Positions 1 to 42,019 of a DNA stretch of 42,019 nt are shown one piece after another. Every line of letters begins with the position of its first letter. Positions within the stretch are counted from its first letter, which is position 1. This DNA comes from a virus. The notes beneath the pieces were generated by a model. The model did no database searches. It had not been told where the DNA came from and was given only the letters and a program-made list of their open reading frames with translations. A program made the translations under genes and the position numbers. The stretch lies in the IMG/VR virus record IMGVR_UViG_3300034418_008782, positions 1-42,019 of that record; one strand, written 5' to 3'.

Positions 1-33
1 AATTATGAAATCTTAACTAAAGGAGAAAAATGA
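1..33 (+). other. Possible 3' end of an upstream gene
   Basis: Two frames run in from the left edge. One stops at 14-16 and the other at 31-33, where it would overlap the next ATG as ATGA. Which is the real end of an upstream gene cannot be decided from so little sequence. AAAGGAG at 20-26 is a good ribosome binding site for the gene at 30. Confidence 0.3.
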
Positions 34-131
34 TTACTACTATTATGGCAGGATTTGCCTTCGGATATTGTGTGATGGACATTATTCAAAACTATCGTGC
101 TCGTCGCACTGTGTGTGAGAAAAACAAATGA
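30..131 (+). CDS. Small hydrophobic peptide (33 aa)
   Basis: The start ATG is set by AAAGGAG a few bases upstream. Residues 1-20 are mostly apolar (Met, Ile, Gly, Phe, Ala) and the end is basic (Arg-rich, then EKNK), which suggests a single membrane segment with a cytoplasmic positive tail. The stop overlaps the next start as ATGA, so translation is probably coupled. I do not recognise the family. Confidence 0.55.
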   Translation: MITTIMAGFAFGYCVMDIIQNYRARRTVCEKNK

Positions 132-406
132 GCTATCCTGCACCAGCTTACCTTGAAGACGACATCTGGTTCGGCCCTGCTTTTCGAAGCGAGAAGGCTG
201 AAAAGAAACTCAAGGTTGAAAAGATCATCGAAAAACGTATGGAGACCATAATTGTCGAAGAGACAAAAGAAGTCCCCAACATCCACACTGTGATGTACGA
301 AATTGCTACCAAGAACCAGAGCACCACGCTGCACCTGGATCCTGCCCCCGTGCTTGGAGGTGGTTCTGAAGAAGTCTGGCAATCGGGTTCTGGAATGAAC
401 ACATAA
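128..406 (+). CDS. Hypothetical protein (92 aa)
   Basis: The start overlaps the stop of the preceding peptide (ATGA). The middle, about residues 20-55, is charged and rich in Glu/Lys (EKAEKKLKVEKIIEKR) and is predicted helical or coiled-coil. The tail after residue 65 is Gly/Ser/Pro-rich and probably disordered. A -35/-10 promoter follows directly, so this looks like the last gene of its transcription unit. No family recognised. Confidence 0.6.
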   Translation: MSYPAPAYLEDDIWFGPAFRSEKAEKKLKVEKIIEKRMETIIVEETKEVPNIHTVMYEIATKNQSTTLHLDPAPVLGGGSEEVWQSGSGMNT

Positions 407-409
407 GAG

Positions 410-436
410 TTTACACTCGGCCCAAAGAACTATAAA
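410..436 (+). promoter_or_regulatory. TTTAC-N16 class promoter
   Basis: TTTACA (410-415) is separated by exactly 15 bp from TATAAA (431-436). The same spacing recurs in eleven other places in this window. Predicted +1 is near 443, giving a leader of about 21 nt before the ATG at 464. Confidence 0.6.
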
Positions 437-463
437 CCTATTGAGACTTTTCCACTCTCAATC

Positions 464-679
464 ATGACCGAAGACTGGAGGTACGAAGACCACAAAATGC
501 AACTGAGAAGTGAATGCTACTCTACGCTACTACACAACTTCGGAGGTACTCTCACCATTGATGGTGTCCCTACTAACACCATGAAATCAATAACTGAGTG
601 TGCTCACGATTGGGTGTCTCAAGGTAATCCGAATGAGAACGGACTTATCCAATTCTATCTCAACAACTACGCAAAATGA
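464..679 (+). CDS. Hypothetical protein (71 aa)
   Basis: First gene after the promoter at 410-436 and apparently the start of the petE-petF unit. Its stop overlaps the plastocyanin start as ATGA, which suggests coupled expression. Soluble, mixed composition with two Cys and no membrane segment; I do not recognise the family. No strong Shine-Dalgarno sequence is seen before the ATG. Confidence 0.6.
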   Translation: MTEDWRYEDHKMQLRSECYSTLLHNFGGTLTIDGVPTNTMKSITECAHDWVSQGNPNENGLIQFYLNNYAK

Positions 680-999
680 AAGCTCTACTTGGTTTTCTCA
701 CCGCTCTTTTTATCGCGCTGCCCGCATATGCCATCGATGTTACGATGGGTGTAGACGGGAACTTGGCGTTTGATCCACCAGACATTTCTATCTCTGCAGG
801 CGACACAGTTCACTTTGTTAATGGTATGCTTCCTCCCCACAATGTGGTTGTGGAAGACCACCCAGAGCTCTCGCACGAAGGTCTAGTTTTTGCCCCAGGC
901 GAAAGCTTCGACATTACTTTTGACGAAGCCGGAACTTACACATTCTGGTGTGCTCCTCACAAAGGCGCCGGCATGATCGGCACTATCGAGGTTTCCTGA
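676..999 (+). CDS. petE: Plastocyanin
   Basis: Type-1 blue copper protein that carries electrons from cytochrome b6f to photosystem I in the thylakoid lumen. Residues 1-19 form a signal peptide (Lys near the start, Leu/Phe/Ala core, AYA cleavage motif). The mature cupredoxin domain has all four copper ligands: His55 (PPHN), Cys92 and His95 (FWCAPH), and Met100 (GAGM). At 107 aa it is slightly shorter than typical cyanobacterial precursors. It sits in a run of overlapping genes with a ferredoxin, so it is likely an auxiliary gene that sustains electron flow during infection. Plastocyanin genes are known from cyanophages. The function assignment is firm; the benefit to the phage is inferred. 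Confidence 0.95.
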   Translation: MKALLGFLTALFIALPAYAIDVTMGVDGNLAFDPPDISISAGDTVHFVNGMLPPHNVVVEDHPELSHEGLVFAPGESFDITFDEAGTYTFWCAPHKGAGMIGTIEVS

Positions 1000-1211
1000 T
1001 GCAAAAAGCAATCAACGTTGTCGCTCTCCTATCTGGACTGGTTTCTCTAGTCACTCTGAGCACTGGCATCTATGTCTACAAGAACCAGGATGTGCTAGTG
1101 GAAGATGCTAGAAAGCAAATCACAAAAGAAATCACTAAAGCGGTCTCAGAGCTCCTCCCCGCTACTCCTAAACTAGACTCACCTGTTTCCCTTCCTGTCA
1201 AGCCTTTCTAA
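999..1211 (+). CDS. Small single-span membrane protein (70 aa)
   Basis: The start at 999 overlaps the petE stop as TGATG; an ATG at 948 lies inside petE and is unlikely. Residues about 4-25 are a hydrophobic segment ([20 protein letters not shown]), followed by a charged helical stretch and a Pro/Ser-rich end. Its place between plastocyanin and ferredoxin suggests a thylakoid or inner-membrane accessory role, but nothing in the sequence proves this. Confidence 0.65.
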
Positions 1212-1213
1212 CA

Positions 1214-1504
1214 ATGTCCTACACTATCACCCTTCGCTCCCCCGATGGTACCGAGAACTCATTCGAGTGTTCTGGTGAGCAGTACATCCTCGAGGCTTCT
1301 GAAGAGGCGGGCGTTGACCTCCCTTCTTCCTGCCGTGCTGGTGCCTGCTCCGCTTGTGCTGGCAAACTAGTAAGTGGCACAGTCGATAACGAGGAACAGT
1401 CATTCCTCGATGATGACCAAATTGCCGAGGGCTTCATCCTTACTTGTGTAGCCTATCCAACTAGCGATTGCGTCATTCTTACTGAACAAGAGGAGAATCT
1501 CTGA
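1214..1504 (+). CDS. petF: Plant-type [2Fe-2S] ferredoxin
   Basis: Soluble one-electron carrier that accepts electrons from photosystem I. The cluster motif [11 protein letters not shown] gives Cys40, Cys45 and Cys48, and the fourth ligand is Cys78 (ILTCVAYP). Length (96 aa) and acidic character match cyanobacterial PetF. It starts 2 nt after the preceding stop in the same unit as petE, so both sides of PSI electron transfer are supplied from one operon. Phage ferredoxins may feed bilin reductases, ribonucleotide reductase or FNR; the partner is not shown here. Confidence 0.95.
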
Positions 1505-1514
1505 CGTTCCGCAA

Positions 1515-1527
1515 GGGTAAGACTAAG
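1515..1527 (+). promoter_or_regulatory. GGGTAARAYTAA motif (putative late promoter)
   Basis: GGGTAAGACTAAG lies in the gap between petF and the virion gene pair starting at 1549. It is one base from the GGGTAAAACTAA form found before other structural genes. No TTTAC -35 is present at the usual distance. Confidence 0.5.
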
Positions 1528-1548
1528 AACTGACTTACCTCTATAAGA

Positions 1549-1797
1549 ATGAACATTCTTGACGTTTATACTTTCTCCCCTGGTCTTCCTTATCAGGGGA
1601 GTTTAACTATACCTGGGCAATATCCTTTACACAGGTTTGCTCAAGTCTTAAATGTTACTAGAGGGGTCAGCCTTTTTGACCCTGACGACTATAAGAAGAA
1701 TGCAAATTGGAGTTATGATGGTGTTTCTGATGAGACGACTTTAGTTTTTGAAACTTGGACGGCAGGTTTTGATGCCAGTGATGATATACTCGCCTGA
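1549..1797 (+). CDS. Putative virion-associated protein (82 aa)
   Basis: The ATG follows the GGGTAAGACTAAG motif by about 20 nt. The protein is rich in aromatic residues, Pro and Gly with little charge, typical of a small structural or fibre-adaptor protein, but I do not recognise a family. Its last 26 nt overlap the start of the long repeat protein downstream in another frame. A separate small structural protein and an N-terminal piece joined by frameshifting are both possible; the first is simpler. Confidence 0.55.
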   Translation: MNILDVYTFSPGLPYQGSLTIPGQYPLHRFAQVLNVTRGVSLFDPDDYKKNANWSYDGVSDETTLVFETWTAGFDASDDILA

Positions 1798-4057
1798 AGG
1801 AGTGGGTGGTGGAGGTCCTGCTTCTAATGTGGCGGTTACAAACTTCCCAGTGTCACAGACAATTAACGGAACAGTCGGAGTTTCTGGCGAGGTAGAAGTT
1901 GTTAATGACTCCGGCAACCCTCTCCCTGTAACAGGAACCGTTGCTATAAGCAACTCCGAGGTAGAAATCTCTAATGACATCGGAAACCCGGTCCCGGTAA
2001 GTGGGACAGTTTCAGTTTCTAGTGATTCTCTAAACCCCGTCACGATTGCAGGGGATGTCACTATTGTTAATCCAGAAATTGAGATCAAAAATGACGTAGG
2101 GAACCCCGTTCCGGTAAGCGGAACCGTTGCCATTAGCAATGCAGAGCTGGAGATCTCTAACGATTCTGGCAACCCGGTCCCAGTAAGCGGTACTGTTGCT
2201 GTCAGTAACACTGAATTTGAGATCGTTAATGACACTGGGAATCCTATTCCAGTTAGTGGAACGGTTGCAGTTAGTAACACCGAATTTGAGATCGTTAACG
2301 ACACCGGGAATCCTATTCCAGTTAGTGGAACAGTTGCTATTAGCAATGGTTCGCTAGAGGTTTCCAATGACGCCGGCAACCCTCTTCCTGTCAGTGGACA
2401 AGTCACCGTTGCAACAGGTCCCTTAGATCCGATTTACGTTATCGCTGACCCCACTTTTCCGGTCCCCGTAACTGGGACGGTGGCTATTAGTAACCCTGAG
2501 CTAGAAATCACCAATGCTATTGGCAATCCGATCCCTGTTGTCTCCACGCAAAATAACCCAGTTATTGTTAATCAGGGACCCGCTAGTGCCGCCGGATTTG
2601 GTGAAAACCTAACTGCTGAACTAACACCGGTAGTTCAATTGGAAGCGATTTATGGTCTCGGCAACGAGATGGAAGATGAGTTCGAGCGCTTCTCCCAACT
2701 TGGAGGTGCAACAGGAACTAACGAATCTCTGTTCCAAGTCTCTTGCAGTGCCACAAACTTTAGTTATGGAGTTCTACGCTCTAGCAGATTCCTTCGCTAT
2801 AGACCAGGACAAAGTGCAACCGGTCGCTTCACTGCCGCATTTGGTGCTCCAGCTGCCAATGTTTCCCAAAGAGCTGGACTCTTCAATCAAGAAGCAGCTT
2901 GGATGGTGGGGTATAACGGGACCGATTTCGGTGTCCTTCACAGTTATGGAGCAAAGGCGGCGATTGTTCGTATCGTAGTTGTCAGCGGTCCTTCTAGCAA
3001 CACAGACCTCACAATCACATTTGCTGGTTTCCCTCTGACGCCTATCCCGTTAGTGGCTGGTGAAGACAGAGTGGAAACTGCGGCTAGGATCGCAAACTCT
3101 GGAGTGTTTGGTGCCGCTTGGAATGTGGAGCAGGTTGGAAGTACTGTGTTCTTGGTTTCTACGAACACAAACCCCCTATCTAACACCACTTTCACATACT
3201 CGCATTCAGACTCTGTCGGTTTAGCAATTTTGGATAGAGACGGTGTGTCTCCTACAGATGCGTGGACGCCTGCAGCATCCTTCAACGTGGACAAACTTGA
3301 CGGCAGCGGTCCGTCCGGTATGATCATAGACCCGACGAAGCTCAACGTGTTCCAGATTCGCTATAAGTGGCTGGGTGCTGGTGCCATCTCGTTCATGATC
3401 GAAGATTCTCTGACAGGGAACAATATTGAGTTCCACAGGATCCTTTGGTCCAACCAAAACAACGTCCCGCATGTAGCAAACCCCTCTATGAAGATCGGGT
3501 ACGTGTGCTATAACCTAGGGGGAGGAGTACAAACAGAGGTTACCGGGTCATCTATGATGCTAGCTGTTGACGGAAAGAGGGAACTGACTCACTTCCCGAA
3601 AGCAGTCGCTGTTTCTAAAACCGGACTTTCCAATGACAATGTTGATCCAGATGACATCCACCACATTGTAAGTATCCGCAACCCTCTCACAATTAGTGGC
3701 AAGATTAACACTAGAGAGCTGATCCTTCAAAATGCTTCACTTACTGCTGTCTCCAGTGACCCTACCAATTTCCTAATTTACTTGGACGCGGATCTAATCA
3801 GTGGATACCACATTTGGCAAACGCTTGCTAAGTCTAATGCTACATACTCAAACGTGGACGGAGAGATTGACGGAACTGCTTTCACACCTTTAGCCATTTC
3901 TACTGTCGTTGGTGGTGGCGTTTCTGGGGGAGGTAAAGACATTAGTCTTTTGGACTATGACATTGTCGTGCCCGCTGGCTCCACCATTAGCATTTGCGCA
4001 AGGAGCAGCACCAACATTACCGAACTATCTACTGCTATAACTTGGACTGTTGACTGA
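1772..4057 (+). CDS. Tail-fibre-like virion protein with 23-aa repeats
   Basis: About 761 aa. From roughly residue 30 to 270 it consists of imperfect units of about 23 residues of the form NDxGNPxPVSGTVAxSN followed by about seven variable residues, eight or more copies, a layout expected for an elongated beta-rich fibre shaft. After that the sequence is non-repetitive, Gly/Ser/Thr/Asn-rich and hydrophobic-alternating, ending in a beta-rich domain (TVD at the C-terminus) that could bind receptor or baseplate. The frame is open from a TTG at 1748, but ATG at 1772 or 1781 is the more likely start; neither has a strong Shine-Dalgarno. Fibre versus other surface virion protein cannot be settled from sequence. 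Confidence 0.7.
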   Translation: MPVMIYSPEGVGGGGPASNVAVTNFPVSQTINGTVGVSGEVEVVNDSGNPLPVTGTVAISNSEVEISNDIGNPVPVSGTVSVSSDSLNPVTIAGDVTIVNPEIEIKNDVGNPVPVSGTVAISNAELEISNDSGNPVPVSGTVAVSNTEFEIVNDTGNPIPVSGTVAVSNTEFEIVNDTGNPIPVSGTVAISNGSLEVSNDAGNPLPVSGQVTVATGPLDPIYVIADPTFPVPVTGTVAISNPELEITNAIGNPIPVVSTQNNPVIVNQGPASAAGFGENLTAELTPVVQLEAIYGLGNEMEDEFERFSQLGGATGTNESLFQVSCSATNFSYGVLRSSRFLRYRPGQSATGRFTAAFGAPAANVSQRAGLFNQEAAWMVGYNGTDFGVLHSYGAKAAIVRIVVVSGPSSNTDLTITFAGFPLTPIPLVAGEDRVETAARIANSGVFGAAWNVEQVGSTVFLVSTNTNPLSNTTFTYSHSDSVGLAILDRDGVSPTDAWTPAASFNVDKLDGSGPSGMIIDPTKLNVFQIRYKWLGAGAISFMIEDSLTGNNIEFHRILWSNQNNVPHVANPSMKIGYVCYNLGGGVQTEVTGSSMMLAVDGKRELTHFPKAVAVSKTGLSNDNVDPDDIHHIVSIRNPLTISGKINTRELILQNASLTAVSSDPTNFLIYLDADLISGYHIWQTLAKSNATYSNVDGEIDGTAFTPLAISTVVGGGVSGGGKDISLLDYDIVVPAGSTISICARSSTNITELSTAITWTVD
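1890..2560 (+). repeat. Tandem 69-bp coding repeats (23-aa units)
   Basis: Consecutive units translate to NDxGNPxPVSGTVAxSN plus a variable stretch. Two neighbouring units around 2200-2340 are nearly identical at nucleotide level (GGGAATCCTATTCCAGTTAG occurs twice, 66-69 bp apart), which points to recent duplication. Other units have diverged, and two are interrupted by longer spacers. Confidence 0.8.
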
Positions 4058-4058
4058 G

Positions 4059-4085
4059 TTTACTCGGGTCTTCTTAGGGTAAAAT
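4059..4085 (+). promoter_or_regulatory. TTTAC-N16 class promoter, overlapping GGGTAAAA
   Basis: TTTACT (4059-4064), 15-bp spacer, TAAAAT (4080-4085). The -10 is also part of GGGTAAAATAC (4077-4087), so it has features of two promoter classes. Predicted +1 is near 4092, just before the hairpin and riboswitch-like RNA. Confidence 0.6.
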
Positions 4086-4094
4086 ACAAATAAG

Positions 4095-4112
4095 AGGGTG
4101 GTTCTCCACCCT
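4095..4112 (+). other. 5' leader hairpin
   Basis: AGGGTGG (4095-4101), loop TTCT, CCACCCT (4106-4112): a 7-bp stem at the very 5' end of the predicted transcript. It lacks a T-tract, so it is more likely a protective or structural 5' hairpin than a terminator of the upstream fibre gene. Confidence 0.6.
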
Positions 4113-4113
4113 T

Positions 4114-4347
4114 CGTTCATCGCCTCGCAAGCGACGGAAGTAGTTGACGCGCAACGGATTCAATCGTTGATCCCATGCCCATACTCTTAATGACATGCGT
4201 ACAAGTGAACGTCCTCGCAACGAGGGTCTATGACAACTCAATCCTTAAGGATTACGAGAAAATAGAGATCATTGCAGAACTTCAGAATTCTGCCGAGGAT
4301 CAACCTTGTAGAGTGGGCACGGGACGCAAACGTCATACGAAGGAACG
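4114..4347 (+). ncRNA. Glutamine-riboswitch-like RNA with large P3 insertion
   Basis: The core matches my knowledge of the glutamine riboswitch (glnA / Downstream-peptide motifs) of cyanobacteria and cyanophages. P1 pairs CGTTC (4114-4118) with GAACG (4343-4347). P2 pairs TCGC (4120-4123) with GCGA (4131-4134). The conserved GGAAGTAG is at 4136-4143 and GAAGGAACG at 4339-4347. P3 can form from GTTGACG (4143-4149) and CGTCATAC (4331-4338) with one bulged base. About 180 nt are inserted in the P3 loop and contain further inverted repeats: CAACG/CGTTG (4152-4169), CCTCG/CGAGG (4213-4225), AATCCTTAAGGATT (4240-4253) and GCAGAA/TTCTGC (4274-4293). A small peptide gene follows, as in the Downstream-peptide class. 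Ligand and switching mechanism are inferred. Confidence 0.7.
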
Positions 4348-4375
4348 TGAATGACAACCTCATTCCGTTTTTATC

Positions 4376-4516
4376 ATGGCACAAGTTACTTACCGTGGAG
4401 TGAAATACGATACAACTGAGTATCGTGACCGCCCCAGAATTGTTAGTTTCGTTGAAGAGAAGTACCGTGGCATTAAGCACATGGAAGCTCACTCTGTTAG
4501 GGAGGCTGCAAAATGA
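4376..4516 (+). CDS. DUF4278-type small peptide (46 aa)
   Basis: Begins MAQVTYRGVKYD; the TYRGVKY block is the hallmark of DUF4278, a family of small proteins found in cyanobacteria and cyanophages with no established biochemical function. It is the first gene after the glutamine-riboswitch-like RNA, so its expression probably responds to nitrogen status. Its stop overlaps the next start (ATGA). The family call is good; the function is unknown. Confidence 0.75.
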   Translation: MAQVTYRGVKYDTTEYRDRPRIVSFVEEKYRGIKHMEAHSVREAAK

Positions 4517-4638
4517 TCAAATCTAACACACTCGACTTGATCAGAGCATCAGAGATTCGTAAAAAGAACCTCAAAGCAGCTCAAAAACTAATGGCGATCA
4601 AAGACCACAAGACGTACTGCTTCGCCAGTGCTGCTTGA
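4513..4638 (+). CDS. Hypothetical basic peptide (41 aa)
   Basis: Starts with ATGA overlap on the DUF4278 gene and ends just before an intrinsic terminator, so it is the second and last gene of the riboswitch unit. The sequence is Lys/Ala-rich and helical (IRKKNLKAAQKLMAIKDHK). No family recognised. Confidence 0.55.
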   Translation: MIKSNTLDLIRASEIRKKNLKAAQKLMAIKDHKTYCFASAA

Positions 4639-4644
4639 TGGCAG

Positions 4645-4668
4645 GAGGGGCGAGAGCCCCTCTTTTCT
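4645..4668 (+). terminator. Intrinsic terminator
   Basis: GAGGGGC (4645-4651), loop GAGA, GCCCCTC (4656-4662), then TTTTCTGTT. A perfect 7-bp GC-rich stem followed by a T-rich tract. Confidence 0.85.
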
Positions 4669-4676
4669 GTTATTTG

Positions 4677-4690
4677 GGGTAAAACTAAAT
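4677..4690 (+). promoter_or_regulatory. GGGTAAAACTAA motif (putative late promoter)
   Basis: GGGTAAAACTAAAT directly follows the terminator and precedes the gene at 4708. No TTTAC box lies 15 bp upstream of TAAAAC, so it is not the same class as the early-type promoters. Confidence 0.55.
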
Positions 4691-4707
4691 AGCATTAAGG
4701 TCCCCCT

Positions 4708-5028
4708 ATGAGCTCACGCTTGATTGAATTTTCCTTGTTCCTTTTGGGACTGGGATTCTCTGAAGTTGTCATAAAACCTATCGTAACTCGCTACTTTAGG
4801 AAGAGTCTACTACTCTTGCCGGACATCTTCGATAAGCTCGACCCACTAATGCCCCGGTATATTTCTGAGTGTTCTCCAGAAGAAATGAGAGAGATGATTC
4901 TCAATGTTATCGGTCAATCTGCTGAAGAGGGTAGTGTCAAGTTGAGCGAAAGGGAAAAGCAAAAGCTCTTTAAAGAGTTTGTACGACAGTACGACCCTAT
5001 GAAGGCCACCATTAAAGTCAAAAAATAG
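4708..5028 (+). CDS. Hypothetical protein with N-terminal hydrophobic segment (106 aa)
   Basis: Residues 6-25 (IEFSLFLLGLGFSEVVIKPI) are hydrophobic and could be a membrane anchor; the rest is a charged helical domain ending in VKVKK. A late-type motif precedes it, hinting at a late role in assembly or lysis, but no holin or structural family is recognised. Gene order: first of a run reaching the nuclease at 5568. Confidence 0.65.
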   Translation: MSSRLIEFSLFLLGLGFSEVVIKPIVTRYFRKSLLLLPDIFDKLDPLMPRYISECSPEEMREMILNVIGQSAEEGSVKLSEREKQKLFKEFVRQYDPMKATIKVKK

Positions 5029-5030
5029 TC

Positions 5031-5324
5031 ATGTACGGATTTAGTAGCAAAGTTCAAGGACTTCTCCAACTCCTGAAAGAAGGAGAGCGTGAGGAAGCGA
5101 TGGCGAAGCTTGACCCTAGCATCGCAAAGAAGCTCAAAGAGCGTCGTAACAAAGAAAGACCCGCAGGATCAGGTGGACTGAACCCTGAAATGGATTTGAA
5201 AGTCGGACACAGAAGGTCTGGAGTCCCTGAAGAGCAAGATATGGGTAAGGCAATGCTAGAGAGTTCTGGCAAGTACTACCTTCAGAACAACCCAGCAGAA
5301 GTGAAGTACTCTGAGGAGGAGTGA
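5031..5324 (+). CDS. Hypothetical charged protein (97 aa)
   Basis: Starts 2 nt after the preceding stop. Highly charged (Lys/Arg/Glu) with a helical first half and a Gly/Pro-rich, probably disordered middle. GAGGAG near the end (5314-5319) serves as ribosome binding site for the following gene. No family recognised. Confidence 0.65.
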   Translation: MYGFSSKVQGLLQLLKEGEREEAMAKLDPSIAKKLKERRNKERPAGSGGLNPEMDLKVGHRRSGVPEEQDMGKAMLESSGKYYLQNNPAEVKYSEEE

Positions 5325-5581
5325 TGAGCGAGGAAGAATGCTGCAAAGTAAACATATTTGACTCTGCTGCCGACTCTGTGAAAAGAGTGATAAAAGACAG
5401 AAGGATAGTCACGGCTTCCCAACAAGCAGAGCGTTTGAGCATTTGTGTCCAATGCGAACACTTTTCTCAAGGAAACGCAGTATGTAAAAAATGCTGGTGC
5501 TTCCTCAAGCTAAAAACGCAGTTTGCTAACATGCGCTGCCCTATTGACAAATGGACGGAGATCGAAGATGTTCAAACATGA
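5324..5581 (+). CDS. Zinc-ribbon-like protein, DUF6171 type (85 aa)
   Basis: ATG at 5324 overlaps the previous stop; a GTG three bases upstream is less likely. Cys pairs CVQC (about 41-44) and CKKCWC (about 54-59), then a late Cys in MRCPIDKW, form the Cys-x2-Cys...Cys-x2-Cys-x-Cys-hydrophobic-LK...CPxxKW pattern of DUF6171-like small zinc proteins seen in phages. Metal binding is inferred; function is unknown. The 3' end overlaps the nuclease start by 14 nt. Confidence 0.7.
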   Translation: MSEEECCKVNIFDSAADSVKRVIKDRRIVTASQQAERLSICVQCEHFSQGNAVCKKCWCFLKLKTQFANMRCPIDKWTEIEDVQT

Positions 5582-5969
5582 ATACGTAGTAAAAGAAGTC
5601 ACACGAGTGGTTGATGGCGACACCGTTGATATTGTCCTTGATCTAGGTTTTGGACTGACAATGAAGCAGCGTTGCCGTATTGCTGGTATCGATACTCCTG
5701 AAAAGCGCACTCGTGATCTTGAAGAAAAGAAGTATGGTCTTGCCGCCACTAAGTATGCCGAAGAGTGGTTTGAGGCCAACAAAGATAAGTTAATCGTTAG
5801 AACAAAAGTCGAAGGTTCTAGTGGGAAGTACGGACGACTCCTGGGGTGGTTCTTCAACGACGAGACAGAAGTTTGCTTCAACGAACAAATCGTAGCTGAC
5901 GGATTGGCCTGGGAATACGATGGTGGCACTAAACACAAAGACCTTTCTACACTGAGGCTTCCTGAATGA
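5568..5969 (+). CDS. SNase-like (thermonuclease) endonuclease
   Basis: 133 aa, staphylococcal-nuclease OB-fold family; members cut DNA or RNA using Ca2+. The signature is visible: RVVDGDTVDI (13-22), RCRIAGIDTPE (35-45) with the catalytic Arg and Glu45 and metal-binding Asp42, and GKYGRLLGW (86-94) with the second catalytic Arg. No signal peptide, so it should act inside the cell, for example in host DNA breakdown. The start MFKHEY was chosen because upstream in-frame residues lie within the zinc-ribbon gene. Confidence 0.88.
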   Translation: MFKHEYVVKEVTRVVDGDTVDIVLDLGFGLTMKQRCRIAGIDTPEKRTRDLEEKKYGLAATKYAEEWFEANKDKLIVRTKVEGSSGKYGRLLGWFFNDETEVCFNEQIVADGLAWEYDGGTKHKDLSTLRLPE

Positions 5970-6259
5970 GTTATCTACCGCTAAGTTCTCCGCTAGGTTC
6001 GGAGAAGACTATTAGAAATAGAGGGTGGCAATGGTACAATAACACCGGAACCGCTCCCACCAACTTCCACTACCGATTTCAAGGTCCATGCATAGGGGTG
6101 ACAGATGATGATGGAGTCTATCGCCATGACTGCACTAGCCCAAGTGTTAATATTGTGACTGATCTGTGTGGAAAGCCATTTCGCACCGGATCTAACTTCG
6201 TCGTACAAACTGCTACTGGTTCAGGTGCCCCGCCATGTGGGGGAAGGAGGAACAGATGA
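5966..6259 (+). CDS. Hypothetical protein (97 aa)
   Basis: ATGA overlap with the nuclease gene. Rich in Asn/Thr/Ser/Gly with four Cys (three of them within GPCIGV, HDCTSP and DLCGKP) and few long helices, so probably a small beta-rich domain. It might be a virion decoration or a Cys-stabilised protein, but I recognise no family. Confidence 0.6.
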   Translation: MSYLPLSSPLGSEKTIRNRGWQWYNNTGTAPTNFHYRFQGPCIGVTDDDGVYRHDCTSPSVNIVTDLCGKPFRTGSNFVVQTATGSGAPPCGGRRNR

Positions 6260-6510
6260 ACTTAGTCGACAGTTTCATTAAGCACAGAGGCATACGAGGT
6301 GCACACTTCTACAACGAAAAAGAGATCATGTTCTACATGTGGAATGAGGTGGAAGGTGCTGCCAAATACCTTTTGTTCACAGATGACATTGTCGATAAGG
6401 TGATGGAGCTAGTGGCAAACTACGATGCGAAAGATGAGTTTATCGCTATACGCCTAAAGAAATCAGGCGTGACCATTGAAGTCTTTAGGGCGAACGAACT
6501 TCGCCAATAA
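6256..6510 (+). CDS. Hypothetical protein (84 aa)
   Basis: Start at 6256 is supported by GGAAGGAGG just upstream and by ATGA overlap with the previous gene; an in-frame ATG at 6235 would lie before that ribosome binding site. Mixed alpha/beta composition, acidic in the middle. No family recognised. Confidence 0.65.
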   Translation: MNLVDSFIKHRGIRGAHFYNEKEIMFYMWNEVEGAAKYLLFTDDIVDKVMELVANYDAKDEFIAIRLKKSGVTIEVFRANELRQ

Positions 6511-6553
6511 TCTACTCAAATACTTTTGGAGGTAATCAGTAAAACAATTGGGA

Positions 6554-6883
6554 ATGCACATCGTAGCGGACGTAACCAAGTGTTCGCAGCCTTGGAAGTT
6601 AGATGATGAGTATATCGTACTCAGCGTACTTACAGATGGGGCAATAAGTTGTGGAGCAACCATCCTAGGCAAACAGTCTCATAAGTTTACACCGCAAGGA
6701 GTGACTGCTATAATAATGCTAGCCGAGTCTCACATTTCTATCCACACATGGCCCGAAAATGGGTCGTACGCATTCGATGCTTATACTTGTGGTGACATGG
6801 ACTGTGAGTACGCTTTCAACAAAATCTTCACTTCTTTGGGAAGTGGGGACGTAAGCAAACATGTGCTGCATCGGTCACTATGA
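6554..6883 (+). CDS. speD: S-adenosylmethionine decarboxylase proenzyme
   Basis: 109 aa. Pyruvoyl enzyme that decarboxylates SAM for spermidine synthesis. The self-cleavage region LAESHISIHTWPE is intact: cleavage is expected between Glu58 and Ser59, making the pyruvoyl group from Ser59. His64 and Cys79 (AYTCGD) match the processing and catalytic residues of the bacterial class. Length fits the short prokaryotic form. GGAGG lies at 6529-6533; an in-frame TTG at 6548 is possible but the ATG at 6554 aligns with the usual start. SpeD is a recurrent cyanophage auxiliary gene; polyamines may help condense phage DNA. Confidence 0.93.
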   Translation: MHIVADVTKCSQPWKLDDEYIVLSVLTDGAISCGATILGKQSHKFTPQGVTAIIMLAESHISIHTWPENGSYAFDAYTCGDMDCEYAFNKIFTSLGSGDVSKHVLHRSL

Positions 6884-6900
6884 CCTGATTCTTAGTAATA

Positions 6901-7074
6901 ATGGATTTAGAAGAAAAAAGGGCTAACGAGCTCGTCCAAATCAACCAAAACATCGAGGTCTACAAACGACTGTTGCAAGGTGACATGCCTGAAGAAGGCA
7001 AAGAAATCATTAGGGACGAAATCAACTTCCTGGTAAACCACATGATTCCATCTCTAAAAACATACGATGTCTAA
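6901..7074 (+). CDS. Hypothetical helical protein (57 aa)
   Basis: Acidic, helix-rich (EEKRANELVQINQNIEVYKR). Its end overlaps the start of the next gene by 8 nt. The frame is fully open and the composition protein-like. No family recognised. Confidence 0.55.
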   Translation: MDLEEKRANELVQINQNIEVYKRLLQGDMPEEGKEIIRDEINFLVNHMIPSLKTYDV

Positions 7075-7243
7075 GAAAATCTACACCAAACAACTGTTTG
7101 AAGATGATAATGGTGACTACTTCATGGATCTGGGAGAGATTTGCGAGGAGTTAGGTTGGAAGGTTGGCGACACTCTTGTGTGGTCGGATAATGGGGATGG
7201 ATCCTGGTCCCTTGCCAAGTTTACACAGGAGCAAGTAGGGTAG
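7067..7243 (+). CDS. Hypothetical AbrB-like small protein (58 aa)
   Basis: The block LGWKVGDTLVWSDNGDGSWSL has the 'GWxxGDxLxWxDxxDGSW' pattern of very small AbrB/MazE-like beta proteins common in cyanophages; DNA binding is possible but not shown. The last codons contain a TTTACA -35 box, so the next gene's promoter lies within this coding region. Confidence 0.55.
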   Translation: MSKKIYTKQLFEDDNGDYFMDLGEICEELGWKVGDTLVWSDNGDGSWSLAKFTQEQVG

Positions 7244-7246
7244 AAT
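7220..7246 (+). promoter_or_regulatory. TTTAC-N16 class promoter
   Basis: TTTACA (7220-7225), 15-bp spacer, TAGAAT (7241-7246). It overlaps the end of the preceding gene. Predicted +1 near 7253, 15 nt before the ATG at 7268. Confidence 0.55.
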
Positions 7247-7267
7247 AACTCTGTTCCTAAAGAGAAA

Positions 7268-7603
7268 ATGCGAATCGAAATCACCATCCCGTCAGACAAA
7301 AAGTACGTGGAGCGACTTTTCGAGTGCCTCGACAAAATCGAAGGTGACACCTCCCATAAGAGTGTGCGGCTTCGGAAATTCATCATCGAAGAATTCCGTA
7401 AAATTCGTGCCAAATACAATGGAAACCAACGGGTGGACATGGAAGCAATCATCAAAGCAGAACTTGAGCGACCGCTTGAGCGACCTGTTTATCAAAATAC
7501 GAAGCTTGACAAATATCGTGTAAAGCGTTTCGACACCTCAATCGACGACGCTATGGATAAAATTGCCAAAATCATTCGTAGCAAGAAAAGTGAGAACTCT
7601 TGA
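7268..7603 (+). CDS. Hypothetical basic protein (111 aa)
   Basis: First gene after the promoter at 7220-7246. Strongly charged, helical, with a Lys/Arg-rich C-terminus (IAKIIRSKKSENS), compatible with nucleic-acid binding. No family recognised. The end overlaps a GTG-started small gene. Confidence 0.65.
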   Translation: MRIEITIPSDKKYVERLFECLDKIEGDTSHKSVRLRKFIIEEFRKIRAKYNGNQRVDMEAIIKAELERPLERPVYQNTKLDKYRVKRFDTSIDDAMDKIAKIIRSKKSENS

Positions 7604-7739
7604 GAAACACCACGATCTTATCGATCTCGTCCATCAACTTGTATCGGAAGGTCGATACAGCGAAGCACAAACTATAGCCAGTCAAATCAGACTGAACAAT
7701 GGTAAAAGCAAAAAGCGAAAATCTCGCCGAAATCGATAA
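7590..7739 (+). CDS. Possible small protein with GTG start (49 aa)
   Basis: Open frame from GTG 7590 reading VRTLEKHHDLIDLVHQLV, then a basic tail KSKKRKSRRNR. It fills an otherwise uncovered gap and looks like a helical domain with a nucleic-acid-binding tail, but the start codon is weak, the Shine-Dalgarno is poor and it overlaps genes on both sides. Confidence 0.4.
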   Translation: MRTLEKHHDLIDLVHQLVSEGRYSEAQTIASQIRLNNGKSKKRKSRRNR

Positions 7740-7881
7740 GATCATCACTGATCTTGAGCGCAGACTTTTAGAAGTTGACTATAGCAACTACTGCATAGTC
7801 CACCTTTCTAGAGTAAAATACGAAATCAAACGACAACTAAAACTATGCGAACCCCTCACGAAGAACTTGTCTCCCGAGTAA
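7699..7881 (+). CDS. Hypothetical helical protein (60 aa)
   Basis: Helical with alternating charged and hydrophobic residues (LAEIDKIITDLERRLLEVDY), probably a coiled coil. Overlaps the neighbours on both sides by about 40 nt, more than usual here, so either this frame or the previous one may be spurious. Confidence 0.5.
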   Translation: MVKAKSENLAEIDKIITDLERRLLEVDYSNYCIVHLSRVKYEIKRQLKLCEPLTKNLSPE

Positions 7882-8066
7882 TCAGCGTCCTCCGAAATGC
7901 GTATGAGGATGAAACGATGCCTGAAGAGGCTTGGCTGAATGAGCACAGGCATAACGCTGAAGCAATTCTGTTTCAGGTCTGGGACCATATCGAACCATTC
8001 GTCATTCGAAATGAAAAGTCGATGACCTTTGATTATGGCATTGTAAAGCAAACTTTGGATGGCTGA
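7845..8066 (+). CDS. Hypothetical protein (73 aa)
   Basis: Acidic/helical small protein (RTPHEELVSRVISVLRNAYE). Translation appears coupled: it starts inside the previous gene and its end overlaps the next. No family recognised. Confidence 0.6.
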   Translation: MRTPHEELVSRVISVLRNAYEDETMPEEAWLNEHRHNAEAILFQVWDHIEPFVIRNEKSMTFDYGIVKQTLDG

Positions 8067-8229
8067 TATGCAATACACTTCGAGTCTATCGGGCATAGTT
8101 TATGATGTGGAACCAATGGATGATGACCACTTCTGCATTTCTACAGACGATGTAGTGATTTCCATCGTAAGCATCGACGATGATTGGACACAGATCATAG
8201 AGAACATAGAACGAAAGCAAATGCTATGA
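8059..8229 (+). CDS. Hypothetical acidic protein (56 aa)
   Basis: Asp-rich (VEPMDDDHFCISTDDV) with beta-type alternation. ATG at 8068 is an alternative start three codons in. The stop overlaps the next start as ATGA. No family recognised. Confidence 0.55.
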   Translation: MADMQYTSSLSGIVYDVEPMDDDHFCISTDDVVISIVSIDDDWTQIIENIERKQML

Positions 8230-8372
8230 CACCAAACTGGCAACACCACTCAAAGAAAGAGCAGAAAAGGCGACTCAAACCTCAAGCGCTCAGACAAGCA
8301 AAAGCAAGACGAAAAGCGTTGAAGGCGAAGCTCATGACGAGCAACCCTTCGGCGCTTTTTTTTTGTTTTTAG
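8226..8372 (+). CDS. Very basic small protein (48 aa)
   Basis: Lys/Arg/Ala-rich (KKEQKRRLKPQALRQAKARR), expected to bind nucleic acid or be a small helical protein. ATG 8226 (ATGA overlap) is chosen over upstream in-frame ATG 8184. The last 15-20 codons are the terminator hairpin and T-run, encoding SALFFCF at the end, so coding sequence and terminator overlap. Confidence 0.55.
   Translation: MTPNWQHHSKKEQKRRLKPQALRQAKARRKALKAKLMTSNPSALFFCF
8314..8364 (+). terminator. Intrinsic terminator inside a coding 3' end
   Basis: Interrupted stem AAGCG (8314-8318) / CGCTT (8353-8357) and GAAGG / CCTTC, with an inner GCTC/GAGC hairpin, then nine T (8356-8364). Confidence 0.75.
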
Positions 8373-8380
8373 GGTTGTGC

Positions 8381-8433
8381 CAGTTGGAGAACTGTCTACT
8401 AAATGAGTCAGAGGTCCCAGACTGTAGTACTAT
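8381..8433 (+). promoter_or_regulatory. CAGTT-N4-AACTG operator/promoter module 1
   Basis: Inverted repeat CAGTTGGAGAACTG (8381-8394) lies 33 bp upstream of TACTAT (8428-8433). This is the most divergent of eight modules: it lacks the usual GCAC after the repeat. Predicted +1 is 8440, the A of the GNAT start codon. Confidence 0.55.
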
Positions 8434-8439
8434 AGATAC

Positions 8440-8748
8440 ATGAAAACATACTACACCTCCACTACTCGCATCACTGACGACGGTCTCCTCACTCGCTGGT
8501 TGACCGACGAAGAAGGTGACAGAGTCTGCAAAGCAAAGTTTATGCACGACGAGCATGGCAACGCCATCGTCATTCAACTCGACACTCCCAAAGTCTATCG
8601 GGGCCTTGGCTATGCTCGCAAACTCCTTGCCCAGATTCACATGCAAGAGACTTCTGGCAACCTTATGGTTTTCGCCAATGCTCACGCAGCTCCTTACTAC
8701 GAAAAGCTCGGTTACACCGAGGTTGCTCCTTACGTTTTCCAAGCATGA
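8440..8748 (+). CDS. GNAT-family N-acetyltransferase (102 aa)
   Basis: Small GNAT fold. The acetyl-CoA pyrophosphate-binding motif is YRGLGYARKLLAQI (RxxGxA, about residues 53-66), and AAPYYEKLGYTEV near the C-terminus is the typical 'YEKLGF' strand-helix of the family. Substrate cannot be predicted; phage GNATs can acetylate proteins, small molecules or, in some hypermodification systems, DNA-linked groups. The ATG coincides with the predicted +1 of the upstream promoter module, suggesting a leaderless message. Confidence 0.82.
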   Translation: MKTYYTSTTRITDDGLLTRWLTDEEGDRVCKAKFMHDEHGNAIVIQLDTPKVYRGLGYARKLLAQIHMQETSGNLMVFANAHAAPYYEKLGYTEVAPYVFQA

Positions 8749-8870
8749 CTAACACCAAAGACATCAAGCATTCTAAGTGGTGGTACGATTACGATCGCAA
8801 TAGTCTCGATCGTCCCAATCCTTTTGAATCCAAAGAAGAAAAAACCGACGAAGAAAAAGCAAATGACTGA
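8745..8870 (+). CDS. Hypothetical charged peptide (41 aa)
   Basis: ATGA overlap with the GNAT gene. The N-terminal part has aromatic residues (KWWYDYDRN) and the tail is Glu/Lys-rich. No family recognised. Confidence 0.55.
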   Translation: MTNTKDIKHSKWWYDYDRNSLDRPNPFESKEEKTDEEKAND

Positions 8871-9177
8871 TCTCAACCGCATCAAACCCGCCTTCCGCAC
8901 CAAGGGTGTTCATACCGGCAACTTCGGGTCCCCAAAGGTCAAAAGCGGATCTACCCTCAACGACATTGGCGTAACCAAGGCTAAAGTCGTCAATGTCACT
9001 CGGCCTCAGGACTACGAGGAGAGGCTCCAGAAGGCTCTCAGAGAGACGGAAAATCCGCGTCTGATTGCTTTTATTGAAAGCGAACTCAAGGCTCTCAGGG
9101 TCCAACGAGGGGACGGTCTACAGCGTGTGGATCACTCTGGCCGCACAGCAAACCCGTTCCGTCAGCCAGGATGCTGA
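8863..9177 (+). CDS. Hypothetical protein (104 aa)
   Basis: ATG at 8863 overlaps the preceding stop; the frame is open further upstream from a TTG. N-terminal half Gly/Ser/Lys-rich, C-terminal half helical with many Arg/Glu (ERLQKALRETENPRLIAFIE). No family recognised. Confidence 0.6.
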   Translation: MTDLNRIKPAFRTKGVHTGNFGSPKVKSGSTLNDIGVTKAKVVNVTRPQDYEERLQKALRETENPRLIAFIESELKALRVQRGDGLQRVDHSGRTANPFRQPGC

Positions 9178-9287
9178 AAGGAGCTTTTGAATCAATCTAC
9201 ATCTTCTTTGTGCTAATGCTTTATGGCTACTTTTATGAAGAACTCACAGGAAAAGAGTATGGCTTACGAGATCAAGACCAAAACTGA
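9171..9287 (+). CDS. Small membrane peptide (38 aa)
   Basis: Overlaps the previous gene by 7 nt. Residues 8-22 (SIYIFFVLMLYGYFY) form one hydrophobic segment, followed by a charged tail. Probable single-span peptide; function unknown. Confidence 0.5.
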   Translation: MLKGAFESIYIFFVLMLYGYFYEELTGKEYGLRDQDQN

Positions 9288-9474
9288 ACGACGAGTAACC
9301 CACTTCGAAAATGGTGTTGGCGTTTGGGAAGAGTACCCTCGCTATGACATCACTCTCGACGGTGAGATCGTCCAGTTCTGCTTCAACAAGGAGGACATCG
9401 AACCCACCATAGACTTCCTTGAGAACGGTGACGGCATCGATCCTGCCTACTTCACTGGTCTCACCGCCGGTTGA
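9259..9474 (+). CDS. Hypothetical protein (71 aa)
   Basis: Begins MAYEIKTKTERR; AGGAAAAG just upstream may be the ribosome binding site, so the in-frame ATG at 9223 is rejected. Beta-rich, acidic. It ends just before operator/promoter module 2. Confidence 0.6.
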   Translation: MAYEIKTKTERRVTHFENGVGVWEEYPRYDITLDGEIVQFCFNKEDIEPTIDFLENGDGIDPAYFTGLTAG

Positions 9475-9482
9475 GCAGTAGA

Positions 9483-9536
9483 CAGTTGGGAAAGTGGCAC
9501 ACAGTTTTACACAAGGCCCTCAAAACAGGGTATTAT
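9483..9536 (+). promoter_or_regulatory. Operator/promoter module 2
   Basis: CAGTTGGGAAAGTG (9483-9496), GCAC, then 34 bp in total to TATTAT (9531-9536). No terminator hairpin in the interval. Predicted +1 near 9543, 21 nt before the ATG. Nearly identical to module 3. Confidence 0.7.
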
Positions 9537-9592
9537 AAAAAAGTCAAACAAATCAAACCAACTATGAACAACCAACCTATGAACCTCTTCAT
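9483..9592 (+). repeat. Duplicated promoter-plus-start segment, copy 1
   Basis: About 110 bp spanning operator, -10, leader and the first nine codons (MNNQPMNL) are repeated at 9760-9869 with only a few mismatches. Confidence 0.85.
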
Positions 9593-9746
9593 CACTCAAA
9601 CCTTCCCTCGCAACAAGGTTCAAGTCGGATTCGTCCAGACTGAAGTCGCTAACGACTACTACTACATTGCTCCCGGTCAGGAGCCCGTCGGTCCTTACGC
9701 CGATGAGGAAGATGCCTACCGTGGCTACCTCAACTCCCAAATCTGA
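9564..9746 (+). CDS. Hypothetical protein (60 aa), paralogous start
   Basis: Starts MNNQPMNLFITQ, sharing its first eight residues and its whole promoter with the next gene, then diverges. The open frame continues upstream but through the promoter, so the ATG at 9564 is preferred. Aromatic-rich middle (NDYYYIAPGQEP). The leader is A/C-rich without a Shine-Dalgarno. Confidence 0.65.
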   Translation: MNNQPMNLFITQTFPRNKVQVGFVQTEVANDYYYIAPGQEPVGPYADEEDAYRGYLNSQI

Positions 9747-9759
9747 GGACATCAGTAGC

Positions 9760-9813
9760 CAGTTGAGAAACTGGCACACAGTTTTACACAAGGCCCTCAA
9801 AACAAGGTATTAT
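9760..9813 (+). promoter_or_regulatory. Operator/promoter module 3
   Basis: CAGTTGAGAAACTG (9760-9773) is a perfect 5-bp inverted repeat with a 4-nt centre, followed by GCAC and, 34 bp after the repeat, TATTAT (9808-9813). Predicted +1 near 9820. Confidence 0.72.
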
Positions 9814-9869
9814 AAAAAAGTCAAACAAATCAAACCAACTATGAACAACCAACCTATGAACCTCTACAT
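9760..9869 (+). repeat. Duplicated promoter-plus-start segment, copy 2
   Basis: Second copy of the 9483-9592 segment. Identity stops within the ninth codon, so the duplication transferred promoter, leader and translation start onto a different coding sequence. Confidence 0.85.
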
Positions 9870-10068
9870 CATCAACGAAGTTTTGAGCGACTACACCTCT
9901 GGCATGTGCGTTATTGCGGCAGAATCCAGAGAACATGCCCGTGAGTTCTTTATCGAAGAATTTGGTGAGCATCTCGCCAAGGATTTCGATGAATACGGAG
10001 AGTTCACCATTATCGAAGGAGTAAATCACCCTGCTGGTGTTGTTCAGTACGTTTACGGTGGTGGCTGA
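9841..10068 (+). CDS. Hypothetical protein (75 aa), paralogous start
   Basis: Starts MNNQPMNLYIIN, then an acidic alpha/beta domain (ESREHAREFFIEEFGEHLAK). The longer open frame from 9667 runs through the promoter and the previous gene and is rejected. No family recognised. Confidence 0.65.
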   Translation: MNNQPMNLYIINEVLSDYTSGMCVIAAESREHAREFFIEEFGEHLAKDFDEYGEFTIIEGVNHPAGVVQYVYGGG

Positions 10069-10083
10069 TACGAGCCACTGAGG

Positions 10084-10110
10084 TTTACACCTCTCCCCCC
10101 ACCCTATAAT
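10084..10110 (+). promoter_or_regulatory. TTTAC-N16 class promoter
   Basis: TTTACA (10084-10089), 15-bp spacer, TATAAT (10105-10110). Predicted +1 near 10117; the 14-nt A/C-rich leader has no Shine-Dalgarno. Confidence 0.7.
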
Positions 10111-10130
10111 CACTCTACACACAAACTACC

Positions 10131-10379
10131 ATGAAAAAAGCAATCATCGCCGCTCTCGCCCTCTCCACTCTGGCTATTCCTGAAATCAAAGCGGGGAACA
10201 TTCGCAACACTTGCGACATTTCTAACTTCAATGCAAAATGCGCTCACTCTTACGAAGCAGACATGGAGCGCACTTATGAGGAAGCAGAGGCTTTCTTGAA
10301 TGTCAATGTTGATGCCTGCTTCGGAAGCTACTCCCACTACTACGACAAGTCTTGCGCTAAAGTGTTCCGCGGATATTGA
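10131..10379 (+). CDS. Small secreted Cys-containing protein (82 aa)
   Basis: Residues 1-21 are a signal peptide (MKKAIIAALALSTLAI...KAG). The mature part is about 60 aa with four Cys, likely two disulfides, and many acidic and Tyr residues. It should act in the periplasm or outside the cell; no known family. Driven by its own strong-looking promoter. Confidence 0.7.
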   Translation: MKKAIIAALALSTLAIPEIKAGNIRNTCDISNFNAKCAHSYEADMERTYEEAEAFLNVNVDACFGSYSHYYDKSCAKVFRGY

Positions 10380-10380
10380 T

Positions 10381-10452
10381 ATGGAATTGATTCTCGTGCC
10401 CGTCCTCCTCCTCGGAGGACCTTTCCTCATTATCGAGTTGCTGGGGAATTAA
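10381..10452 (+). CDS. Hydrophobic micro-peptide (23 aa)
   Basis: Reads MELILVPVLLLGGPFLIIEL and stops three residues later: almost entirely a membrane segment. It starts 1 nt after the secreted protein's stop and ends just before the phosphatase gene. Could be a leader or regulatory membrane peptide; very short, so only modest confidence. Confidence 0.4.
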   Translation: MELILVPVLLLGGPFLIIELLGN

Positions 10453-10453
10453 G

Positions 10454-11131
10454 ATGCTACACGACTGCACTACTAATGGGCTCCTCAATGAGGAGTCTGT
10501 TGTCGTATTTGGCGACATCCACGGGAGACTCGACCTCCTTAATGAGCACCTTGAGCAAGTCGCTGGTTATGGCTGCCAGCTAATTTTCCTAGGCGACTAC
10601 ATCGATCGTGGACCTGATGGTATCGGTGTCCTCAAGAGAGTGATAGAGTTGGTAAAGTTCCCCACCTTCTGTGGTTTCAGCAAAGTCACAGCATTGCTTG
10701 GCAACCACGAACACATGGCACTACTTGCCGCTGCCACTGGTGCTTACTCCGATATGCAACTCTGGCTACAAAATGGTGGGCGAATGGAAGAGTTTCCTGC
10801 TATCAAAAATGACTACCAAGAGTGGTTGTCTAACCTTCCGACCCTCTATAAACACGACAAAAAAGTCTTCTTCAAAGGTGCGGAAAGGGAGCTAGTCTGC
10901 ACTCATGGTAGCATCGACCCATCTCGACCCTTGGAAGCTCAAGATGTCAACACTCTGGTATGGGGGCGTGCTGAGCGAGGGTACGACACCGACACACTTG
11001 TCGTGAATGGACACACACCTGTTGACACCCCGAAATGGTACACCACAACCACTGGGGATGTCCTTCGTATTGACACTGGGGCGTACTATACCGATGTTCT
11101 CACTGCGGTGATCTTCCAAGAAGTTCCGTAG
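10454..11131 (+). CDS. PPP-type metallophosphatase (lambda-phosphatase-like)
   Basis: 225 aa, about the length of phage lambda protein phosphatase (221 aa). The dimetal calcineurin-like motifs are complete: GDIHGR (20-25), GDYIDRG (47-53), GNHE (83-86), then CTHGS (catalytic His region) and VNGHTP. Family members are Mn2+-dependent Ser/Thr phosphatases or nucleotide hydrolases (symmetrical diadenosine tetraphosphatase). Whether it targets phosphoproteins or nucleotides is open. The stop overlaps a GGGTAAAATTAG motif. Confidence 0.9.
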   Translation: MLHDCTTNGLLNEESVVVFGDIHGRLDLLNEHLEQVAGYGCQLIFLGDYIDRGPDGIGVLKRVIELVKFPTFCGFSKVTALLGNHEHMALLAAATGAYSDMQLWLQNGGRMEEFPAIKNDYQEWLSNLPTLYKHDKKVFFKGAERELVCTHGSIDPSRPLEAQDVNTLVWGRAERGYDTDTLVVNGHTPVDTPKWYTTTTGDVLRIDTGAYYTDVLTAVIFQEVP

Positions 11132-11143
11132 GGTAAAATTAGC
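11131..11143 (+). promoter_or_regulatory. GGGTAAAATTA motif (putative promoter)
   Basis: GGGTAAAATTAGC begins in the phosphatase stop codon and precedes the gene at 11162 by about 20 nt. No TTTAC box at the expected distance. Confidence 0.5.
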
Positions 11144-11161
11144 AAAACTGGATCTAAAAGC

Positions 11162-11479
11162 ATGCTTTCATCCCAGACCCGGCTACGACTCCAAGACATT
11201 GCAAGTAGGATAGCCGAACACGAGGAGGTCTCTCTTGAGGAAATGACCTTCATTCAGAAACACGCAGACCACAACACTTCCGCCGCCGAGATTCTGCGAA
11301 AGGCAAGGAGGAAGGCAATGTTGGGAAAGAACAGTGAGGGGTCTCTCGACCACTTTTTAGCCGATATGGACATCGGATACGAAGATCCCTCAGATCATTT
11401 AGTTGGACCACAAGACCCTGAAGACTTGTTGAATTGGTTTAGACGGAAACCCACGGACGATTGGCGTCAGAGGGACTGA
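11162..11479 (+). CDS. Hypothetical protein (105 aa)
   Basis: N-terminal helical domain (TRLRLQDIASRIAEHEEVSL), followed by an acidic tail with Trp (LLNWFRRKPTDDW). No family recognised. The stop (TGATTTACG) overlaps the -35 box of the next promoter. Confidence 0.65.
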   Translation: MLSSQTRLRLQDIASRIAEHEEVSLEEMTFIQKHADHNTSAAEILRKARRKAMLGKNSEGSLDHFLADMDIGYEDPSDHLVGPQDPEDLLNWFRRKPTDDWRQRD

Positions 11480-11506
11480 TTTACGTCTTGGTGTGTCGTG
11501 TATAAT
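11480..11506 (+). promoter_or_regulatory. TTTAC-N16 class promoter
   Basis: TTTACG (11480-11485), 15-bp spacer, TATAAT (11501-11506). Predicted +1 is 11513, exactly the ATG of the GIY-YIG gene. Confidence 0.65.
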
Positions 11507-11512
11507 AAGTGT

Positions 11513-12145
11513 ATGAATGACTACTACACCTATGCCTTTTTACGTGAAGATGGAACACCCTACTATGTTGGGAAAGGGAAAGGAAGGAGGTGTTTTGATA
11601 AGAAGAGAACCATCAACCCCCCATCAGACCCGGATCGGATCATTATACTAAAAAAGAACCTCACAGAAGAAGAGGCGTTTAGACACGAAATCTACATGAT
11701 CTATGTCTTAGGGAAAAAGAAACACGGAGGTCTCCTACACAACATCACTGACGGGGGAGAGGGGGTCTCTGGGATGGTCCATTCTGAAGAATCCAGAGAG
11801 AAGATAGGGAAGGCTTTTAGAGGAAAGAAACTGTCAGAAAAACACAAGGAGAAGTTGAGACAACGGAAAATAGGGAACACCTGGAATAGAGGTAAAAAGA
11901 TCTCCGAAGAACAGAAAGAAAAAATCAGACAAACCCTAAAAGGTGTCCCTCATTCAGAAGAAAGAAAAATGAGAAACAGTCAGTCTCATATGGGAAACAA
12001 ACAGTCTGATGAGACCAAAGAAAAGATCGGAAATGCCATGAGAGGTTCACGTTTTTGGAACAATGGAGAAATAAATGTCCGTAGTCGTGAGTGGCCCGGT
12101 GAAGGATTTGTCCTTGGAATGAAGAAGAGAAAGAAAAATGATTGA
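11513..12145 (+). CDS. GIY-YIG homing endonuclease
   Basis: 210 aa. N-terminal GIY-YIG-type nuclease (YTYAFLREDGTPYYVGKGKGRR: the two Tyr-x-Tyr/YxG strands and catalytic Arg), with RHEIYMI supplying the conserved Glu. About residues 85-185 hold NUMOD3-like repeats (HSEESREKIGKAFRGKK and similar), a DNA-binding module of freestanding homing endonucleases. The C-terminus has WNNGEINV...WPGEGF, a motif shared with two other endonucleases in this window. It is a selfish element rather than a housekeeping gene. An in-frame GTG at 11498 overlaps the promoter and is rejected. Confidence 0.9.
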   Translation: MNDYYTYAFLREDGTPYYVGKGKGRRCFDKKRTINPPSDPDRIIILKKNLTEEEAFRHEIYMIYVLGKKKHGGLLHNITDGGEGVSGMVHSEESREKIGKAFRGKKLSEKHKEKLRQRKIGNTWNRGKKISEEQKEKIRQTLKGVPHSEERKMRNSQSHMGNKQSDETKEKIGNAMRGSRFWNNGEINVRSREWPGEGFVLGMKKRKKND

Positions 12146-12248
12146 CCCCTATGACCCGGTCTGGTCCGTAAACATCCTCCTCCTTCTAATGATCCTTGGG
12201 GTGGTGCTAGTGGTTGGTCTAATCCTAAAGATGGCTAACGAAGAATAG
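12138..12248 (+). CDS. Small membrane peptide (36 aa)
   Basis: Overlaps the endonuclease end by 8 nt. Residues 11-30 (VNILLLLMILGVVLVVGLIL) form a clear membrane span, with acidic residues at both ends. Function unknown. Confidence 0.6.
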   Translation: MIDPYDPVWSVNILLLLMILGVVLVVGLILKMANEE

Positions 12249-12249
12249 A

Positions 12250-12303
12250 CAGTTGGAAAACTGGCACATAGGGAGGGCACAAGCCCTCCTTTCTTGGTAT
12301 TAT
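12250..12303 (+). promoter_or_regulatory. Operator/promoter module 4
   Basis: CAGTTGGAAAACTG (12250-12263), GCAC, and TATTAT (12298-12303) 34 bp after the repeat. An intrinsic terminator sits between operator and -10. Predicted +1 near 12310, 21 nt before the ATG. Confidence 0.72.
12272..12295 (+). terminator. Intrinsic terminator within module 4
   Basis: GGAGGGC (12272-12278), loop ACAA, GCCCTCC (12283-12289), then TTTCTT. Confidence 0.75.
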
Positions 12304-12330
12304 ATCTATATCAACAGAAAACAACCAACC

Positions 12331-12528
12331 ATGATCAACTTCGCTAACGCAACCAAAACTGAGCTTGAAGCTGCTGGTTACAAGGTCACTGTAAAGCGCA
12401 GTCAAGCTAAAACCCGCAAAAACCGCAGCAGCTGGGTTAAGCCTTCTATGAACCGCTCTAATGCCCAATGTGTGCCTCTTGTAGCTGCCACTGAAGTCCC
12501 TGCAAACTCTGGTTGCATCCAAGGCTAA
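12331..12528 (+). CDS. Hypothetical basic protein (65 aa)
   Basis: First gene of module 4. Lys/Arg-rich middle (KVTVKRSQAKTRKNRSSW) suggests nucleic-acid binding, C-terminus with two Cys. The A/C-rich leader lacks a Shine-Dalgarno. No family recognised. Confidence 0.65.
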   Translation: MINFANATKTELEAAGYKVTVKRSQAKTRKNRSSWVKPSMNRSNAQCVPLVAATEVPANSGCIQG

Positions 12529-12564
12529 TCCACTTCTTATCCAATCGCTTTACTACAAACAACT

Positions 12565-12750
12565 ATGAACGACCTTATCATCAAAGCACTCCGTGAGCAA
12601 GTCATCGAAAAACTCGAAAGCAACGTGCAAATCATGGAAATCGTCCAAGACACCATCGGTGAAGTAATGGAAGAAAATGCTTTTGACCTCACTAATGACA
12701 CCACATGGGATGCAATGATGGAAATTGCATCGAACGTTGCTATTCGCTGA
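12565..12750 (+). CDS. Hypothetical acidic helical protein (61 aa)
   Basis: Helical with many Glu/Asp and Ile/Val (NDLIIKALREQVIEKLESNV). Starts about 36 nt after the previous stop, without an obvious promoter. No family recognised. Confidence 0.65.
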   Translation: MNDLIIKALREQVIEKLESNVQIMEIVQDTIGEVMEENAFDLTNDTTWDAMMEIASNVAIR

Positions 12751-12787
12751 TCTCCTAACCACAAACTACACTGCACTTCAAACGACC

Positions 12788-13216
12788 ATGACAAACGCAG
12801 CAGCCTTCACTTTCGGTAAGTTTCAACAACTCCACAATGGGCACGTCGAACTCTTTCGACAAGCCCTCGAGAACCACGATCGTCTTTACATTGGAATTTC
12901 AACTGCAACCAAAAACGAAGACGTTGGCAAGCGTGTTTGCAACATCGATCGTGTGATCAAAGCAAACGGATGGCGTGGCCGTGTTTGCGTAGTTCCTTCT
13001 GGCAATATGTGGGCCGCTTATGGCGACATCCACGAGGTTTGCGACGTAGTGTTAGGCGAGGACAGAGAAACAACCGGTCGTCGTTTAGCCGCTGAGTCGG
13101 GTGCTGACTACATCAAAGTCAAACGTCTCACCTCATCCACTGAAGTCCGCCGCAGGATTGCTGCTGGCGAAGACCTCACCGACATCGTCCCTTCTTATCT
13201 TGTCAACAACCTCTAA
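12788..13216 (+). CDS. NadM-like nucleotidyltransferase
   Basis: 142 aa, HxGH-type cytidylyltransferase/adenylyltransferase fold. FTFGKFQQLHNGHVEL (8-23) carries the HNGH nucleotide-binding motif, and LTSSTEVRRRI near residue 120 corresponds to the ISxTxxR motif. The closest functional match by motif is archaeal/phage-type NMN adenylyltransferase (NAD synthesis), but pantetheine-phosphate or cytidylyl activity cannot be excluded. Phage NadM-type enzymes help restore NAD. The start at 12788 removes an upstream extension overlapping the previous gene. Confidence 0.78.
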   Translation: MTNAAAFTFGKFQQLHNGHVELFRQALENHDRLYIGISTATKNEDVGKRVCNIDRVIKANGWRGRVCVVPSGNMWAAYGDIHEVCDVVLGEDRETTGRRLAAESGADYIKVKRLTSSTEVRRRIAAGEDLTDIVPSYLVNNL

Positions 13217-13264
13217 ACGTTCATTCTTATTTGCATAACTGTAGTACCAATCATACGGGAACCC

Positions 13265-13465
13265 ATGGCAAGAAAAACTAAAAGTGTCAACGATTTGATG
13301 CCTGACGAAGTCTCCAAAACGGTTGCGGCACTTCAACTCTCTCTTGTTCAAATCAATCGCTATGCCGTAAATCAGGACAAAAAGAAGAAAGGTCGGGAAG
13401 AGGTGCTTGAAGCATTGAAATCCCTGAGTCTGACAGTCGAAAAAGTGGCACAAGGATTGGTCTAG
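13265..13465 (+). CDS. Hypothetical basic helical protein (66 aa)
   Basis: Lys-rich, helical (QDKKKKGREEVLEALKSLSL). Operator 5 overlaps its last codons, so the next promoter is embedded in coding sequence. No family recognised. Confidence 0.65.
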   Translation: MARKTKSVNDLMPDEVSKTVAALQLSLVQINRYAVNQDKKKKGREEVLEALKSLSLTVEKVAQGLV

Positions 13466-13486
13466 AGCCTCAAAACATGGTATTAT
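13434..13486 (+). promoter_or_regulatory. Operator/promoter module 5
   Basis: CAGTCGAAAAAGTG (13434-13447), GCAC, then TATTAT (13481-13486) 33 bp after the repeat, one base shorter than most copies. The operator lies inside the end of the preceding gene. Predicted +1 near 13493. Confidence 0.62.
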
Positions 13487-13514
13487 ATCTATATCAACCA
13501 AAACCACTTCAATC

Positions 13515-13679
13515 ATGTTTTACATCGCTCGCAACTCCATCGCCGTCACCCCTCAGATGACGAAGAAAAAAGCTCTCGCCCTTTGGGAAGCTAACAAAGT
13601 TGAAGGCGGCACCGACCGTTACCAACTCTGCAAGCACACTGACCGTGTGAACCCTACTGTCATCATGGACCTCAACTGA
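13515..13679 (+). CDS. Hypothetical protein (54 aa)
   Basis: First gene of module 5 with a 22-nt A/C-rich leader. Basic N-terminal half (TPQMTKKKALALWEANKV). The stop and the next start share TGATG. No family recognised. Confidence 0.6.
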   Translation: MFYIARNSIAVTPQMTKKKALALWEANKVEGGTDRYQLCKHTDRVNPTVIMDLN

Positions 13680-13819
13680 TGGAAATCAAACGCTACTTTG
13701 CTTGGGGTTCTAAAACCCGCCAGTACTTCGACACTTACGAAGAAGCCTACGCCTACGCACAAGAAATGCACGAGGCCTACGGTTGGCTCATTACCATCGA
13801 ACCTGTCTACTCTCTCTGA
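13679..13819 (+). CDS. Hypothetical protein (46 aa)
   Basis: Aromatic-rich (YFAWGSKTRQYFDTYEEAYA), probably a small beta-alpha domain. TGATG coupling with the preceding gene. No family recognised. Confidence 0.6.
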   Translation: MEIKRYFAWGSKTRQYFDTYEEAYAYAQEMHEAYGWLITIEPVYSL

Positions 13820-13826
13820 AACAACC

Positions 13827-14390
13827 ATGAATTCCATCCTCTGTCAAATCAACACCAAAGGCTTTACCCGCAAGCCTCAGTCCCTTCAGGAGTATGGCAA
13901 ACTCCGCGAGAAAATCATCCAGCGTGGCTGGGCCAGCATGGACGAAAACGACTTCGTCAGCAAGGTGACAAAAGCTGGCTACGCATTTTACTCCTGCCTG
14001 TTCAATGGCCGAGATCTAATGGAGCTGGGTAAAGAGCGTGACTGCTGGCGAATGCAAACGTTCGTAGGTCTCGACTTCGACCATTGCCCAGTTCAGCCAG
14101 AAGAAATGGCCGCAATCTATGCTGAGCGGGGTCTGGATCCGTGGCTGGTTTATGGCACATTCAGTGACGGAAGCGAGGTGATGGATGGCCTCCGTTCCTA
14201 TCGTCTTCTATGGCGTGTTGAGCCAGATCTCAACGCCACCTATGATGGTGTACGAGACTACATCAAGAAACTCGGTTCCCTGACCCCACATGCTGACAAA
14301 AATGCGATGACTGCTTCGAGACTATGGCAAGGTTCACGATCTGGTCCTATCGTCCACGACCACACTGCTCCTTTCCTTACTATCAAATGA
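13827..14390 (+). CDS. AEP primase-like / RepB-type protein
   Basis: 187 aa. The segment TFVGLDFDHC (about 80-89) has the hydrophobic-Asp-x-Asp motif of archaeo-eukaryotic primase (PrimPol/RepB-like) catalytic domains. It is followed by VYGTFSDGSEVMDGLRSYR and LLWRV, a layout seen in plasmid and phage replicases of this superfamily. No helicase or PriCT domain is fused, so it would be a stand-alone catalytic domain or a degenerate DNA-binding version. The start at 13827 avoids overlap with the previous gene. The assignment is by pattern only. Confidence 0.55.
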   Translation: MNSILCQINTKGFTRKPQSLQEYGKLREKIIQRGWASMDENDFVSKVTKAGYAFYSCLFNGRDLMELGKERDCWRMQTFVGLDFDHCPVQPEEMAAIYAERGLDPWLVYGTFSDGSEVMDGLRSYRLLWRVEPDLNATYDGVRDYIKKLGSLTPHADKNAMTASRLWQGSRSGPIVHDHTAPFLTIK

Positions 14391-14563
14391 CAGACAAAAA
14401 CAAGTGGAATGCAGCCATTGACATTGTTGATGAGCTACTCCGCCAACGCCTCACTCCTGACCTTCGTGCCGCTGCTCGTGACGAGAAATGCTGCTACGAA
14501 TTAGACCTCCTCAAAACAGACCTGCTTCGCACAATCAACGAATGGAGACTTCCCACATCATGA
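14387..14563 (+). CDS. Hypothetical helical protein (58 aa)
   Basis: ATGA overlap with the primase-like gene, suggesting co-translation. Helical, charged (IVDELLRQRLTPDLRAAARD), with a Cys-Cys pair. No family recognised. Confidence 0.6.
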   Translation: MTDKNKWNAAIDIVDELLRQRLTPDLRAAARDEKCCYELDLLKTDLLRTINEWRLPTS

Positions 14564-14688
14564 CTATCCAAACCCTCGATTTCACTGGCAATGCTACCAC
14601 CTTCATTGGTTTTACTGGCGTCGCTTCGTCGCTGGTTATTATTGTGGTCGCTTTCCGTCGGTATTGGAGTTCTCCTCTCAAGCGCTGA
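14560..14688 (+). CDS. Small membrane protein (42 aa)
   Basis: ATGA overlap with the previous gene. Residues about 14-33 (FIGFTGVASSLVIIVVAFRR) form a membrane span ending in Arg-Arg, consistent with the positive-inside rule. Function unknown. Confidence 0.6.
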   Translation: MTIQTLDFTGNATTFIGFTGVASSLVIIVVAFRRYWSSPLKR

Positions 14689-14689
14689 A

Positions 14690-14716
14690 TTTACATCCTA
14701 TTGAAATCACTATAAT
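14690..14716 (+). promoter_or_regulatory. TTTAC-N16 class promoter
   Basis: TTTACA (14690-14695), 15-bp spacer, TATAAT (14711-14716). Predicted +1 is 14723, the A of the ATG of the next gene. Confidence 0.7.
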
Positions 14717-14722
14717 CAAACC

Positions 14723-14890
14723 ATGGAAACAATCCCCTCTGACGTCGCTCTCGACTACATTGCCAACCTTGTCTCCCGTGCTATTGAGCACTGTGAAAAA
14801 GACAATGTGGAAGAGATGGAGCTCCTCCTTCAAGAGGCAGAGTTCACGGCAAATCAGTTCGACCAAGACCCCACACTCACCTTCTCCTGA
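14723..14890 (+). CDS. Hypothetical acidic protein (55 aa)
   Basis: Glu/Asp-rich helical protein (HCEKDNVEEMELLLQEAEFT). The ATG is at the predicted transcription start, so the message may be leaderless. The TGATG junction couples it to the next gene. No family recognised. Confidence 0.6.
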   Translation: METIPSDVALDYIANLVSRAIEHCEKDNVEEMELLLQEAEFTANQFDQDPTLTFS

Positions 14891-15105
14891 TGGATCCCTT
14901 GCAACCACATGACATTGAGCATGCTTGCTCTACTTACGGAGTGAAAATCACCTCCGAAATTGATTTCGACTCAGACGCTCAAACTTGGAGGTTCCAAGGC
15001 GTCAATTACAAAGAAGCAGAGTCTCAAGCTCGCGACTACATTGCTTGTCGCGAAGAAGGCTACGCTGGCATTCGCATTCGTCAAATCCGTCAACGCTCTA
15101 ACTGA
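14890..15105 (+). CDS. Hypothetical protein (71 aa)
   Basis: Mixed alpha/beta, with an Arg-rich C-terminus (GIRIRQIRQRSN). Starts in the previous stop (TGATG). No family recognised. Confidence 0.6.
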   Translation: MDPLQPHDIEHACSTYGVKITSEIDFDSDAQTWRFQGVNYKEAESQARDYIACREEGYAGIRIRQIRQRSN

Positions 15106-15107
15106 AA

Positions 15108-15332
15108 ATGGAATTCGTCTTCAAAGCAACCGATGATGATGGTGGCACCGTCACCAAAACTTTCAGCACTGAGTATCTTGTTTCTGTTATCGACAGCTTC
15201 GACTCTTTTGTTCGAGGGTGCGGGTTTGTTCCCAAAGGCACGATTGAGGATGTGGAAGAAAAGAAGAGTCCAAACATTAGTGAATCTGAAAACCCCAGTG
15301 ACTTTGCTGATCTCTTCTTTTGCGACACCTGA
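15108..15332 (+). CDS. Hypothetical protein (74 aa)
   Basis: Begins 2 nt after the preceding stop. Acidic with a Ser/Pro/Asn-rich C-terminal half. The TGATG junction leads to the next gene. No family recognised. Confidence 0.6.
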   Translation: MEFVFKATDDDGGTVTKTFSTEYLVSVIDSFDSFVRGCGFVPKGTIEDVEEKKSPNISESENPSDFADLFFCDT

Positions 15333-15523
15333 TGGGGTACTACGACACACTCTCGCCATTCCAGTCTGCGATGGCCAGCTTCTCTCACGAAATCTCCATC
15401 GTGGCTGCGCTGGAAGTAAGTGGGAAGGTTTCTGAAGAGGAGGCATATAAGAGGATCAGGAGCCTCTATAAGAAACTGAAACGAAACAGAAAGGAGCTGA
15501 AAAGTGACCAATCCAACAGGTGA
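15332..15523 (+). CDS. Hypothetical basic helical protein (63 aa)
   Basis: C-terminal half strongly basic and helical (YKRIRSLYKKLKRNRKELKS). AAAGGAG inside its end is the ribosome binding site for the following GTG-started gene, overlapping by 20 nt. Confidence 0.6.
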   Translation: MGYYDTLSPFQSAMASFSHEISIVAALEVSGKVSEEEAYKRIRSLYKKLKRNRKELKSDQSNR

Positions 15524-15854
15524 ATACGCTGTTCAGCGTAGAGAGCGTCTGATTGATGCCGTCAATGACTACTTGTTATCTGATGACGTCACCATCGAAG
15601 AGATGGCCGATGTTATCCATCAAGAAATCCAACAGAGTTTAGAGTACCACGAGATGATGGCTCTTCGCGCTAGTCAAAGCATGAGCACCCTCACCACTTC
15701 TGAAAAGAAAAAGATCCATCTCGCATACCAACGCACCGACACTAAGCAGTACCACGAGTTCAACTTCAGCGACTGGTATGCTGCACTTGAGTTCGCTCGT
15801 ATGGTCGATCGTTCAAACGAGACACAACTGCTATCTCTCAAGATAGCATCTTAG
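15504..15854 (+). CDS. Hypothetical protein, GTG start (116 aa)
   Basis: GTG 15504 is well placed behind AAAGGAG (15490-15496), which decides the start. Helical N-terminal domain (RRERLIDAVNDYLLSDDVTI) and an alpha/beta C-terminal part. No family recognised. Ends directly at an intrinsic terminator, so it closes its operon. Confidence 0.65.
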   Translation: MTNPTGEYAVQRRERLIDAVNDYLLSDDVTIEEMADVIHQEIQQSLEYHEMMALRASQSMSTLTTSEKKKIHLAYQRTDTKQYHEFNFSDWYAALEFARMVDRSNETQLLSLKIAS

Positions 15855-15877
15855 GGAGGGCTTTGGCTCTCCCTTTT
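15854..15877 (+). terminator. Intrinsic terminator
   Basis: GGGAGGGC (15854-15861), loop TTTG, GCTCTCCC (one G-T wobble), then TTTTCTAG. The stem starts in the stop codon of the preceding gene. Confidence 0.8.
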
Positions 15878-15911
15878 CTAGTAGACGGTTCAAAAATGGA
15901 GCTCGCCTGAG

Positions 15912-15938
15912 TTTACTGTCGTCCAAAACCCCTATAAT
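15912..15938 (+). promoter_or_regulatory. TTTAC-N16 class promoter
   Basis: TTTACT (15912-15917), 15-bp spacer, TATAAT (15933-15938). Predicted +1 near 15945, 15 nt before the DUF932 gene. Confidence 0.7.
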
Positions 15939-15959
15939 CAAACTACTCGAAATCAAACC

Positions 15960-16778
15960 ATGCAATTCTTCGTCGAAAACGATCTCAACTGGACCGTCTC
16001 CAAGCGTCCTATGACTTTTGATTATGATGGTCAAAGTATCGAGATTCCCAACAAGTTTGCTGTTGTTCGGGACGATAATCAAACTCTCCTCGGAGTTGTG
16101 AGCAAAGACTACGAGCCTGTGCAAAACTCCTCACTCCTTGCTCAAGTCGAGCCTTTGGAGTCTGAAGGAATGCTCACTCGGGAAAACACTGGCTACCTCA
16201 ATGATGGAGCCAAGGTCTTCGTTCAGTCTAAGTTTGCAGAGGAGTTCGTGGTTGCTGGTGATAACACTACCGCAATGGTCTCTCTTCTCAACGGTCATGG
16301 TTCTGGTGTTGCAACACGCATCGGTCTCACTGCCGTCCGTGTTATCTGCAGCAACACGTTCGTAATGGCGATGCAAGATCTTGATGTTCGCATCACTCAC
16401 CGTCTTGGCGCTAACGAGCGAGTGCTCACCAACACTTTTGTCCGTGACTACGTCAACGAGCGGATGAAGGTCTACGCACAAAACATGGAAGCGATTGCTC
16501 GAACCGAATGCTCCAAAGGTTCCTTTGATACTTTCATCAAGACGGTCTACAAAAAGACTGACCTTAGCAAGATGAAGCAGTACAACGACCTCGAATACTT
16601 GTTCCGCAACGGTGCAGGAAACAACGGTCGGACATTTGCTGATGCTCTCAATGCAGTAACTGAGTTCAACACTCACCGCTCATCGAAGCGCGCCGCGCGC
16701 CGATTTGTCTCCAACCAATTCGGTCCTGCTGCTACAATCAGCAACCGCGCATTCCAAGTTGCTCTTGCGGCTGTGTGA
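15960..16778 (+). CDS. DUF932 phage/plasmid-like protein
   Basis: 272 aa, matching the size of DUF932 (TIGR03299) proteins. Typical blocks are KFAVVRDDNQTLLGVVSKDY near the N-terminus, then TRIGLTAVRVICSNTF and a basic helical tail. The family is widespread in phages and plasmids; biochemical role is unknown, with a link to DNA recombination or replication often suggested. Own promoter, no neighbour overlap, and a strong promoter again after it, so it is monocistronic. Confidence 0.8.
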   Translation: MQFFVENDLNWTVSKRPMTFDYDGQSIEIPNKFAVVRDDNQTLLGVVSKDYEPVQNSSLLAQVEPLESEGMLTRENTGYLNDGAKVFVQSKFAEEFVVAGDNTTAMVSLLNGHGSGVATRIGLTAVRVICSNTFVMAMQDLDVRITHRLGANERVLTNTFVRDYVNERMKVYAQNMEAIARTECSKGSFDTFIKTVYKKTDLSKMKQYNDLEYLFRNGAGNNGRTFADALNAVTEFNTHRSSKRAARRFVSNQFGPAATISNRAFQVALAAV

Positions 16779-16784
16779 TACGGA

Positions 16785-16811
16785 TTTACTTTTTATTGTT
16801 TTCCCTATAAT
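16785..16811 (+). promoter_or_regulatory. TTTAC-N16 class promoter
   Basis: TTTACT (16785-16790), 15-bp spacer, TATAAT (16806-16811). Predicted +1 near 16818, 17 nt before the ATG at 16835. It may drive the modification cluster up to 19145. Confidence 0.7.
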
Positions 16812-16834
16812 AGTTTCGAGTTTCTAAACACCAA

Positions 16835-17308
16835 ATGGCAATCACTCCCAACTCCTTCGACTTTATCGAATTCATCAACGAGGGCTACGCTTCTCAACAA
16901 AAATATGCCGAAGCTGCCGGAATCAAAGGCCCCCTCGATGACCTTTCTCCTGACCAGCGTTATAGCAGAATTATCGAGCACCTCTCTCACTTAATTGAAG
17001 AAGTAATTGAAGCGCGGTGTTTCGTGCCCAGACGGTCCTGGAAACTTTCTGAGCCGTCTTACTTGAATGACGAAAATCTTCGTGCAGAGTTTATCGCTGA
17101 GCTGTTTGACGTCACACTGTTTTTCAGGTCTGTCCTCGCTTACGCCGGTATTACAGGCGAAGAGTTTGCGGAAATCTCTGCTTCCAAAATGGGTTACAAT
17201 GCCATTCGGAAAGACCATATCACAAACGGCACGGAATCAGCAGTCCAAGACCCTATTGCTGAATTGAAAGGAGATTGCCCATCTTCCACCTTTCATCACT
17301 CTGTATGA
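16835..17308 (+). CDS. All-alpha dUTPase / dCTPase-type pyrophosphatase
   Basis: 157 aa, all-alpha NTP-pyrophosphatase (MazG/dimeric dUTPase) superfamily, which hydrolyses dNTPs to dNMP plus PPi. Metal-binding helices are visible: [10 protein letters not shown] (51-60, EExxE) and [10 protein letters not shown] (84-93, Glu89 and Asp92), then a third helix and [16 protein letters not shown], resembling the C-terminal KNxxNxxRQDxGY of T4 gp56. T4 gp56 is a dCTPase-dUTPase that keeps plain cytosine out of hmC DNA. With a dCMP-hydroxymethylase-like enzyme nearby, the same role is attractive, but dUTP or other dNTPs remain possible substrates. The end overlaps the GIY-YIG start. Confidence 0.75.
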
Positions 17309-18126
17309 TAAATGATTTTTACACTTACGCTTATTTGAGAGAGGACAAAACCCCTTACTACATCGGGAAAGGTAAGGGGCGCCGCGCATTCAAATGCCAT
17401 GGAAGAGTCCCCGTCCCTCCTAAAGACCGTATTCTCTTCCTAAAGACAGGCCTCTCAGAAGAAGAGGCCTTTCGTCATGAGATTTACATGATTAGTGTGT
17501 TTGGTCGGAAAAACAATGGGACCGGAATTCTCCTAAACTTCACTGACGGTGGTGAAGGTGGTAGCGGGATGGTGCATTCGCAAGATTTCAAAGACCGCCG
17601 CAAAATGCTACGTTTGGCCTGGTTTGAGACTCTCTCAGAAGAAGAAAGAGAGATTGAAAATCAAAAAATCTCTGATGGTATTTCTCTTTATTGGGAAGAA
17701 TTAGACGAAGATAAAAGGAATGAAAGAAGTCAAGCGGTCAGCCGCGGAATGAATTCTAGGACACTTGAGGAAAAGAATAAGTGGAAGGAAAACGTTTCAA
17801 AAACCCAACTAAATCGCACCGATGAAGAGAAAACAGAAATTAGGAAACGTATTTCTGAGGCCACGAAAGAGGGACGGAGTAAGATGACTGAAGAGGAGAA
17901 AAGGAAGATGGTGGAAAACCAACAAAAGTCTCTAAATGCTCGTCCTGAAGAGGCGAAAAGAAAGCAGTACGAAAAGGTGGGTGAGGCAACTAGAAAACGA
18001 CTTGCAATAAAACATCCCAATAGAGGGAAACATTGGTGGACTAACGGTGAAACCGACGCACTAGTCTTCGAATGCCCGGGACCTGAGTGGGTAAGAGGGA
18101 GGCGACATTCAAATAATGAAACATGA
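17305..18126 (+). CDS. GIY-YIG homing endonuclease
   Basis: 273 aa. The start [10 protein letters not shown] aligns with the other GIY-YIG gene (MNDYYTYAF). Nuclease signature [20 protein letters not shown] and RHEIYMI near residue 70; the middle (about 95-230) is Glu/Lys-rich helical and NUMOD-like; the C-terminus has [11 protein letters not shown]...[10 protein letters not shown]. It is inserted between the pyrophosphatase and glycosyltransferase genes with ATGA overlaps on both sides and no own promoter, so it relies on coupled translation. A TTG at 17275 just behind AAAGGAG is a less likely start. Confidence 0.9.
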
Positions 18127-19145
18127 AAATCTTGATTACAGGTCAAACGACGCTGGACTGCGTTGAAGGCCACTATCTAAACCAACAACTCAGAGTTATT
18201 CCTGGAGTGGTCGCCCTTGTAAGCGGTCTGCGAGAGTTGGGTCACGAAGTTGAGCAACGTATCGTAAAATGGGGAGATGACCTTGACCAATACGATCGAA
18301 TCATCACATTCCTTGGACCCACAGACACATTCTGTGCGGGATACACCGATGGGGCTTTATGGACACTCACTCGAGAAGACACCCTTTGCGCCATTTCTGA
18401 TTGGCAGACCGACCGTGTATTCCTCGACCCACTCAAGAAAGAGGCGAAATGGAAGGAGGTATTTGCGGGACAACTCAATGGGGCTACTGACCGCGAGAAG
18501 ATTGACGAGCTCCATGACCAATGGTTGTGTGGCCGTAGAATCCTCCTCACCGCTTTTGAAGGAGGCGACCTTGACCTTGTTTTCTCAAAGGCGTCCAAGA
18601 AAATGGCCGCCACAGAGCGTATTTGTGAGGGATACTCGTTATTTGGATACGACCCTAACCCTCTTCTCCCATTGCGTCGACCGAAAACCACTTTTGATGC
18701 GAAGATTCGCCAATGGATTGTTGCCGGATTGTCGGAGGCCAATCGTAAGTCGTGGAAAAAACTAAAACCGACTTTGCCCGTTGTTGAGGTTGGTAAGCGG
18801 GGTCAAGGCGGGATTCGTATGCCCGAAGATGAAATTGTGGATTACTTCGCTAAATCCTGGTATCATTGGCTGCCAGGATATTCCCACGCGGGAAGTGGAT
18901 GGTGGAGAGCGAGGTTTCAACAACTGTCAGACGGACTGGTAATTTCCGTTTGTGCCGACCCCAAAGAAGCCGAGATTTTTGGTCCGTCCTGGGTTATCGC
19001 TGACCCTCTTTCCTTGGAGGAGATGAGTGACAAGGAGTTGCACGAGTTGGCAGTACAGCAAAGGAAAGAGTTTGTAGAGCGGCATCCAACGGATGATTTT
19101 GGAAAAAGCCGTAGTCTTGTCAGGCTGGAAGAGTTTGTCAGTTGA
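18123..19145 (+). CDS. Putative GT-B-type glycosyltransferase
   Basis: 340 aa. Rossmann-like N-terminus [16 protein letters not shown], then [23 protein letters not shown] and [10 protein letters not shown]. This pattern (GHEV, yD-hydrophobic, DDWQ-like) occurs in phage glycosyltransferases that I associate with base-modification clusters. The C-terminal half ([45 protein letters not shown]) has the GT-B nucleotide-sugar-domain layout. Given an adjacent UDP-galactopyranose mutase and a hydroxymethylase-like gene, transfer of galactofuranose to hmC in DNA is the best guess; glycosylation of a virion or cell-surface target is the alternative. The stop overlaps operator 6. Confidence 0.62.
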
Positions 19146-19192
19146 GAAAGTGGCACACTATGAGGGCTTAGTCCCTCCTTTCGTGGTATTAT
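19139..19192 (+). promoter_or_regulatory. Operator/promoter module 6
   Basis: CAGTTGAGAAAGTG (19139-19152) overlaps the glycosyltransferase stop codon; GCAC follows and TATTAT (19187-19192) lies 34 bp after the repeat. Predicted +1 near 19199, 21 nt before the ATG. Confidence 0.72.
19162..19183 (+). terminator. Terminator-like hairpin within module 6
   Basis: GAGGG (19162-19166), loop CTTAGT, CCCTC (19173-19177), then CTTTCG. A 5-bp stem, weaker than the other copies. Confidence 0.55.
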
Positions 19193-19219
19193 ATTTATAT
19201 CAACCAAACTAAACCGACC

Positions 19220-19492
19220 ATGACTACCCACACTCAAGTTTCTCCTCTTCAAGCCTGGGAAGCAATCAACGAGTTTGAATGGGACGTAGACACCCGCTTC
19301 TCCGACCTTCACGATTCCTTCAACGCCTACCATAATGGTGAAGGCAGCTTTGAGACCATTGTTAAGGATTTCGTTGAAGTTTGCAAAGACGTCTTGAATG
19401 TCGAGTTTGACATCGACGATGATTCCGAAATCGACATTGTTGACGAGCTCGACGACCTTGCAGAGGGCAACTACTGCGGACTGGAAGACTGA
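19220..19492 (+). CDS. Hypothetical very acidic protein (90 aa)
   Basis: C-terminal third is Asp/Glu-rich (FDIDDDSEIDIVDELDDL), giving a strongly negative protein. Such small acidic proteins may mimic DNA, but there is no recognised family (Ocr or Arn-like similarity cannot be judged here). It sits between the glycosyltransferase and the ParB-FkbM gene. Confidence 0.65.
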   Translation: MTTHTQVSPLQAWEAINEFEWDVDTRFSDLHDSFNAYHNGEGSFETIVKDFVEVCKDVLNVEFDIDDDSEIDIVDELDDLAEGNYCGLED

Positions 19493-19494
19493 TA

Positions 19495-19513
19495 AGTGGT
19501 AAAGTTTACCACT
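19495..19513 (+). promoter_or_regulatory. 19-bp perfect palindrome before the ParB-FkbM gene
   Basis: AGTGGTAAAGTTTACCACT: two 9-bp arms around one central G, starting 2 nt after the previous stop and 19 nt before the ATG at 19532. It could be an operator, possibly for the ParB/HTH half of the encoded protein. As RNA it folds into an 8-bp stem with a 3-nt loop but has no T-tract. Confidence 0.6.
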
Positions 19514-19531
19514 AAACTACAGCAAATTAGA

Positions 19532-20812
19532 ATGAAAGTTTCTCTAGACAGCATCACGATCGATTCATCGTTTCAGTATCGAATAACTGGCACCAATAAA
19601 GAAGTAGTGAAAGACTACGTCCTTTCGATGGAAAGGGGGGATTCATTCCCCCCTCTTGTTGTATTTGAAACTGGAGATAAACTCCTTCTTGTCGATGGAT
19701 TTCATAGATACGAAGCGTACCAGAATCGGGGGACCTCGGAAGTAGAGGTAGAAAAGAAGAAAGGGACGAAGGAGGAGGCACTCCATTTTGCCCGTTACGA
19801 AGCGAATCGTAAAAACGGGATGCGAATGACCAATGCTGACAAGGCAAAAATCGTCACAGAAACACTATTGGACCCCGCATATTCTAGTATGTCTCTTAGA
19901 CAAATCGCGGACCTATGTAAGGTGACCCATCCAACCGTCCTCAAACATAAGGAGAAACTAAATTCGCAAACTCCTGAAAAGAAAACCTCCTTTTCCTCCA
20001 AGTCCGTCACATCTTTCATCGGACTCCTAAATTCTGAAACCGAGGTCCCCGAGAATCTTTTGAAGGTTTTGGAGAAAGGAATCAAATCGAGGTTGTATGG
20101 GGAAAAATCCCTTCCTCTTGAATACCATGGGACTACGGACTTCGTTTATCCCGCGGGTAGTGGAAGTGAAAGCGCAATCAACGAGGCGTACCTTTTACGA
20201 GACTACGGCGGTCTTCCTAGTATTGTCCCATTACGGGGTAAGGTAGTGATGGATTGCGGAGGGCACATTGGATGTTTTTCTCGTAGGGTGATGGAGGAGG
20301 GAGCGAAGAAAGTGCATACGTACGAGCCGTTTCCCTCATGTCACGAAGCACTCGTGATGAATCTCAAAGGATTGAATTGTGAAATCAATCAGTTGGCACT
20401 CACAACAAAAGAAAAGGGAGGGGAGCGCCTCTCCTTCTATTACAGAGATGGAAGACTTGAGGCCAGCTCGCTTGTAAGGAAATCCAACGCTATAATGGCG
20501 CATTACGGCTATCAGGAAACAAGTGTCCCAACCATTTCATTTTGGGATGAGGTGGAGCGAATCCAACCTGAGGTTGTGAAAATGGATATTGAAGGAGAAG
20601 AATGGGAAATCCTCCAAGAAAGGGAATTCCCTAACTATGTCAAACACATCCTTATCGAAGTCCATCACATCGCAAGTAAAGGAATCGACGCAGCGGAAGA
20701 GTTAGTAAGGAATGCGATGCCTAACGCTGAGTTGAAATTCAAAAATTCTCTGTTTATCTTCAATAAGAAAGACAAACCCATCAACGCCCAATTCGTATTT
20801 AGCAGGAAATGA
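19532..20812 (+). CDS. ParB/Srx-HTH domain fused to FkbM methyltransferase
   Basis: 426 aa. Residues 1-95: ParB/sulfiredoxin-like domain (ITIDSSFQYR, FPPLVVFETGDKLLLVDGFH with GFHR at 56-59, RYEANRKNG). Residues about 115-142: helix-turn-helix (SLRQIADLCKVTHPTVLKHK). Residues about 195-420: FkbM-type SAM methyltransferase, motif I VVMDCGGHIGCFS (238-250), acidic EPF (265-267), and KMDIEGEEWEIL (350-361). FkbM enzymes usually O-methylate sugars; ParB-HTH regions bind DNA. The fusion therefore suggests methylation of a sugar carried on DNA, or DNA-guided regulation. It lies between a glycosyltransferase and a UDP-galactopyranose mutase. The GTG at 19496 lies in the palindrome and is not the likely start. 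Confidence 0.82.
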   Translation: MKVSLDSITIDSSFQYRITGTNKEVVKDYVLSMERGDSFPPLVVFETGDKLLLVDGFHRYEAYQNRGTSEVEVEKKKGTKEEALHFARYEANRKNGMRMTNADKAKIVTETLLDPAYSSMSLRQIADLCKVTHPTVLKHKEKLNSQTPEKKTSFSSKSVTSFIGLLNSETEVPENLLKVLEKGIKSRLYGEKSLPLEYHGTTDFVYPAGSGSESAINEAYLLRDYGGLPSIVPLRGKVVMDCGGHIGCFSRRVMEEGAKKVHTYEPFPSCHEALVMNLKGLNCEINQLALTTKEKGGERLSFYYRDGRLEASSLVRKSNAIMAHYGYQETSVPTISFWDEVERIQPEVVKMDIEGEEWEILQEREFPNYVKHILIEVHHIASKGIDAAEELVRNAMPNAELKFKNSLFIFNKKDKPINAQFVFSRK

Positions 20813-20814
20813 TT

Positions 20815-20961
20815 ATGAAAACGTTTGACGACCTTGAGTATGGAGAGCAGCGGGAAATCCTCACTGAATTCCTTCTCGCCGAGTATGAAGAGCAACTTCA
20901 CTCTACAGGAATAGGCGACCTCCTCGAAGAAGCAGAATCACTTGGTTTTGAGTTGAAATGA
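20815..20961 (+). CDS. Hypothetical acidic protein (48 aa)
   Basis: Starts just after the ParB-FkbM stop; an in-frame ATG at 20809 is an alternative. Glu/Leu-rich helical (EILTEFLLAEYEEQL). ATGA overlap with the mutase gene, so it is co-translated with it. No family recognised. Confidence 0.6.
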   Translation: MKTFDDLEYGEQREILTEFLLAEYEEQLHSTGIGDLLEEAESLGFELK

Positions 20962-22070
20962 AAATCTTAGTAGTCGGCTCCGGAATCGCAGGAGCAGTTG
21001 TCGCTTGGGAGTGTGCTGAAGCGGGCCACCAAGTAACCGTATTTGAGAAATCCGGCCATGTTGGCGGGAATTGCCGTGACTACAATAACGAATACGGAGA
21101 GAAAATCCACGCGGAGGGTCCTCACCTTTTCCATACTAGCGCGGACTCCATCGCTGTGAAGTGGCTATCTCAATTTACTGAATGGACCCATTACGAGCAC
21201 CGAGTCAGGGCACTATTGGAGGACGGCCGCACAACTCCTCTTCCGGTCAATCAAACTACTCTCGAGGATGTTTTTGGAGTGAAATTCCTAACACCTGATG
21301 ATGCCAGGAAATTCCTGGATGACCTCAGAGAAAAGGATATAGTAGCACCAACCAACTCAGACCAAGTCTTCCTGAAGTCAGTAGGGGCCACTCTGGCAGA
21401 CATATTTTTCCGTCCTTACACTCTCAAACATTGGGGTCGGCCTGCGACAGAAATTGAGGCAAAGGTTGGAGCACGAATCCCAACTCGGACTGACCGAGAT
21501 GACCGCTACTTCACTGACGCTTTCCAAAAAATGCCGACGGATGGATTCACTCCCATTTTTGAGAAAATCTTCTCTCATCCAAACATCGATTTGGTGCTCA
21601 ACAAATCCCACAACTGCCGAGAGAATGTATCCTTCGACAAAATCTTTCTTTCCTGCCCCATTGACGAATACTACGACTACGAGTTTGGTCGTCTTCCGTA
21701 TCGCTCTGTCAAATTTGTGGAAGGAGTAGTTGATGAGGACCAAAGTGCGACTACCATAAATTTCACAGACGACGGTATTTACACTCGCTCCACTCAGTGG
21801 AGTTTGATTCCTACCTCAGGTCGTAGGAAGGATGGGAAGTCTACGGTGACCTTGGAGGTCCCTTGTGACCCTGCCGAAAACGAAGGGAAGTGTTATTATC
21901 CCGTGAGGAATGAGGAATCTCTAAATCTCTATTCGAAATATGCGGAGCTGGCAGAAAAAGATGACCTCACATTCATCGGGCGATTGGGTCAATTTATCTA
22001 CTATGACATGGCACCCTGCATCAACGCAACTCACATTATTGTAAAGAGATTTCTAGATGGAATTCACTGA
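20958..22070 (+). CDS. glf: UDP-galactopyranose mutase
   Basis: 370 aa, the usual length for bacterial Glf. Flavoenzyme interconverting UDP-galactopyranose and UDP-galactofuranose. FAD-binding GSGIAGAVVAWECAEAG (7-23) and VFEKSGHVGGNCRD, the family signature GPHLFHT (about 55-61), LPVNQTTLEDVF, and the C-terminal block CYYPVRNEESLNLYSKYAEL with FIGRLGQFIYYDM are all present. UDP-galactofuranose normally feeds cell-surface polysaccharide; in a phage next to a glycosyltransferase and a sugar-methyltransferase-like fusion it may supply the donor for DNA or virion glycosylation. Its end overlaps the HNH gene by 14 nt. Confidence 0.92.
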   Translation: MKILVVGSGIAGAVVAWECAEAGHQVTVFEKSGHVGGNCRDYNNEYGEKIHAEGPHLFHTSADSIAVKWLSQFTEWTHYEHRVRALLEDGRTTPLPVNQTTLEDVFGVKFLTPDDARKFLDDLREKDIVAPTNSDQVFLKSVGATLADIFFRPYTLKHWGRPATEIEAKVGARIPTRTDRDDRYFTDAFQKMPTDGFTPIFEKIFSHPNIDLVLNKSHNCRENVSFDKIFLSCPIDEYYDYEFGRLPYRSVKFVEGVVDEDQSATTINFTDDGIYTRSTQWSLIPTSGRRKDGKSTVTLEVPCDPAENEGKCYYPVRNEESLNLYSKYAELAEKDDLTFIGRLGQFIYYDMAPCINATHIIVKRFLDGIH

Positions 22071-22647
22071 AGAAACACTAAGGAAGTTTGTCGAAGATTG
22101 TCACAAAAAATACGACAAGGAGGGGTGGATTGGTCCGTTTGAAATGGCGCACCATCCCTTACCTAGATGTCTAGGGGGCACCGACATGGTGAAACTTGAA
22201 AAACCTGACCATTGTATTCATGACGTGATTCAATCAGAAGTCTATCAACAAAATTCTTTCTATGGAAACGCAATCCACTATTTAGTTGGAGAGTGGGAAT
22301 TCCTTATCCCTATTTTCAAAAAGTGGAAGCGAATTACGGCCGACGAAAATCGTCCGTCACCTGAGTTTTTTAGAAGACTCGCTCTAGAGAGAAGTGAAAA
22401 TGGTACTTTGCCGGCTCAAATCTCTAGTAAAGAAGGGACTCACCCTTGGCAGACTGAAGAATGGGGTGATTCCGTAAGAAAAAGAAACATTGAAAAATAC
22501 GAAAATGGGACTCATTATTGTTTGACAGAAAAACACAAAGAAAAATGGGGGGAAATGGTAAGTCAAAAAACTTTGTGTGAGTGTGGCCGTCTTATTGGGG
22601 GCGGCCCAGGGGGAATGAAACGTCATAAAAGGGCATGTAAACTCTAA
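22057..22647 (+). CDS. HNH-like homing endonuclease with C-terminal Zn finger
   Basis: 196 aa. Residues about 30-56 (MAHHPLPRCLGGTDMVKLEK...HCIHDVI) have the His-His...His spacing of HNH nucleases. The C-terminus CECGRLIGGGPGGMKRHKRA plus a final Cys resembles a small Cys/His zinc finger for DNA binding. It overlaps the end of glf, a typical place for a freestanding homing endonuclease. A structural rather than nuclease role is unlikely; the target is unknown. Confidence 0.7.
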   Translation: MEFTEETLRKFVEDCHKKYDKEGWIGPFEMAHHPLPRCLGGTDMVKLEKPDHCIHDVIQSEVYQQNSFYGNAIHYLVGEWEFLIPIFKKWKRITADENRPSPEFFRRLALERSENGTLPAQISSKEGTHPWQTEEWGDSVRKRNIEKYENGTHYCLTEKHKEKWGEMVSQKTLCECGRLIGGGPGGMKRHKRACKL

Positions 22648-22656
22648 AGTGTGTGA

Positions 22657-22710
22657 CAGTTGAGGAAGTGGCATATAGGGAGGGCGCTAGCCCTCCTTTT
22701 GTAGTATTAT
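22657..22710 (+). promoter_or_regulatory. Operator/promoter module 7
   Basis: CAGTTGAGGAAGTG (22657-22670), GCAT, TATTAT (22705-22710) 34 bp after the repeat. Predicted +1 near 22717. Confidence 0.7.
22679..22700 (+). terminator. Intrinsic terminator within module 7
   Basis: GGAGGGC (22679-22685), loop GCTA, GCCCTCC (22690-22696), then TTTT. Confidence 0.78.
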
Positions 22711-22737
22711 ATCTATATGGAAAACAACCAAACCCCT

Positions 22738-22977
22738 ATGAAAACCCGCAAACTCCGCACTAAGCACGCCCCTAAAAAGTCTAACAAAGTAGTCGTATTC
22801 CAAAATTGGAATGCCCACCACCCTTGTACAGGCGCCAATCCTACTCCTAACCTAGACAAAGTGGTTATGTCCTACAAAGAGCAACTCAAGGCTGATCGCC
22901 GAGCTGCTGCCTTAGAGCGTCGTAACCCCAATATTGCTGAGTATGATGCTCGCGTTAAAGCTATGTACGCCGGGTAA
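22738..22977 (+). CDS. Hypothetical basic protein (79 aa)
   Basis: Lys/Arg-rich N-terminus (KTRKLRTKHAPKKSNKVVVF). The in-frame ATG at 22717 coincides with the predicted +1, so either a leaderless 86-aa form or this start with a 21-nt leader is possible; the latter matches the leader length of the other modules. No family recognised. Confidence 0.6.
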   Translation: MKTRKLRTKHAPKKSNKVVVFQNWNAHHPCTGANPTPNLDKVVMSYKEQLKADRRAAALERRNPNIAEYDARVKAMYAG

Positions 22978-23019
22978 GGTTAAGGAACTAAGTTACACCG
23001 CACCTCTACTAATCTCACT

Positions 23020-23499
23020 ATGAGCACTTTCCCCTATCGTTTAGTGCAACTTAAAAAAGACTTTGACATTTCTACTCTTTTGGAGCCTCCTAATTGGACT
23101 CCAAATAGCATTCAGGGTTACTATCGCCATCAAAGAGTTCTAGGCACATTCATTAAGTTTTGTTTAGAGCTGGGGTGCACAGTCGAACTTCCTATTTTTG
23201 AGGAAAATGCTAACTGGGATTATGGAGTAGACGTAGTAGTCAATGGACTAATCATTGACATTAAGTCATTTGGTTTGAGGGAGGATGCTAAGACCAAAAC
23301 CTTTGATAGCGAAGCCTATAGGGGTAAAGGACACTGCCCAAAATCTTTTACAAAGTGGTTGATTTTTGTACCAGAGGGATCTTCTCCCAGTTTATGGGAA
23401 GCTGCTCCGTTCCATAAACAGCGAAAATCAAAATTTGGGTATCCTCCTTATTTTTGGAAATCCGATGTGGTTCACTTTTCTAAACTGCAATGGTGTTGA
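23020..23499 (+). CDS. Putative PD-(D/E)XK nuclease-fold protein
   Basis: 159 aa. WDYGVDVVVNGLIIDIKS (67-83) has the core of the PD-(D/E)XK fold: Asp71 after a Gly-Val, a short hairpin, then Asp80-Ile-Lys82. No fused domain is visible. It sits among nucleotide-modification genes, so a nuclease that spares modified phage DNA but cuts unmodified DNA is conceivable. Fold assignment is by motif; activity is unproven. Confidence 0.55.
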   Translation: MSTFPYRLVQLKKDFDISTLLEPPNWTPNSIQGYYRHQRVLGTFIKFCLELGCTVELPIFEENANWDYGVDVVVNGLIIDIKSFGLREDAKTKTFDSEAYRGKGHCPKSFTKWLIFVPEGSSPSLWEAAPFHKQRKSKFGYPPYFWKSDVVHFSKLQWC

Positions 23500-23506
23500 T
23501 AGCGGG

Positions 23507-23533
23507 TTTACCTCTTGCACCTCTAGTTACAAT
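23507..23533 (+). promoter_or_regulatory. TTTAC-N16 class promoter
   Basis: TTTACC (23507-23512), 15-bp spacer, TACAAT (23528-23533). Predicted +1 near 23540, 10 nt before the kinase ATG. Confidence 0.6.
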
Positions 23534-23549
23534 GGTCTTGTACTAATAA

Positions 23550-24164
23550 ATGCCCATGTCCCAACAAAAACTTGTAATCTTCAGCGGTGGCGATCGAGTT
23601 GGGAAATCAACTCTAATCTCTAACATTCAAAAATTCCTTGGGGAAGAAAACTGTGATGTGTTTCACCATGGTGCTCCACCCTACCACACTTCAAACGTCT
23701 TCGACTTCTATCGAATCAATCGCGACAAATGGTTGGAAGGAGGCAAAAAATGGTGCTTGTTTGACAGAAGTTGGGCTTGCTCGTATTGCCTAGAAGATTG
23801 GCGCCGCCACACTCACGGCCAACTCGACGAAATTGCGAGTGTGGAAATTGAATTCCTTAGGATGGCCGACCAATTCTCAGTTATCCACGTGGCAGTAGAA
23901 AAGCCGTGGCAGTGGTCAGCACCAAAGCACATCGAGGAGCTAGATCAAATGCATGGAGATGCTCCAGCATGGGTCATTCGTGATGAGTATGTAGCCCGAC
24001 AAAAGGAGCATAAGCATTACTATGAAAGGCTCTATGACTTTTATGAAAATGTGACTGCTTTCCCCAGTATGGTGCATTCCCAATCCTTCGCAAAAACAGC
24101 TAGTGAAGCAGAAGCTCGTTATGTAGTAGAAAATGTCAAATCAACGCTCCATTTTTTCGGGTAA
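23550..24164 (+). CDS. P-loop deoxynucleoside/deoxynucleotide kinase
   Basis: 204 aa, thymidylate-kinase/dNK-like P-loop fold. Walker A GGDRVGKST (13-21) and CLFDRSWACSYCLEDWRR (the DRS substrate-binding region of dNK/TMPK enzymes), with VIRDEYVARQKEHKHYYERL as lid/helix. It lies directly before the dCMP-hydroxymethylase-like gene, where T4 uses gp1 to phosphorylate hm-dCMP; this protein is not obviously a gp1 homologue but could do the same job. Substrate is inferred. ATG 23556 is an alternative start two codons in. Confidence 0.75.
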   Translation: MPMSQQKLVIFSGGDRVGKSTLISNIQKFLGEENCDVFHHGAPPYHTSNVFDFYRINRDKWLEGGKKWCLFDRSWACSYCLEDWRRHTHGQLDEIASVEIEFLRMADQFSVIHVAVEKPWQWSAPKHIEELDQMHGDAPAWVIRDEYVARQKEHKHYYERLYDFYENVTAFPSMVHSQSFAKTASEAEARYVVENVKSTLHFFG

Positions 24165-24170
24165 AATTAA
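24159..24170 (+). promoter_or_regulatory. GGGTAAAATTAA motif (putative promoter)
   Basis: GGGTAAAATTAA overlaps the kinase stop and lies about 20 nt before the ATG at 24189. No TTTAC box at the expected distance. Confidence 0.5.
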
Positions 24171-24188
24171 ACCAAGCAACGCAACGCC

Positions 24189-25058
24189 ATGCACTCTCTT
24201 TACATAAGCAACACCGTCTCCACTTCTGACAACTGGGATCTGATCTACAAAAAATACCTCGAAGAAATTCTAAATCGGGGATCGATCTTTGAAGGTCGTA
24301 ACGGTGAAACACGTTCAGTATTTGGCTGTAGTGTCACTGTAGATGCTCGTGAAGGTGTTCCCATCACAACTCTTCGTAAACTCCCATTTAAAAATCTTAT
24401 CCGTGAATTCCTCTTTGACATCGGGACAAACACGAATGTTGAAGCGCTTGGAAAGGCGAAGCACTTCTGGGACTTCCTCGCCGACGAAGACGGTTGGCTC
24501 GGTGCTTCAGCATATAATCGACAATGGCGAACTTGGCCTGCTTCACTCCCTGGGTCTGAAATTCCCAATGAACGACTCACCGTATCGGGGGTAGTTGACC
24601 AATTTGAGCGTGTTCGTAAGCTCCTTATCGACACACCAAACTCCCGTCATGGTACCATTATCACAACCAACCCAACAGCGATTGATCCTGCCTGTCCTCC
24701 TTGCCACCTTTCCCTTCAGTTCATGCCCAATGGTAAGTGGCTAGATGTGATGATTCCAGCTCGTAGTAACGACATGGTTGTCGGTTTTCCGCTTGACATC
24801 GCTCGCTACACCATCATCCTTGAGTGTATGGCACGACTCACTGGCTTTGCTGCTCGCTATGTTTACATGCCATCAACCAACTCTCACATTTACGAAAACT
24901 GCTACAGTGTCGCTAAAGACATGATCGTTCGCACAACTCGTTCAAACCCCCGGCTTATAGTCAAAGGAAACCACGCTACATGGGATGATTTCGTCCTTGA
25001 TGACTTCGAACTTGAAGGCTATGATCCCCATGATTCAATAAAAGTTGGAGTCAATTAA
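24189..25058 (+). CDS. dCMP hydroxymethylase-like member of the ThyA family
   Basis: 289 aa, thymidylate-synthase fold. Catalytic Cys172 is in CPPCHLSLQF, the phosphate-binding Arg is in ARSNDMVVGF (191-200), and NSHIYENCY (231-239) matches the ThyA DxHxY region. At the position of the Asn that selects dUMP in thymidylate synthase (PFNIA) it has Asp203 (PLDIA). T4 gp42, dCMP hydroxymethylase, also has Asp here, within RSNDVVFGFRND, and the SND stretch also matches gp42 rather than ThyA. The likely reaction is dCMP plus formaldehyde carried by tetrahydrofolate to 5-hydroxymethyl-dCMP. dCMP methylation or ordinary dTMP synthesis are less likely alternatives. Confidence 0.8.
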   Translation: MHSLYISNTVSTSDNWDLIYKKYLEEILNRGSIFEGRNGETRSVFGCSVTVDAREGVPITTLRKLPFKNLIREFLFDIGTNTNVEALGKAKHFWDFLADEDGWLGASAYNRQWRTWPASLPGSEIPNERLTVSGVVDQFERVRKLLIDTPNSRHGTIITTNPTAIDPACPPCHLSLQFMPNGKWLDVMIPARSNDMVVGFPLDIARYTIILECMARLTGFAARYVYMPSTNSHIYENCYSVAKDMIVRTTRSNPRLIVKGNHATWDDFVLDDFELEGYDPHDSIKVGVN

Positions 25059-25289
25059 ATGAATTTGCCCACTCTTTTCGTCTTTTTCGTAATCGCAGCG
25101 CTCTACATCCTAGAGCCAAACCTTTTCCGTCTCCTCCCTGAAGCCGTAACACTGGTGTTCAAGATGGCGCACCTAGGGATGCGCCGTGAGATAATGAAGT
25201 TCAAACTTAAACGCCAGTTGGATAAGGACATCAAAGAGATGACTAAGTCTATGGAAGAGTTTACGAAGAAGCAAAAGAGTGTAAAATAG
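25059..25289 (+). CDS. Membrane-anchored coiled-coil protein (76 aa)
   Basis: Starts immediately after the previous stop. Residues 3-20 (LPTLFVFFVIAALYILEP) form a membrane segment, and about residues 42-76 a Lys/Glu-rich coiled coil ending in KKQKSVK. Function unknown. Confidence 0.65.
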   Translation: MNLPTLFVFFVIAALYILEPNLFRLLPEAVTLVFKMAHLGMRREIMKFKLKRQLDKDIKEMTKSMEEFTKKQKSVK

Positions 25290-25326
25290 ATCTAAGCACC
25301 CATGGAATCCTACGAAATTGTCTGTG

Positions 25327-26235
25327 ATGAAAACTCCTGCCGAGCAGTCCCCAAAAAGGCTTTTGATTGTCGATGCATTAGCCCTATTCCATCGGTCCCG
25401 CAACGCTCTGCTCCGGACTATGAAGGAGGGGATGAGGCTACCGGATGGCACCCCAACGACTGGCAGTTTCGGGTTCTGTAACAACCTACTATCGTTTCTA
25501 AAGAAAACCGAAGCAACCCACTGCCTCGTAGTCTATGATGCTGGTGGTAACTTCCGCAAGCAACAGTCAGAAGAGTACAAAGCCAACCGAGCTAAAAACT
25601 CTGAGGACTTCTATCGAGAGATGGAAATTGTCAAAAGACACATCCTCCCTGCGTTCGGAATCAAGACCTTAGGGATTAAAGGTGTAGAGGCAGATGATGT
25701 AATCTACACAGTTAGCCGAACGATGGAAAACCAGTTTGACGAGATCCTCATCCTCACTTGTGACCAAGACATCCTTCAATGCGTTCGCCCAGGTGTGAAG
25801 GTGCTGCTGTTCAACTCAGCAAAGAACACCAAGATGATGGGGGAAGAGGAAGTCAAGGAGAAACTGGGTGTTATGCCAGAACATATCCCAATGCTCAAAG
25901 CACTCTCAGGTGACTCTTCAGATAACATTCGCGGCATTCGCGGCATTGGTAATAAAACTGCTGTGAAAATCTTAGAAGAGTGCGAGTTTAACTGGGAGCA
26001 TGTGCTCATGCACAAAAAGGTTAACATCAACTCTGATATAGCCAAAGAAAATCTAGAACTTACCAAGAGTGTAACAGTCTCTTCTGTGTTCACCCTCAGC
26101 CCCACAGATCTTCTGCTCGGCGCTGGCACTTACCAGCAAGTTGACATCCTCTTTGATAAATTCCACTTTGAGTCATTCAAAAAGCGCAGAGCCTCCATAC
26201 TCAAAACGCTAAACATTAACGATAGCAGAAAGTAA
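25327..26235 (+). CDS. 5'-3' exonuclease (FEN / Pol I exo-like)
   Basis: 302 aa. RNase H/flap-nuclease family that removes RNA primers and processes 5' flaps. Metal-binding acidic blocks: LLIVDALALFHRS, VEADDVIYTV, LTCDQDILQ, and the helix-hairpin-helix SGDSSDNIRGIRGIGNKTA that binds DNA. The family-A polymerase downstream lacks this domain, so the two probably act together at Okazaki fragments. ATG 25327 is used; a TTG three codons earlier is in frame. The end overlaps the next start (ATGA). Confidence 0.9.
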   Translation: MKTPAEQSPKRLLIVDALALFHRSRNALLRTMKEGMRLPDGTPTTGSFGFCNNLLSFLKKTEATHCLVVYDAGGNFRKQQSEEYKANRAKNSEDFYREMEIVKRHILPAFGIKTLGIKGVEADDVIYTVSRTMENQFDEILILTCDQDILQCVRPGVKVLLFNSAKNTKMMGEEEVKEKLGVMPEHIPMLKALSGDSSDNIRGIRGIGNKTAVKILEECEFNWEHVLMHKKVNINSDIAKENLELTKSVTVSSVFTLSPTDLLLGAGTYQQVDILFDKFHFESFKKRRASILKTLNINDSRK

Positions 26236-26909
26236 TGAAAAAGCACATCAGTCGGATGCTTGTAGCAATGGCGCTACTCACACCGACACAAGTCTTCGCC
26301 GATGAGAGCGAAGTTCAGCGGTGGAATAGCTCCGACTCGATGGGTTGCATGATACTTCGAGAGTGCAAGAAAGGAGTCACAAGAGTAAAAAATTGGAAAG
26401 AACTATCTGCAACTTCGGGGGCAACTACTGGAGACTACACTATTGAGAACGAGGCAGACATCATCATTATCAATTTGAACGCCTTAGACATTCCGGTTTA
26501 TGTCGCTGAGTCGATGTACTTTCCACATAATGTCACTGGATTGTATGATGTAAGAAGCAACCAAATGTTCCTTAACAAAAGGTACATGAAGGACACCAAT
26601 CGCCTTATCAAAACCCTTCGTCATGAGGGTTGGCATGCTGTACAAGACTGTATGGCTGGTTCTCTTGACAACACTTTTATCGCTATAGTTCACAGTGAGG
26701 AGAAAGTTCCGAGCCTGTGGAAGGAGATCGTTGCAAAAACGTATCCTGAGAGTGCTCGTGTCTGGGAAGCTGAAGCAAAGTGGATGGGAACTCAACTAGG
26801 AGAAACAGCGTACGCATTGCAGATGTGCCGTCAGAAGCCACTGTGGGAGGTTTACGAGCCCACGCCGATGACCAGAGAGTGGCTTGAAAAAGAAGGATTC
26901 ATTAAATGA
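26235..26909 (+). CDS. Secreted HExxH metallopeptidase-like protein
   Basis: 224 aa. Signal peptide at 1-22 (MKKHISRMLVAMALLTPTQV...). RHEGWHAVQDC (about 134-144) is an HExxH zinc-binding motif; a Glu in VWEAEAKWMG could be the third ligand. Several Cys suggest disulfides in the periplasm. It could act on the cell envelope during lysis or on surface proteins; the substrate is unknown. Overlaps the next gene as ATGA. Confidence 0.75.
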   Translation: MKKHISRMLVAMALLTPTQVFADESEVQRWNSSDSMGCMILRECKKGVTRVKNWKELSATSGATTGDYTIENEADIIIINLNALDIPVYVAESMYFPHNVTGLYDVRSNQMFLNKRYMKDTNRLIKTLRHEGWHAVQDCMAGSLDNTFIAIVHSEEKVPSLWKEIVAKTYPESARVWEAEAKWMGTQLGETAYALQMCRQKPLWEVYEPTPMTREWLEKEGFIK

Positions 26910-27301
26910 CTAAACTCACAGCTTTACTATTGACTACGATTTTGGCCCCACTTCCAGTGATGGCGAGTGGAAAGCACTATCAGCGTGGCTACTTCGAAGA
27001 GGAAACCTGCTACCGATACGTCTATCGTGAGGAGTATGTCCCTGGGAACTCATCTCGCCCGGGCTACGTAAAGAGCTTTCGAGAGAAGGTAGAGGTAGAC
27101 TGCAAGAGAAATCACGGCACTCACATACCAAGGAAAGAACCAAAGGTCGATGACAACTCGTGCCTTGAAGGAAGCATTCTCGGTGGTATTGCTGGTGGTG
27201 GAGCCGGAGCAGCACTTTCTCGTGGTGATGGAAGATGGTGGGCGATCCCTCTTGGTATCGTTGGAGGTACTCTAGTGGGATGCCAGATTGACGGAGGCTG
27301 A
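26906..27301 (+). CDS. Secreted glycine-zipper protein (131 aa)
   Basis: Signal peptide at 1-20 (MTKLTALLLTTILAPLPVMA). C-terminal glycine-zipper segment LGGIAGGGAGAALSRGDGRW...GIVGGTLVGC, as in 17-kDa-surface-antigen/SlyB-like envelope proteins, able to insert in or disturb membranes. Paired with the secreted peptidase, it suggests an envelope-directed module. Role inferred. Confidence 0.75.
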   Translation: MTKLTALLLTTILAPLPVMASGKHYQRGYFEEETCYRYVYREEYVPGNSSRPGYVKSFREKVEVDCKRNHGTHIPRKEPKVDDNSCLEGSILGGIAGGGAGAALSRGDGRWWAIPLGIVGGTLVGCQIDGG

Positions 27302-27480
27302 TGCAGTTTGACCTAACCATAGAAGACTATTCTCTGATCATAAATTCTTTACATTACTACAAGAAAGTGGAGAAAGTCGGTCACTTCAGTCAGTTTGACG
27401 TTGACCGTATCAACCAGTTGAGGGATAAAATGGCGTACCAACTCATCCCAAGTCCATACAGCAAAACAGGAGACAGTTGA
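27301..27480 (+). CDS. Hypothetical protein (59 aa)
   Basis: Starts at the preceding stop (TGATG). Helical, Tyr-rich (YSLIINSLHYYKKVEKVGHF). Its stop codon lies inside operator 8, so the operator overlaps coding sequence. No family recognised. Confidence 0.6.
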   Translation: MQFDLTIEDYSLIINSLHYYKKVEKVGHFSQFDVDRINQLRDKMAYQLIPSPYSKTGDS

Positions 27481-27527
27481 AGAACTGGCACATTGGAGGG
27501 TTTATACCCTCCATTTTTTGTTATTAT
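27474..27527 (+). promoter_or_regulatory. Operator/promoter module 8
   Basis: CAGTTGAAGAACTG (27474-27487) is a perfect 5-bp inverted repeat; GCAC follows and TATTAT (27522-27527) lies 34 bp after the repeat. Predicted +1 near 27534. Drives the topoisomerase subunit gene. Confidence 0.75.
27495..27519 (+). terminator. Intrinsic terminator within module 8
   Basis: GGAGGGT (27495-27501), loop TTAT, ACCCTCC (27506-27512), then ATTTTTTG. Confidence 0.82.
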
Positions 27528-27550
27528 AGTTCTATAAACAGAAGGAGTCT

Positions 27551-29533
27551 ATGACCACCACCTTGGACAAAAACATCATTCCTGTCAACATAGTTGACGA
27601 GATGAAGACAGCCTATGGCGACTACGCCCTTGCGGTCATCATCGGTCGTGCAATCCCTGACATTTATGATGGTCTAAAACCGGTGACCCGCCGAATCCTC
27701 ACAGCGATGAAGTGGTTGAACTTGAAGCCAGACGGCCGCTTTATGAAAGCAGCACGTGTAGAAGGCGAAACTATGGGTCGTCTCCATCCCCAAGGCGGCG
27801 CTTACGGAGCCATGGTTACAGTTGCTGCGCCGTACAAAAACAACATCACCTACATCAACGGACACGGAAACTGGGGGAGTCCTACTGACAACGCAGCTGC
27901 ACCCAGGTACACTGAGTGTAAGCTCACTGAGTTTGCTTGGGACATCCTCCTTGACGATTTTGACATTTGTGAGACCAAACCAAACTACGACGACTCCACA
28001 CGGGAACCCATTCGACTAGAGGCGAAGATCCCCACCGTGCTGTTGAATGGCGTGGAAGGAATTGGAGTTGGGGTGGCAACGAAAGTCGCCCCTCACAACA
28101 TCACAGACGTTTGCAAAGCTGTGGAGTTTGTGGCAAAAGGCAACAAAAAGAAAGCAGCAGAAACACTGATCCCTGACTTCCCAGGCGGGTGCGACATCGT
28201 AAAAAGCGAAAGCATCAAGGAATATGCCGTGACGGGCATTGGGTCAATGAAACTTCGTGCCAAATGTGTCGAAGGTGTAGAGAAGCGTGCTCGATCCGAG
28301 CGAGTTACACTAACTTTCACCAACCTCCCTTATCAGACTAACACAGAATCTATTGGTGATCAGATCAAGAAAGGTCTGGAGCAAGGAAAGATCAGTGGCA
28401 TTGCTGAGGTTCGAGACGAGAGTGATCGTGAAGGTGACCGCTTACTCATCATCCTCAAGCCTAAAGTAAAAGCTGTTGATGTTGTTCCTTACCTCTATCA
28501 GTTTACCGACCTTCAATCCACCTTTTCCTCACGTTCTCTCTTCATTGATGGCACGAAGCCCGTCGAGCTTGCGCCCCACCAAGTAGTAGAGCGTTGGTTG
28601 GTATGGCGACTGCAACGTTTGGTCGTCAAGTTCTCCAGCGAGAAAGAGAAGCTGATTGATCGCCTCCACATCATCGATGGCTTGATGAAGGCACTAGACA
28701 AGATTGATCTAGTCATTAGCATCATCCGCAAAGCCAAGGACAAAACTGAGGCCAAAACCAAGTTGATGTCAAGCCGCTCGCTCAAACTCAGCGCAGCTCA
28801 AGCAGAAGCAGTGTTGGACATGCGACTTCGTCAATTGACCAATATGGACAGCGAAGAGTTGGAAAACGAGAAAAAACTTAAACTGGATAGGGTGGATGTA
28901 TTATCTATCTTGATTGAAAATGAAAATGAAAGAAAAAGTTATGTTGTCAATGAAGTGAAGCAAATCGCTAAAAAGTTTGGCTTTTCTCGCAAATGTAAGA
29001 TGATTGAAGTTGACGAAGCACCCGTAGTTGTCAAAGGAGCCATCACTCGCACCTCAGCTCCTAAAATGCGTTTTATGAAGATTGATTCTAAGAAAGGAAT
29101 CATCGAGCAGCTGAAAAAGCCGCGTGGAGCCAACCTAATCCTTGATAAAGACAAGGTGGTGTTCATCACCAACAATGGAATGTTCAAGAAAGTCCCACCA
29201 ACATTCAAAGGCCCCTTGTATGACGGACCAACAGAAGTCATCACTCGAGGAACTGAACCCGAAATCAGCACTCGAAACTATCTGGTTGTGTTCGAACTTG
29301 ACAATCAAATCAAAGCAATGGTATTGAGCGGTCAGGATCTTTGTAAAACCACATCCAAAGGCAAGAGCTTCTTGCCAAATGATGCAAAACTAATTTACAT
29401 GGGTGAGGATTCCTACACAGTGACATTCAAATCTAAACGAAAAAAGCCTCTTGTTCTTAACGCAAAAACTGCAAAAGTCGCTCGTCCTGGTGCCAAAGGA
29501 AACAAAATCTGCAGCATTGCTGATATAGCCTAA
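27551..29533 (+). CDS. Type IIA topoisomerase subunit A (GyrA/ParC-like)
   Basis: 660 aa. Breaks and rejoins DNA through a tyrosine. GLKPVTRRILTAMKWLNLKP (41-60) is the winged-helix start, RLHPQGGAYGAMV (77-89) the region matching the quinolone pocket, and AAPRYTECKL contains catalytic Tyr120. Coiled-coil arm with the globular knob follows, including QAEAVLDMRLRQLT. Bacterial GyrA is about 850 aa; here only roughly 160 residues follow the coiled coil, so the beta-pinwheel is short or incomplete. The ATPase partner (GyrB/ParE type) is not in this window. It likely relieves supercoils during phage replication. Confidence 0.92.
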   Translation: MTTTLDKNIIPVNIVDEMKTAYGDYALAVIIGRAIPDIYDGLKPVTRRILTAMKWLNLKPDGRFMKAARVEGETMGRLHPQGGAYGAMVTVAAPYKNNITYINGHGNWGSPTDNAAAPRYTECKLTEFAWDILLDDFDICETKPNYDDSTREPIRLEAKIPTVLLNGVEGIGVGVATKVAPHNITDVCKAVEFVAKGNKKKAAETLIPDFPGGCDIVKSESIKEYAVTGIGSMKLRAKCVEGVEKRARSERVTLTFTNLPYQTNTESIGDQIKKGLEQGKISGIAEVRDESDREGDRLLIILKPKVKAVDVVPYLYQFTDLQSTFSSRSLFIDGTKPVELAPHQVVERWLVWRLQRLVVKFSSEKEKLIDRLHIIDGLMKALDKIDLVISIIRKAKDKTEAKTKLMSSRSLKLSAAQAEAVLDMRLRQLTNMDSEELENEKKLKLDRVDVLSILIENENERKSYVVNEVKQIAKKFGFSRKCKMIEVDEAPVVVKGAITRTSAPKMRFMKIDSKKGIIEQLKKPRGANLILDKDKVVFITNNGMFKKVPPTFKGPLYDGPTEVITRGTEPEISTRNYLVVFELDNQIKAMVLSGQDLCKTTSKGKSFLPNDAKLIYMGEDSYTVTFKSKRKKPLVLNAKTAKVARPGAKGNKICSIADIA

Positions 29534-29560
29534 TTTACCACTTTCATTCACTGTTACAAT
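29534..29560 (+). promoter_or_regulatory. TTTAC-N16 class promoter
   Basis: TTTACC (29534-29539) starts at the topoisomerase stop codon; 15-bp spacer, TACAAT (29555-29560). Predicted +1 near 29567; ACTGAGG near 29570-29576 may be a weak ribosome binding site. Confidence 0.62.
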
Positions 29561-29582
29561 AACAACGTTACTGAGGTTTCAC

Positions 29583-30158
29583 ATGGAATTCGACCAGATA
29601 ATTTACCCCGTTACTCGCTTATTGGCTAATCCTCGGATCTTTTGGGCTATTGCTAACTCGTTTGATGGGCCTCCTGGCGATGTAATCCAAGACGCCTTCT
29701 ATGATCTCATCGAAAACAAAATCCACGAACTTGAAAATCTTGAAGAAGCTGAATGGGGAGCAAGCGAGCTCTGCTTCCGATTAGATGATGAACGAGAAGG
29801 AGTGTTTCAAATTATTACTGACGAAGGATTTGCAATCGAGCTCCACCCTCAAGGAGACGGCACAGAAACCGGTTCTAAATACTCCACTATCAAAAACATG
29901 GAGCAGCTCAATGTCAGCTCGCATATCTACTCCCACTTGATTCGTAGTATTGAGCAAGTTCGTCCCGATCTCAAGGACAACATCGCCCTAGTTGAGATGC
30001 CTACTGAAGCTAATGGGTTCCTCAAAGATGAGAGTGGCGACAGATTCCAAGGTCGGTTTCACCTTCTTAGCGACTCTGCTAAAATATACGAGTTCAACAT
30101 TGAAATCATTGATCTTCATGCAGGTGAACTCCGTGCTTTTGTTAAGGAGGTTGAATGA
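29583..30158 (+). CDS. Hypothetical protein (191 aa)
   Basis: Acidic alpha/beta protein without membrane segments. It heads a three-gene unit (29583-31299) with ATGA-type overlaps that runs into the polymerase region, so a replication-associated role is possible. No family recognised. Confidence 0.68.
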   Translation: MEFDQIIYPVTRLLANPRIFWAIANSFDGPPGDVIQDAFYDLIENKIHELENLEEAEWGASELCFRLDDEREGVFQIITDEGFAIELHPQGDGTETGSKYSTIKNMEQLNVSSHIYSHLIRSIEQVRPDLKDNIALVEMPTEANGFLKDESGDRFQGRFHLLSDSAKIYEFNIEIIDLHAGELRAFVKEVE

Positions 30159-30982
30159 GCAACCAACTTGATGATTTGAACGAGCTTCTCTCAACGTTGT
30201 ACAAACGTGAAGAAGATAGCGAAGAGCGTCTCGTTGCTCTTGCAGAGCGATACATGAAAGATGACATCAAAACACTAGAAAACCTTGTTACAACCTTCAA
30301 AAATCGCCTAAATCATCTTGAATCTGTACATGCCAAACTAGAAGAACGACGACAGCAGTCATTTGAACGACAAAGACAAGTATTGATTAACAAAATTAAA
30401 AAACTTGATTTGTCTAATAATGATAATGTACTAACCACAGTCGAAAATAAGAATGACCAAAATGATATAGTTGACACTAAGACACTACAAGCACTATCTT
30501 ACACAGTGTTTGACACCATTCTTTTTTCAATTACTAAGGGTTCTGCGCCTGACTTCACACTTATTAGTCAATCTGCGCTATTCGAAACTGTTTACATAAA
30601 CATTTCTCGTGGTTATGACTCTTATTTATTTAGCGAAGTCCCTGCTTCTGCTAAAGTCGCAATCATACAAGGTCGCTCAATTTTAGAAGAACTTAGAGAC
30701 CGCGAAGAACGGTTTTTAGATGAGCCAGATCTTTGGGATATTTACGCTCCTCAAATTCAAGATTGGTGGATCAACTGTGCTTTACCTTTGATTTTTGGGG
30801 AACGCGATCCTGATTGGGACAACACAGTTCTTCCAACTTACGATGAGATGCAGAGGTGGAAGTCAAATGAGTTTTCTCAACGTCAATTTTTTCCAGCCAT
30901 TATGGATCTTATTGAACTAGCAAAAGACAAAGCATCAATCGTCGCCAGCTCTTTCAATTTCAACGAACTTCTTTCTGTATAA
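30155..30982 (+). CDS. Hypothetical coiled-coil protein (275 aa)
   Basis: Residues about 15-85 form a long charged coiled coil (KTLENLVTTFKNRLNHLESV...LEERRQQSFERQRQV). After an Asn/Asp-rich linker there is a globular C-terminal domain with several Trp. The nucleotide composition of the middle part is more A/T-rich than its neighbours. ATGA overlap upstream; its last base is the first base of the next start. No family recognised. Confidence 0.65.
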   Translation: MSNQLDDLNELLSTLYKREEDSEERLVALAERYMKDDIKTLENLVTTFKNRLNHLESVHAKLEERRQQSFERQRQVLINKIKKLDLSNNDNVLTTVENKNDQNDIVDTKTLQALSYTVFDTILFSITKGSAPDFTLISQSALFETVYINISRGYDSYLFSEVPASAKVAIIQGRSILEELRDREERFLDEPDLWDIYAPQIQDWWINCALPLIFGERDPDWDNTVLPTYDEMQRWKSNEFSQRQFFPAIMDLIELAKDKASIVASSFNFNELLSV

Positions 30983-31299
30983 TGGACATTTTTGAATACG
31001 AAGCTGAGCTTCAAGAAAAAGCTAAAGCGCAAAGAGCGCGCAAAAACATTCGCGAAATCGTAGGTTTCGGAATGGTTGAAGCAATGGAAAAGTCGTATGA
31101 AACTTGGTTAGAAAAGAAAACCACAAGCGCACAAAAGCGTTATTTGACTTGGAGGTTGAGGTTTAGGCTTCGTTTCAATCATATGCCTGACGTAATCGAG
31201 CGTCTCGAAGAATCCGCAAATGTAGGTTTGTTTGACGAGGAAGTTGGACCGCTCTATGACGAAGTAGCACACACTGAAGTGTGGACAGGGAAGGGGTAG
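30982..31299 (+). CDS. Hypothetical basic helical protein (105 aa)
   Basis: N-terminal half strongly basic (ELQEKAKAQRARKNIREI), middle Arg-rich (RYLTWRLRFRLRFNHM), acidic C-terminus. It could bind nucleic acid. It is the last gene before the polymerase promoter. No family recognised. Confidence 0.65.
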   Translation: MDIFEYEAELQEKAKAQRARKNIREIVGFGMVEAMEKSYETWLEKKTTSAQKRYLTWRLRFRLRFNHMPDVIERLEESANVGLFDEEVGPLYDEVAHTEVWTGKG

Positions 31300-31326
31300 T
31301 TTACCTCTTCCCATTTTTGCTATAAT
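31300..31326 (+). promoter_or_regulatory. TTTAC-N16 class promoter
   Basis: TTTACC (31300-31305), 15-bp spacer, TATAAT (31321-31326). Predicted +1 near 31328; the 34-nt leader contains CGGAG about 8 nt before the polymerase ATG. Confidence 0.68.
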
Positions 31327-31361
31327 AACAACACAAGAAAATCTATCGGAGTCTCGCCTCT

Positions 31362-32834
31362 ATGAAGTTGAATGAAATTGGTTACCCAGTTTTGTCAGAC
31401 GACATCCATTCTAAAGTGTTTGGAGATTTGCATCGTGATGCGCCTGCGCAACGCAAAGTAGATCGTTCTCGTCGTCTCCTTGATCGAGCAAACGTTCCCA
31501 ACCCCATTGACTATCCTGATAACCTTTACACTGGTGATCTCCCTTTACCTAAACTAAAAGGAAATAACATCATTGATCACTTCGAAAAAATCGCTAAAGA
31601 GCAACTCGGCGATTATCCCAAGCTGGCCGAAGAGTTCTCTAAGTGCAAAGTTATTTCACCACCACCTGTTGATGTGCTGAAGTTTGAAGCAGGATGGACT
31701 CGCTACGAACCTGCAAAGAATGGGTGGAAAGTTACTAATGAAGCTCCTAAGGAACGAGCTCTAACATTTGACACTGAGACTTTTGTTGAAGGTGGCAACT
31801 ATCCTATTATCGGCACTGCTCTATCATCCAAAGCTTATTATCTGTGGCTTGCTAAAGAACTTCTTGATCCAACAATTCCTCAAGACGAGTGGGATCAATA
31901 CAACTTGGTTCCACTAACTGAGAATGCTTTTGTTGTTGGGCATAACATCAGTTTTGATCGTGTGCGCGTTTCAAATGCTTATACATTGAAAACAAGTAAA
32001 CCAGAGAACTTTTACTTTGACACACTGAGTAGTCATGTAGCAGTTGCTGGTTTGGCAAGTGGTCAGCGTTGGTTGTACACCTTGACCAACAAAAACCCAG
32101 AGCTTCTTACTCCAGAAGAACAACGTAAACTTCGCTATCGTCCTCGTTGGGTTGATGAAGGTGCTACAAACTCTCTTGTTGCGGCTTATAACTTCCATGT
32201 GTATGAGTCTCGCAAATTCTTTGACGAGAATGCTAAGCCTTTGGATGAAGGTGATAAGTTGGTTCGTCGCATCTTTGTGGATGCCAAGTCACTGCTTGAA
32301 ATTAACGTGATGTTGGAAGATGCAGTTGTTTATGCATTGAAGGATGCTTTCTACACAACTGAGTTGTTCCAAGCAATTTGGCCTCGTTATCGCGAGTGCT
32401 CACCAACTATGGTGCACCTTTCTGGTCATTACTTCCTCAATGGTTCTCGAGTTCCTGTTGCTGATAATTGGTACAAGTGGATCAAGCAAGTTGACAAAGC
32501 ATATTACGATGCACTAGAAGAAGTGCAAGAAATTGCTAAAGATCTCGCCGATGATCTCTACTTGCATTGGAAAGGCATTTACGACAAAGATCGTGATGAC
32601 GCAGCTAAGTGGGTGAATGAAGATCCGTGGCGTAAGCAAATGGATTGGGTTGTCAAAACAGAAAAAGGTCGTTATGCTCACTGCCCAAATTGGTATCGCC
32701 CCTTCAAAAAGGATCCCGATCATCGTGTAACCACCAAATCTAAATTGCTCCACTTTCTTTTGAGGTTGACGTGGAATGGACAACCTATTCAGTGGGTTGA
32801 TGGAATGGGGTGGTGTTATGATGATGGGACCTGA
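31362..32834 (+). CDS. Family-A DNA polymerase, N-terminal part (3'-5' exonuclease)
   Basis: 490 aa. Replicative polymerase, proofreading half. Exo I LTFDTETFV (Asp137, Glu139), Exo II VVGHNISFDR (Asp199), Exo III YALKDAFYT (Tyr324, Asp328). The upstream phrase GWTRYE...GWKV and the inserted spacer domain resemble mitochondrial pol gamma and its phage relatives rather than E. coli Pol I or T7. The frame stops (TGA) right after WCYDDGT, and the palm/finger half resumes past an HNH gene at about 33634. So this is either the 5' part of a gene interrupted by an intron or one subunit of a split polymerase. Confidence 0.88.
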   Translation: MKLNEIGYPVLSDDIHSKVFGDLHRDAPAQRKVDRSRRLLDRANVPNPIDYPDNLYTGDLPLPKLKGNNIIDHFEKIAKEQLGDYPKLAEEFSKCKVISPPPVDVLKFEAGWTRYEPAKNGWKVTNEAPKERALTFDTETFVEGGNYPIIGTALSSKAYYLWLAKELLDPTIPQDEWDQYNLVPLTENAFVVGHNISFDRVRVSNAYTLKTSKPENFYFDTLSSHVAVAGLASGQRWLYTLTNKNPELLTPEEQRKLRYRPRWVDEGATNSLVAAYNFHVYESRKFFDENAKPLDEGDKLVRRIFVDAKSLLEINVMLEDAVVYALKDAFYTTELFQAIWPRYRECSPTMVHLSGHYFLNGSRVPVADNWYKWIKQVDKAYYDALEEVQEIAKDLADDLYLHWKGIYDKDRDDAAKWVNEDPWRKQMDWVVKTEKGRYAHCPNWYRPFKKDPDHRVTTKSKLLHFLLRLTWNGQPIQWVDGMGWCYDDGT

Positions 32835-32842
32835 CTCCCAGG

Positions 32843-32861
32843 TGGAACAATGTTCCAGTCA
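32843..32861 (+). repeat. 19-bp direct repeat flanking the HNH gene, left copy
   Basis: TGGAACAATGTTCCAGTCA, identical to 33591-33609. Each copy contains the palindrome TGGAACA-A-TGTTCCA. The left copy starts 9 nt after the end of the polymerase exonuclease frame. Confidence 0.85.
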
Positions 32862-32864
32862 GAG

Positions 32865-32891
32865 TTTACTGTGTCCAGTAAGAGGTAAAAT
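32865..32891 (+). promoter_or_regulatory. TTTAC-N16 class promoter
   Basis: TTTACT (32865-32870), 15-bp spacer, TAAAAT (32886-32891). Predicted +1 is 32898, the A of the HNH start codon. Confidence 0.65.
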
Positions 32892-32897
32892 AAACCT

Positions 32898-33584
32898 ATG
32901 GACAAAACTCACAAACATCACATCATCCCCCGTAGTCGTGGAGGGTCTGATGAACCAAACAATCTTACTGACATCAACTTTATCGAACACGCCAAACTAC
33001 ACGCCATAGACTATCTAAACGGCGGCCCTAGATTCGACTTCCGACATGAAGGTTGGAAGTGGTTGGACGAGGATCTACGCCAAAAGGTCTTGAACAAGGT
33101 AAGGCAAGAATCTTACGGAAACAGGGGTCGTTGGGGTGGTCGTGACAATGGAGAACCACACCCTTGTGAAGGTCTGAAATGGTGGAATAATGGAGTTGAA
33201 TCGCAGTTATTTAGAGACTCTCCAGGTGATGATTGGGTTGAAGGACGACTATGGGACGATGATTGGACGTCAGACTATGACCGAAGTCATAACAAAAACC
33301 GAAAAATGTGGAACAACGGCACAGAAACCCGTCTCAGTTTTGAATCCCCTGGGCCGGACTGGAAGTTAGGAGATCTGGAAGAAAGAAACAAAAAGAAAGG
33401 ACGGCCAGGGATCCCAAAACAAGAAGAGTGGAGACGCCAACGTTCTGAAGATAGTAAAGGAGAAAAGAACCCATGCTTTGGCAAACAGTGGTGGACGAAT
33501 GGTGATGAGAATGTTTATCTCCGTCAAGATGAAGTCCCTCCCGAAGACTATTATCGCGGTCGCACACTAAAACGTAACCAATAA
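32898..33584 (+). CDS. HNH homing endonuclease within the polymerase locus
   Basis: 228 aa. The HNH motif is at the very N-terminus: KHHIIPRSRGG (about 5-15), EPNNLTDI, then FIEHAKLHAIDYL. The rest carries three copies of a W(W/N)NG...PG..W..GR module (KWWNNGVESQLFRDSPGDDW, KMWNNGTETRLSFESPGPDW, QWWTNGDENVYLRQDEVPPE), also found once in each GIY-YIG enzyme of this window. Own promoter, ATG at +1. It separates the exonuclease and polymerase halves and is flanked by a 19-bp repeat, so it is a mobile insertion. Confidence 0.9.
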   Translation: MDKTHKHHIIPRSRGGSDEPNNLTDINFIEHAKLHAIDYLNGGPRFDFRHEGWKWLDEDLRQKVLNKVRQESYGNRGRWGGRDNGEPHPCEGLKWWNNGVESQLFRDSPGDDWVEGRLWDDDWTSDYDRSHNKNRKMWNNGTETRLSFESPGPDWKLGDLEERNKKKGRPGIPKQEEWRRQRSEDSKGEKNPCFGKQWWTNGDENVYLRQDEVPPEDYYRGRTLKRNQ

Positions 33585-33590
33585 ATCGAC

Positions 33591-33609
33591 TGGAACAATG
33601 TTCCAGTCA
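33591..33609 (+). repeat. 19-bp direct repeat flanking the HNH gene, right copy
   Basis: TGGAACAATGTTCCAGTCA. With its flanking bases this copy is a perfect inverted repeat with 9-bp arms around AAT (33588-33608). The ATG at 33598 that opens the polymerase C-terminal frame lies inside it. Confidence 0.85.
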
Positions 33610-35016
33610 AACACACACTCTCTCTCAACCAAAATGGCACTCGTAAAAATCCCCCATCCCAAAGGCACCACTGACAATGTCGGAGGACTCATCACAAAAG
33701 AGTTTGTGAAGGACATGGAGGTCGGACGACTTGATAGTGAAAACCCCACAGCGAAAAGAGTCCTTGAAGTGGCTAACCTCGTTTCGTACTGGACGGGTGT
33801 TCGTAGCCGTGTTCATGAACGAATCATTGCAAAGGTAGAAAATCCCTACGGTGAAGATGCTTTGTTGATGGCACCTAACATCCTTGTCCATGGCACTGTG
33901 ACCCGTCGAACAGTCGAAAACCTTTTGGTTGTGATGTGTTCTACAAAAAATTGGCGTATCGGTACTGAACTTAAGTCTCGCTTCAAAGCACCTGATGGTT
34001 GGAAGATTGTGATGGCTGACTTCGATGCTCAAGAAATGGGTATTGCTTCTATCTACGCTGATATGTGGGAAGGCGGTTATGTTGGTGCTTCGCCTTTATC
34101 ATACACAGTGTTAGTCGGATCTAAAGAAAATGGATCTGATTCTCACACAGCTCTTGCCCGACAAATCTTCAAAAAAGAATATGAAGGCATTGAGTGGAAG
34201 CATGGCAAAATGCTGAAAGATGGCGAGCCAATTGATAAGGAAACAAAGTCTCTACTTGGAACTTGCCGAGATGTTACAAAAGGTGTGAACTTCGCTGTTC
34301 TGTATGGTGCTGGAATCAAAACTACTGCTAACACCATTCAGAAAGCATTTCCAGAAAGATCAACTGCTGAGTTGAAAAAGTTTGCACAAAATGCATTGGC
34401 TTCTAAGAAAGGGATCAAAAACCCTGAAGGTTATTTTGAAGGTGGATCCGACAGTGGGGCATTCAACATTATGGTAAAAGTTGGAATGAAGAGCAAAGTG
34501 CCTACACTCCCAGCTCTAGGCACTCGCATTTCCAATGCACTTCGTCCAGCGGTTGTCGGTGATGACTTTGCCACAGGTCGAATGAACTTTTGCATTCAGT
34601 CTGCCGGCGCTGAAATGCTAGCAATCATCCTCACAGCTTCACAATGGCTTGCTGATGAGTTCAAAATTCCAGCACAGTTTGCTGTGAGCATTCACGATGA
34701 GTTGAGTTGGTTCGTTCCAGAAAAATATGCTAAGTTGTTTGCTGGTGTGTTCCAAATCGCTCACCTTTACTCTTGGGCAAGGTTCCAAGCAGGATGCGGA
34801 ATCAATGATCTTCCTCTCGCCAGAGCATTCTTCTCTGCTGTGGCCATCGATGATCGCATTCGCAAATCACCTTACGAAGATACAACGACACCATCTAACC
34901 CTCAGGGTAAGACTGAAAAAGCCGGAGAAGAATTCACTATCACTGACTTATTCGAGGATGGCACATTGAAAAAACTACAAACCCGACTTAACCTCATTCA
35001 ACAGGGTGTCCTCTAA
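33598..35016 (+). CDS. Family-A DNA polymerase, C-terminal part (polymerase domain)
   Basis: 472 aa from the first ATG; residues from MALVKIPHPKG (ATG at 33634) look like genuine pol gamma-type sequence, whereas the first twelve look like insert-derived leader. Motif A VMADFDAQEMG (Asp141, Glu146), motif B RDVTKGVNFAVLYGAG (Arg224, Lys228, Phe232, Tyr236), motif C SIHDE (Asp367, Glu368): all catalytic residues are intact. Joined to the N-terminal part it gives a complete pol gamma-like enzyme of about 950 aa. Expression either needs RNA splicing or yields a separate subunit. Confidence 0.88.
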   Translation: MFQSNTHSLSTKMALVKIPHPKGTTDNVGGLITKEFVKDMEVGRLDSENPTAKRVLEVANLVSYWTGVRSRVHERIIAKVENPYGEDALLMAPNILVHGTVTRRTVENLLVVMCSTKNWRIGTELKSRFKAPDGWKIVMADFDAQEMGIASIYADMWEGGYVGASPLSYTVLVGSKENGSDSHTALARQIFKKEYEGIEWKHGKMLKDGEPIDKETKSLLGTCRDVTKGVNFAVLYGAGIKTTANTIQKAFPERSTAELKKFAQNALASKKGIKNPEGYFEGGSDSGAFNIMVKVGMKSKVPTLPALGTRISNALRPAVVGDDFATGRMNFCIQSAGAEMLAIILTASQWLADEFKIPAQFAVSIHDELSWFVPEKYAKLFAGVFQIAHLYSWARFQAGCGINDLPLARAFFSAVAIDDRIRKSPYEDTTTPSNPQGKTEKAGEEFTITDLFEDGTLKKLQTRLNLIQQGVL

Positions 35017-35195
35017 TGGCTAGAAGATCAAGAGCAAAATACTACTTAGGCGAACCACTTTGGGGTCGTCCATGGTACCACACTATGAGATGGTATGACA
35101 AGAAGATGCGCCGCATCCAGTCATCTGTAGAGGTGTTGATCAACACAGAATATGTGCTTGAAGACGAGATCTACCTCTATCAAAAAGGTCTCTAA
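35016..35195 (+). CDS. Hypothetical basic protein (59 aa)
   Basis: Shares the stop/start (TAATG) with the polymerase. Arg/Tyr/Trp-rich (GRPWYHTMRWYDKKMRRIQS), likely nucleic-acid associated. No family recognised. Confidence 0.6.
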   Translation: MARRSRAKYYLGEPLWGRPWYHTMRWYDKKMRRIQSSVEVLINTEYVLEDEIYLYQKGL

Positions 35196-35211
35196 GGGTA
35201 AAACTAACTAA
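35196..35211 (+). promoter_or_regulatory. GGGTAAAACTAA motif (putative late promoter)
   Basis: GGGTAAAACTAACTAA starts 1 nt after the previous stop, marking the change from replication to virion genes. 18 nt before the ATG at 35229. Confidence 0.6.
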
Positions 35212-35228
35212 TTCTCTAATTCACGACA

Positions 35229-35594
35229 ATGTCAGAAGGATCTAAAACTAGAGTGCTCACTCGCCAAGCATCGTCCGGTATTCCGGCTTCAGGCGTCCCT
35301 TTCGAAGGAGAAACATTTTCCACAGTCCTTTCCACTGGTCGCACGGTAACTATTCGTGAAATGGCCGCAAAAGATCTCTTGTTTATGGAAAAAACACTCG
35401 GCAAATTGGGTGACATGGAACGAGGGATGAAAATGGTTGAGCGCCTCAGTGTTGGTGAAAATGGTATCACTTTCCCTGAGATTGCAGCTCTCAGTCTAAA
35501 GGACTTTCGTAAAGTCTCCTCACTGCTGAATGACGCAGGCGGGCTTGATGATGAAGATGAAGACTTTGAGGAGGAAGACTACACGGGGGAATGA
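35229..35594 (+). CDS. Putative tail assembly chaperone (first of pair)
   Basis: 121 aa. The central helix-rich block TVTIREMAAKDLLFMEKTLG and the very acidic C-terminus (DDEDEDFEEEDYTGE) fit the Mu gp41/tail-chaperone type. It is followed by a second, overlapping, similarly patterned gene, the usual two-gene arrangement of tail chaperones before tail genes. In many phages the pair is linked by a ribosomal frameshift; here the second has its own ATG in an ATGA overlap. Confidence 0.55.
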   Translation: MSEGSKTRVLTRQASSGIPASGVPFEGETFSTVLSTGRTVTIREMAAKDLLFMEKTLGKLGDMERGMKMVERLSVGENGITFPEIAALSLKDFRKVSSLLNDAGGLDDEDEDFEEEDYTGE

Positions 35595-36043
35595 TTACCG
35601 CCGTTGAGACAGAAGACTTTACCTACGACATCACTGTAGGTGAGGTCTTCTTTGGTAGTGTAAGAGAACTTTGTCCCAAAGATCTTTATTACATTGAGTG
35701 CCTGAAGAAAGAAAATGGCGGTGAAGACCTTCTTCAGGTGGAGTTCTTTTTGGAGATGATGTCTCGTCTCTCGGACTTCGACATGGACCGCATCATGAAC
35801 ATGGGGGTGGGAGAGTTTCGCTACCTTATGAATTGGTTCGCTAAAGAGATCCTCGAAGGAAAGCTTATGGGGGTTTACCAGTTTTTAGAAATTGCCTTCC
35901 ATTTGTGCAAACAGCGGTGGGACTCTTCTGTAGATTGGTTAGAACAACAGCCCATGAGTAAAGTTTTGACAATGGTGGATATAACTACTAAGCATGCCGA
36001 ACGTCAGAATGCTGAGATGAAGAAGTCTTCAAGAAGGAAGTAA
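35591..36043 (+). CDS. Putative tail assembly chaperone (second of pair)
   Basis: 150 aa. Repeats the pattern of the previous gene: VRELCPKDLYYIECLKK parallels REMAAKDLLFMEK. C-terminal half is helical and ends basic (KKSSRRK). ATGA overlap with the first gene and TAATG-type junction with the next. Role inferred from position and internal similarity. Confidence 0.55.
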   Translation: MITAVETEDFTYDITVGEVFFGSVRELCPKDLYYIECLKKENGGEDLLQVEFFLEMMSRLSDFDMDRIMNMGVGEFRYLMNWFAKEILEGKLMGVYQFLEIAFHLCKQRWDSSVDWLEQQPMSKVLTMVDITTKHAERQNAEMKKSSRRK

Positions 36044-36465
36044 TGCTGAAGTTTGAAATCAAAGGACTAGATCGTATCAAATTTGACGAAGATGGCTGGT
36101 GGGAAAGAAGCCAGCCTAAAGTCGCTAAGATGCTCGAACAAGAGCATAGAGATGTTTGGGCTAAAGAGCAAAGTCCATGGGACGGGTCCAAATGGAAAGA
36201 ACTCAAACCTGAGTATAAAGAAAAGAAAGAGTTGAAGTGGGGTCCGCAGCCTATTCTGAGAGCTAGCGGCAGGATGCAGGATAATATGAAAATACGTGCA
36301 AACAACGATGGCACGTTTCAAGTCCAAACGACTAAATATGGTGCCTATCACCAGTTCGGGACCCCCAAAATGCCTCAGCGTGTTTGGGTTGGTATCCCAG
36401 AGTTTGCTGTTCCTAAGATGGCAGACATTGTTTGCTATAATCTATTCCAACGTAAAGGGAAATGA
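36043..36465 (+). CDS. Phage virion morphogenesis / tail completion protein
   Basis: 140 aa. DGSKWKELKPEYKEKKEL and ILRASGRMQDNM match the 'WxpLxpxYxxxK...iLxxtGxl' pattern, and YHQFGTPKMPQRVWVGI the 'HQfGxxxMPxRxfxG' pattern, of the Mu gpG / P2 gpS family (PF05069), which completes heads or tails. Location among tail genes agrees. Confidence 0.8.
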   Translation: MLKFEIKGLDRIKFDEDGWWERSQPKVAKMLEQEHRDVWAKEQSPWDGSKWKELKPEYKEKKELKWGPQPILRASGRMQDNMKIRANNDGTFQVQTTKYGAYHQFGTPKMPQRVWVGIPEFAVPKMADIVCYNLFQRKGK

Positions 36466-36734
36466 GCGAAGAAATCAAAGAAATCAAAGAAGTCCAAGAA
36501 GCACCTAAAAAGATTACGAAGCCTGCTAAAAGATATCCGGCAGAGCCCCCTGTTAATAAGCCCGTTGAGTCCTTTGAGTCTCCTGTGGCTTCTCGTGCCA
36601 CTTCCGTTACCCGTGGCCTGAGCAAAAAGGGTGTCGAAGGTATGAAGCGTGAAGCCGCTGAGACAAGCTCCGACCGTCGCGGTCAAGATCTCGCTAACAA
36701 GTTTATTGTTCGCGCTGCCCAGCGTAACGGCTGA
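36462..36734 (+). CDS. Hypothetical disordered charged protein (90 aa)
   Basis: N-terminal 35 residues are Glu/Lys/Pro-rich (EEIKEIKEVQEAPKKITKPA), probably disordered; the rest is Ser/Arg/Lys-rich. ATGA overlap with the morphogenesis gene. No family recognised; a minor structural or scaffold-like role is possible. Confidence 0.6.
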   Translation: MSEEIKEIKEVQEAPKKITKPAKRYPAEPPVNKPVESFESPVASRATSVTRGLSKKGVEGMKREAAETSSDRRGQDLANKFIVRAAQRNG

Positions 36735-36738
36735 TAAA

Positions 36739-36750
36739 GGGTAAAATTTG
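36739..36750 (+). promoter_or_regulatory. GGGTAAAATTTG motif (putative late promoter)
   Basis: GGGTAAAATTTG immediately precedes ATG 36754. If TAAAAT (36742-36747) acts as a -10, +1 would be the ATG itself. Confidence 0.5.
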
Positions 36751-36753
36751 CTT

Positions 36754-37173
36754 ATGAGACGTATAGTAGCAAAACCGAACGACACGTTTCCGAAAATAGC
36801 TTATCGTTATTTTCAGAGCTCGTCAAGGTACAAAGACATCCTAGATGTCAATCCAGGCTATACGTCTGTGGATTTGCCTGTGCCTGGTGACTACATAAAT
36901 CTTCCAGATGACGCTGAACTGACAACGTCAGGGACATTAACTGGCGGTTCATTGGTTACCCAGGTTGGGTCAGAACCACAGGACACACAGAGCTTCTATT
37001 ACCCTTGGGAAACTAAGGGTCAAGTAGTAGTAAGGTGTCTCGATTACACTCCAGAAGTTCTGGAGTACCCAAGGAGACCTAATGGATACACATTGGACTC
37101 CTATGAAGCTGAAAACGGAGTGGAGATTTCTACGTCTGTACTTCTCACTCAGCAATTGTTAAAGGGGGTGTAG
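36754..37173 (+). CDS. LysM-like tail/baseplate protein
   Basis: 139 aa. Residues 1-52 (DTFPKIAYRYFQSSSRYKDI, LDVNPGY, LPVPGDYINLP) have a LysM/tail-protein-X layout as in P2 gpX and T4 gp53-type baseplate or tube-end proteins, which can bind peptidoglycan or the tail hub. The C-terminal region is unassigned. An in-frame TTG two codons upstream is unlikely to be the start. Confidence 0.6.
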   Translation: MRRIVAKPNDTFPKIAYRYFQSSSRYKDILDVNPGYTSVDLPVPGDYINLPDDAELTTSGTLTGGSLVTQVGSEPQDTQSFYYPWETKGQVVVRCLDYTPEVLEYPRRPNGYTLDSYEAENGVEISTSVLLTQQLLKGV

Positions 37174-37245
37174 CACTGCGGTGACTACAGATGGTATTGC
37201 CTGAAGCCATCACTACGCCCTACTCAAAGAAGGGTATTTACAAAA

Positions 37246-40200
37246 ATGACAATTTCTCTTGCCAATATTAGTGGCGGCGCTCCCGGCACTTATATCAACG
37301 AATCTACCGGCGTATCTGGTGCTCCCCAGATCGCCAGCTTCACCACAGTTTACATGCTGGTGGACGCACCTGAAACGGTCTCCATCTCGACGTTCCCTGA
37401 AAATAAGCCTGTTGCGGTTTATAGCCTCAACGACTATTTGAACTTGATCGGTGGCGCTGTTCCCACCTCTGGTTCCGAACTGCTTTCGTACAACGCAGTT
37501 AAAGCTTTCTTCCGCCAGGCGTTCACTGGTGACCTTCGCGTAGTTCGTGTTGGTACTCCTGCTAACTTGGTAGAGCTTGGCTTTGACTCGGTTGGTAAGT
37601 CTTTCGACGGCACCAACCTTCCTACGGACCTCACCAAAAACACAGTAGTGTATGTCCAGCTCCAAATCAACGGATATGACGTTGGTGAGAAGACCAGCAA
37701 CGGCGCTTATAAGGGAATCCCTGTTACTATTCCTGCTTCTTATGTCGCAGGTGATGAGGACAACAACCGTGAAATCGCTCGCGCTATTCGCGATGCAGTA
37801 GTTGCTGCTATTAAAGCCGATGCCATTGTTTCCTCCTCGGTTTATGTCCGTGGAACCGCTGACAGCACTGTTGACTTCAGTGCTCTTGCCTACCTGTCTC
37901 CCCGTATCCTTGGTCAGCCAGTCTCTGTGGTGGGTTCTTCCACTCCTCAGTCTGGAACACAAGTCCTTACTCAGTCCGGTGTAGACATTGGTAACGTCGC
38001 CCCCGGAACCGAAATCACTGAAGGCGTGCTGGACTACATCCAAGCTATTGAGACTTCCTTCTCTGAAGGTTCTCTGCCCCAAGGCTACCTAATTGCTCCT
38101 GCTGGTTTCAGTAAGTTCAACAAAGCTGACCGTGCCAAGCTTGGTCAAGCTATGGAAGCTTGGGCTGCCAATGAAAACTCCAAGTGGATGGCTTTCGTTG
38201 ATGCTGGTCCTTACTGGGTGACTCAGATTCAGAACTACGTTAACTTCACAGAGCATCGTGCTGGAACTGGGTTTGACAAAAACCAAGAAGTTCTGATCAA
38301 CAACCGCATTTACCAGTGGACGGGTGACGACTATAAGTTCACTGAAGCTCAGTGGACAGCCTCCGATGCTTCTGTTAGCATTAATGGTGCACTCACAGCT
38401 GGTTCTCGCGTTGCTCTTTCTGACAGCGCTAAGTTCCAGGTAATTGTTGCTGACAACACTACTGAGATTGTTACTCTCTCTGAGAACCGCAACTTCGTCG
38501 ATGGTGATAAGATTGATTTGGTTCTTGCTACCGGCGCTACTGCTCCTGCAGGACTTGCCACTGGTACTTACTACGTCATCACTACAGGTGTTGCTAACCA
38601 AGTTAAGCTTGCAACTTCTCAGGCCAAGGCACTTGCTGGAACAGCCATTGACTTCACTACTAATGGTGTTGCAGCTTCGGGCATTATCTTTAATGCAACA
38701 GTTAATGAGCCCGATTGGGGATTCAACGTCACCATCAATGGTGAAACGTCTGATCTAATCCAAGCCAACGCTGATAACTCTTACTTCAACACTCAGAACC
38801 TCCCTGGAACACTCCAAAGTGCCACCAGCGAGTATCTTTTCAAGGGTGTTGCTCGTAAGATTACCACTCCTAACAATGGTGTTGCTATTGTTTCTGGTGA
38901 TGCAATTTCTTCCGTCACACTGACCGCTGCAACAGGTACGGGTTTCAGTGGAGCTGACGGAACATACTACGCTAACACTATTGCTGGTTCTACAGCTGGT
39001 GCTGGTGCTAGCATCAAGTTGGTTGTTGCAGCTGGTGCAGTTACTTCCGTTTCCGTTTTCAATGGCGGGTCGGGGTATCTAAGCACTGAGGCTCTTGTAC
39101 TCGATCTCCTTAACCTCACAGATGAAGCTGGCGTTACTGCTACTTACACTTGGGGTGTTAACCCGACCGTTACTCTTGGAGTTGAGGGTTCCGCCGTATT
39201 CCAGGTAACAACTCACGGTTTTGCCGACGGTGAGCAAGTTTACTTCAGCCAAGATATTAACGCCCAGTCTACTGGTGCTATCACCTCGGTCTCTCTGACT
39301 AACGGTGGTGCTTACACCACAGCTCCCACTTCCACTTTGGTTGTGGCTGGTGTGCCTCTGACCGGTGGTTCGGGTGCCGGTGCCATTGGTACCGTGGCTC
39401 TTAGCACAACAGGCGCTATCACAAGCGTTATCATCACCACTGCTGGTACTAACTACGTGGCTGGTGACGTTCTCGGAATCACTCTCGCTAACCTGACTGC
39501 TGCAAATGCTACAGTTACAACTGAGGTGACTGCCGCTCAAATCCAGGTCGTTTCTGTCGAAGCCCAAGAAGTTATCGCACTGGGAACCACTTCCACTACG
39601 GTGAAACCTTACTATGTGAAGAAGGTTTCTGACAACCTTTTCAAAGTGGCTTCGACACTGTCGAACTACACTCAGAACGTGTTCTCGGCCTATCCCACTC
39701 AGGCTATCCTAACTGCTACACCGACTATTGTCTATAGGCGATTGGAAGCAGCTACTGGAGGAGGAAGCTTCGGAACCCCCGATAACCTGTATTTCATTCG
39801 TGGACGCAAGTACAACTTCGACTTGACACTCGCTGTTGTGCCCATCCTTGATGAAACCGGCGCCGCTACAGGCGACCAGTTGGACTTCCGTGTCTCTAAA
39901 GCAGTGAACGGAGATGCTCTGTACGACTTCTTTGAAGGTGCAAACGCTGCTCCTAAGTCCGCTGCTAATGACTTCGCTGCAGATGAGAACTACTTCTGTG
40001 TTCCTCTGAGAACCGGCACTGATGGTGTTGGTGAGATTGTTAGCTCTTTTGGTGTGGTTGACCAACGCACTGCCGGTGGTATCCTTCCTCGCCTAGAACA
40101 AAATGAGCTATACTACATGCCCATCTGGACTGACGCTGCCTTGGCCGAAACTGTTCTTTACAACGGTGGATCTCGCATTGTCCTCACGCCTGAGCGCGAT

Positions 40201-41043
40201 GTTCCCTCTAATCTGTGGAACTATGATGCTGTCACCAGCCAAGAGCTGATTGATGAGGGTCTGCGCGGTACCAATAACGGTGGTATCCCTGAGGCTGTCT
40301 TAGTTGAGTCTGGTGTGTCTAATCACGCTCTTCTTATTGAAGATTCACAACAGTACACAACCGCAAAGGGCTTCCTTGCTTACTACGGTCCGCACATTGA
40401 GGATAGCGAAGGATACATTATCCCCGCTTCTCCTTTCGTCGCTGGTCTTGCGATTCGCCGCAGTCGCTCACAAGGATTCCAGTTCCCGCCTGCTGGTGTT
40501 TCCTACCCGCTCAACGGAACAACCGGTCCTCAGATCTCCATCAGCTCTGCTGAGCAAGATGTGTCTAACCGTCTTGGCATGAACGCACTGCGTACACTGC
40601 CCGGTTATGGTAACACCGTCTTCGTCTGGGGTGGCCGCACACGTGTGAACGCTGCCGACGCAGATCAAGGTCTGTACAAGTTCGTGAACACACGAGTGAT
40701 CCTCAACGTGATCTACGGAACATTGAAAGGTGCTTTCGACTCGCAGATCTTCTCTGTGGTTGATGGAAGAGGGCTGCTCTTCACTAAGATCAGAACCATT
40801 GCTGAGAACGTCCTGTACGTCTTCTGGGCCGGTGGCGCACTGTTTGGTGAACAGCCAAGTGACGCATACGCAACAATTTGCGACCGTCGCAACAACCCCA
40901 GCCAAACGCTGGAAGAAGGTCTCGTGTACCTGTCGGTCTTTGTTGTTCCGGTTCCCACACTGGAAAGGATCCAAATTGACCTCGTCCGTGTCGCCATTGA
41001 CGACGTCGCCAAAACCCTGGAAGCTCGCGGCTACGGCAGCTGA
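37246..41043 (+). CDS. Contractile tail sheath protein, very large
   Basis: 1265 aa, about twice T4 gp18 (659 aa). The N-terminus (SGGAPGTYINESTGVSGAPQ, then AVKAFFRQAFTGDLRVVRVG) and the C-terminal 240 residues (GPHIEDSEGYIIPASPFVAG, VWGGRTRVNAADADQGLYKF, VNTRVILNVIYGTLKGAFDS, LVRVAIDDVAKTLEARGYG) are typical sheath core and polymerisation regions. Between roughly residues 370 and 850 lies inserted Gly/Thr/Ala-rich beta-repeat sequence (STGAITSVSLTNGGAYTTAP, STTGAITSVIITTAGTNYVA), expected to form surface domains outside the sheath core. No frameshift is seen, so it should be one polypeptide. Confidence 0.9.
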   Translation: MTISLANISGGAPGTYINESTGVSGAPQIASFTTVYMLVDAPETVSISTFPENKPVAVYSLNDYLNLIGGAVPTSGSELLSYNAVKAFFRQAFTGDLRVVRVGTPANLVELGFDSVGKSFDGTNLPTDLTKNTVVYVQLQINGYDVGEKTSNGAYKGIPVTIPASYVAGDEDNNREIARAIRDAVVAAIKADAIVSSSVYVRGTADSTVDFSALAYLSPRILGQPVSVVGSSTPQSGTQVLTQSGVDIGNVAPGTEITEGVLDYIQAIETSFSEGSLPQGYLIAPAGFSKFNKADRAKLGQAMEAWAANENSKWMAFVDAGPYWVTQIQNYVNFTEHRAGTGFDKNQEVLINNRIYQWTGDDYKFTEAQWTASDASVSINGALTAGSRVALSDSAKFQVIVADNTTEIVTLSENRNFVDGDKIDLVLATGATAPAGLATGTYYVITTGVANQVKLATSQAKALAGTAIDFTTNGVAASGIIFNATVNEPDWGFNVTINGETSDLIQANADNSYFNTQNLPGTLQSATSEYLFKGVARKITTPNNGVAIVSGDAISSVTLTAATGTGFSGADGTYYANTIAGSTAGAGASIKLVVAAGAVTSVSVFNGGSGYLSTEALVLDLLNLTDEAGVTATYTWGVNPTVTLGVEGSAVFQVTTHGFADGEQVYFSQDINAQSTGAITSVSLTNGGAYTTAPTSTLVVAGVPLTGGSGAGAIGTVALSTTGAITSVIITTAGTNYVAGDVLGITLANLTAANATVTTEVTAAQIQVVSVEAQEVIALGTTSTTVKPYYVKKVSDNLFKVASTLSNYTQNVFSAYPTQAILTATPTIVYRRLEAATGGGSFGTPDNLYFIRGRKYNFDLTLAVVPILDETGAATGDQLDFRVSKAVNGDALYDFFEGANAAPKSAANDFAADENYFCVPLRTGTDGVGEIVSSFGVVDQRTAGGILPRLEQNELYYMPIWTDAALAETVLYNGGSRIVLTPERDVPSNLWNYDAVTSQELIDEGLRGTNNGGIPEAVLVESGVSNHALLIEDSQQYTTAKGFLAYYGPHIEDSEGYIIPASPFVAGLAIRRSRSQGFQFPPAGVSYPLNGTTGPQISISSAEQDVSNRLGMNALRTLPGYGNTVFVWGGRTRVNAADADQGLYKFVNTRVILNVIYGTLKGAFDSQIFSVVDGRGLLFTKIRTIAENVLYVFWAGGALFGEQPSDAYATICDRRNNPSQTLEEGLVYLSVFVVPVPTLERIQIDLVRVAIDDVAKTLEARGYGS

Positions 41044-41049
41044 TTTGTA

Positions 41050-41062
41050 GGGTAAAACTAAG
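41050..41062 (+). promoter_or_regulatory. GGGTAAAACTAAG motif (putative late promoter)
   Basis: GGGTAAAACTAAG follows the sheath stop by 6 nt. An intrinsic terminator lies just downstream, before the next gene, which is an unusual order. Confidence 0.5.
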
Positions 41063-41073
41063 TAGCACAACTG

Positions 41074-41099
41074 GGGGGAGGGACATCCTTCCCCCTTTC
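41074..41099 (+). terminator. Intrinsic terminator after the sheath gene
   Basis: GGGGGAGGG pairs with CCTTCCCCC (41087-41095; one G-T wobble), loop ACAT, then TTTCT. Confidence 0.72.
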
Positions 41100-41108
41100 T
41101 ACTTGATT

Positions 41109-41468
41109 ATGGATTTACCTTCCAAGCGTGGCATAACCTATCCGTTAAGCATAGTGAACGGTAATTTGTCCGTCTCTACTGATTTGACTTTAGTGAGAGA
41201 ACACATTGTTTCGGTTTTAGAGACTAGACCCTTTGAACGTGTGATGCGTCTCGATTATGGGACCCCAGATAGAACGTTTAGCATCCTTCAACCTGAAATT
41301 ATTGACTCTCGAATCGCTGAGGCAATCGAAAGAGAAGTCACTGAACTAGAAGAACTCAGAGTTCAAGGTGAGTGGTATGCTTCGGAAGATGGACTTTACA
41401 ACGTGAACATCTATTACAAAGTAGATGGAATACCCCAACCCCCTCTTAGTTTAACATTGGTGGCATAA
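41109..41468 (+). CDS. gp25 / GpW-like baseplate wedge protein
   Basis: 119 aa, same size as T4 gp25 and P2 gpW. LVREHIVSVLETRPFERVMR and LDYGTPDRTF carry the family's 'I..iL.t..GeR.m.pdyG' pattern, and the C-terminus (YNVNIYYKVDGIPQPPLSLT) its final strands. It belongs to the inner baseplate that triggers sheath contraction. ATG 41109 is preferred over an in-frame TTG at 41103. Confidence 0.85.
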   Translation: MDLPSKRGITYPLSIVNGNLSVSTDLTLVREHIVSVLETRPFERVMRLDYGTPDRTFSILQPEIIDSRIAEAIEREVTELEELRVQGEWYASEDGLYNVNIYYKVDGIPQPPLSLTLVA

Positions 41469-41469
41469 T

Positions 41470-42019
41470 ATGGCGCAGCGCTTTCAAACAGCCCCGGTTC
41501 CAAAAGGGGAGTTATCAGGGTATGTTAAGGACCCTTACGGCGAAGTACAAACACAATTCCAAATTGCCTCTTCTAAGAGGAAAGTTGATGACGCGATTGT
41601 TCGTCCAAACGACGAATTGCTCATCAGTAAAGGTGGTCTCCAGGCACTAAACATTTATCGCAGACTCCTTACAGACTCAACAGTCCAGTCTGCCTTTTCT
41701 AAACTGTCACAGGAAGTGACATCGAGAGATTTGATCATTGACCCAGTATCGAACCTCCCTGGTGATATAGCTGTAAAAGACTTTGTAGAGTTTGCTCTCG
41801 AAAAGCTGAACATGGATGTGATCTTCCGTGGGATGCTTGAGGCCTATGTCACGGGGTATTCAGTAGCTGAAGTTATTTGGAAGTCTACTCCTAAAGGAGT
41901 GTTACCGGTTGATGTTCGCATTAGAGACGCTAGAAGGTTTATCTTCCAAGAAAGCCCTGAGGGAGATGATGGTTTCACCATGCGGATGCTGACCCGCGAG
42001 GCGATGGAGAAAGGGGTAG
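41470..42019 (+). CDS. Portal protein, Mu gp29-like (DUF935), partial
   Basis: N-terminal 183 codons; the frame is still open at the window end. VTSRDLIIDPVSNLP, FVEFALEKLNM, FRGMLEAYVTGYSVAEVIWK and RIRDARRFIFQ are the DUF935 portal pattern ('GyS..EviW', 'rd.rRF.F'). It forms the dodecameric DNA gate in the capsid. It starts 1 nt after the gp25-like stop. A Mu-type portal beside T4/P2-type tail genes shows a mosaic structural module. Confidence 0.8.
   Translation, partial: MAQRFQTAPVPKGELSGYVKDPYGEVQTQFQIASSKRKVDDAIVRPNDELLISKGGLQALNIYRRLLTDSTVQSAFSKLSQEVTSRDLIIDPVSNLPGDIAVKDFVEFALEKLNMDVIFRGMLEAYVTGYSVAEVIWKSTPKGVLPVDVRIRDARRFIFQESPEGDDGFTMRMLTREAMEKGV

Follow-up and report, generated by a model that had tools for sequence, protein, structure and literature searches.

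Riboswitches are usually described as non-coding leaders ahead of a gene, and group I and II introns can carry protein genes in their peripheral loops. In the host, glutamine riboswitches of both types are ON switches whose usual targets are DUF4278 genes, and the DUF4278 peptides are similar to the N-terminal part of IF17, an inactivating factor of glutamine synthetase (PMC6316151). In the family description of the RF01704 (Downstream-peptide) RNAs, an ORF follows the motif (PMC2864571). In this work, we have analysed computationally an element at positions 4114–4347 of a viral DNA of 42,019 nucleotides (IMG/VR record IMGVR_UViG_3300034418_008782; this whole stretch is called here the window, and all parts of the element are on its plus strand). 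A preliminary description had seen in it a glutamine-riboswitch-like aptamer split by a structured insertion. We propose, with a probability of about 70%, that the element is a glutamine-riboswitch-type RNA in which two cores are joined by the helix P3, a protein gene lies in the loop of the helix P2΄, and two genes would be controlled in opposite directions.

The conserved blocks of a glutamine (glnA-type) aptamer are all present at 4114–4347 and in the canonical order, exactly where they had been placed before; a search of both strands finds this order a single time in the window and in none of 200 dinucleotide shuffles. The block CGTTCA (4114–4119) includes the 5΄ strand of P1, CGTTC (strand 1, 4114–4118), which makes 5 of 5 pairs with 4343–4347 and is invariant among 135 distinct spliced relatives. 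There follow the outer P2 hairpin TCGC..GCGA (TCGCctcgcaaGCGA, 4120–4134), which covaries in relatives, the J2/3 segment (CGGAAGTA, 4135–4142), which is the conserved core of the glutamine aptamer in RF01739 alignments, and the 5΄ strand of P3, GTTGACG (4143–4149). The 3΄ strand of P3 (CGTCATAC, 4331–4338), whose pairing is supported by covariation in relatives, lies 181 nt away, confirming the earlier estimate of about 180 nt, and the two strands form 7 pairs with one bulged T (GT.TGACG with CGTCA.T.AC). J3/1 (GAAG) and the 3΄ strand of P1 (GAACG, strand 4) complete the element as GAAGGAACG (4339–4347), and each of the helices P1, P2 and P3 can form in the window. By its sequence, then, the window element resembles a glutamine riboswitch aptamer whose P3 is split, with about 180 nt between the halves.

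An Rfam search of the window gave zero gathering-level matches: RF01739 scored 18.8 bits and covered the 5΄ half only (gathering threshold 35), and for RF01704 (glutamine riboswitch type 2) nothing was listed for this region even at E 10. However, short relatives with the same architecture and no ORF reach 39.6–43.6 bits with RF01739 across the whole outer aptamer, which makes the insert the probable reason for the low score; the covariance-model search that had been suggested thus left the window below threshold and brought its ORF-less relatives to it. The leader of the window has a predicted energy of -80.8 kcal/mol without P1 and -72.3 kcal/mol with P1. In this model the P1-free fold is preferred, as is expected for a ligand-stabilised state, and this is no proof of one.

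Within the split P3, the window insert holds a second three-way junction, aptamer-like and circularly permuted, made of the helices P1΄ and P2΄ and closed by P3. The P1΄ hairpin, CAACG-GATTCAAT-CGTTG (strands 2 and 3; 4152–4169), reads GAACG..CGTTC in nearly all relatives; in the window, and also in the locus L175, it shows a double compensatory change. The 5΄ arm of P2΄ (TCCCATGCCCA, 4171–4181) holds the start codon of a nested ORF and the 3΄ arm (TGGGCACGGGA, 4314–4324) lies within this ORF; the two arms make 10 pairs around one A.C mismatch (TCCC-TGCCCA..TGGGCA-GGGA), which falls on the A of the nested start codon. The inner junction, CGCAAA (4325–4330), is conserved in relatives. The inner core is devoid of GAAG and GUA and for this reason may bind nothing; it resembles the outer core copied with a circular permutation, which suggests that the double core derived from tandem aptamers. 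The nested ORF (59 aa, 4175–4354), in the P2΄ loop, would code for a PHROG_504-like small protein. The CCTCGCAACGAGG hairpin, taken in the preliminary description as an echo of P2, lies inside this coding sequence (..VLATRV..), and the relatives examined do not have it, so the likeness is most likely due to chance.

The comparison with related phages that had been called for showed that the double-core architecture is conserved in cyanophages: pattern scans, two of them with at least 120 matches each, placed it in viral contigs numbering well above one hundred. An exact scan of viral contigs (CGTTCA..GGAAGTAG..GAAGGAACG, gap of 160–210 nt) gave ten more loci, each having in the gap an ATG-started ORF of 50–57 aa whose TGA stop codon overlaps GAAGGAACG; the same scan for inserts of 205–235 gave no loci. 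A second scan, based on the short motif CGGAACGGANCGTTCATC from the 5΄ edge of the ORF, gave at least 120 matches. As the relatives were sampled by sequence patterns, conservation inside those patterns is conditioned by the sampling. Their common layout is, in order, the 5΄ strand of P1, A, P2, CG(G/C)AAGUA, the 5΄ strand of P3, CG, P1΄ (GAACG-loop-CGUUC), A, P2΄, CGCAAA, the 3΄ strand of P3, GAAG and the 3΄ strand of P1. When RF01739 is aligned with ORF-less members, the inner core appears as a 38-nt insertion in P3.

Among the matches listed for the second scan and the earlier loci, 22 inner P2΄ loops are short and 103 are long, and 95 of the 103 contain an ATG-initiated ORF that stops at one fixed position of the aptamer. 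This position is GAC-TGA/TAA-AGG-AACG, in the aptamer core, so these proteins have a C-terminus (..DAND or ..DAKAD) whose codons belong to the aptamer. In most of the remaining long loops, and likewise in the window, the ORF ends elsewhere and the 3΄ part of the aptamer is still conserved, which argues that this part is maintained for the RNA as well as for the protein. In total, 175 double-core loci were counted among the matches listed (about ten of them from scans requiring a long insert): 103 have the inner gene only, 34 both genes, 16 the outer gene only and 22 none, which gives 137 genes in the inner P2΄ and 50 in the outer P2. The gene often hosted by the outer P2 is a different small gene, with its start codon in or beside the P2 stem and, in many loci, its stop codon there as well. 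Recognisable single-core phage aptamers, by comparison, have a short P2 in 122 of 123 cases, four further pattern matches that look like chance not being counted; the sole single-core glutamine aptamer with an ORF in P2 is that of L285 (921–947 plus the upstream 190 nt).

A motif scan of cellular genomes gave 73 matches, mostly by chance, of which five are by their context real double-core loci (L202, L233, L235, L248 and L252) and probably represent phage DNA in the assemblies. DNA similar to the ORF-less element was found in 459 phage records, all from Synechococcus, Prochlorococcus or marine phages (limit of E 10, the weakest being uncertain). At about position 728 of L168, the arrangement CGTTCATCC-ORF-GACGCAAACGACTGAAGGAACG stands without a 5΄ core, that is, as the inner half alone.

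Do the helices covary across the genes that they enclose? For P2΄, 5.38 of 6 pairs form across the ORF, compared with 4.38 when the 3΄ arms are shuffled among loci (0 of 2000 shuffles as good), and on 46 clusters of less than 60% protein identity the values are 5.43 and 4.59 (0 of 2000); for the outer P2 across its ORF the counts are 0 of 2000 with all loci and 2 of 2000 with 11 clusters, and in all these shuffle counts relatedness is retained, clustering merely lowering it. The pairing of P3 in the relatives beats 5000 of 5000 shuffles (distinct combinations), one of its pairs (C.A or T.A) being formed in 47% of relatives only. P1 gives no covariation signal since it is invariant. Folded de novo with RNAalifold, 20 ORF-less members gave P1, P2, P1΄ and P2΄, and P3 was not recovered in this set. 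These alignments show long-range covariation of P2, P2΄ and P3 across genes. The double-core anatomy is well supported by comparison, and we infer ligand binding and regulation.

The four short strands could also pair in another way, 1 with 2 and 3 with 4, making two ordinary glutamine aptamers in tandem, with the gene in the P2 of the second; the nested fold would then be no more than an alternative. Tandem arrangements of glnA RNAs have been described (PMC2864571), and strands 1–4 read CGUUC/GAACG/CGUUC/GAACG in nearly all loci, so that the tandem and the nested pairings are both possible; furthermore, Rfam reaches threshold with the 5΄ half alone in L261 and with the 3΄ half alone in L027, L094 and L202, and L168 resembles a lone 3΄ half. 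However, P3 covaries between the halves, the 5΄ half of the AGTCG type is without a P3 partner of its own, and RNAalifold picks the nested fold over the tandem one. In the window and L175, strands 2 and 3 have changed together (CAACG/CGTTG) and strands 1 and 4 are unchanged, which fits only the pairing of 1 with 4 and of 2 with 3. We consider the tandem arrangement unlikely as a full account of the element, and the RNA may switch between the tandem and the nested folds.

Codon comparison shows purifying selection on the nested genes, the median pairwise dN/dS of their ORFs being 0.205 in frame and 0.745 one frame off. Two examples among the ORFs of the ten loci match PHROG_504 with E values of 2.2e-9 and 1.5e-6. 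In general, the outer genes match phrog_6471 and phrog_13397 and the inner genes phrog_504 and phrog_13397, three families without known function. The genomes of phages Syn33 and S-ShM2 have an annotation for the nested gene (T4-like GC 430), which comes after nrdB and before a small gene of GC 937. When a profile HMM made from 95 nested ORFs, several of which match PHROG_504, was run against the six-frame translation of the window after removal of the RNA-constrained C-terminus from the model, the nested ORF was the sole significant match (E 1.1e-8, the next being 0.88). PHROG_504 itself matches the window ORF weakly (E 0.044) and the relatives with E values down to 2.9e-23. On these profile matches, we take the window nested ORF to be a homolog of the nested ORFs of the relatives. 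A tblastn search with the window peptide found nothing relevant, phage DNA similarity to this region was confined to short matches at the start of the DUF4278 gene plus chance ones, and a LAGLIDADG match (E 0.12) was discarded as noise. The AlphaFold2 model of the window peptide is a two-helix hairpin (mean pLDDT 77), a shape so simple that structural comparison would tell little. Alignment A1, of the nested proteins, shows two cysteines that never vary (C8 and C45 in the numbering of the window peptide); they flank the predicted two-helix hairpin, which suggests a disulfide or a metal site. The window copy is divergent, with a bulge in P3 and a nested stop codon lying 7 nt past P1, outside the core.

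Downstream of the aptamer, as noted in the preliminary description, lies a DUF4278-like gene (46 aa, 4376–4516), which starts 29 nt after the aptamer and matches phrog_5049 (E 2.1e-11) and PF14105 (E 3.7e-4, below the curated cut-off). Just before it, folding revealed a terminator-like hairpin, GAAGGAACGTGAATGA-CAACC-TCATTCCGTTTTT (4339–4375), which uses the 3΄ strand of P1, ends in TTTTT just before the DUF4278 start and was not listed by an automatic terminator scan of the window. This hairpin has a predicted energy of -12.0 kcal/mol by itself, excludes P1 and is part of the minimum-energy fold. In the window, a -10 box is absent from the usual place, as is a Shine-Dalgarno sequence before the DUF4278 ATG. 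Of 161 loci in the relatives, 132 have a -10-like hexamer in the upstream 40 nt, with a sharp peak 13–14 nt before the RNA, which would place the transcript start at about P1; in most relatives, then, the aptamer probably starts the transcript. Among the matches listed, 163 of 175 downstream genes have a Shine-Dalgarno sequence, and 87 of 158 relatives carry downstream a complement of J2/3 of at least 5 nt (about 26 expected), often right before this Shine-Dalgarno. The nested gene is mostly without a canonical Shine-Dalgarno, the GGAG found in 68 of 137 belonging to the P1΄ hairpin, and in 116 of 132 inner genes at least one base of the nested AUG lies within the uninterrupted P2΄ stem.

The absence from the window of a -10 box at the usual place and of a Shine-Dalgarno at the DUF4278 gene, together with the divergent nested ORF, the low Rfam score and the shifted stop codon, could indicate that this copy is a decayed relic, the PHROG_504-like and DUF4278 genes being mere neighbours without glutamine control here. 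Decay should break the core nucleotides and the helices, yet every core nucleotide is in place and pairing is kept in P1, P1΄, P2΄ and P3, the compensated P1΄ and the P2΄ of 10 pairs among them, and the terminator-like hairpin competes with P1; we find a relic improbable, slightly more so than the tandem arrangement. A non-coding insertion, be it another sensing domain or a functional RNA inserted there, has very little chance of being correct and is largely refuted, for although the window insert folds better than its shuffles (z -3.3) and has several inverted repeats, the same site in relatives holds ORFs under purifying selection to which the window ORF is homologous, and the glutamine model is the only Rfam family to match at the insert, with no tRNA or tmRNA. 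The earlier suggestion of a second domain survives in the P1΄/P2΄ permuted junction, conserved in relatives, and fails in that the insert is mainly a protein-coding gene; those of a stabilising element or an inserted RNA fall for this same reason, homologs of the gene occupying the same place in relatives.

We return to the double-core RNA with its nested gene, for which we propose the following mechanism. The RNA would act both as a 5΄ leader and as a bicistronic mRNA. Glutamine would bind and stabilise the aptamer fold. In the window, the formation of P1 would disrupt the terminator-like hairpin built from its 3΄ strand, and the DUF4278 peptide would consequently be made at high glutamine. 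In many relatives, the J2/3 complement beside the downstream Shine-Dalgarno could provide an equivalent ON switch. With the nested start codon engaged in the P2΄ stem, folding should keep that gene repressed. In the other direction, ribosomes moving along the nested ORF would melt P2΄, P3 and finally the 3΄ strand of P1, resetting the sensor, so nested-gene translation and aptamer folding would be mutually exclusive. In the window the nested stop codon is in the 5΄ arm of the terminator-like hairpin, and nested translation could therefore promote read-through, in an attenuation-like manner. A more specific version, which we put forward only tentatively, is that one phage aptamer drives the two genes oppositely by clamping the embedded start codon while releasing the downstream gene, that each crossing ribosome resets the sensor, and that the double core serves as a platform for exchangeable small genes.

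The window also carries auxiliary metabolic genes typical of T4-like cyanophages. They are a plastocyanin family gene (676–999, PF00127), a 2Fe-2S ferredoxin (1214–1504, PF00111), an S-adenosylmethionine decarboxylase (6548–6883, PF02675) and an SNase-family nuclease (5523–5969, PF00565); an ORF of 769 aa (1748–4057) with N-terminal near-repeats (..NDxGNPxPVSGTVAxSN..) and zero Pfam matches is also present. In phage P-RSM6 (L260), the double-core riboswitch is followed after a few hundred bases by a strong manA RNA (1958–2143; RF01745, 188 bits), which precedes a transaldolase gene. In phage S-PM2 (L382, 701–802), a divergent, unannotated match to the ORF-less element lies just after SpeD and precedes small genes and thymidylate synthase; the window too carries speD.

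In a large group of marine cyanophages, the helices of this leader close across a conserved protein gene. If our proposal is true, translation and metabolite sensing would be coupled within one short RNA, phage gene expression would be linked to the nitrogen state of the host via DUF4278 peptides, and it would be explained why standard models miss many such riboswitches. The cultured isolates Syn33, S-ShM2 and S-SKS1 carry the arrangement, which makes it directly testable.

How does this RNA compare with known systems? A shared-P3 double core with embedded genes was absent from the Rfam matches and the open literature searched, and our search of the open-licence literature brought up no description of a gene lying within the hairpins of a riboswitch. 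With RF01739 it shares CGUUCA, P2, CGGAAGUA, P3, GAAGGAACG, the order of the three-way junction and the downstream DUF4278 gene; it differs in that P3 encloses a permuted second core and that P2΄, and often P2 too, holds a protein gene. Most relatives share with RF01704 the CGCAA-type J2/3 and a short downstream peptide gene, and L128 and L260 reach the RF01704 threshold over part of the RNA; compared with that family as described in PMC2864571, this RNA has in addition a second core and embedded genes. As in tandem riboswitches, there are two related aptamer-like cores per leader, here interlocked by a shared P3 and not side by side. Riboswitches with an upstream ORF, such as the Mycobacterium B12 system (PMC11260477), likewise join a ligand-sensing RNA and a small ORF, whereas here the gene is inside the aptamer hairpins and shares core nucleotides. 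As in group I and II introns, a protein gene is hosted in a loop of a structured RNA, but the host here is a riboswitch-type leader; no intron family was matched in the window by Rfam, and the nested ORF has no significant match to an endonuclease family. The outer core is of a known kind, and it is the shared-P3 double core with its embedded genes that sets this RNA apart from the glutamine riboswitches described above.

Follow-up and report, generated by a model that had tools for sequence, protein, structure and literature searches.

A ParB/Srx-HTH–FkbM methyltransferase fusion encoded within a predicted phage DNA-hypermodification cassette

Why a virus would join a ParB/Srx-HTH module to an FkbM-type methyltransferase, and what such a protein would methylate, is the question raised by a gene at positions 19532–20812 (plus strand) of a 42-kb linear IMG/VR virus fragment (42,019 nucleotides, referred to here as the window). 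Characterized FkbM enzymes mostly methylate hydroxyls of sugars or polyketides. Translation of the gene gave a single 426-amino-acid open reading frame with zero internal stops, which is open further 5′ to a GTG at 19496 (438 amino acids) and in which a ParB/Srx-HTH region (about residues 1–146) is followed by a linker and then by the FkbM domain (about residues 191–426). Matches to PHROG 1033 and PF05050 on this one stop-free frame bear out an earlier sequence-only reading, which had described the two parts as a single protein. Searching the record with the whole protein returned one match, also free of stops. From residue 131 to residue 239 every in-frame start codon is a TTG (at 177, 180 and 188), so there is no hint of two separate genes, and the GC3 of the two halves is similar (0.45 and 0.48) and inside the range of the other genes of this phage. 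The uninterrupted frame, the TTG-only starts and the even codon composition therefore indicate that the fusion is real in sequence; the frameshift splitting two proteins that the earlier reading had considered was not seen. We regard it as highly improbable that the gene arose by chimeric assembly or is a rare gene fusion lacking function. The gene is the single example that we found and its junction is seen in the assembled contig, but the frame is long and single, the gene row is tight, GC3 matches across the junction, the catalytic residues are conserved, and ParB and FkbM genes are neighbours in other phages.

The FkbM-type SAM methyltransferase domain (residues 191–426; 20102–20809, plus strand) matched PF05050 over residues 241–383 (E = 5e-11), scoring 43.4 bits where the curated cut-off is 22.7. 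PF05050 was the only family to exceed the Pfam cut-off anywhere in the fusion protein, and C5, N4 and N6 DNA methylase domains are absent. Residues D241, G243 and G247 (motif I), E265, K350, D352, E354 and G355 are invariant across 18 phage FkbM relatives, and the K-(M/I)-D-(I/V/C)-E-G signature is intact, reading KMDIEGEE at residues 350–357. A profile of the domain matched the FkbM structure 2py6 best among PDB entries (3e-8), and in the AlphaFold model of the fusion the FkbM core alone is well predicted, with pLDDT mostly >90. With a family match above cut-off and intact catalytic motifs, the SAM domain that had been placed at about residues 195–420 was confirmed.

The N-terminal half consists of a ParB/sulfiredoxin-like domain (residues 1–98; 19532–19825, plus strand) and a helical, HTH-like segment (residues 99–146; 19826–19969, plus strand). 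Residues 1–144 matched PHROG 1033, ‘ParB-like partition protein’ (E = 6e-19), and the Pfam ParB_N family (PF02195) stayed below threshold against the fusion protein. A profile built from residues 1–146 and 30 phage relatives matched ParB/Spo0J structures (7o0n, 1e-6; 1vz0, 3e-6) and the sulfiredoxin structure 6ky4 (1e-7), in agreement with the GFHR-containing ParB-like part of the ParB-like and HTH regions that the earlier reading had placed at residues 1–142. The motif, LVDGFHRY at residues 53–60, is common to the phage ParB-module relatives as (L)VDGFHRY. In the HTH-like segment, helices were placed at residues 101–113, 122–129 and 134–144 in a low-confidence AlphaFold model, and the PHROG match extends to residue 144. 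The C-terminal dimerization domain of ParB partition proteins is absent, and the linker and FkbM domain stand in its place.

DGFHRY is similar to two known boxes, GxxRxxA in ParB and GCHR in sulfiredoxin, and the profile matches both folds, which would fit a nucleotide-binding switch (a CTPase/ATPase clamp or a kinase-like part) that serves regulation or segregation, with FkbM as its effector or passenger. Standalone ParB relatives adjoin DEAD/SNF2 helicases, and a perfect 19-bp palindrome (AGTGGTAAAGTTTACCACT; 19495–19513, no strand assigned) lies 18 bp upstream of the fusion ATG. This palindrome is unique within the window and is a possible operator, although a statistically weak candidate: about 0.85 palindromes as perfect are expected by chance in the window, and the number found is only slightly higher. 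Other perfect palindromes lie at 33588–33608 and 37048–37066; all three have arms of 9 to 10 bp and a 1-bp centre. Other viral contigs contain exact copies of the upstream palindrome, but these are not located beside ParB–FkbM genes. We consider a switch of this kind very unlikely, as the FkbM motifs are intact, an enzyme replaces the C-terminal region of the standalone ParBs, and palindromes of such size are barely commoner in the window than expected.

The genes on either side of the fusion bear on its substrate. It sits between a predicted DNA glycosyltransferase gene (18123–19145, plus strand; 340 amino acids, PHROG 14998) and a gene for UDP-galactopyranose mutase (UGM, GLF; 20958–22070, plus strand; PF03275, E = 2.5e-50), and 3.4 kb upstream of a TS-family homologue of the dCMP 5-hydroxymethylase type (24189–25058, plus strand; PF00303, E = 5.5e-51). 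The sequence-only reading had suggested looking for hydroxymethylase and glycosyltransferase genes alongside the fusion; both are present, together with UGM. The glycosyltransferase had no Pfam match at 0.1, its profile had no PDB match at E of 1 or better, and by these searches it shows no sequence membership in the T4 AGT/BGT DNA glucosyltransferases; its model (AlphaFold2, pLDDT 83) has a two-Rossmann GT-B fold, and all 12 Foldseek matches below 0.001 were glycosyltransferases, with UDP-sugar GT-B enzymes such as SenB on top. The TS homologue retains the nucleophilic Cys and carries Asp at the position of E. coli ThyA Asn177. In the alignment, this position is Asp in T4 gp42 and Asn in ThyA and in the SPO1 gp29 dUMP hydroxymethylase, which points to 5-hydroxymethyl-dCMP rather than dTMP as the predicted product of the window enzyme. 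Directly before it lies a gene for a P-loop deoxynucleotide monophosphate kinase-like protein (23550–24164, plus strand; PHROG 761 thymidylate kinase, E = 2e-5), which has a homologue in the same order in a related contig (L009). No Tet_JBP gene was found in the window record. Because the gene lies inside this predicted 5-hmC and sugar cassette, the fusion probably methylates decorated phage DNA. Its involvement with DNA is well supported by gene context, and we put the probability that it acts as an O-methyltransferase directed to DNA within a phage DNA-hypermodification (5-hmC glycosylation) pathway at about 0.6.

Elsewhere in the window, a family-A (mitochondrial-like exonuclease) DNA polymerase gene (31362–35016) lies in two parts around an HNH-like ORF (32898–33584). 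Homing-endonuclease-like ORFs (GIY-YIG or HNH, by eye) occur at 11498–12145, 17275–18126 and 22057–22647, one of them directly 3′ of the UGM gene. Genes for plastocyanin-like (676–999) and 2Fe-2S ferredoxin-like (1214–1504) proteins, by eye, and for AdoMet decarboxylase (6548–6883; PF02675, E = 6e-29) suggest a phage of a cyanobacterium or a similar host.

The same cassette recurs in other phages. Scanning 2.9 million viral contigs with an alignment of the glycosyltransferase yielded 213 relatives, and in the 80 loci that were fetched the commonest neighbours were TS homologues (65 ORFs), UGM (60), dCMP deaminase (48) and a GalE-like epimerase (47). The hydroxymethylase Asp was present in 64/64 TS members longer than 200 amino acids (D-type). 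UGM directly follows the glycosyltransferase in most relatives; the two genes are adjacent in Aeromonas T4-like phages and in phage C48C1, in which a Tet_JBP dioxygenase gene lies just upstream of the pair. The Aeromonas phage phiAS4 carries the pair, and FkbM was not found in its record. We predict that this cassette of D-type TS, dCMP deaminase, GT-B enzyme and UGM, frequently joined by a GalE-like epimerase (glycosyltransferase loci L008–L087; 18123–25058 in the window), specifies a pathway for furanosylated 5-hmC DNA. FkbM occurred in 7 of 50 records with the glycosyltransferase–UGM cassette, mostly far from it, and in the nearest syntenic relative (L009) the glycosyltransferase and UGM genes are directly adjacent with no gene between; FkbM is therefore an optional member. 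Conversely, UGM was not found in any of 8 FkbM-bearing records searched for it, and it is thus no regular partner of FkbM. What lies between glycosyltransferase and UGM varies: L008 has other genes there, one of them encoding a 329-amino-acid protein that has no Pfam match and resembles a further glycosyltransferase. In about 25 of the glycosyltransferase loci, a C5-cytosine-methylase-like gene lies near the glycosyltransferase, UGM and epimerase genes, alongside the nucleotide-level hydroxymethylase; a gene of this type is at L064:8072–9328 (PF00145, E = 3e-14).

We then considered the FkbM domain across phages, using relatives from two scans with FkbM alignments and neighbour genes annotated with HMMs built by iteration, key members of which were confirmed with Pfam. 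A DNA-hypermodification gene (Tet_JBP, TAGT, AGT, 5-hmdU DNA kinase or hydroxymethylase) lay within 6 kb in 21 of 49 FkbM lineages, dereplicated at 50% identity, as against 1 of 72 control loci, which were not dereplicated in the same way. We used dereplicated counts because the neighbour statistics partly rest on one large cyanophage lineage, the largest positive cluster, with 42 loci. Among 82 proteins encoded next to phage FkbM genes, TAGT (11, four of them pre-chosen) and HMUDK_hel (5-hmdU DNA kinase; 9) led the Pfam families and ADDT was present in 3; all were absent from the leading families among 76 standalone-ParB neighbours, which listed helicases (Fisher p ~1e-5 to 1e-6). At single loci, the closest FkbM relative of the first scan (L172) is followed after 4 bp by a gene matching the Pfam AGT family (‘DNA alpha-glucosyltransferase’; E = 3e-7), and FkbM genes are beside or near TAGT genes in L209, L196, L173 and L177, near a D-type TS in L177 as well, and near Tet_JBP in L173 and L174. 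In L296, 4 bp separate FkbM from a glycosyltransferase of the window's family, and genes for dCMP deaminase and a D-type TS lie close by; in L060/L061 a diverged FkbM lies between a D-type TS hydroxymethylase and the glycosyltransferase–UGM pair. Other FkbM phages encode an Asn-type (5-hmU) TS (L260, L269, L289, L300, L306, L312 and others), most with a 5-hmdU DNA kinase nearby and some with TAGT or radical-SAM genes, suggesting that O-methylation also takes place in 5-hmU hypermodification; FkbM would thus serve both base types.

Co-occurrence with hypermodification genes is also seen among phage FkbM relatives more widely, and the possibility raised by the sequence-only reading, that homologues act only in capsular polysaccharide loci, does not hold, as many adjoin DNA-hypermodification genes. 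The remaining 28 of 49 lineages have no DNA-modification gene within 6 kb; since about half of phage FkbM lineages lack such a context, membership of the family alone proves nothing. These lineages fit an alternative in which the substrate of the fusion would be a surface glycan of the host or the virion, or some other glycan unconnected with DNA, and ParB would be regulatory or incidental. Polysaccharide and natural-product loci are the best-known setting of FkbM, and several viral proteins join an FkbM domain to GT4/GT9-type domains, which are typical of surface glycans. Large viral proteins in which GT4-type and FkbM domains are fused (L308, L310, L316, L188, L191 and L200) are apparently outside a DNA-modification context. 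Published annotation likewise assigns the UGM of two phages to the host cell wall (PMC10611076, PMC6630229). For the window protein, however, a surface glycan is an unlikely acceptor: the glycosyltransferase–UGM pair accompanies a D-type hydroxymethylase and dCMP deaminase in dozens of phages, and the ParB/HTH fusion partner points to DNA.

ParB and FkbM also travel together as separate proteins. A ParB_N-type gene, FkbM and Tet_JBP are adjacent in the Prochlorococcus siphophages MED4-117 (L007:4237–6358) and P-HS2 (L339:15790–17914) and in about 38 related contigs; in P-HS2 they are three separate genes in the order ParB, FkbM, Tet_JBP. In existing annotation, the ParB gene is a ‘DNA methylase’ in MED4-117, and all three genes are ‘hypothetical protein’ in P-HS2. 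In L174 the genes run ParB, Tet_JBP, FkbM, and in L196 two ParB-type genes are followed by TAGT, another methyltransferase and FkbM. The window fusion thus joins two proteins that elsewhere are neighbours. The sequence-only reading had proposed a search for the same fusion in other phages, and no second one was found among the matches listed in pattern-based scans of 72 ParB loci and about 140 FkbM loci. A ParB-profile scan of bacterial genome contigs gave 17 relatives, with 0 fused to FkbM among the matches listed; a single-protein search of IMG/VR with P0001 gave no match, and tblastn against named phages gave no full-length relative.

The trio raises the question of which hydroxyl is methylated. 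In the complete 38-kb P-HS2 genome, no glycosyltransferase appears in the 25 of 27 Pfam families listed for its 29 larger proteins, and 40 of 82 FkbM loci have ParB2 plus TETJBP only. The ParB–FkbM–Tet_JBP trio without a glycosyltransferase makes the hydroxymethyl group itself a possible acceptor, in which case FkbM would convert the 5-hydroxymethyl group of the base to a 5-methoxymethyl-pyrimidine, with the glycosyltransferase acting at other positions or competing. For the window we think this improbable, though worth keeping in mind: glycosyltransferase and UGM genes flank the fusion, elsewhere FkbM accompanies TAGT, AGT or glycosyltransferase genes, and known FkbM substrates are mostly sugar or polyketide hydroxyls. 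The earlier proposal of a methylated sugar on DNA is accordingly supported in its DNA part, with glycosyltransferase, UGM and hydroxymethylase providing the hypermodification context, whereas the P-HS2 trio weakens the sugar as the sole acceptor.

On the reading that we prefer, in which the O-methyltransferase acts on DNA as part of a 5-hmC glycosylation pathway, we propose a route in which every activity, the identity of the sugar and the acceptor hydroxyl are predictions. The TS-family enzyme would make 5-hydroxymethyl-dCMP, which the kinase and the polymerase would carry into DNA. UGM would supply a furanose nucleotide sugar, UDP-Galf or possibly UDP-Araf, and the GT-B enzyme would put the sugar, probably Galf or Araf, onto 5-hmC in DNA. 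The ParB/Srx-HTH module would keep the FkbM domain on the DNA, where, with SAM as donor, that domain would methylate a hydroxyl on the attached sugar and so cap the sugar. Such a cap may alter recognition by restriction or glycosylase-type defences.

Glucose, arabinose, amino acids and polyamines are known on phage DNA bases. Fusions of ParBc domains to DNA methyltransferases are described as frequent, and ParBc domains are also found in the context of phage cytosine hypermodification by CmoX (PMC12783734). The window fusion belongs to this known kind, the ParBc–methyltransferase fusions, with an FkbM catalytic domain as a new variant: as in those systems, a ParB-type module is fused to or beside a phage-DNA-modifying SAM enzyme, but the enzyme is of the FkbM hydroxyl O-methyltransferase family rather than a C5, N4 or N6 base methyltransferase or CmoX. 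Like T4 5-hmC glucosylation (gp42 with AGT/BGT) and RB69 arabinosylation (PMC6024577), the cassette combines a hydroxymethylase bearing the T4 gp42 Asp with a GT-B enzyme; it differs in a glycosyltransferase without recognizable sequence kinship to AGT/BGT, in a UGM that implies a furanose donor and in a predicted methylation step, the last of which we did not find described for T4 or RB69 in the literature read. TET/JBP–TAGT clusters (PF12851, PF20691) are similar in that phage FkbM relatives lie directly beside Tet_JBP and TAGT genes, whereas the window has a nucleotide-level hydroxymethylase route, a different glycosyltransferase and no Tet_JBP. P-HS2 and MED4-117 share the ParB and FkbM pair in identical order, but as part of three separate genes, with a different ParB subtype and no recognizable glycosyltransferase.

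Our searches of the accessible literature turned up neither an O-methylated sugar nor a methoxymethyl group on phage DNA, and no paper linking FkbM, UGM or galactofuranose to phage DNA modification; many subscription papers and preprints lie outside that search. We tentatively suggest, at somewhat less than even odds, that phage FkbM proteins form a general, unrecognized class of hypermodification O-methyltransferases acting on sugars or hydroxymethyl groups of 5-hmC or 5-hmU, with ParB modules as DNA-targeting parts, and that the DNA of the window phage carries O-methylated furanosyl-5-hmC. If this is true, the methyl cap could block a second glycosylation, or could let the DNA escape type IV restriction and the DNA-glycosylase defences by which sugared bases are recognized. 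The recurring cassette of glycosyltransferase, UGM and hydroxymethylase predicts furanose-decorated phage DNA, as opposed to the cell-wall role given in published UGM annotations.

Follow-up and report, generated by a model that had tools for sequence, protein, structure and literature searches.

A DNA polymerase gamma family gene interrupted by an HNH endonuclease gene in a cyanophage-like virus

The closest precedents for the locus described here are the nrdA/mobE locus of phage Aeh1 and the split gene 43 of Aeromonas phages. The nrdA gene of Aeh1 is split by the HNH gene mobE into two coding regions, and the assembly and activity of the products were shown (PMC2988022). The replicative polymerase encoded by the split gene 43 consists of two polypeptides, which co-purify and are active, and in Aeromonas phage 25 an endonuclease gene is associated with the split (PMC2988022). 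As in the Aeh1 nrdA arrangement, an endonuclease ORF here separates two open halves of a gene which relatives carry in one piece. The window, which is the whole stretch of DNA that was analysed from a cyanophage-like virus (42,019 nucleotides), contains a polymerase gamma family gene (polG) interrupted by an HNH gene, as the earlier note had claimed and as the domain matches and the uninterrupted relatives confirm. A split gene with two separately made chains, resulting from the insertion of the HNH gene, is probably the correct reading and is preferred over a spliced intron, as judged from the sequence.

As shown in Table 1, the two halves of polG flank an insert of approximately 802 nt. The 5' half ends with GWCYDDGT and a stop codon, and the ORF coordinates agree exactly with the WCYDDGT-stop at 32834 that had been reported before; the ORF and the alignments likewise agree that the polymerase half resumes at ALVKIPHPKG (33637) with all catalytic motifs. 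The open frame holding the 3' half extends from 33598 to 35016. The insert is made up of a 687 nt ORF, 66 nt upstream and 49 nt downstream of it, and thus has a non-coding portion of only 115 nt. Because 802 is 1 mod 3, the two halves of polG lie in different frames.

Table 1. Positions of the features of the interrupted polG locus in the window.
Feature	Position	Strand	Remarks
polG 5' half	31362..32834	+	490 aa; 3'-5' exonuclease domain and spacer/thumb, up to the first strand of the beta-hairpin
Inserted segment	32832..33633	+	~802 nt; basis: length-exact join compared with 69 uninterrupted relatives
Left repeat copy TGGAACAATGTTCCAGTCA	32843..32861		hairpin 8 nt after the 5'-half stop
HNH endonuclease ORF	32898..33584	+	228 aa
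9-bp perfect hairpin GACTGGAAC-AAT-GTTCCAGTC	33588..33608		contains the right repeat copy; z -5.6
G-free unstructured leader (AAACACACACTCTCTCTCAACCAAA)	33609..33633	+	precedes ATG 33634
polG 3' half	33634..35016	+	rest of thumb, palm, fingers; basis: PF00476, phrog_22619, alignments

The split gene belongs to DNA polymerase gamma (family A), as given by both its domains and its motifs. The 5' half matches the Pfam family DNApol_Exo (PF18136, E 1e-57) and retains the Exo motifs DTE, GHNISFDR and YALKDAFYT, and the 3' half matches DNA_pol_A (PF00476, E 4e-10) and carries motifs A (ADFDAQE), B (RDVTKGVNFAVLYG) and C (SIHDE). A single PHROG, phrog_22619, matches both halves with successive stretches of its profile (positions 6-455 and 499-931 of 954), and a profile built from the relatives and both halves matches yeast Pol gamma with an E value of 5e-145.

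The comparison with uninterrupted relatives, which the earlier note had suggested, was clear, with approximately 95 related loci all open through the site. These are about 80 IMG/VR loci with 55-58% identity in the polymerase half, and 15 more loci fetched with the exonuclease half, which are mostly more distant S-TIM5-like relatives. The orthologue of the Synechococcus phage S-CBWM1 is also uninterrupted, with 953 aa and the same gene neighbours. No other virus with the same insertion was found in single-protein scans with either half or in the alignment scans that gave the 80 and 15 loci. The proposal that joining T to M-ALVK restores one polypeptide was borne out by the alignment, in which a polypeptide joined from T490 to M(33634)-ALVK is exactly as long as those of same-clade relatives; this length-exact join indicates that the segment was inserted without loss of coding sequence. 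Both halves show undiminished constraint, and 180 of the 193 residues invariant in 69 relatives are kept. The branch is not lengthened for either half (N-terminal half, 0.60; C-terminal half, 0.37, the shortest), and accelerated evolution was absent in both halves in this branch-length comparison.

The HNH ORF is preceded by an SD-like GAGGT and encodes an N-terminal HNH domain (HKHHIIPRSRGGSDEPNN...H), whose match to Pfam PF01844 is weak (E 1e-4). PHROG matches were obtained with phrog_655, a homing endonuclease (E 6e-7), and phrog_10820, an HNH endonuclease. The ORF also has three WWNNG...GR repeats, common to phage GIY-YIG and HNH endonucleases, which may bind DNA. A catalytic motif together with putative DNA-binding modules marks the product as a putative HNH homing endonuclease. 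Its nearest relatives are freestanding genes, located directly after polG in two loci and after another gene in a third.

The insertion site is supported as permissive for a split, since it appears to be a variable turn. The break falls among the 6.5% most variable 8-residue stretches of the polymerase, and in a structure model of a relative it is predicted to lie at the turn of a beta-hairpin. At the same site, an insertion of about 33 residues is seen in yeast Pol gamma and one of about 30 in A-HIS1.

The 3' half probably starts at ATG 33634, which falls exactly at the homology boundary; the alternative start, ATG 33598, sits inside the right hairpin. No Shine-Dalgarno sequence precedes the 3' half. 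The leader in front of ATG 33634 contains no G in 25 nt, a state of 0.28% of the 25-mers in the window, and its mean unpaired probability is 0.77 vs 0.42 +/- 0.10 at random ATGs. It resembles the leaders of other SD-less starts in the window, and the start of the 3' half looks evolved for its role.

An exact 19-nt direct repeat, itself palindromic, brackets the HNH ORF, with the right copy at 33591-33609 and the left copy as given in Table 1; this feature, absent from the earlier note, is unusual. The two copies are the only ones in the window, and in 300 first-order Markov resamplings of the region the exact repeats did not exceed 15 nt. The right hairpin, which begins 4 nt past the HNH stop, is the sole perfect hairpin of at least 9 bp with a loop of 3-6 in the 42-kb window. 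The overall RNA stability of the 5' hairpin cluster is not above that of shuffled sequences (z about -0.5 to -0.9). Several roles considered for these elements were rejected. A spreading element is not indicated, as the 16-mer of the palindrome occurs once each in 45 viral contigs, near chance expectation, and 0 of the 45 contain polG or this HNH gene. Recombination between the two 19-nt copies could excise the segment but would leave the TGA in frame, and the gene would thus not be restored. As a forward intrinsic terminator, the right hairpin has no T tract on the + strand, and the terminator scan lists the - strand only.

The earlier note had offered an intron of roughly 800 nt or a permanent split, and of these the intron is not supported by the Rfam search and the split is the better supported. 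The split rests on the boundary ATG with its leader, the permissive site, the constraint on both halves and the freestanding relatives of the HNH gene. On this reading, a freestanding HNH homing-endonuclease gene with approximately 115 nt of non-coding flanks would have been inserted cleanly into the beta-hairpin turn of polG and would have split it into two cistrons, with the first codon of the insert as the stop of the 5' half. Translation of the 3' half would begin separately at ATG 33634 behind the open G-free leader. By analogy with Aeh1 NrdA and gene 43 of Aeromonas phage 25, the exonuclease/N-terminal chain and the palm/fingers chain may then associate non-covalently to give a working polymerase, and the HNH protein may cleave site-specifically in homing.

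A self-splicing intron of ~802 nt (group I-like or new) containing the HNH ORF, from which splicing would yield one polypeptide, is the strongest alternative and is rather unlikely. The clean, length-exact insertion is equally expected of an intron, hairpins lie close to both ends of the insert, SPO1 gene 31 provides a known case of an HNH ORF in a DNA polymerase intron, and the polG gene of phage Mic1 has a group I intron (PMC7156551). The group I/II covariance-model search that had been proposed for the intron, however, gave no match up to E = 10 in the insert and its surroundings and nothing beyond chance, though the same search detected RF00028 in Mic1 polG (E 5e-10) and the SPO1 polymerase intron with its HNH ORF (E 5e-4). 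Specifically, the group I catalytic core (P3-P8) was not found in the insert, with no RF00028 match up to E 10, and none of the Rfam group II models matched. The small sequence outside the ORF and the presence of an ATG with an open leader exactly at the boundary also argue against an intron, and so does the variability of the site, given that introns and inteins prefer conserved sites (PMC2814812). None of the length-preserving joins ACC/ATG, ACCT/TG and ACCTG/G follows the U...G rule of group I introns. Both the 5' exon U and the intron-final G would be provided by the join ACCT/CA, which shortens the product by one residue.

It is very doubtful that the insert is a new kind of expression-neutral RNA element, where the ~115 non-coding nt and the paired 18-19-nt palindromes would act as a small self-splicing intron or in very long bypassing to give a single chain. 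Inactivation of the polymerase, as a recent deleterious or tolerated lesion in a phage replicated by another polymerase, is slightly less credible still. The record spans 42 kb, which leaves room for a second polymerase elsewhere, but the reading frames of both halves are fully open, with every catalytic motif and no rate acceleration, the 3' half has a start codon and leader of adapted appearance, and all relatives possess an intact polG.

Programmed ribosomal bypassing over the insert in the style of T4 gene 60, aided by palindrome pairing and matching ACC codons, is extremely improbable. An in-frame ACC stands right before the stop and another shortly before GCA, near ATG 33634, and the two repeats can pair as a stem of ~17 bp closing the loop; however, such codon matches are not uncommon by chance, a separate start is the simpler assumption, and we know of no precedent for a ribosomal hop of ~800 nt over a complete gene. 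An assembly artefact or chimera at the 19-nt repeat has a similarly negligible likelihood: the insert occurs in a single metagenomic record, with no second one found in protein and alignment scans, but 19 nt is short for a misjoin, the halves share the polymerase lineage and consistent rates, the join is codon-exact and the synteny with S-CBWM1 continues through the locus. A split intein was rejected, as nothing extends the 5' ORF past the homology boundary and the 3' half carries no more than 12 additional residues.

If the split in two cistrons is correct, a polymerase of the gamma type, the family of mitochondrial DNA replication, would work as two non-covalent chains after the insertion of a selfish gene. 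It would also define a natural split site for the family, in the turn where mitochondrial polymerases have an insertion, and the G-free open leader behind a hairpin would provide a model case for translation restart of the second half.

Among the known systems, phage Mic1 also has a cyanophage pol-gamma gene as two ORFs, but these are separated by an ORF-less group I intron (RF00028) in the conserved motif A, whereas the insert here has an HNH ORF, shows no ribozyme signal and occupies a variable turn. A homing-endonuclease ORF (31.2) likewise lies inside a phage DNA polymerase gene in SPO1 gene 31; there, however, the insert is annotated as an intron, its group I core can be detected and it has more non-coding sequence. 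In the OM43 phages MEP401 and MEP402, a family A polymerase is encoded as two ORFs with a small ORF between them, which has no known homology, in contrast to the HNH ORF here (PMC10580990). The Aeromonas split gene 43 is alike in encoding a replicative phage polymerase as two polypeptides, as proposed here, and differs in having a B-family polymerase and a seg-like endonuclease instead of a family A pol-gamma and an HNH protein. Aeh1 nrdA/mobE shares with this locus a freestanding HNH gene in an essential replication gene, orthologues intact in relatives and an RNA hairpin close to the endonuclease start (PMC2988022). The host gene is nrdA there and polG here, the HNH protein is another one, identical palindromic repeats bracket the ORF only here, and assembly and activity, shown for Aeh1, are inferred for polG. 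The locus is a new example of this rare but known arrangement.

As listed in the table, the pol gamma-like DNA polymerase gene (polG) in this window, a whole virus record of 42,019 bases, is interrupted by an HNH gene. Both polG halves match one phage family, phrog_22619, in consecutive parts; together with the Pfam domains, this confirms the interruption described in the earlier note, and the coordinates given there are correct. The region is akin to that of Synechococcus phage S-CBWM1, with gyrA upstream, small genes downstream and a similar gene order. Elsewhere in the window, an ORF carrying NUMOD3 motifs is probably a second homing-endonuclease gene of the phage, and a long direct duplication is found.

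Features of the polG region, other window features and compared viral sequences (L-numbers)
Feature	Position	Remark
polG 5' half	31362-32834	pol-gamma exonuclease domain, PF18136
Insert	32832-33633	802 nt, +/- one codon
19-nt repeat, left copy	32843	a few bases past the stop codon of the 5' half
HNH ORF	32898-33584	between polG halves
Hairpin	33588-33608	contains ATG 33598
19-nt repeat, right copy	33591	a few bases past the HNH stop codon
polG 3' half	33634-35016	family A polymerase domain, PF00476
NUMOD3 ORF	11498-12145	PF07460
Direct duplication	9495-9850	offset 277 bases, with long exact stretches
Starts without Shine-Dalgarno (examples)	15960, 23020, 35229	G-poor, unstructured leaders
HNH relative, L131	5284-5838	freestanding, overlaps polG stop codon
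HNH relative, L150	3992-4552	freestanding, overlaps polG stop codon
HNH relative, L185		overlaps end of another gene (not polG)
Mic1 (L005, MN013189) intron	5363-5635	RF00028 group I, in gap between two annotated polG ORFs
L064 group I intron match	4020-4209	62 bits, beside tRNA genes and WWNNG-repeat gene

The polG gene is open through the insertion point in all the relatives compared, as the earlier note had proposed to check: S-CBWM1, the S-TIM5 group, A-HIS1 and about 80 viral contigs (3' half 55-58% identical). In the alignment with 69 of these relatives, joining the 5' half to M(33634)-ALVKIPHPKG gives the exact length of the relatives of its own clade (GWCYDDGT-MALVKIPHPKG in the window, GWCYYDGT-GGLVKVPHPKG in the uninterrupted L091), which bears out the expectation that joining T to M-ALVK restores one polypeptide length and sets the size of the insert. 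An insert of 802 nt, which is 1 mod 3, puts the two halves in different reading frames. In the tree the window branches off first within its clade, and the uninterrupted S-TIM5 group falls outside that clade; on this tree the insertion is derived, since every other branch is uninterrupted.

Variability at the break exceeds that of 93.5% of 8-residue windows, and in the AlphaFold2 model of L091 (overall pLDDT 71) this position is a beta-hairpin turn (strands 491-495 and 501-503). Yeast Pol gamma and A-HIS1 differ in carrying about 33 and 30 extra residues at this position, respectively. The catalytic motifs are kept in both halves, which retain 180 of the 193 residues invariant in the 69 relatives, with mostly conservative changes. 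The 13 departures exceed the maximum of 5 in any single relative (leave-one-out), but the window is also the most basal branch of the clade. None of the sequences compared has a shorter root-to-tip distance than the window in either the N or the C half, which argues against decay.

Homology resumes exactly at the ATG of the 3' half. No G occurs in the 25 nt upstream, as in 0.28% of window 25-mers, and the mean unpaired probability around this start is 0.77, compared with 0.42 +/- 0.10 at random ATGs; the alternative upstream ATG lies inside a hairpin. Similar G-poor, open leaders precede several window genes without Shine-Dalgarno sequences, and may represent a second way of initiating translation in the phage. 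The palindrome-containing repeat TGGAACAATGTTCCAGTCA occurs exactly twice in the window, and resampling the region 300 times produced no exact repeat of this length. At the right copy there is a 9-bp hairpin; the window has no other perfect hairpin of at least 9 bp with a loop of 3-6. The repeats may protect or process RNA 3' ends, isolate the downstream leader, or be a trace of how the HNH gene inserted; being palindromes, the two copies may also base-pair with one another, spanning the insert.

The intron of roughly 800 nt suggested earlier was not supported. The covariance-model check, run with Rfam under relaxed filters on the polG region and on the insert alone, gave no group I or group II match up to E 10, and the few matches were snoRNA or miRNA models judged to be chance. 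The same procedure detected the group I introns of Mic1 polG (45.5 bits, E 5e-10) and of the SPO1 DNA polymerase gene, the latter an intron with its own homing-endonuclease ORF (E 5e-4). The Mic1 intron, reported as 298 bp (PMC7156551), lies in polymerase motif A and scores under the gathering score of 50; in Mic1, homology resumes well before the start of the deposited second polG ORF. In the window, no length-preserving junction combines a 5' exon ending in U with an intron ending in G; shortening the join by one residue would produce both ends. Outside the HNH ORF the insert has only 66 + 49 nt, which could not hold a group I core unless the ORF contained most of it. An intron of an unknown or reduced type is possible.

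The HNH protein consists of an N-terminal HNH domain and three WWNNG...GR repeats, which are common to many phage GIY-YIG and HNH endonucleases. The closest relatives of its catalytic domain are freestanding genes (about 54% identity). Since two of these stand at the polG stop codon, the lineage, as far as gene positions tell, is also located near polG without an intron in the same phage group, which suggests that it repeatedly settles at polG.

The boundary ATG, the variable turn, the constrained halves and the freestanding HNH relatives make a permanent split into two subunits, the other possibility raised by the earlier note, much the more probable reading. A freestanding homing-endonuclease gene would have invaded a permissive turn of polG, leaving two cistrons whose products, if both are translated, would assemble non-covalently; the HNH protein would presumably cleave DNA. 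No pol-gamma gene with an HNH gene between its halves was found in the open-licence literature searched; the arrangement is of a known kind, but undescribed for this enzyme family in those papers. There are two direct precedents (PMC2988022): Aeh1 nrdA/mobE, in which the split enzyme is active, and Aeromonas phage 25, in which gene 43 is split and the halves of its product co-purify and have polymerase activity.
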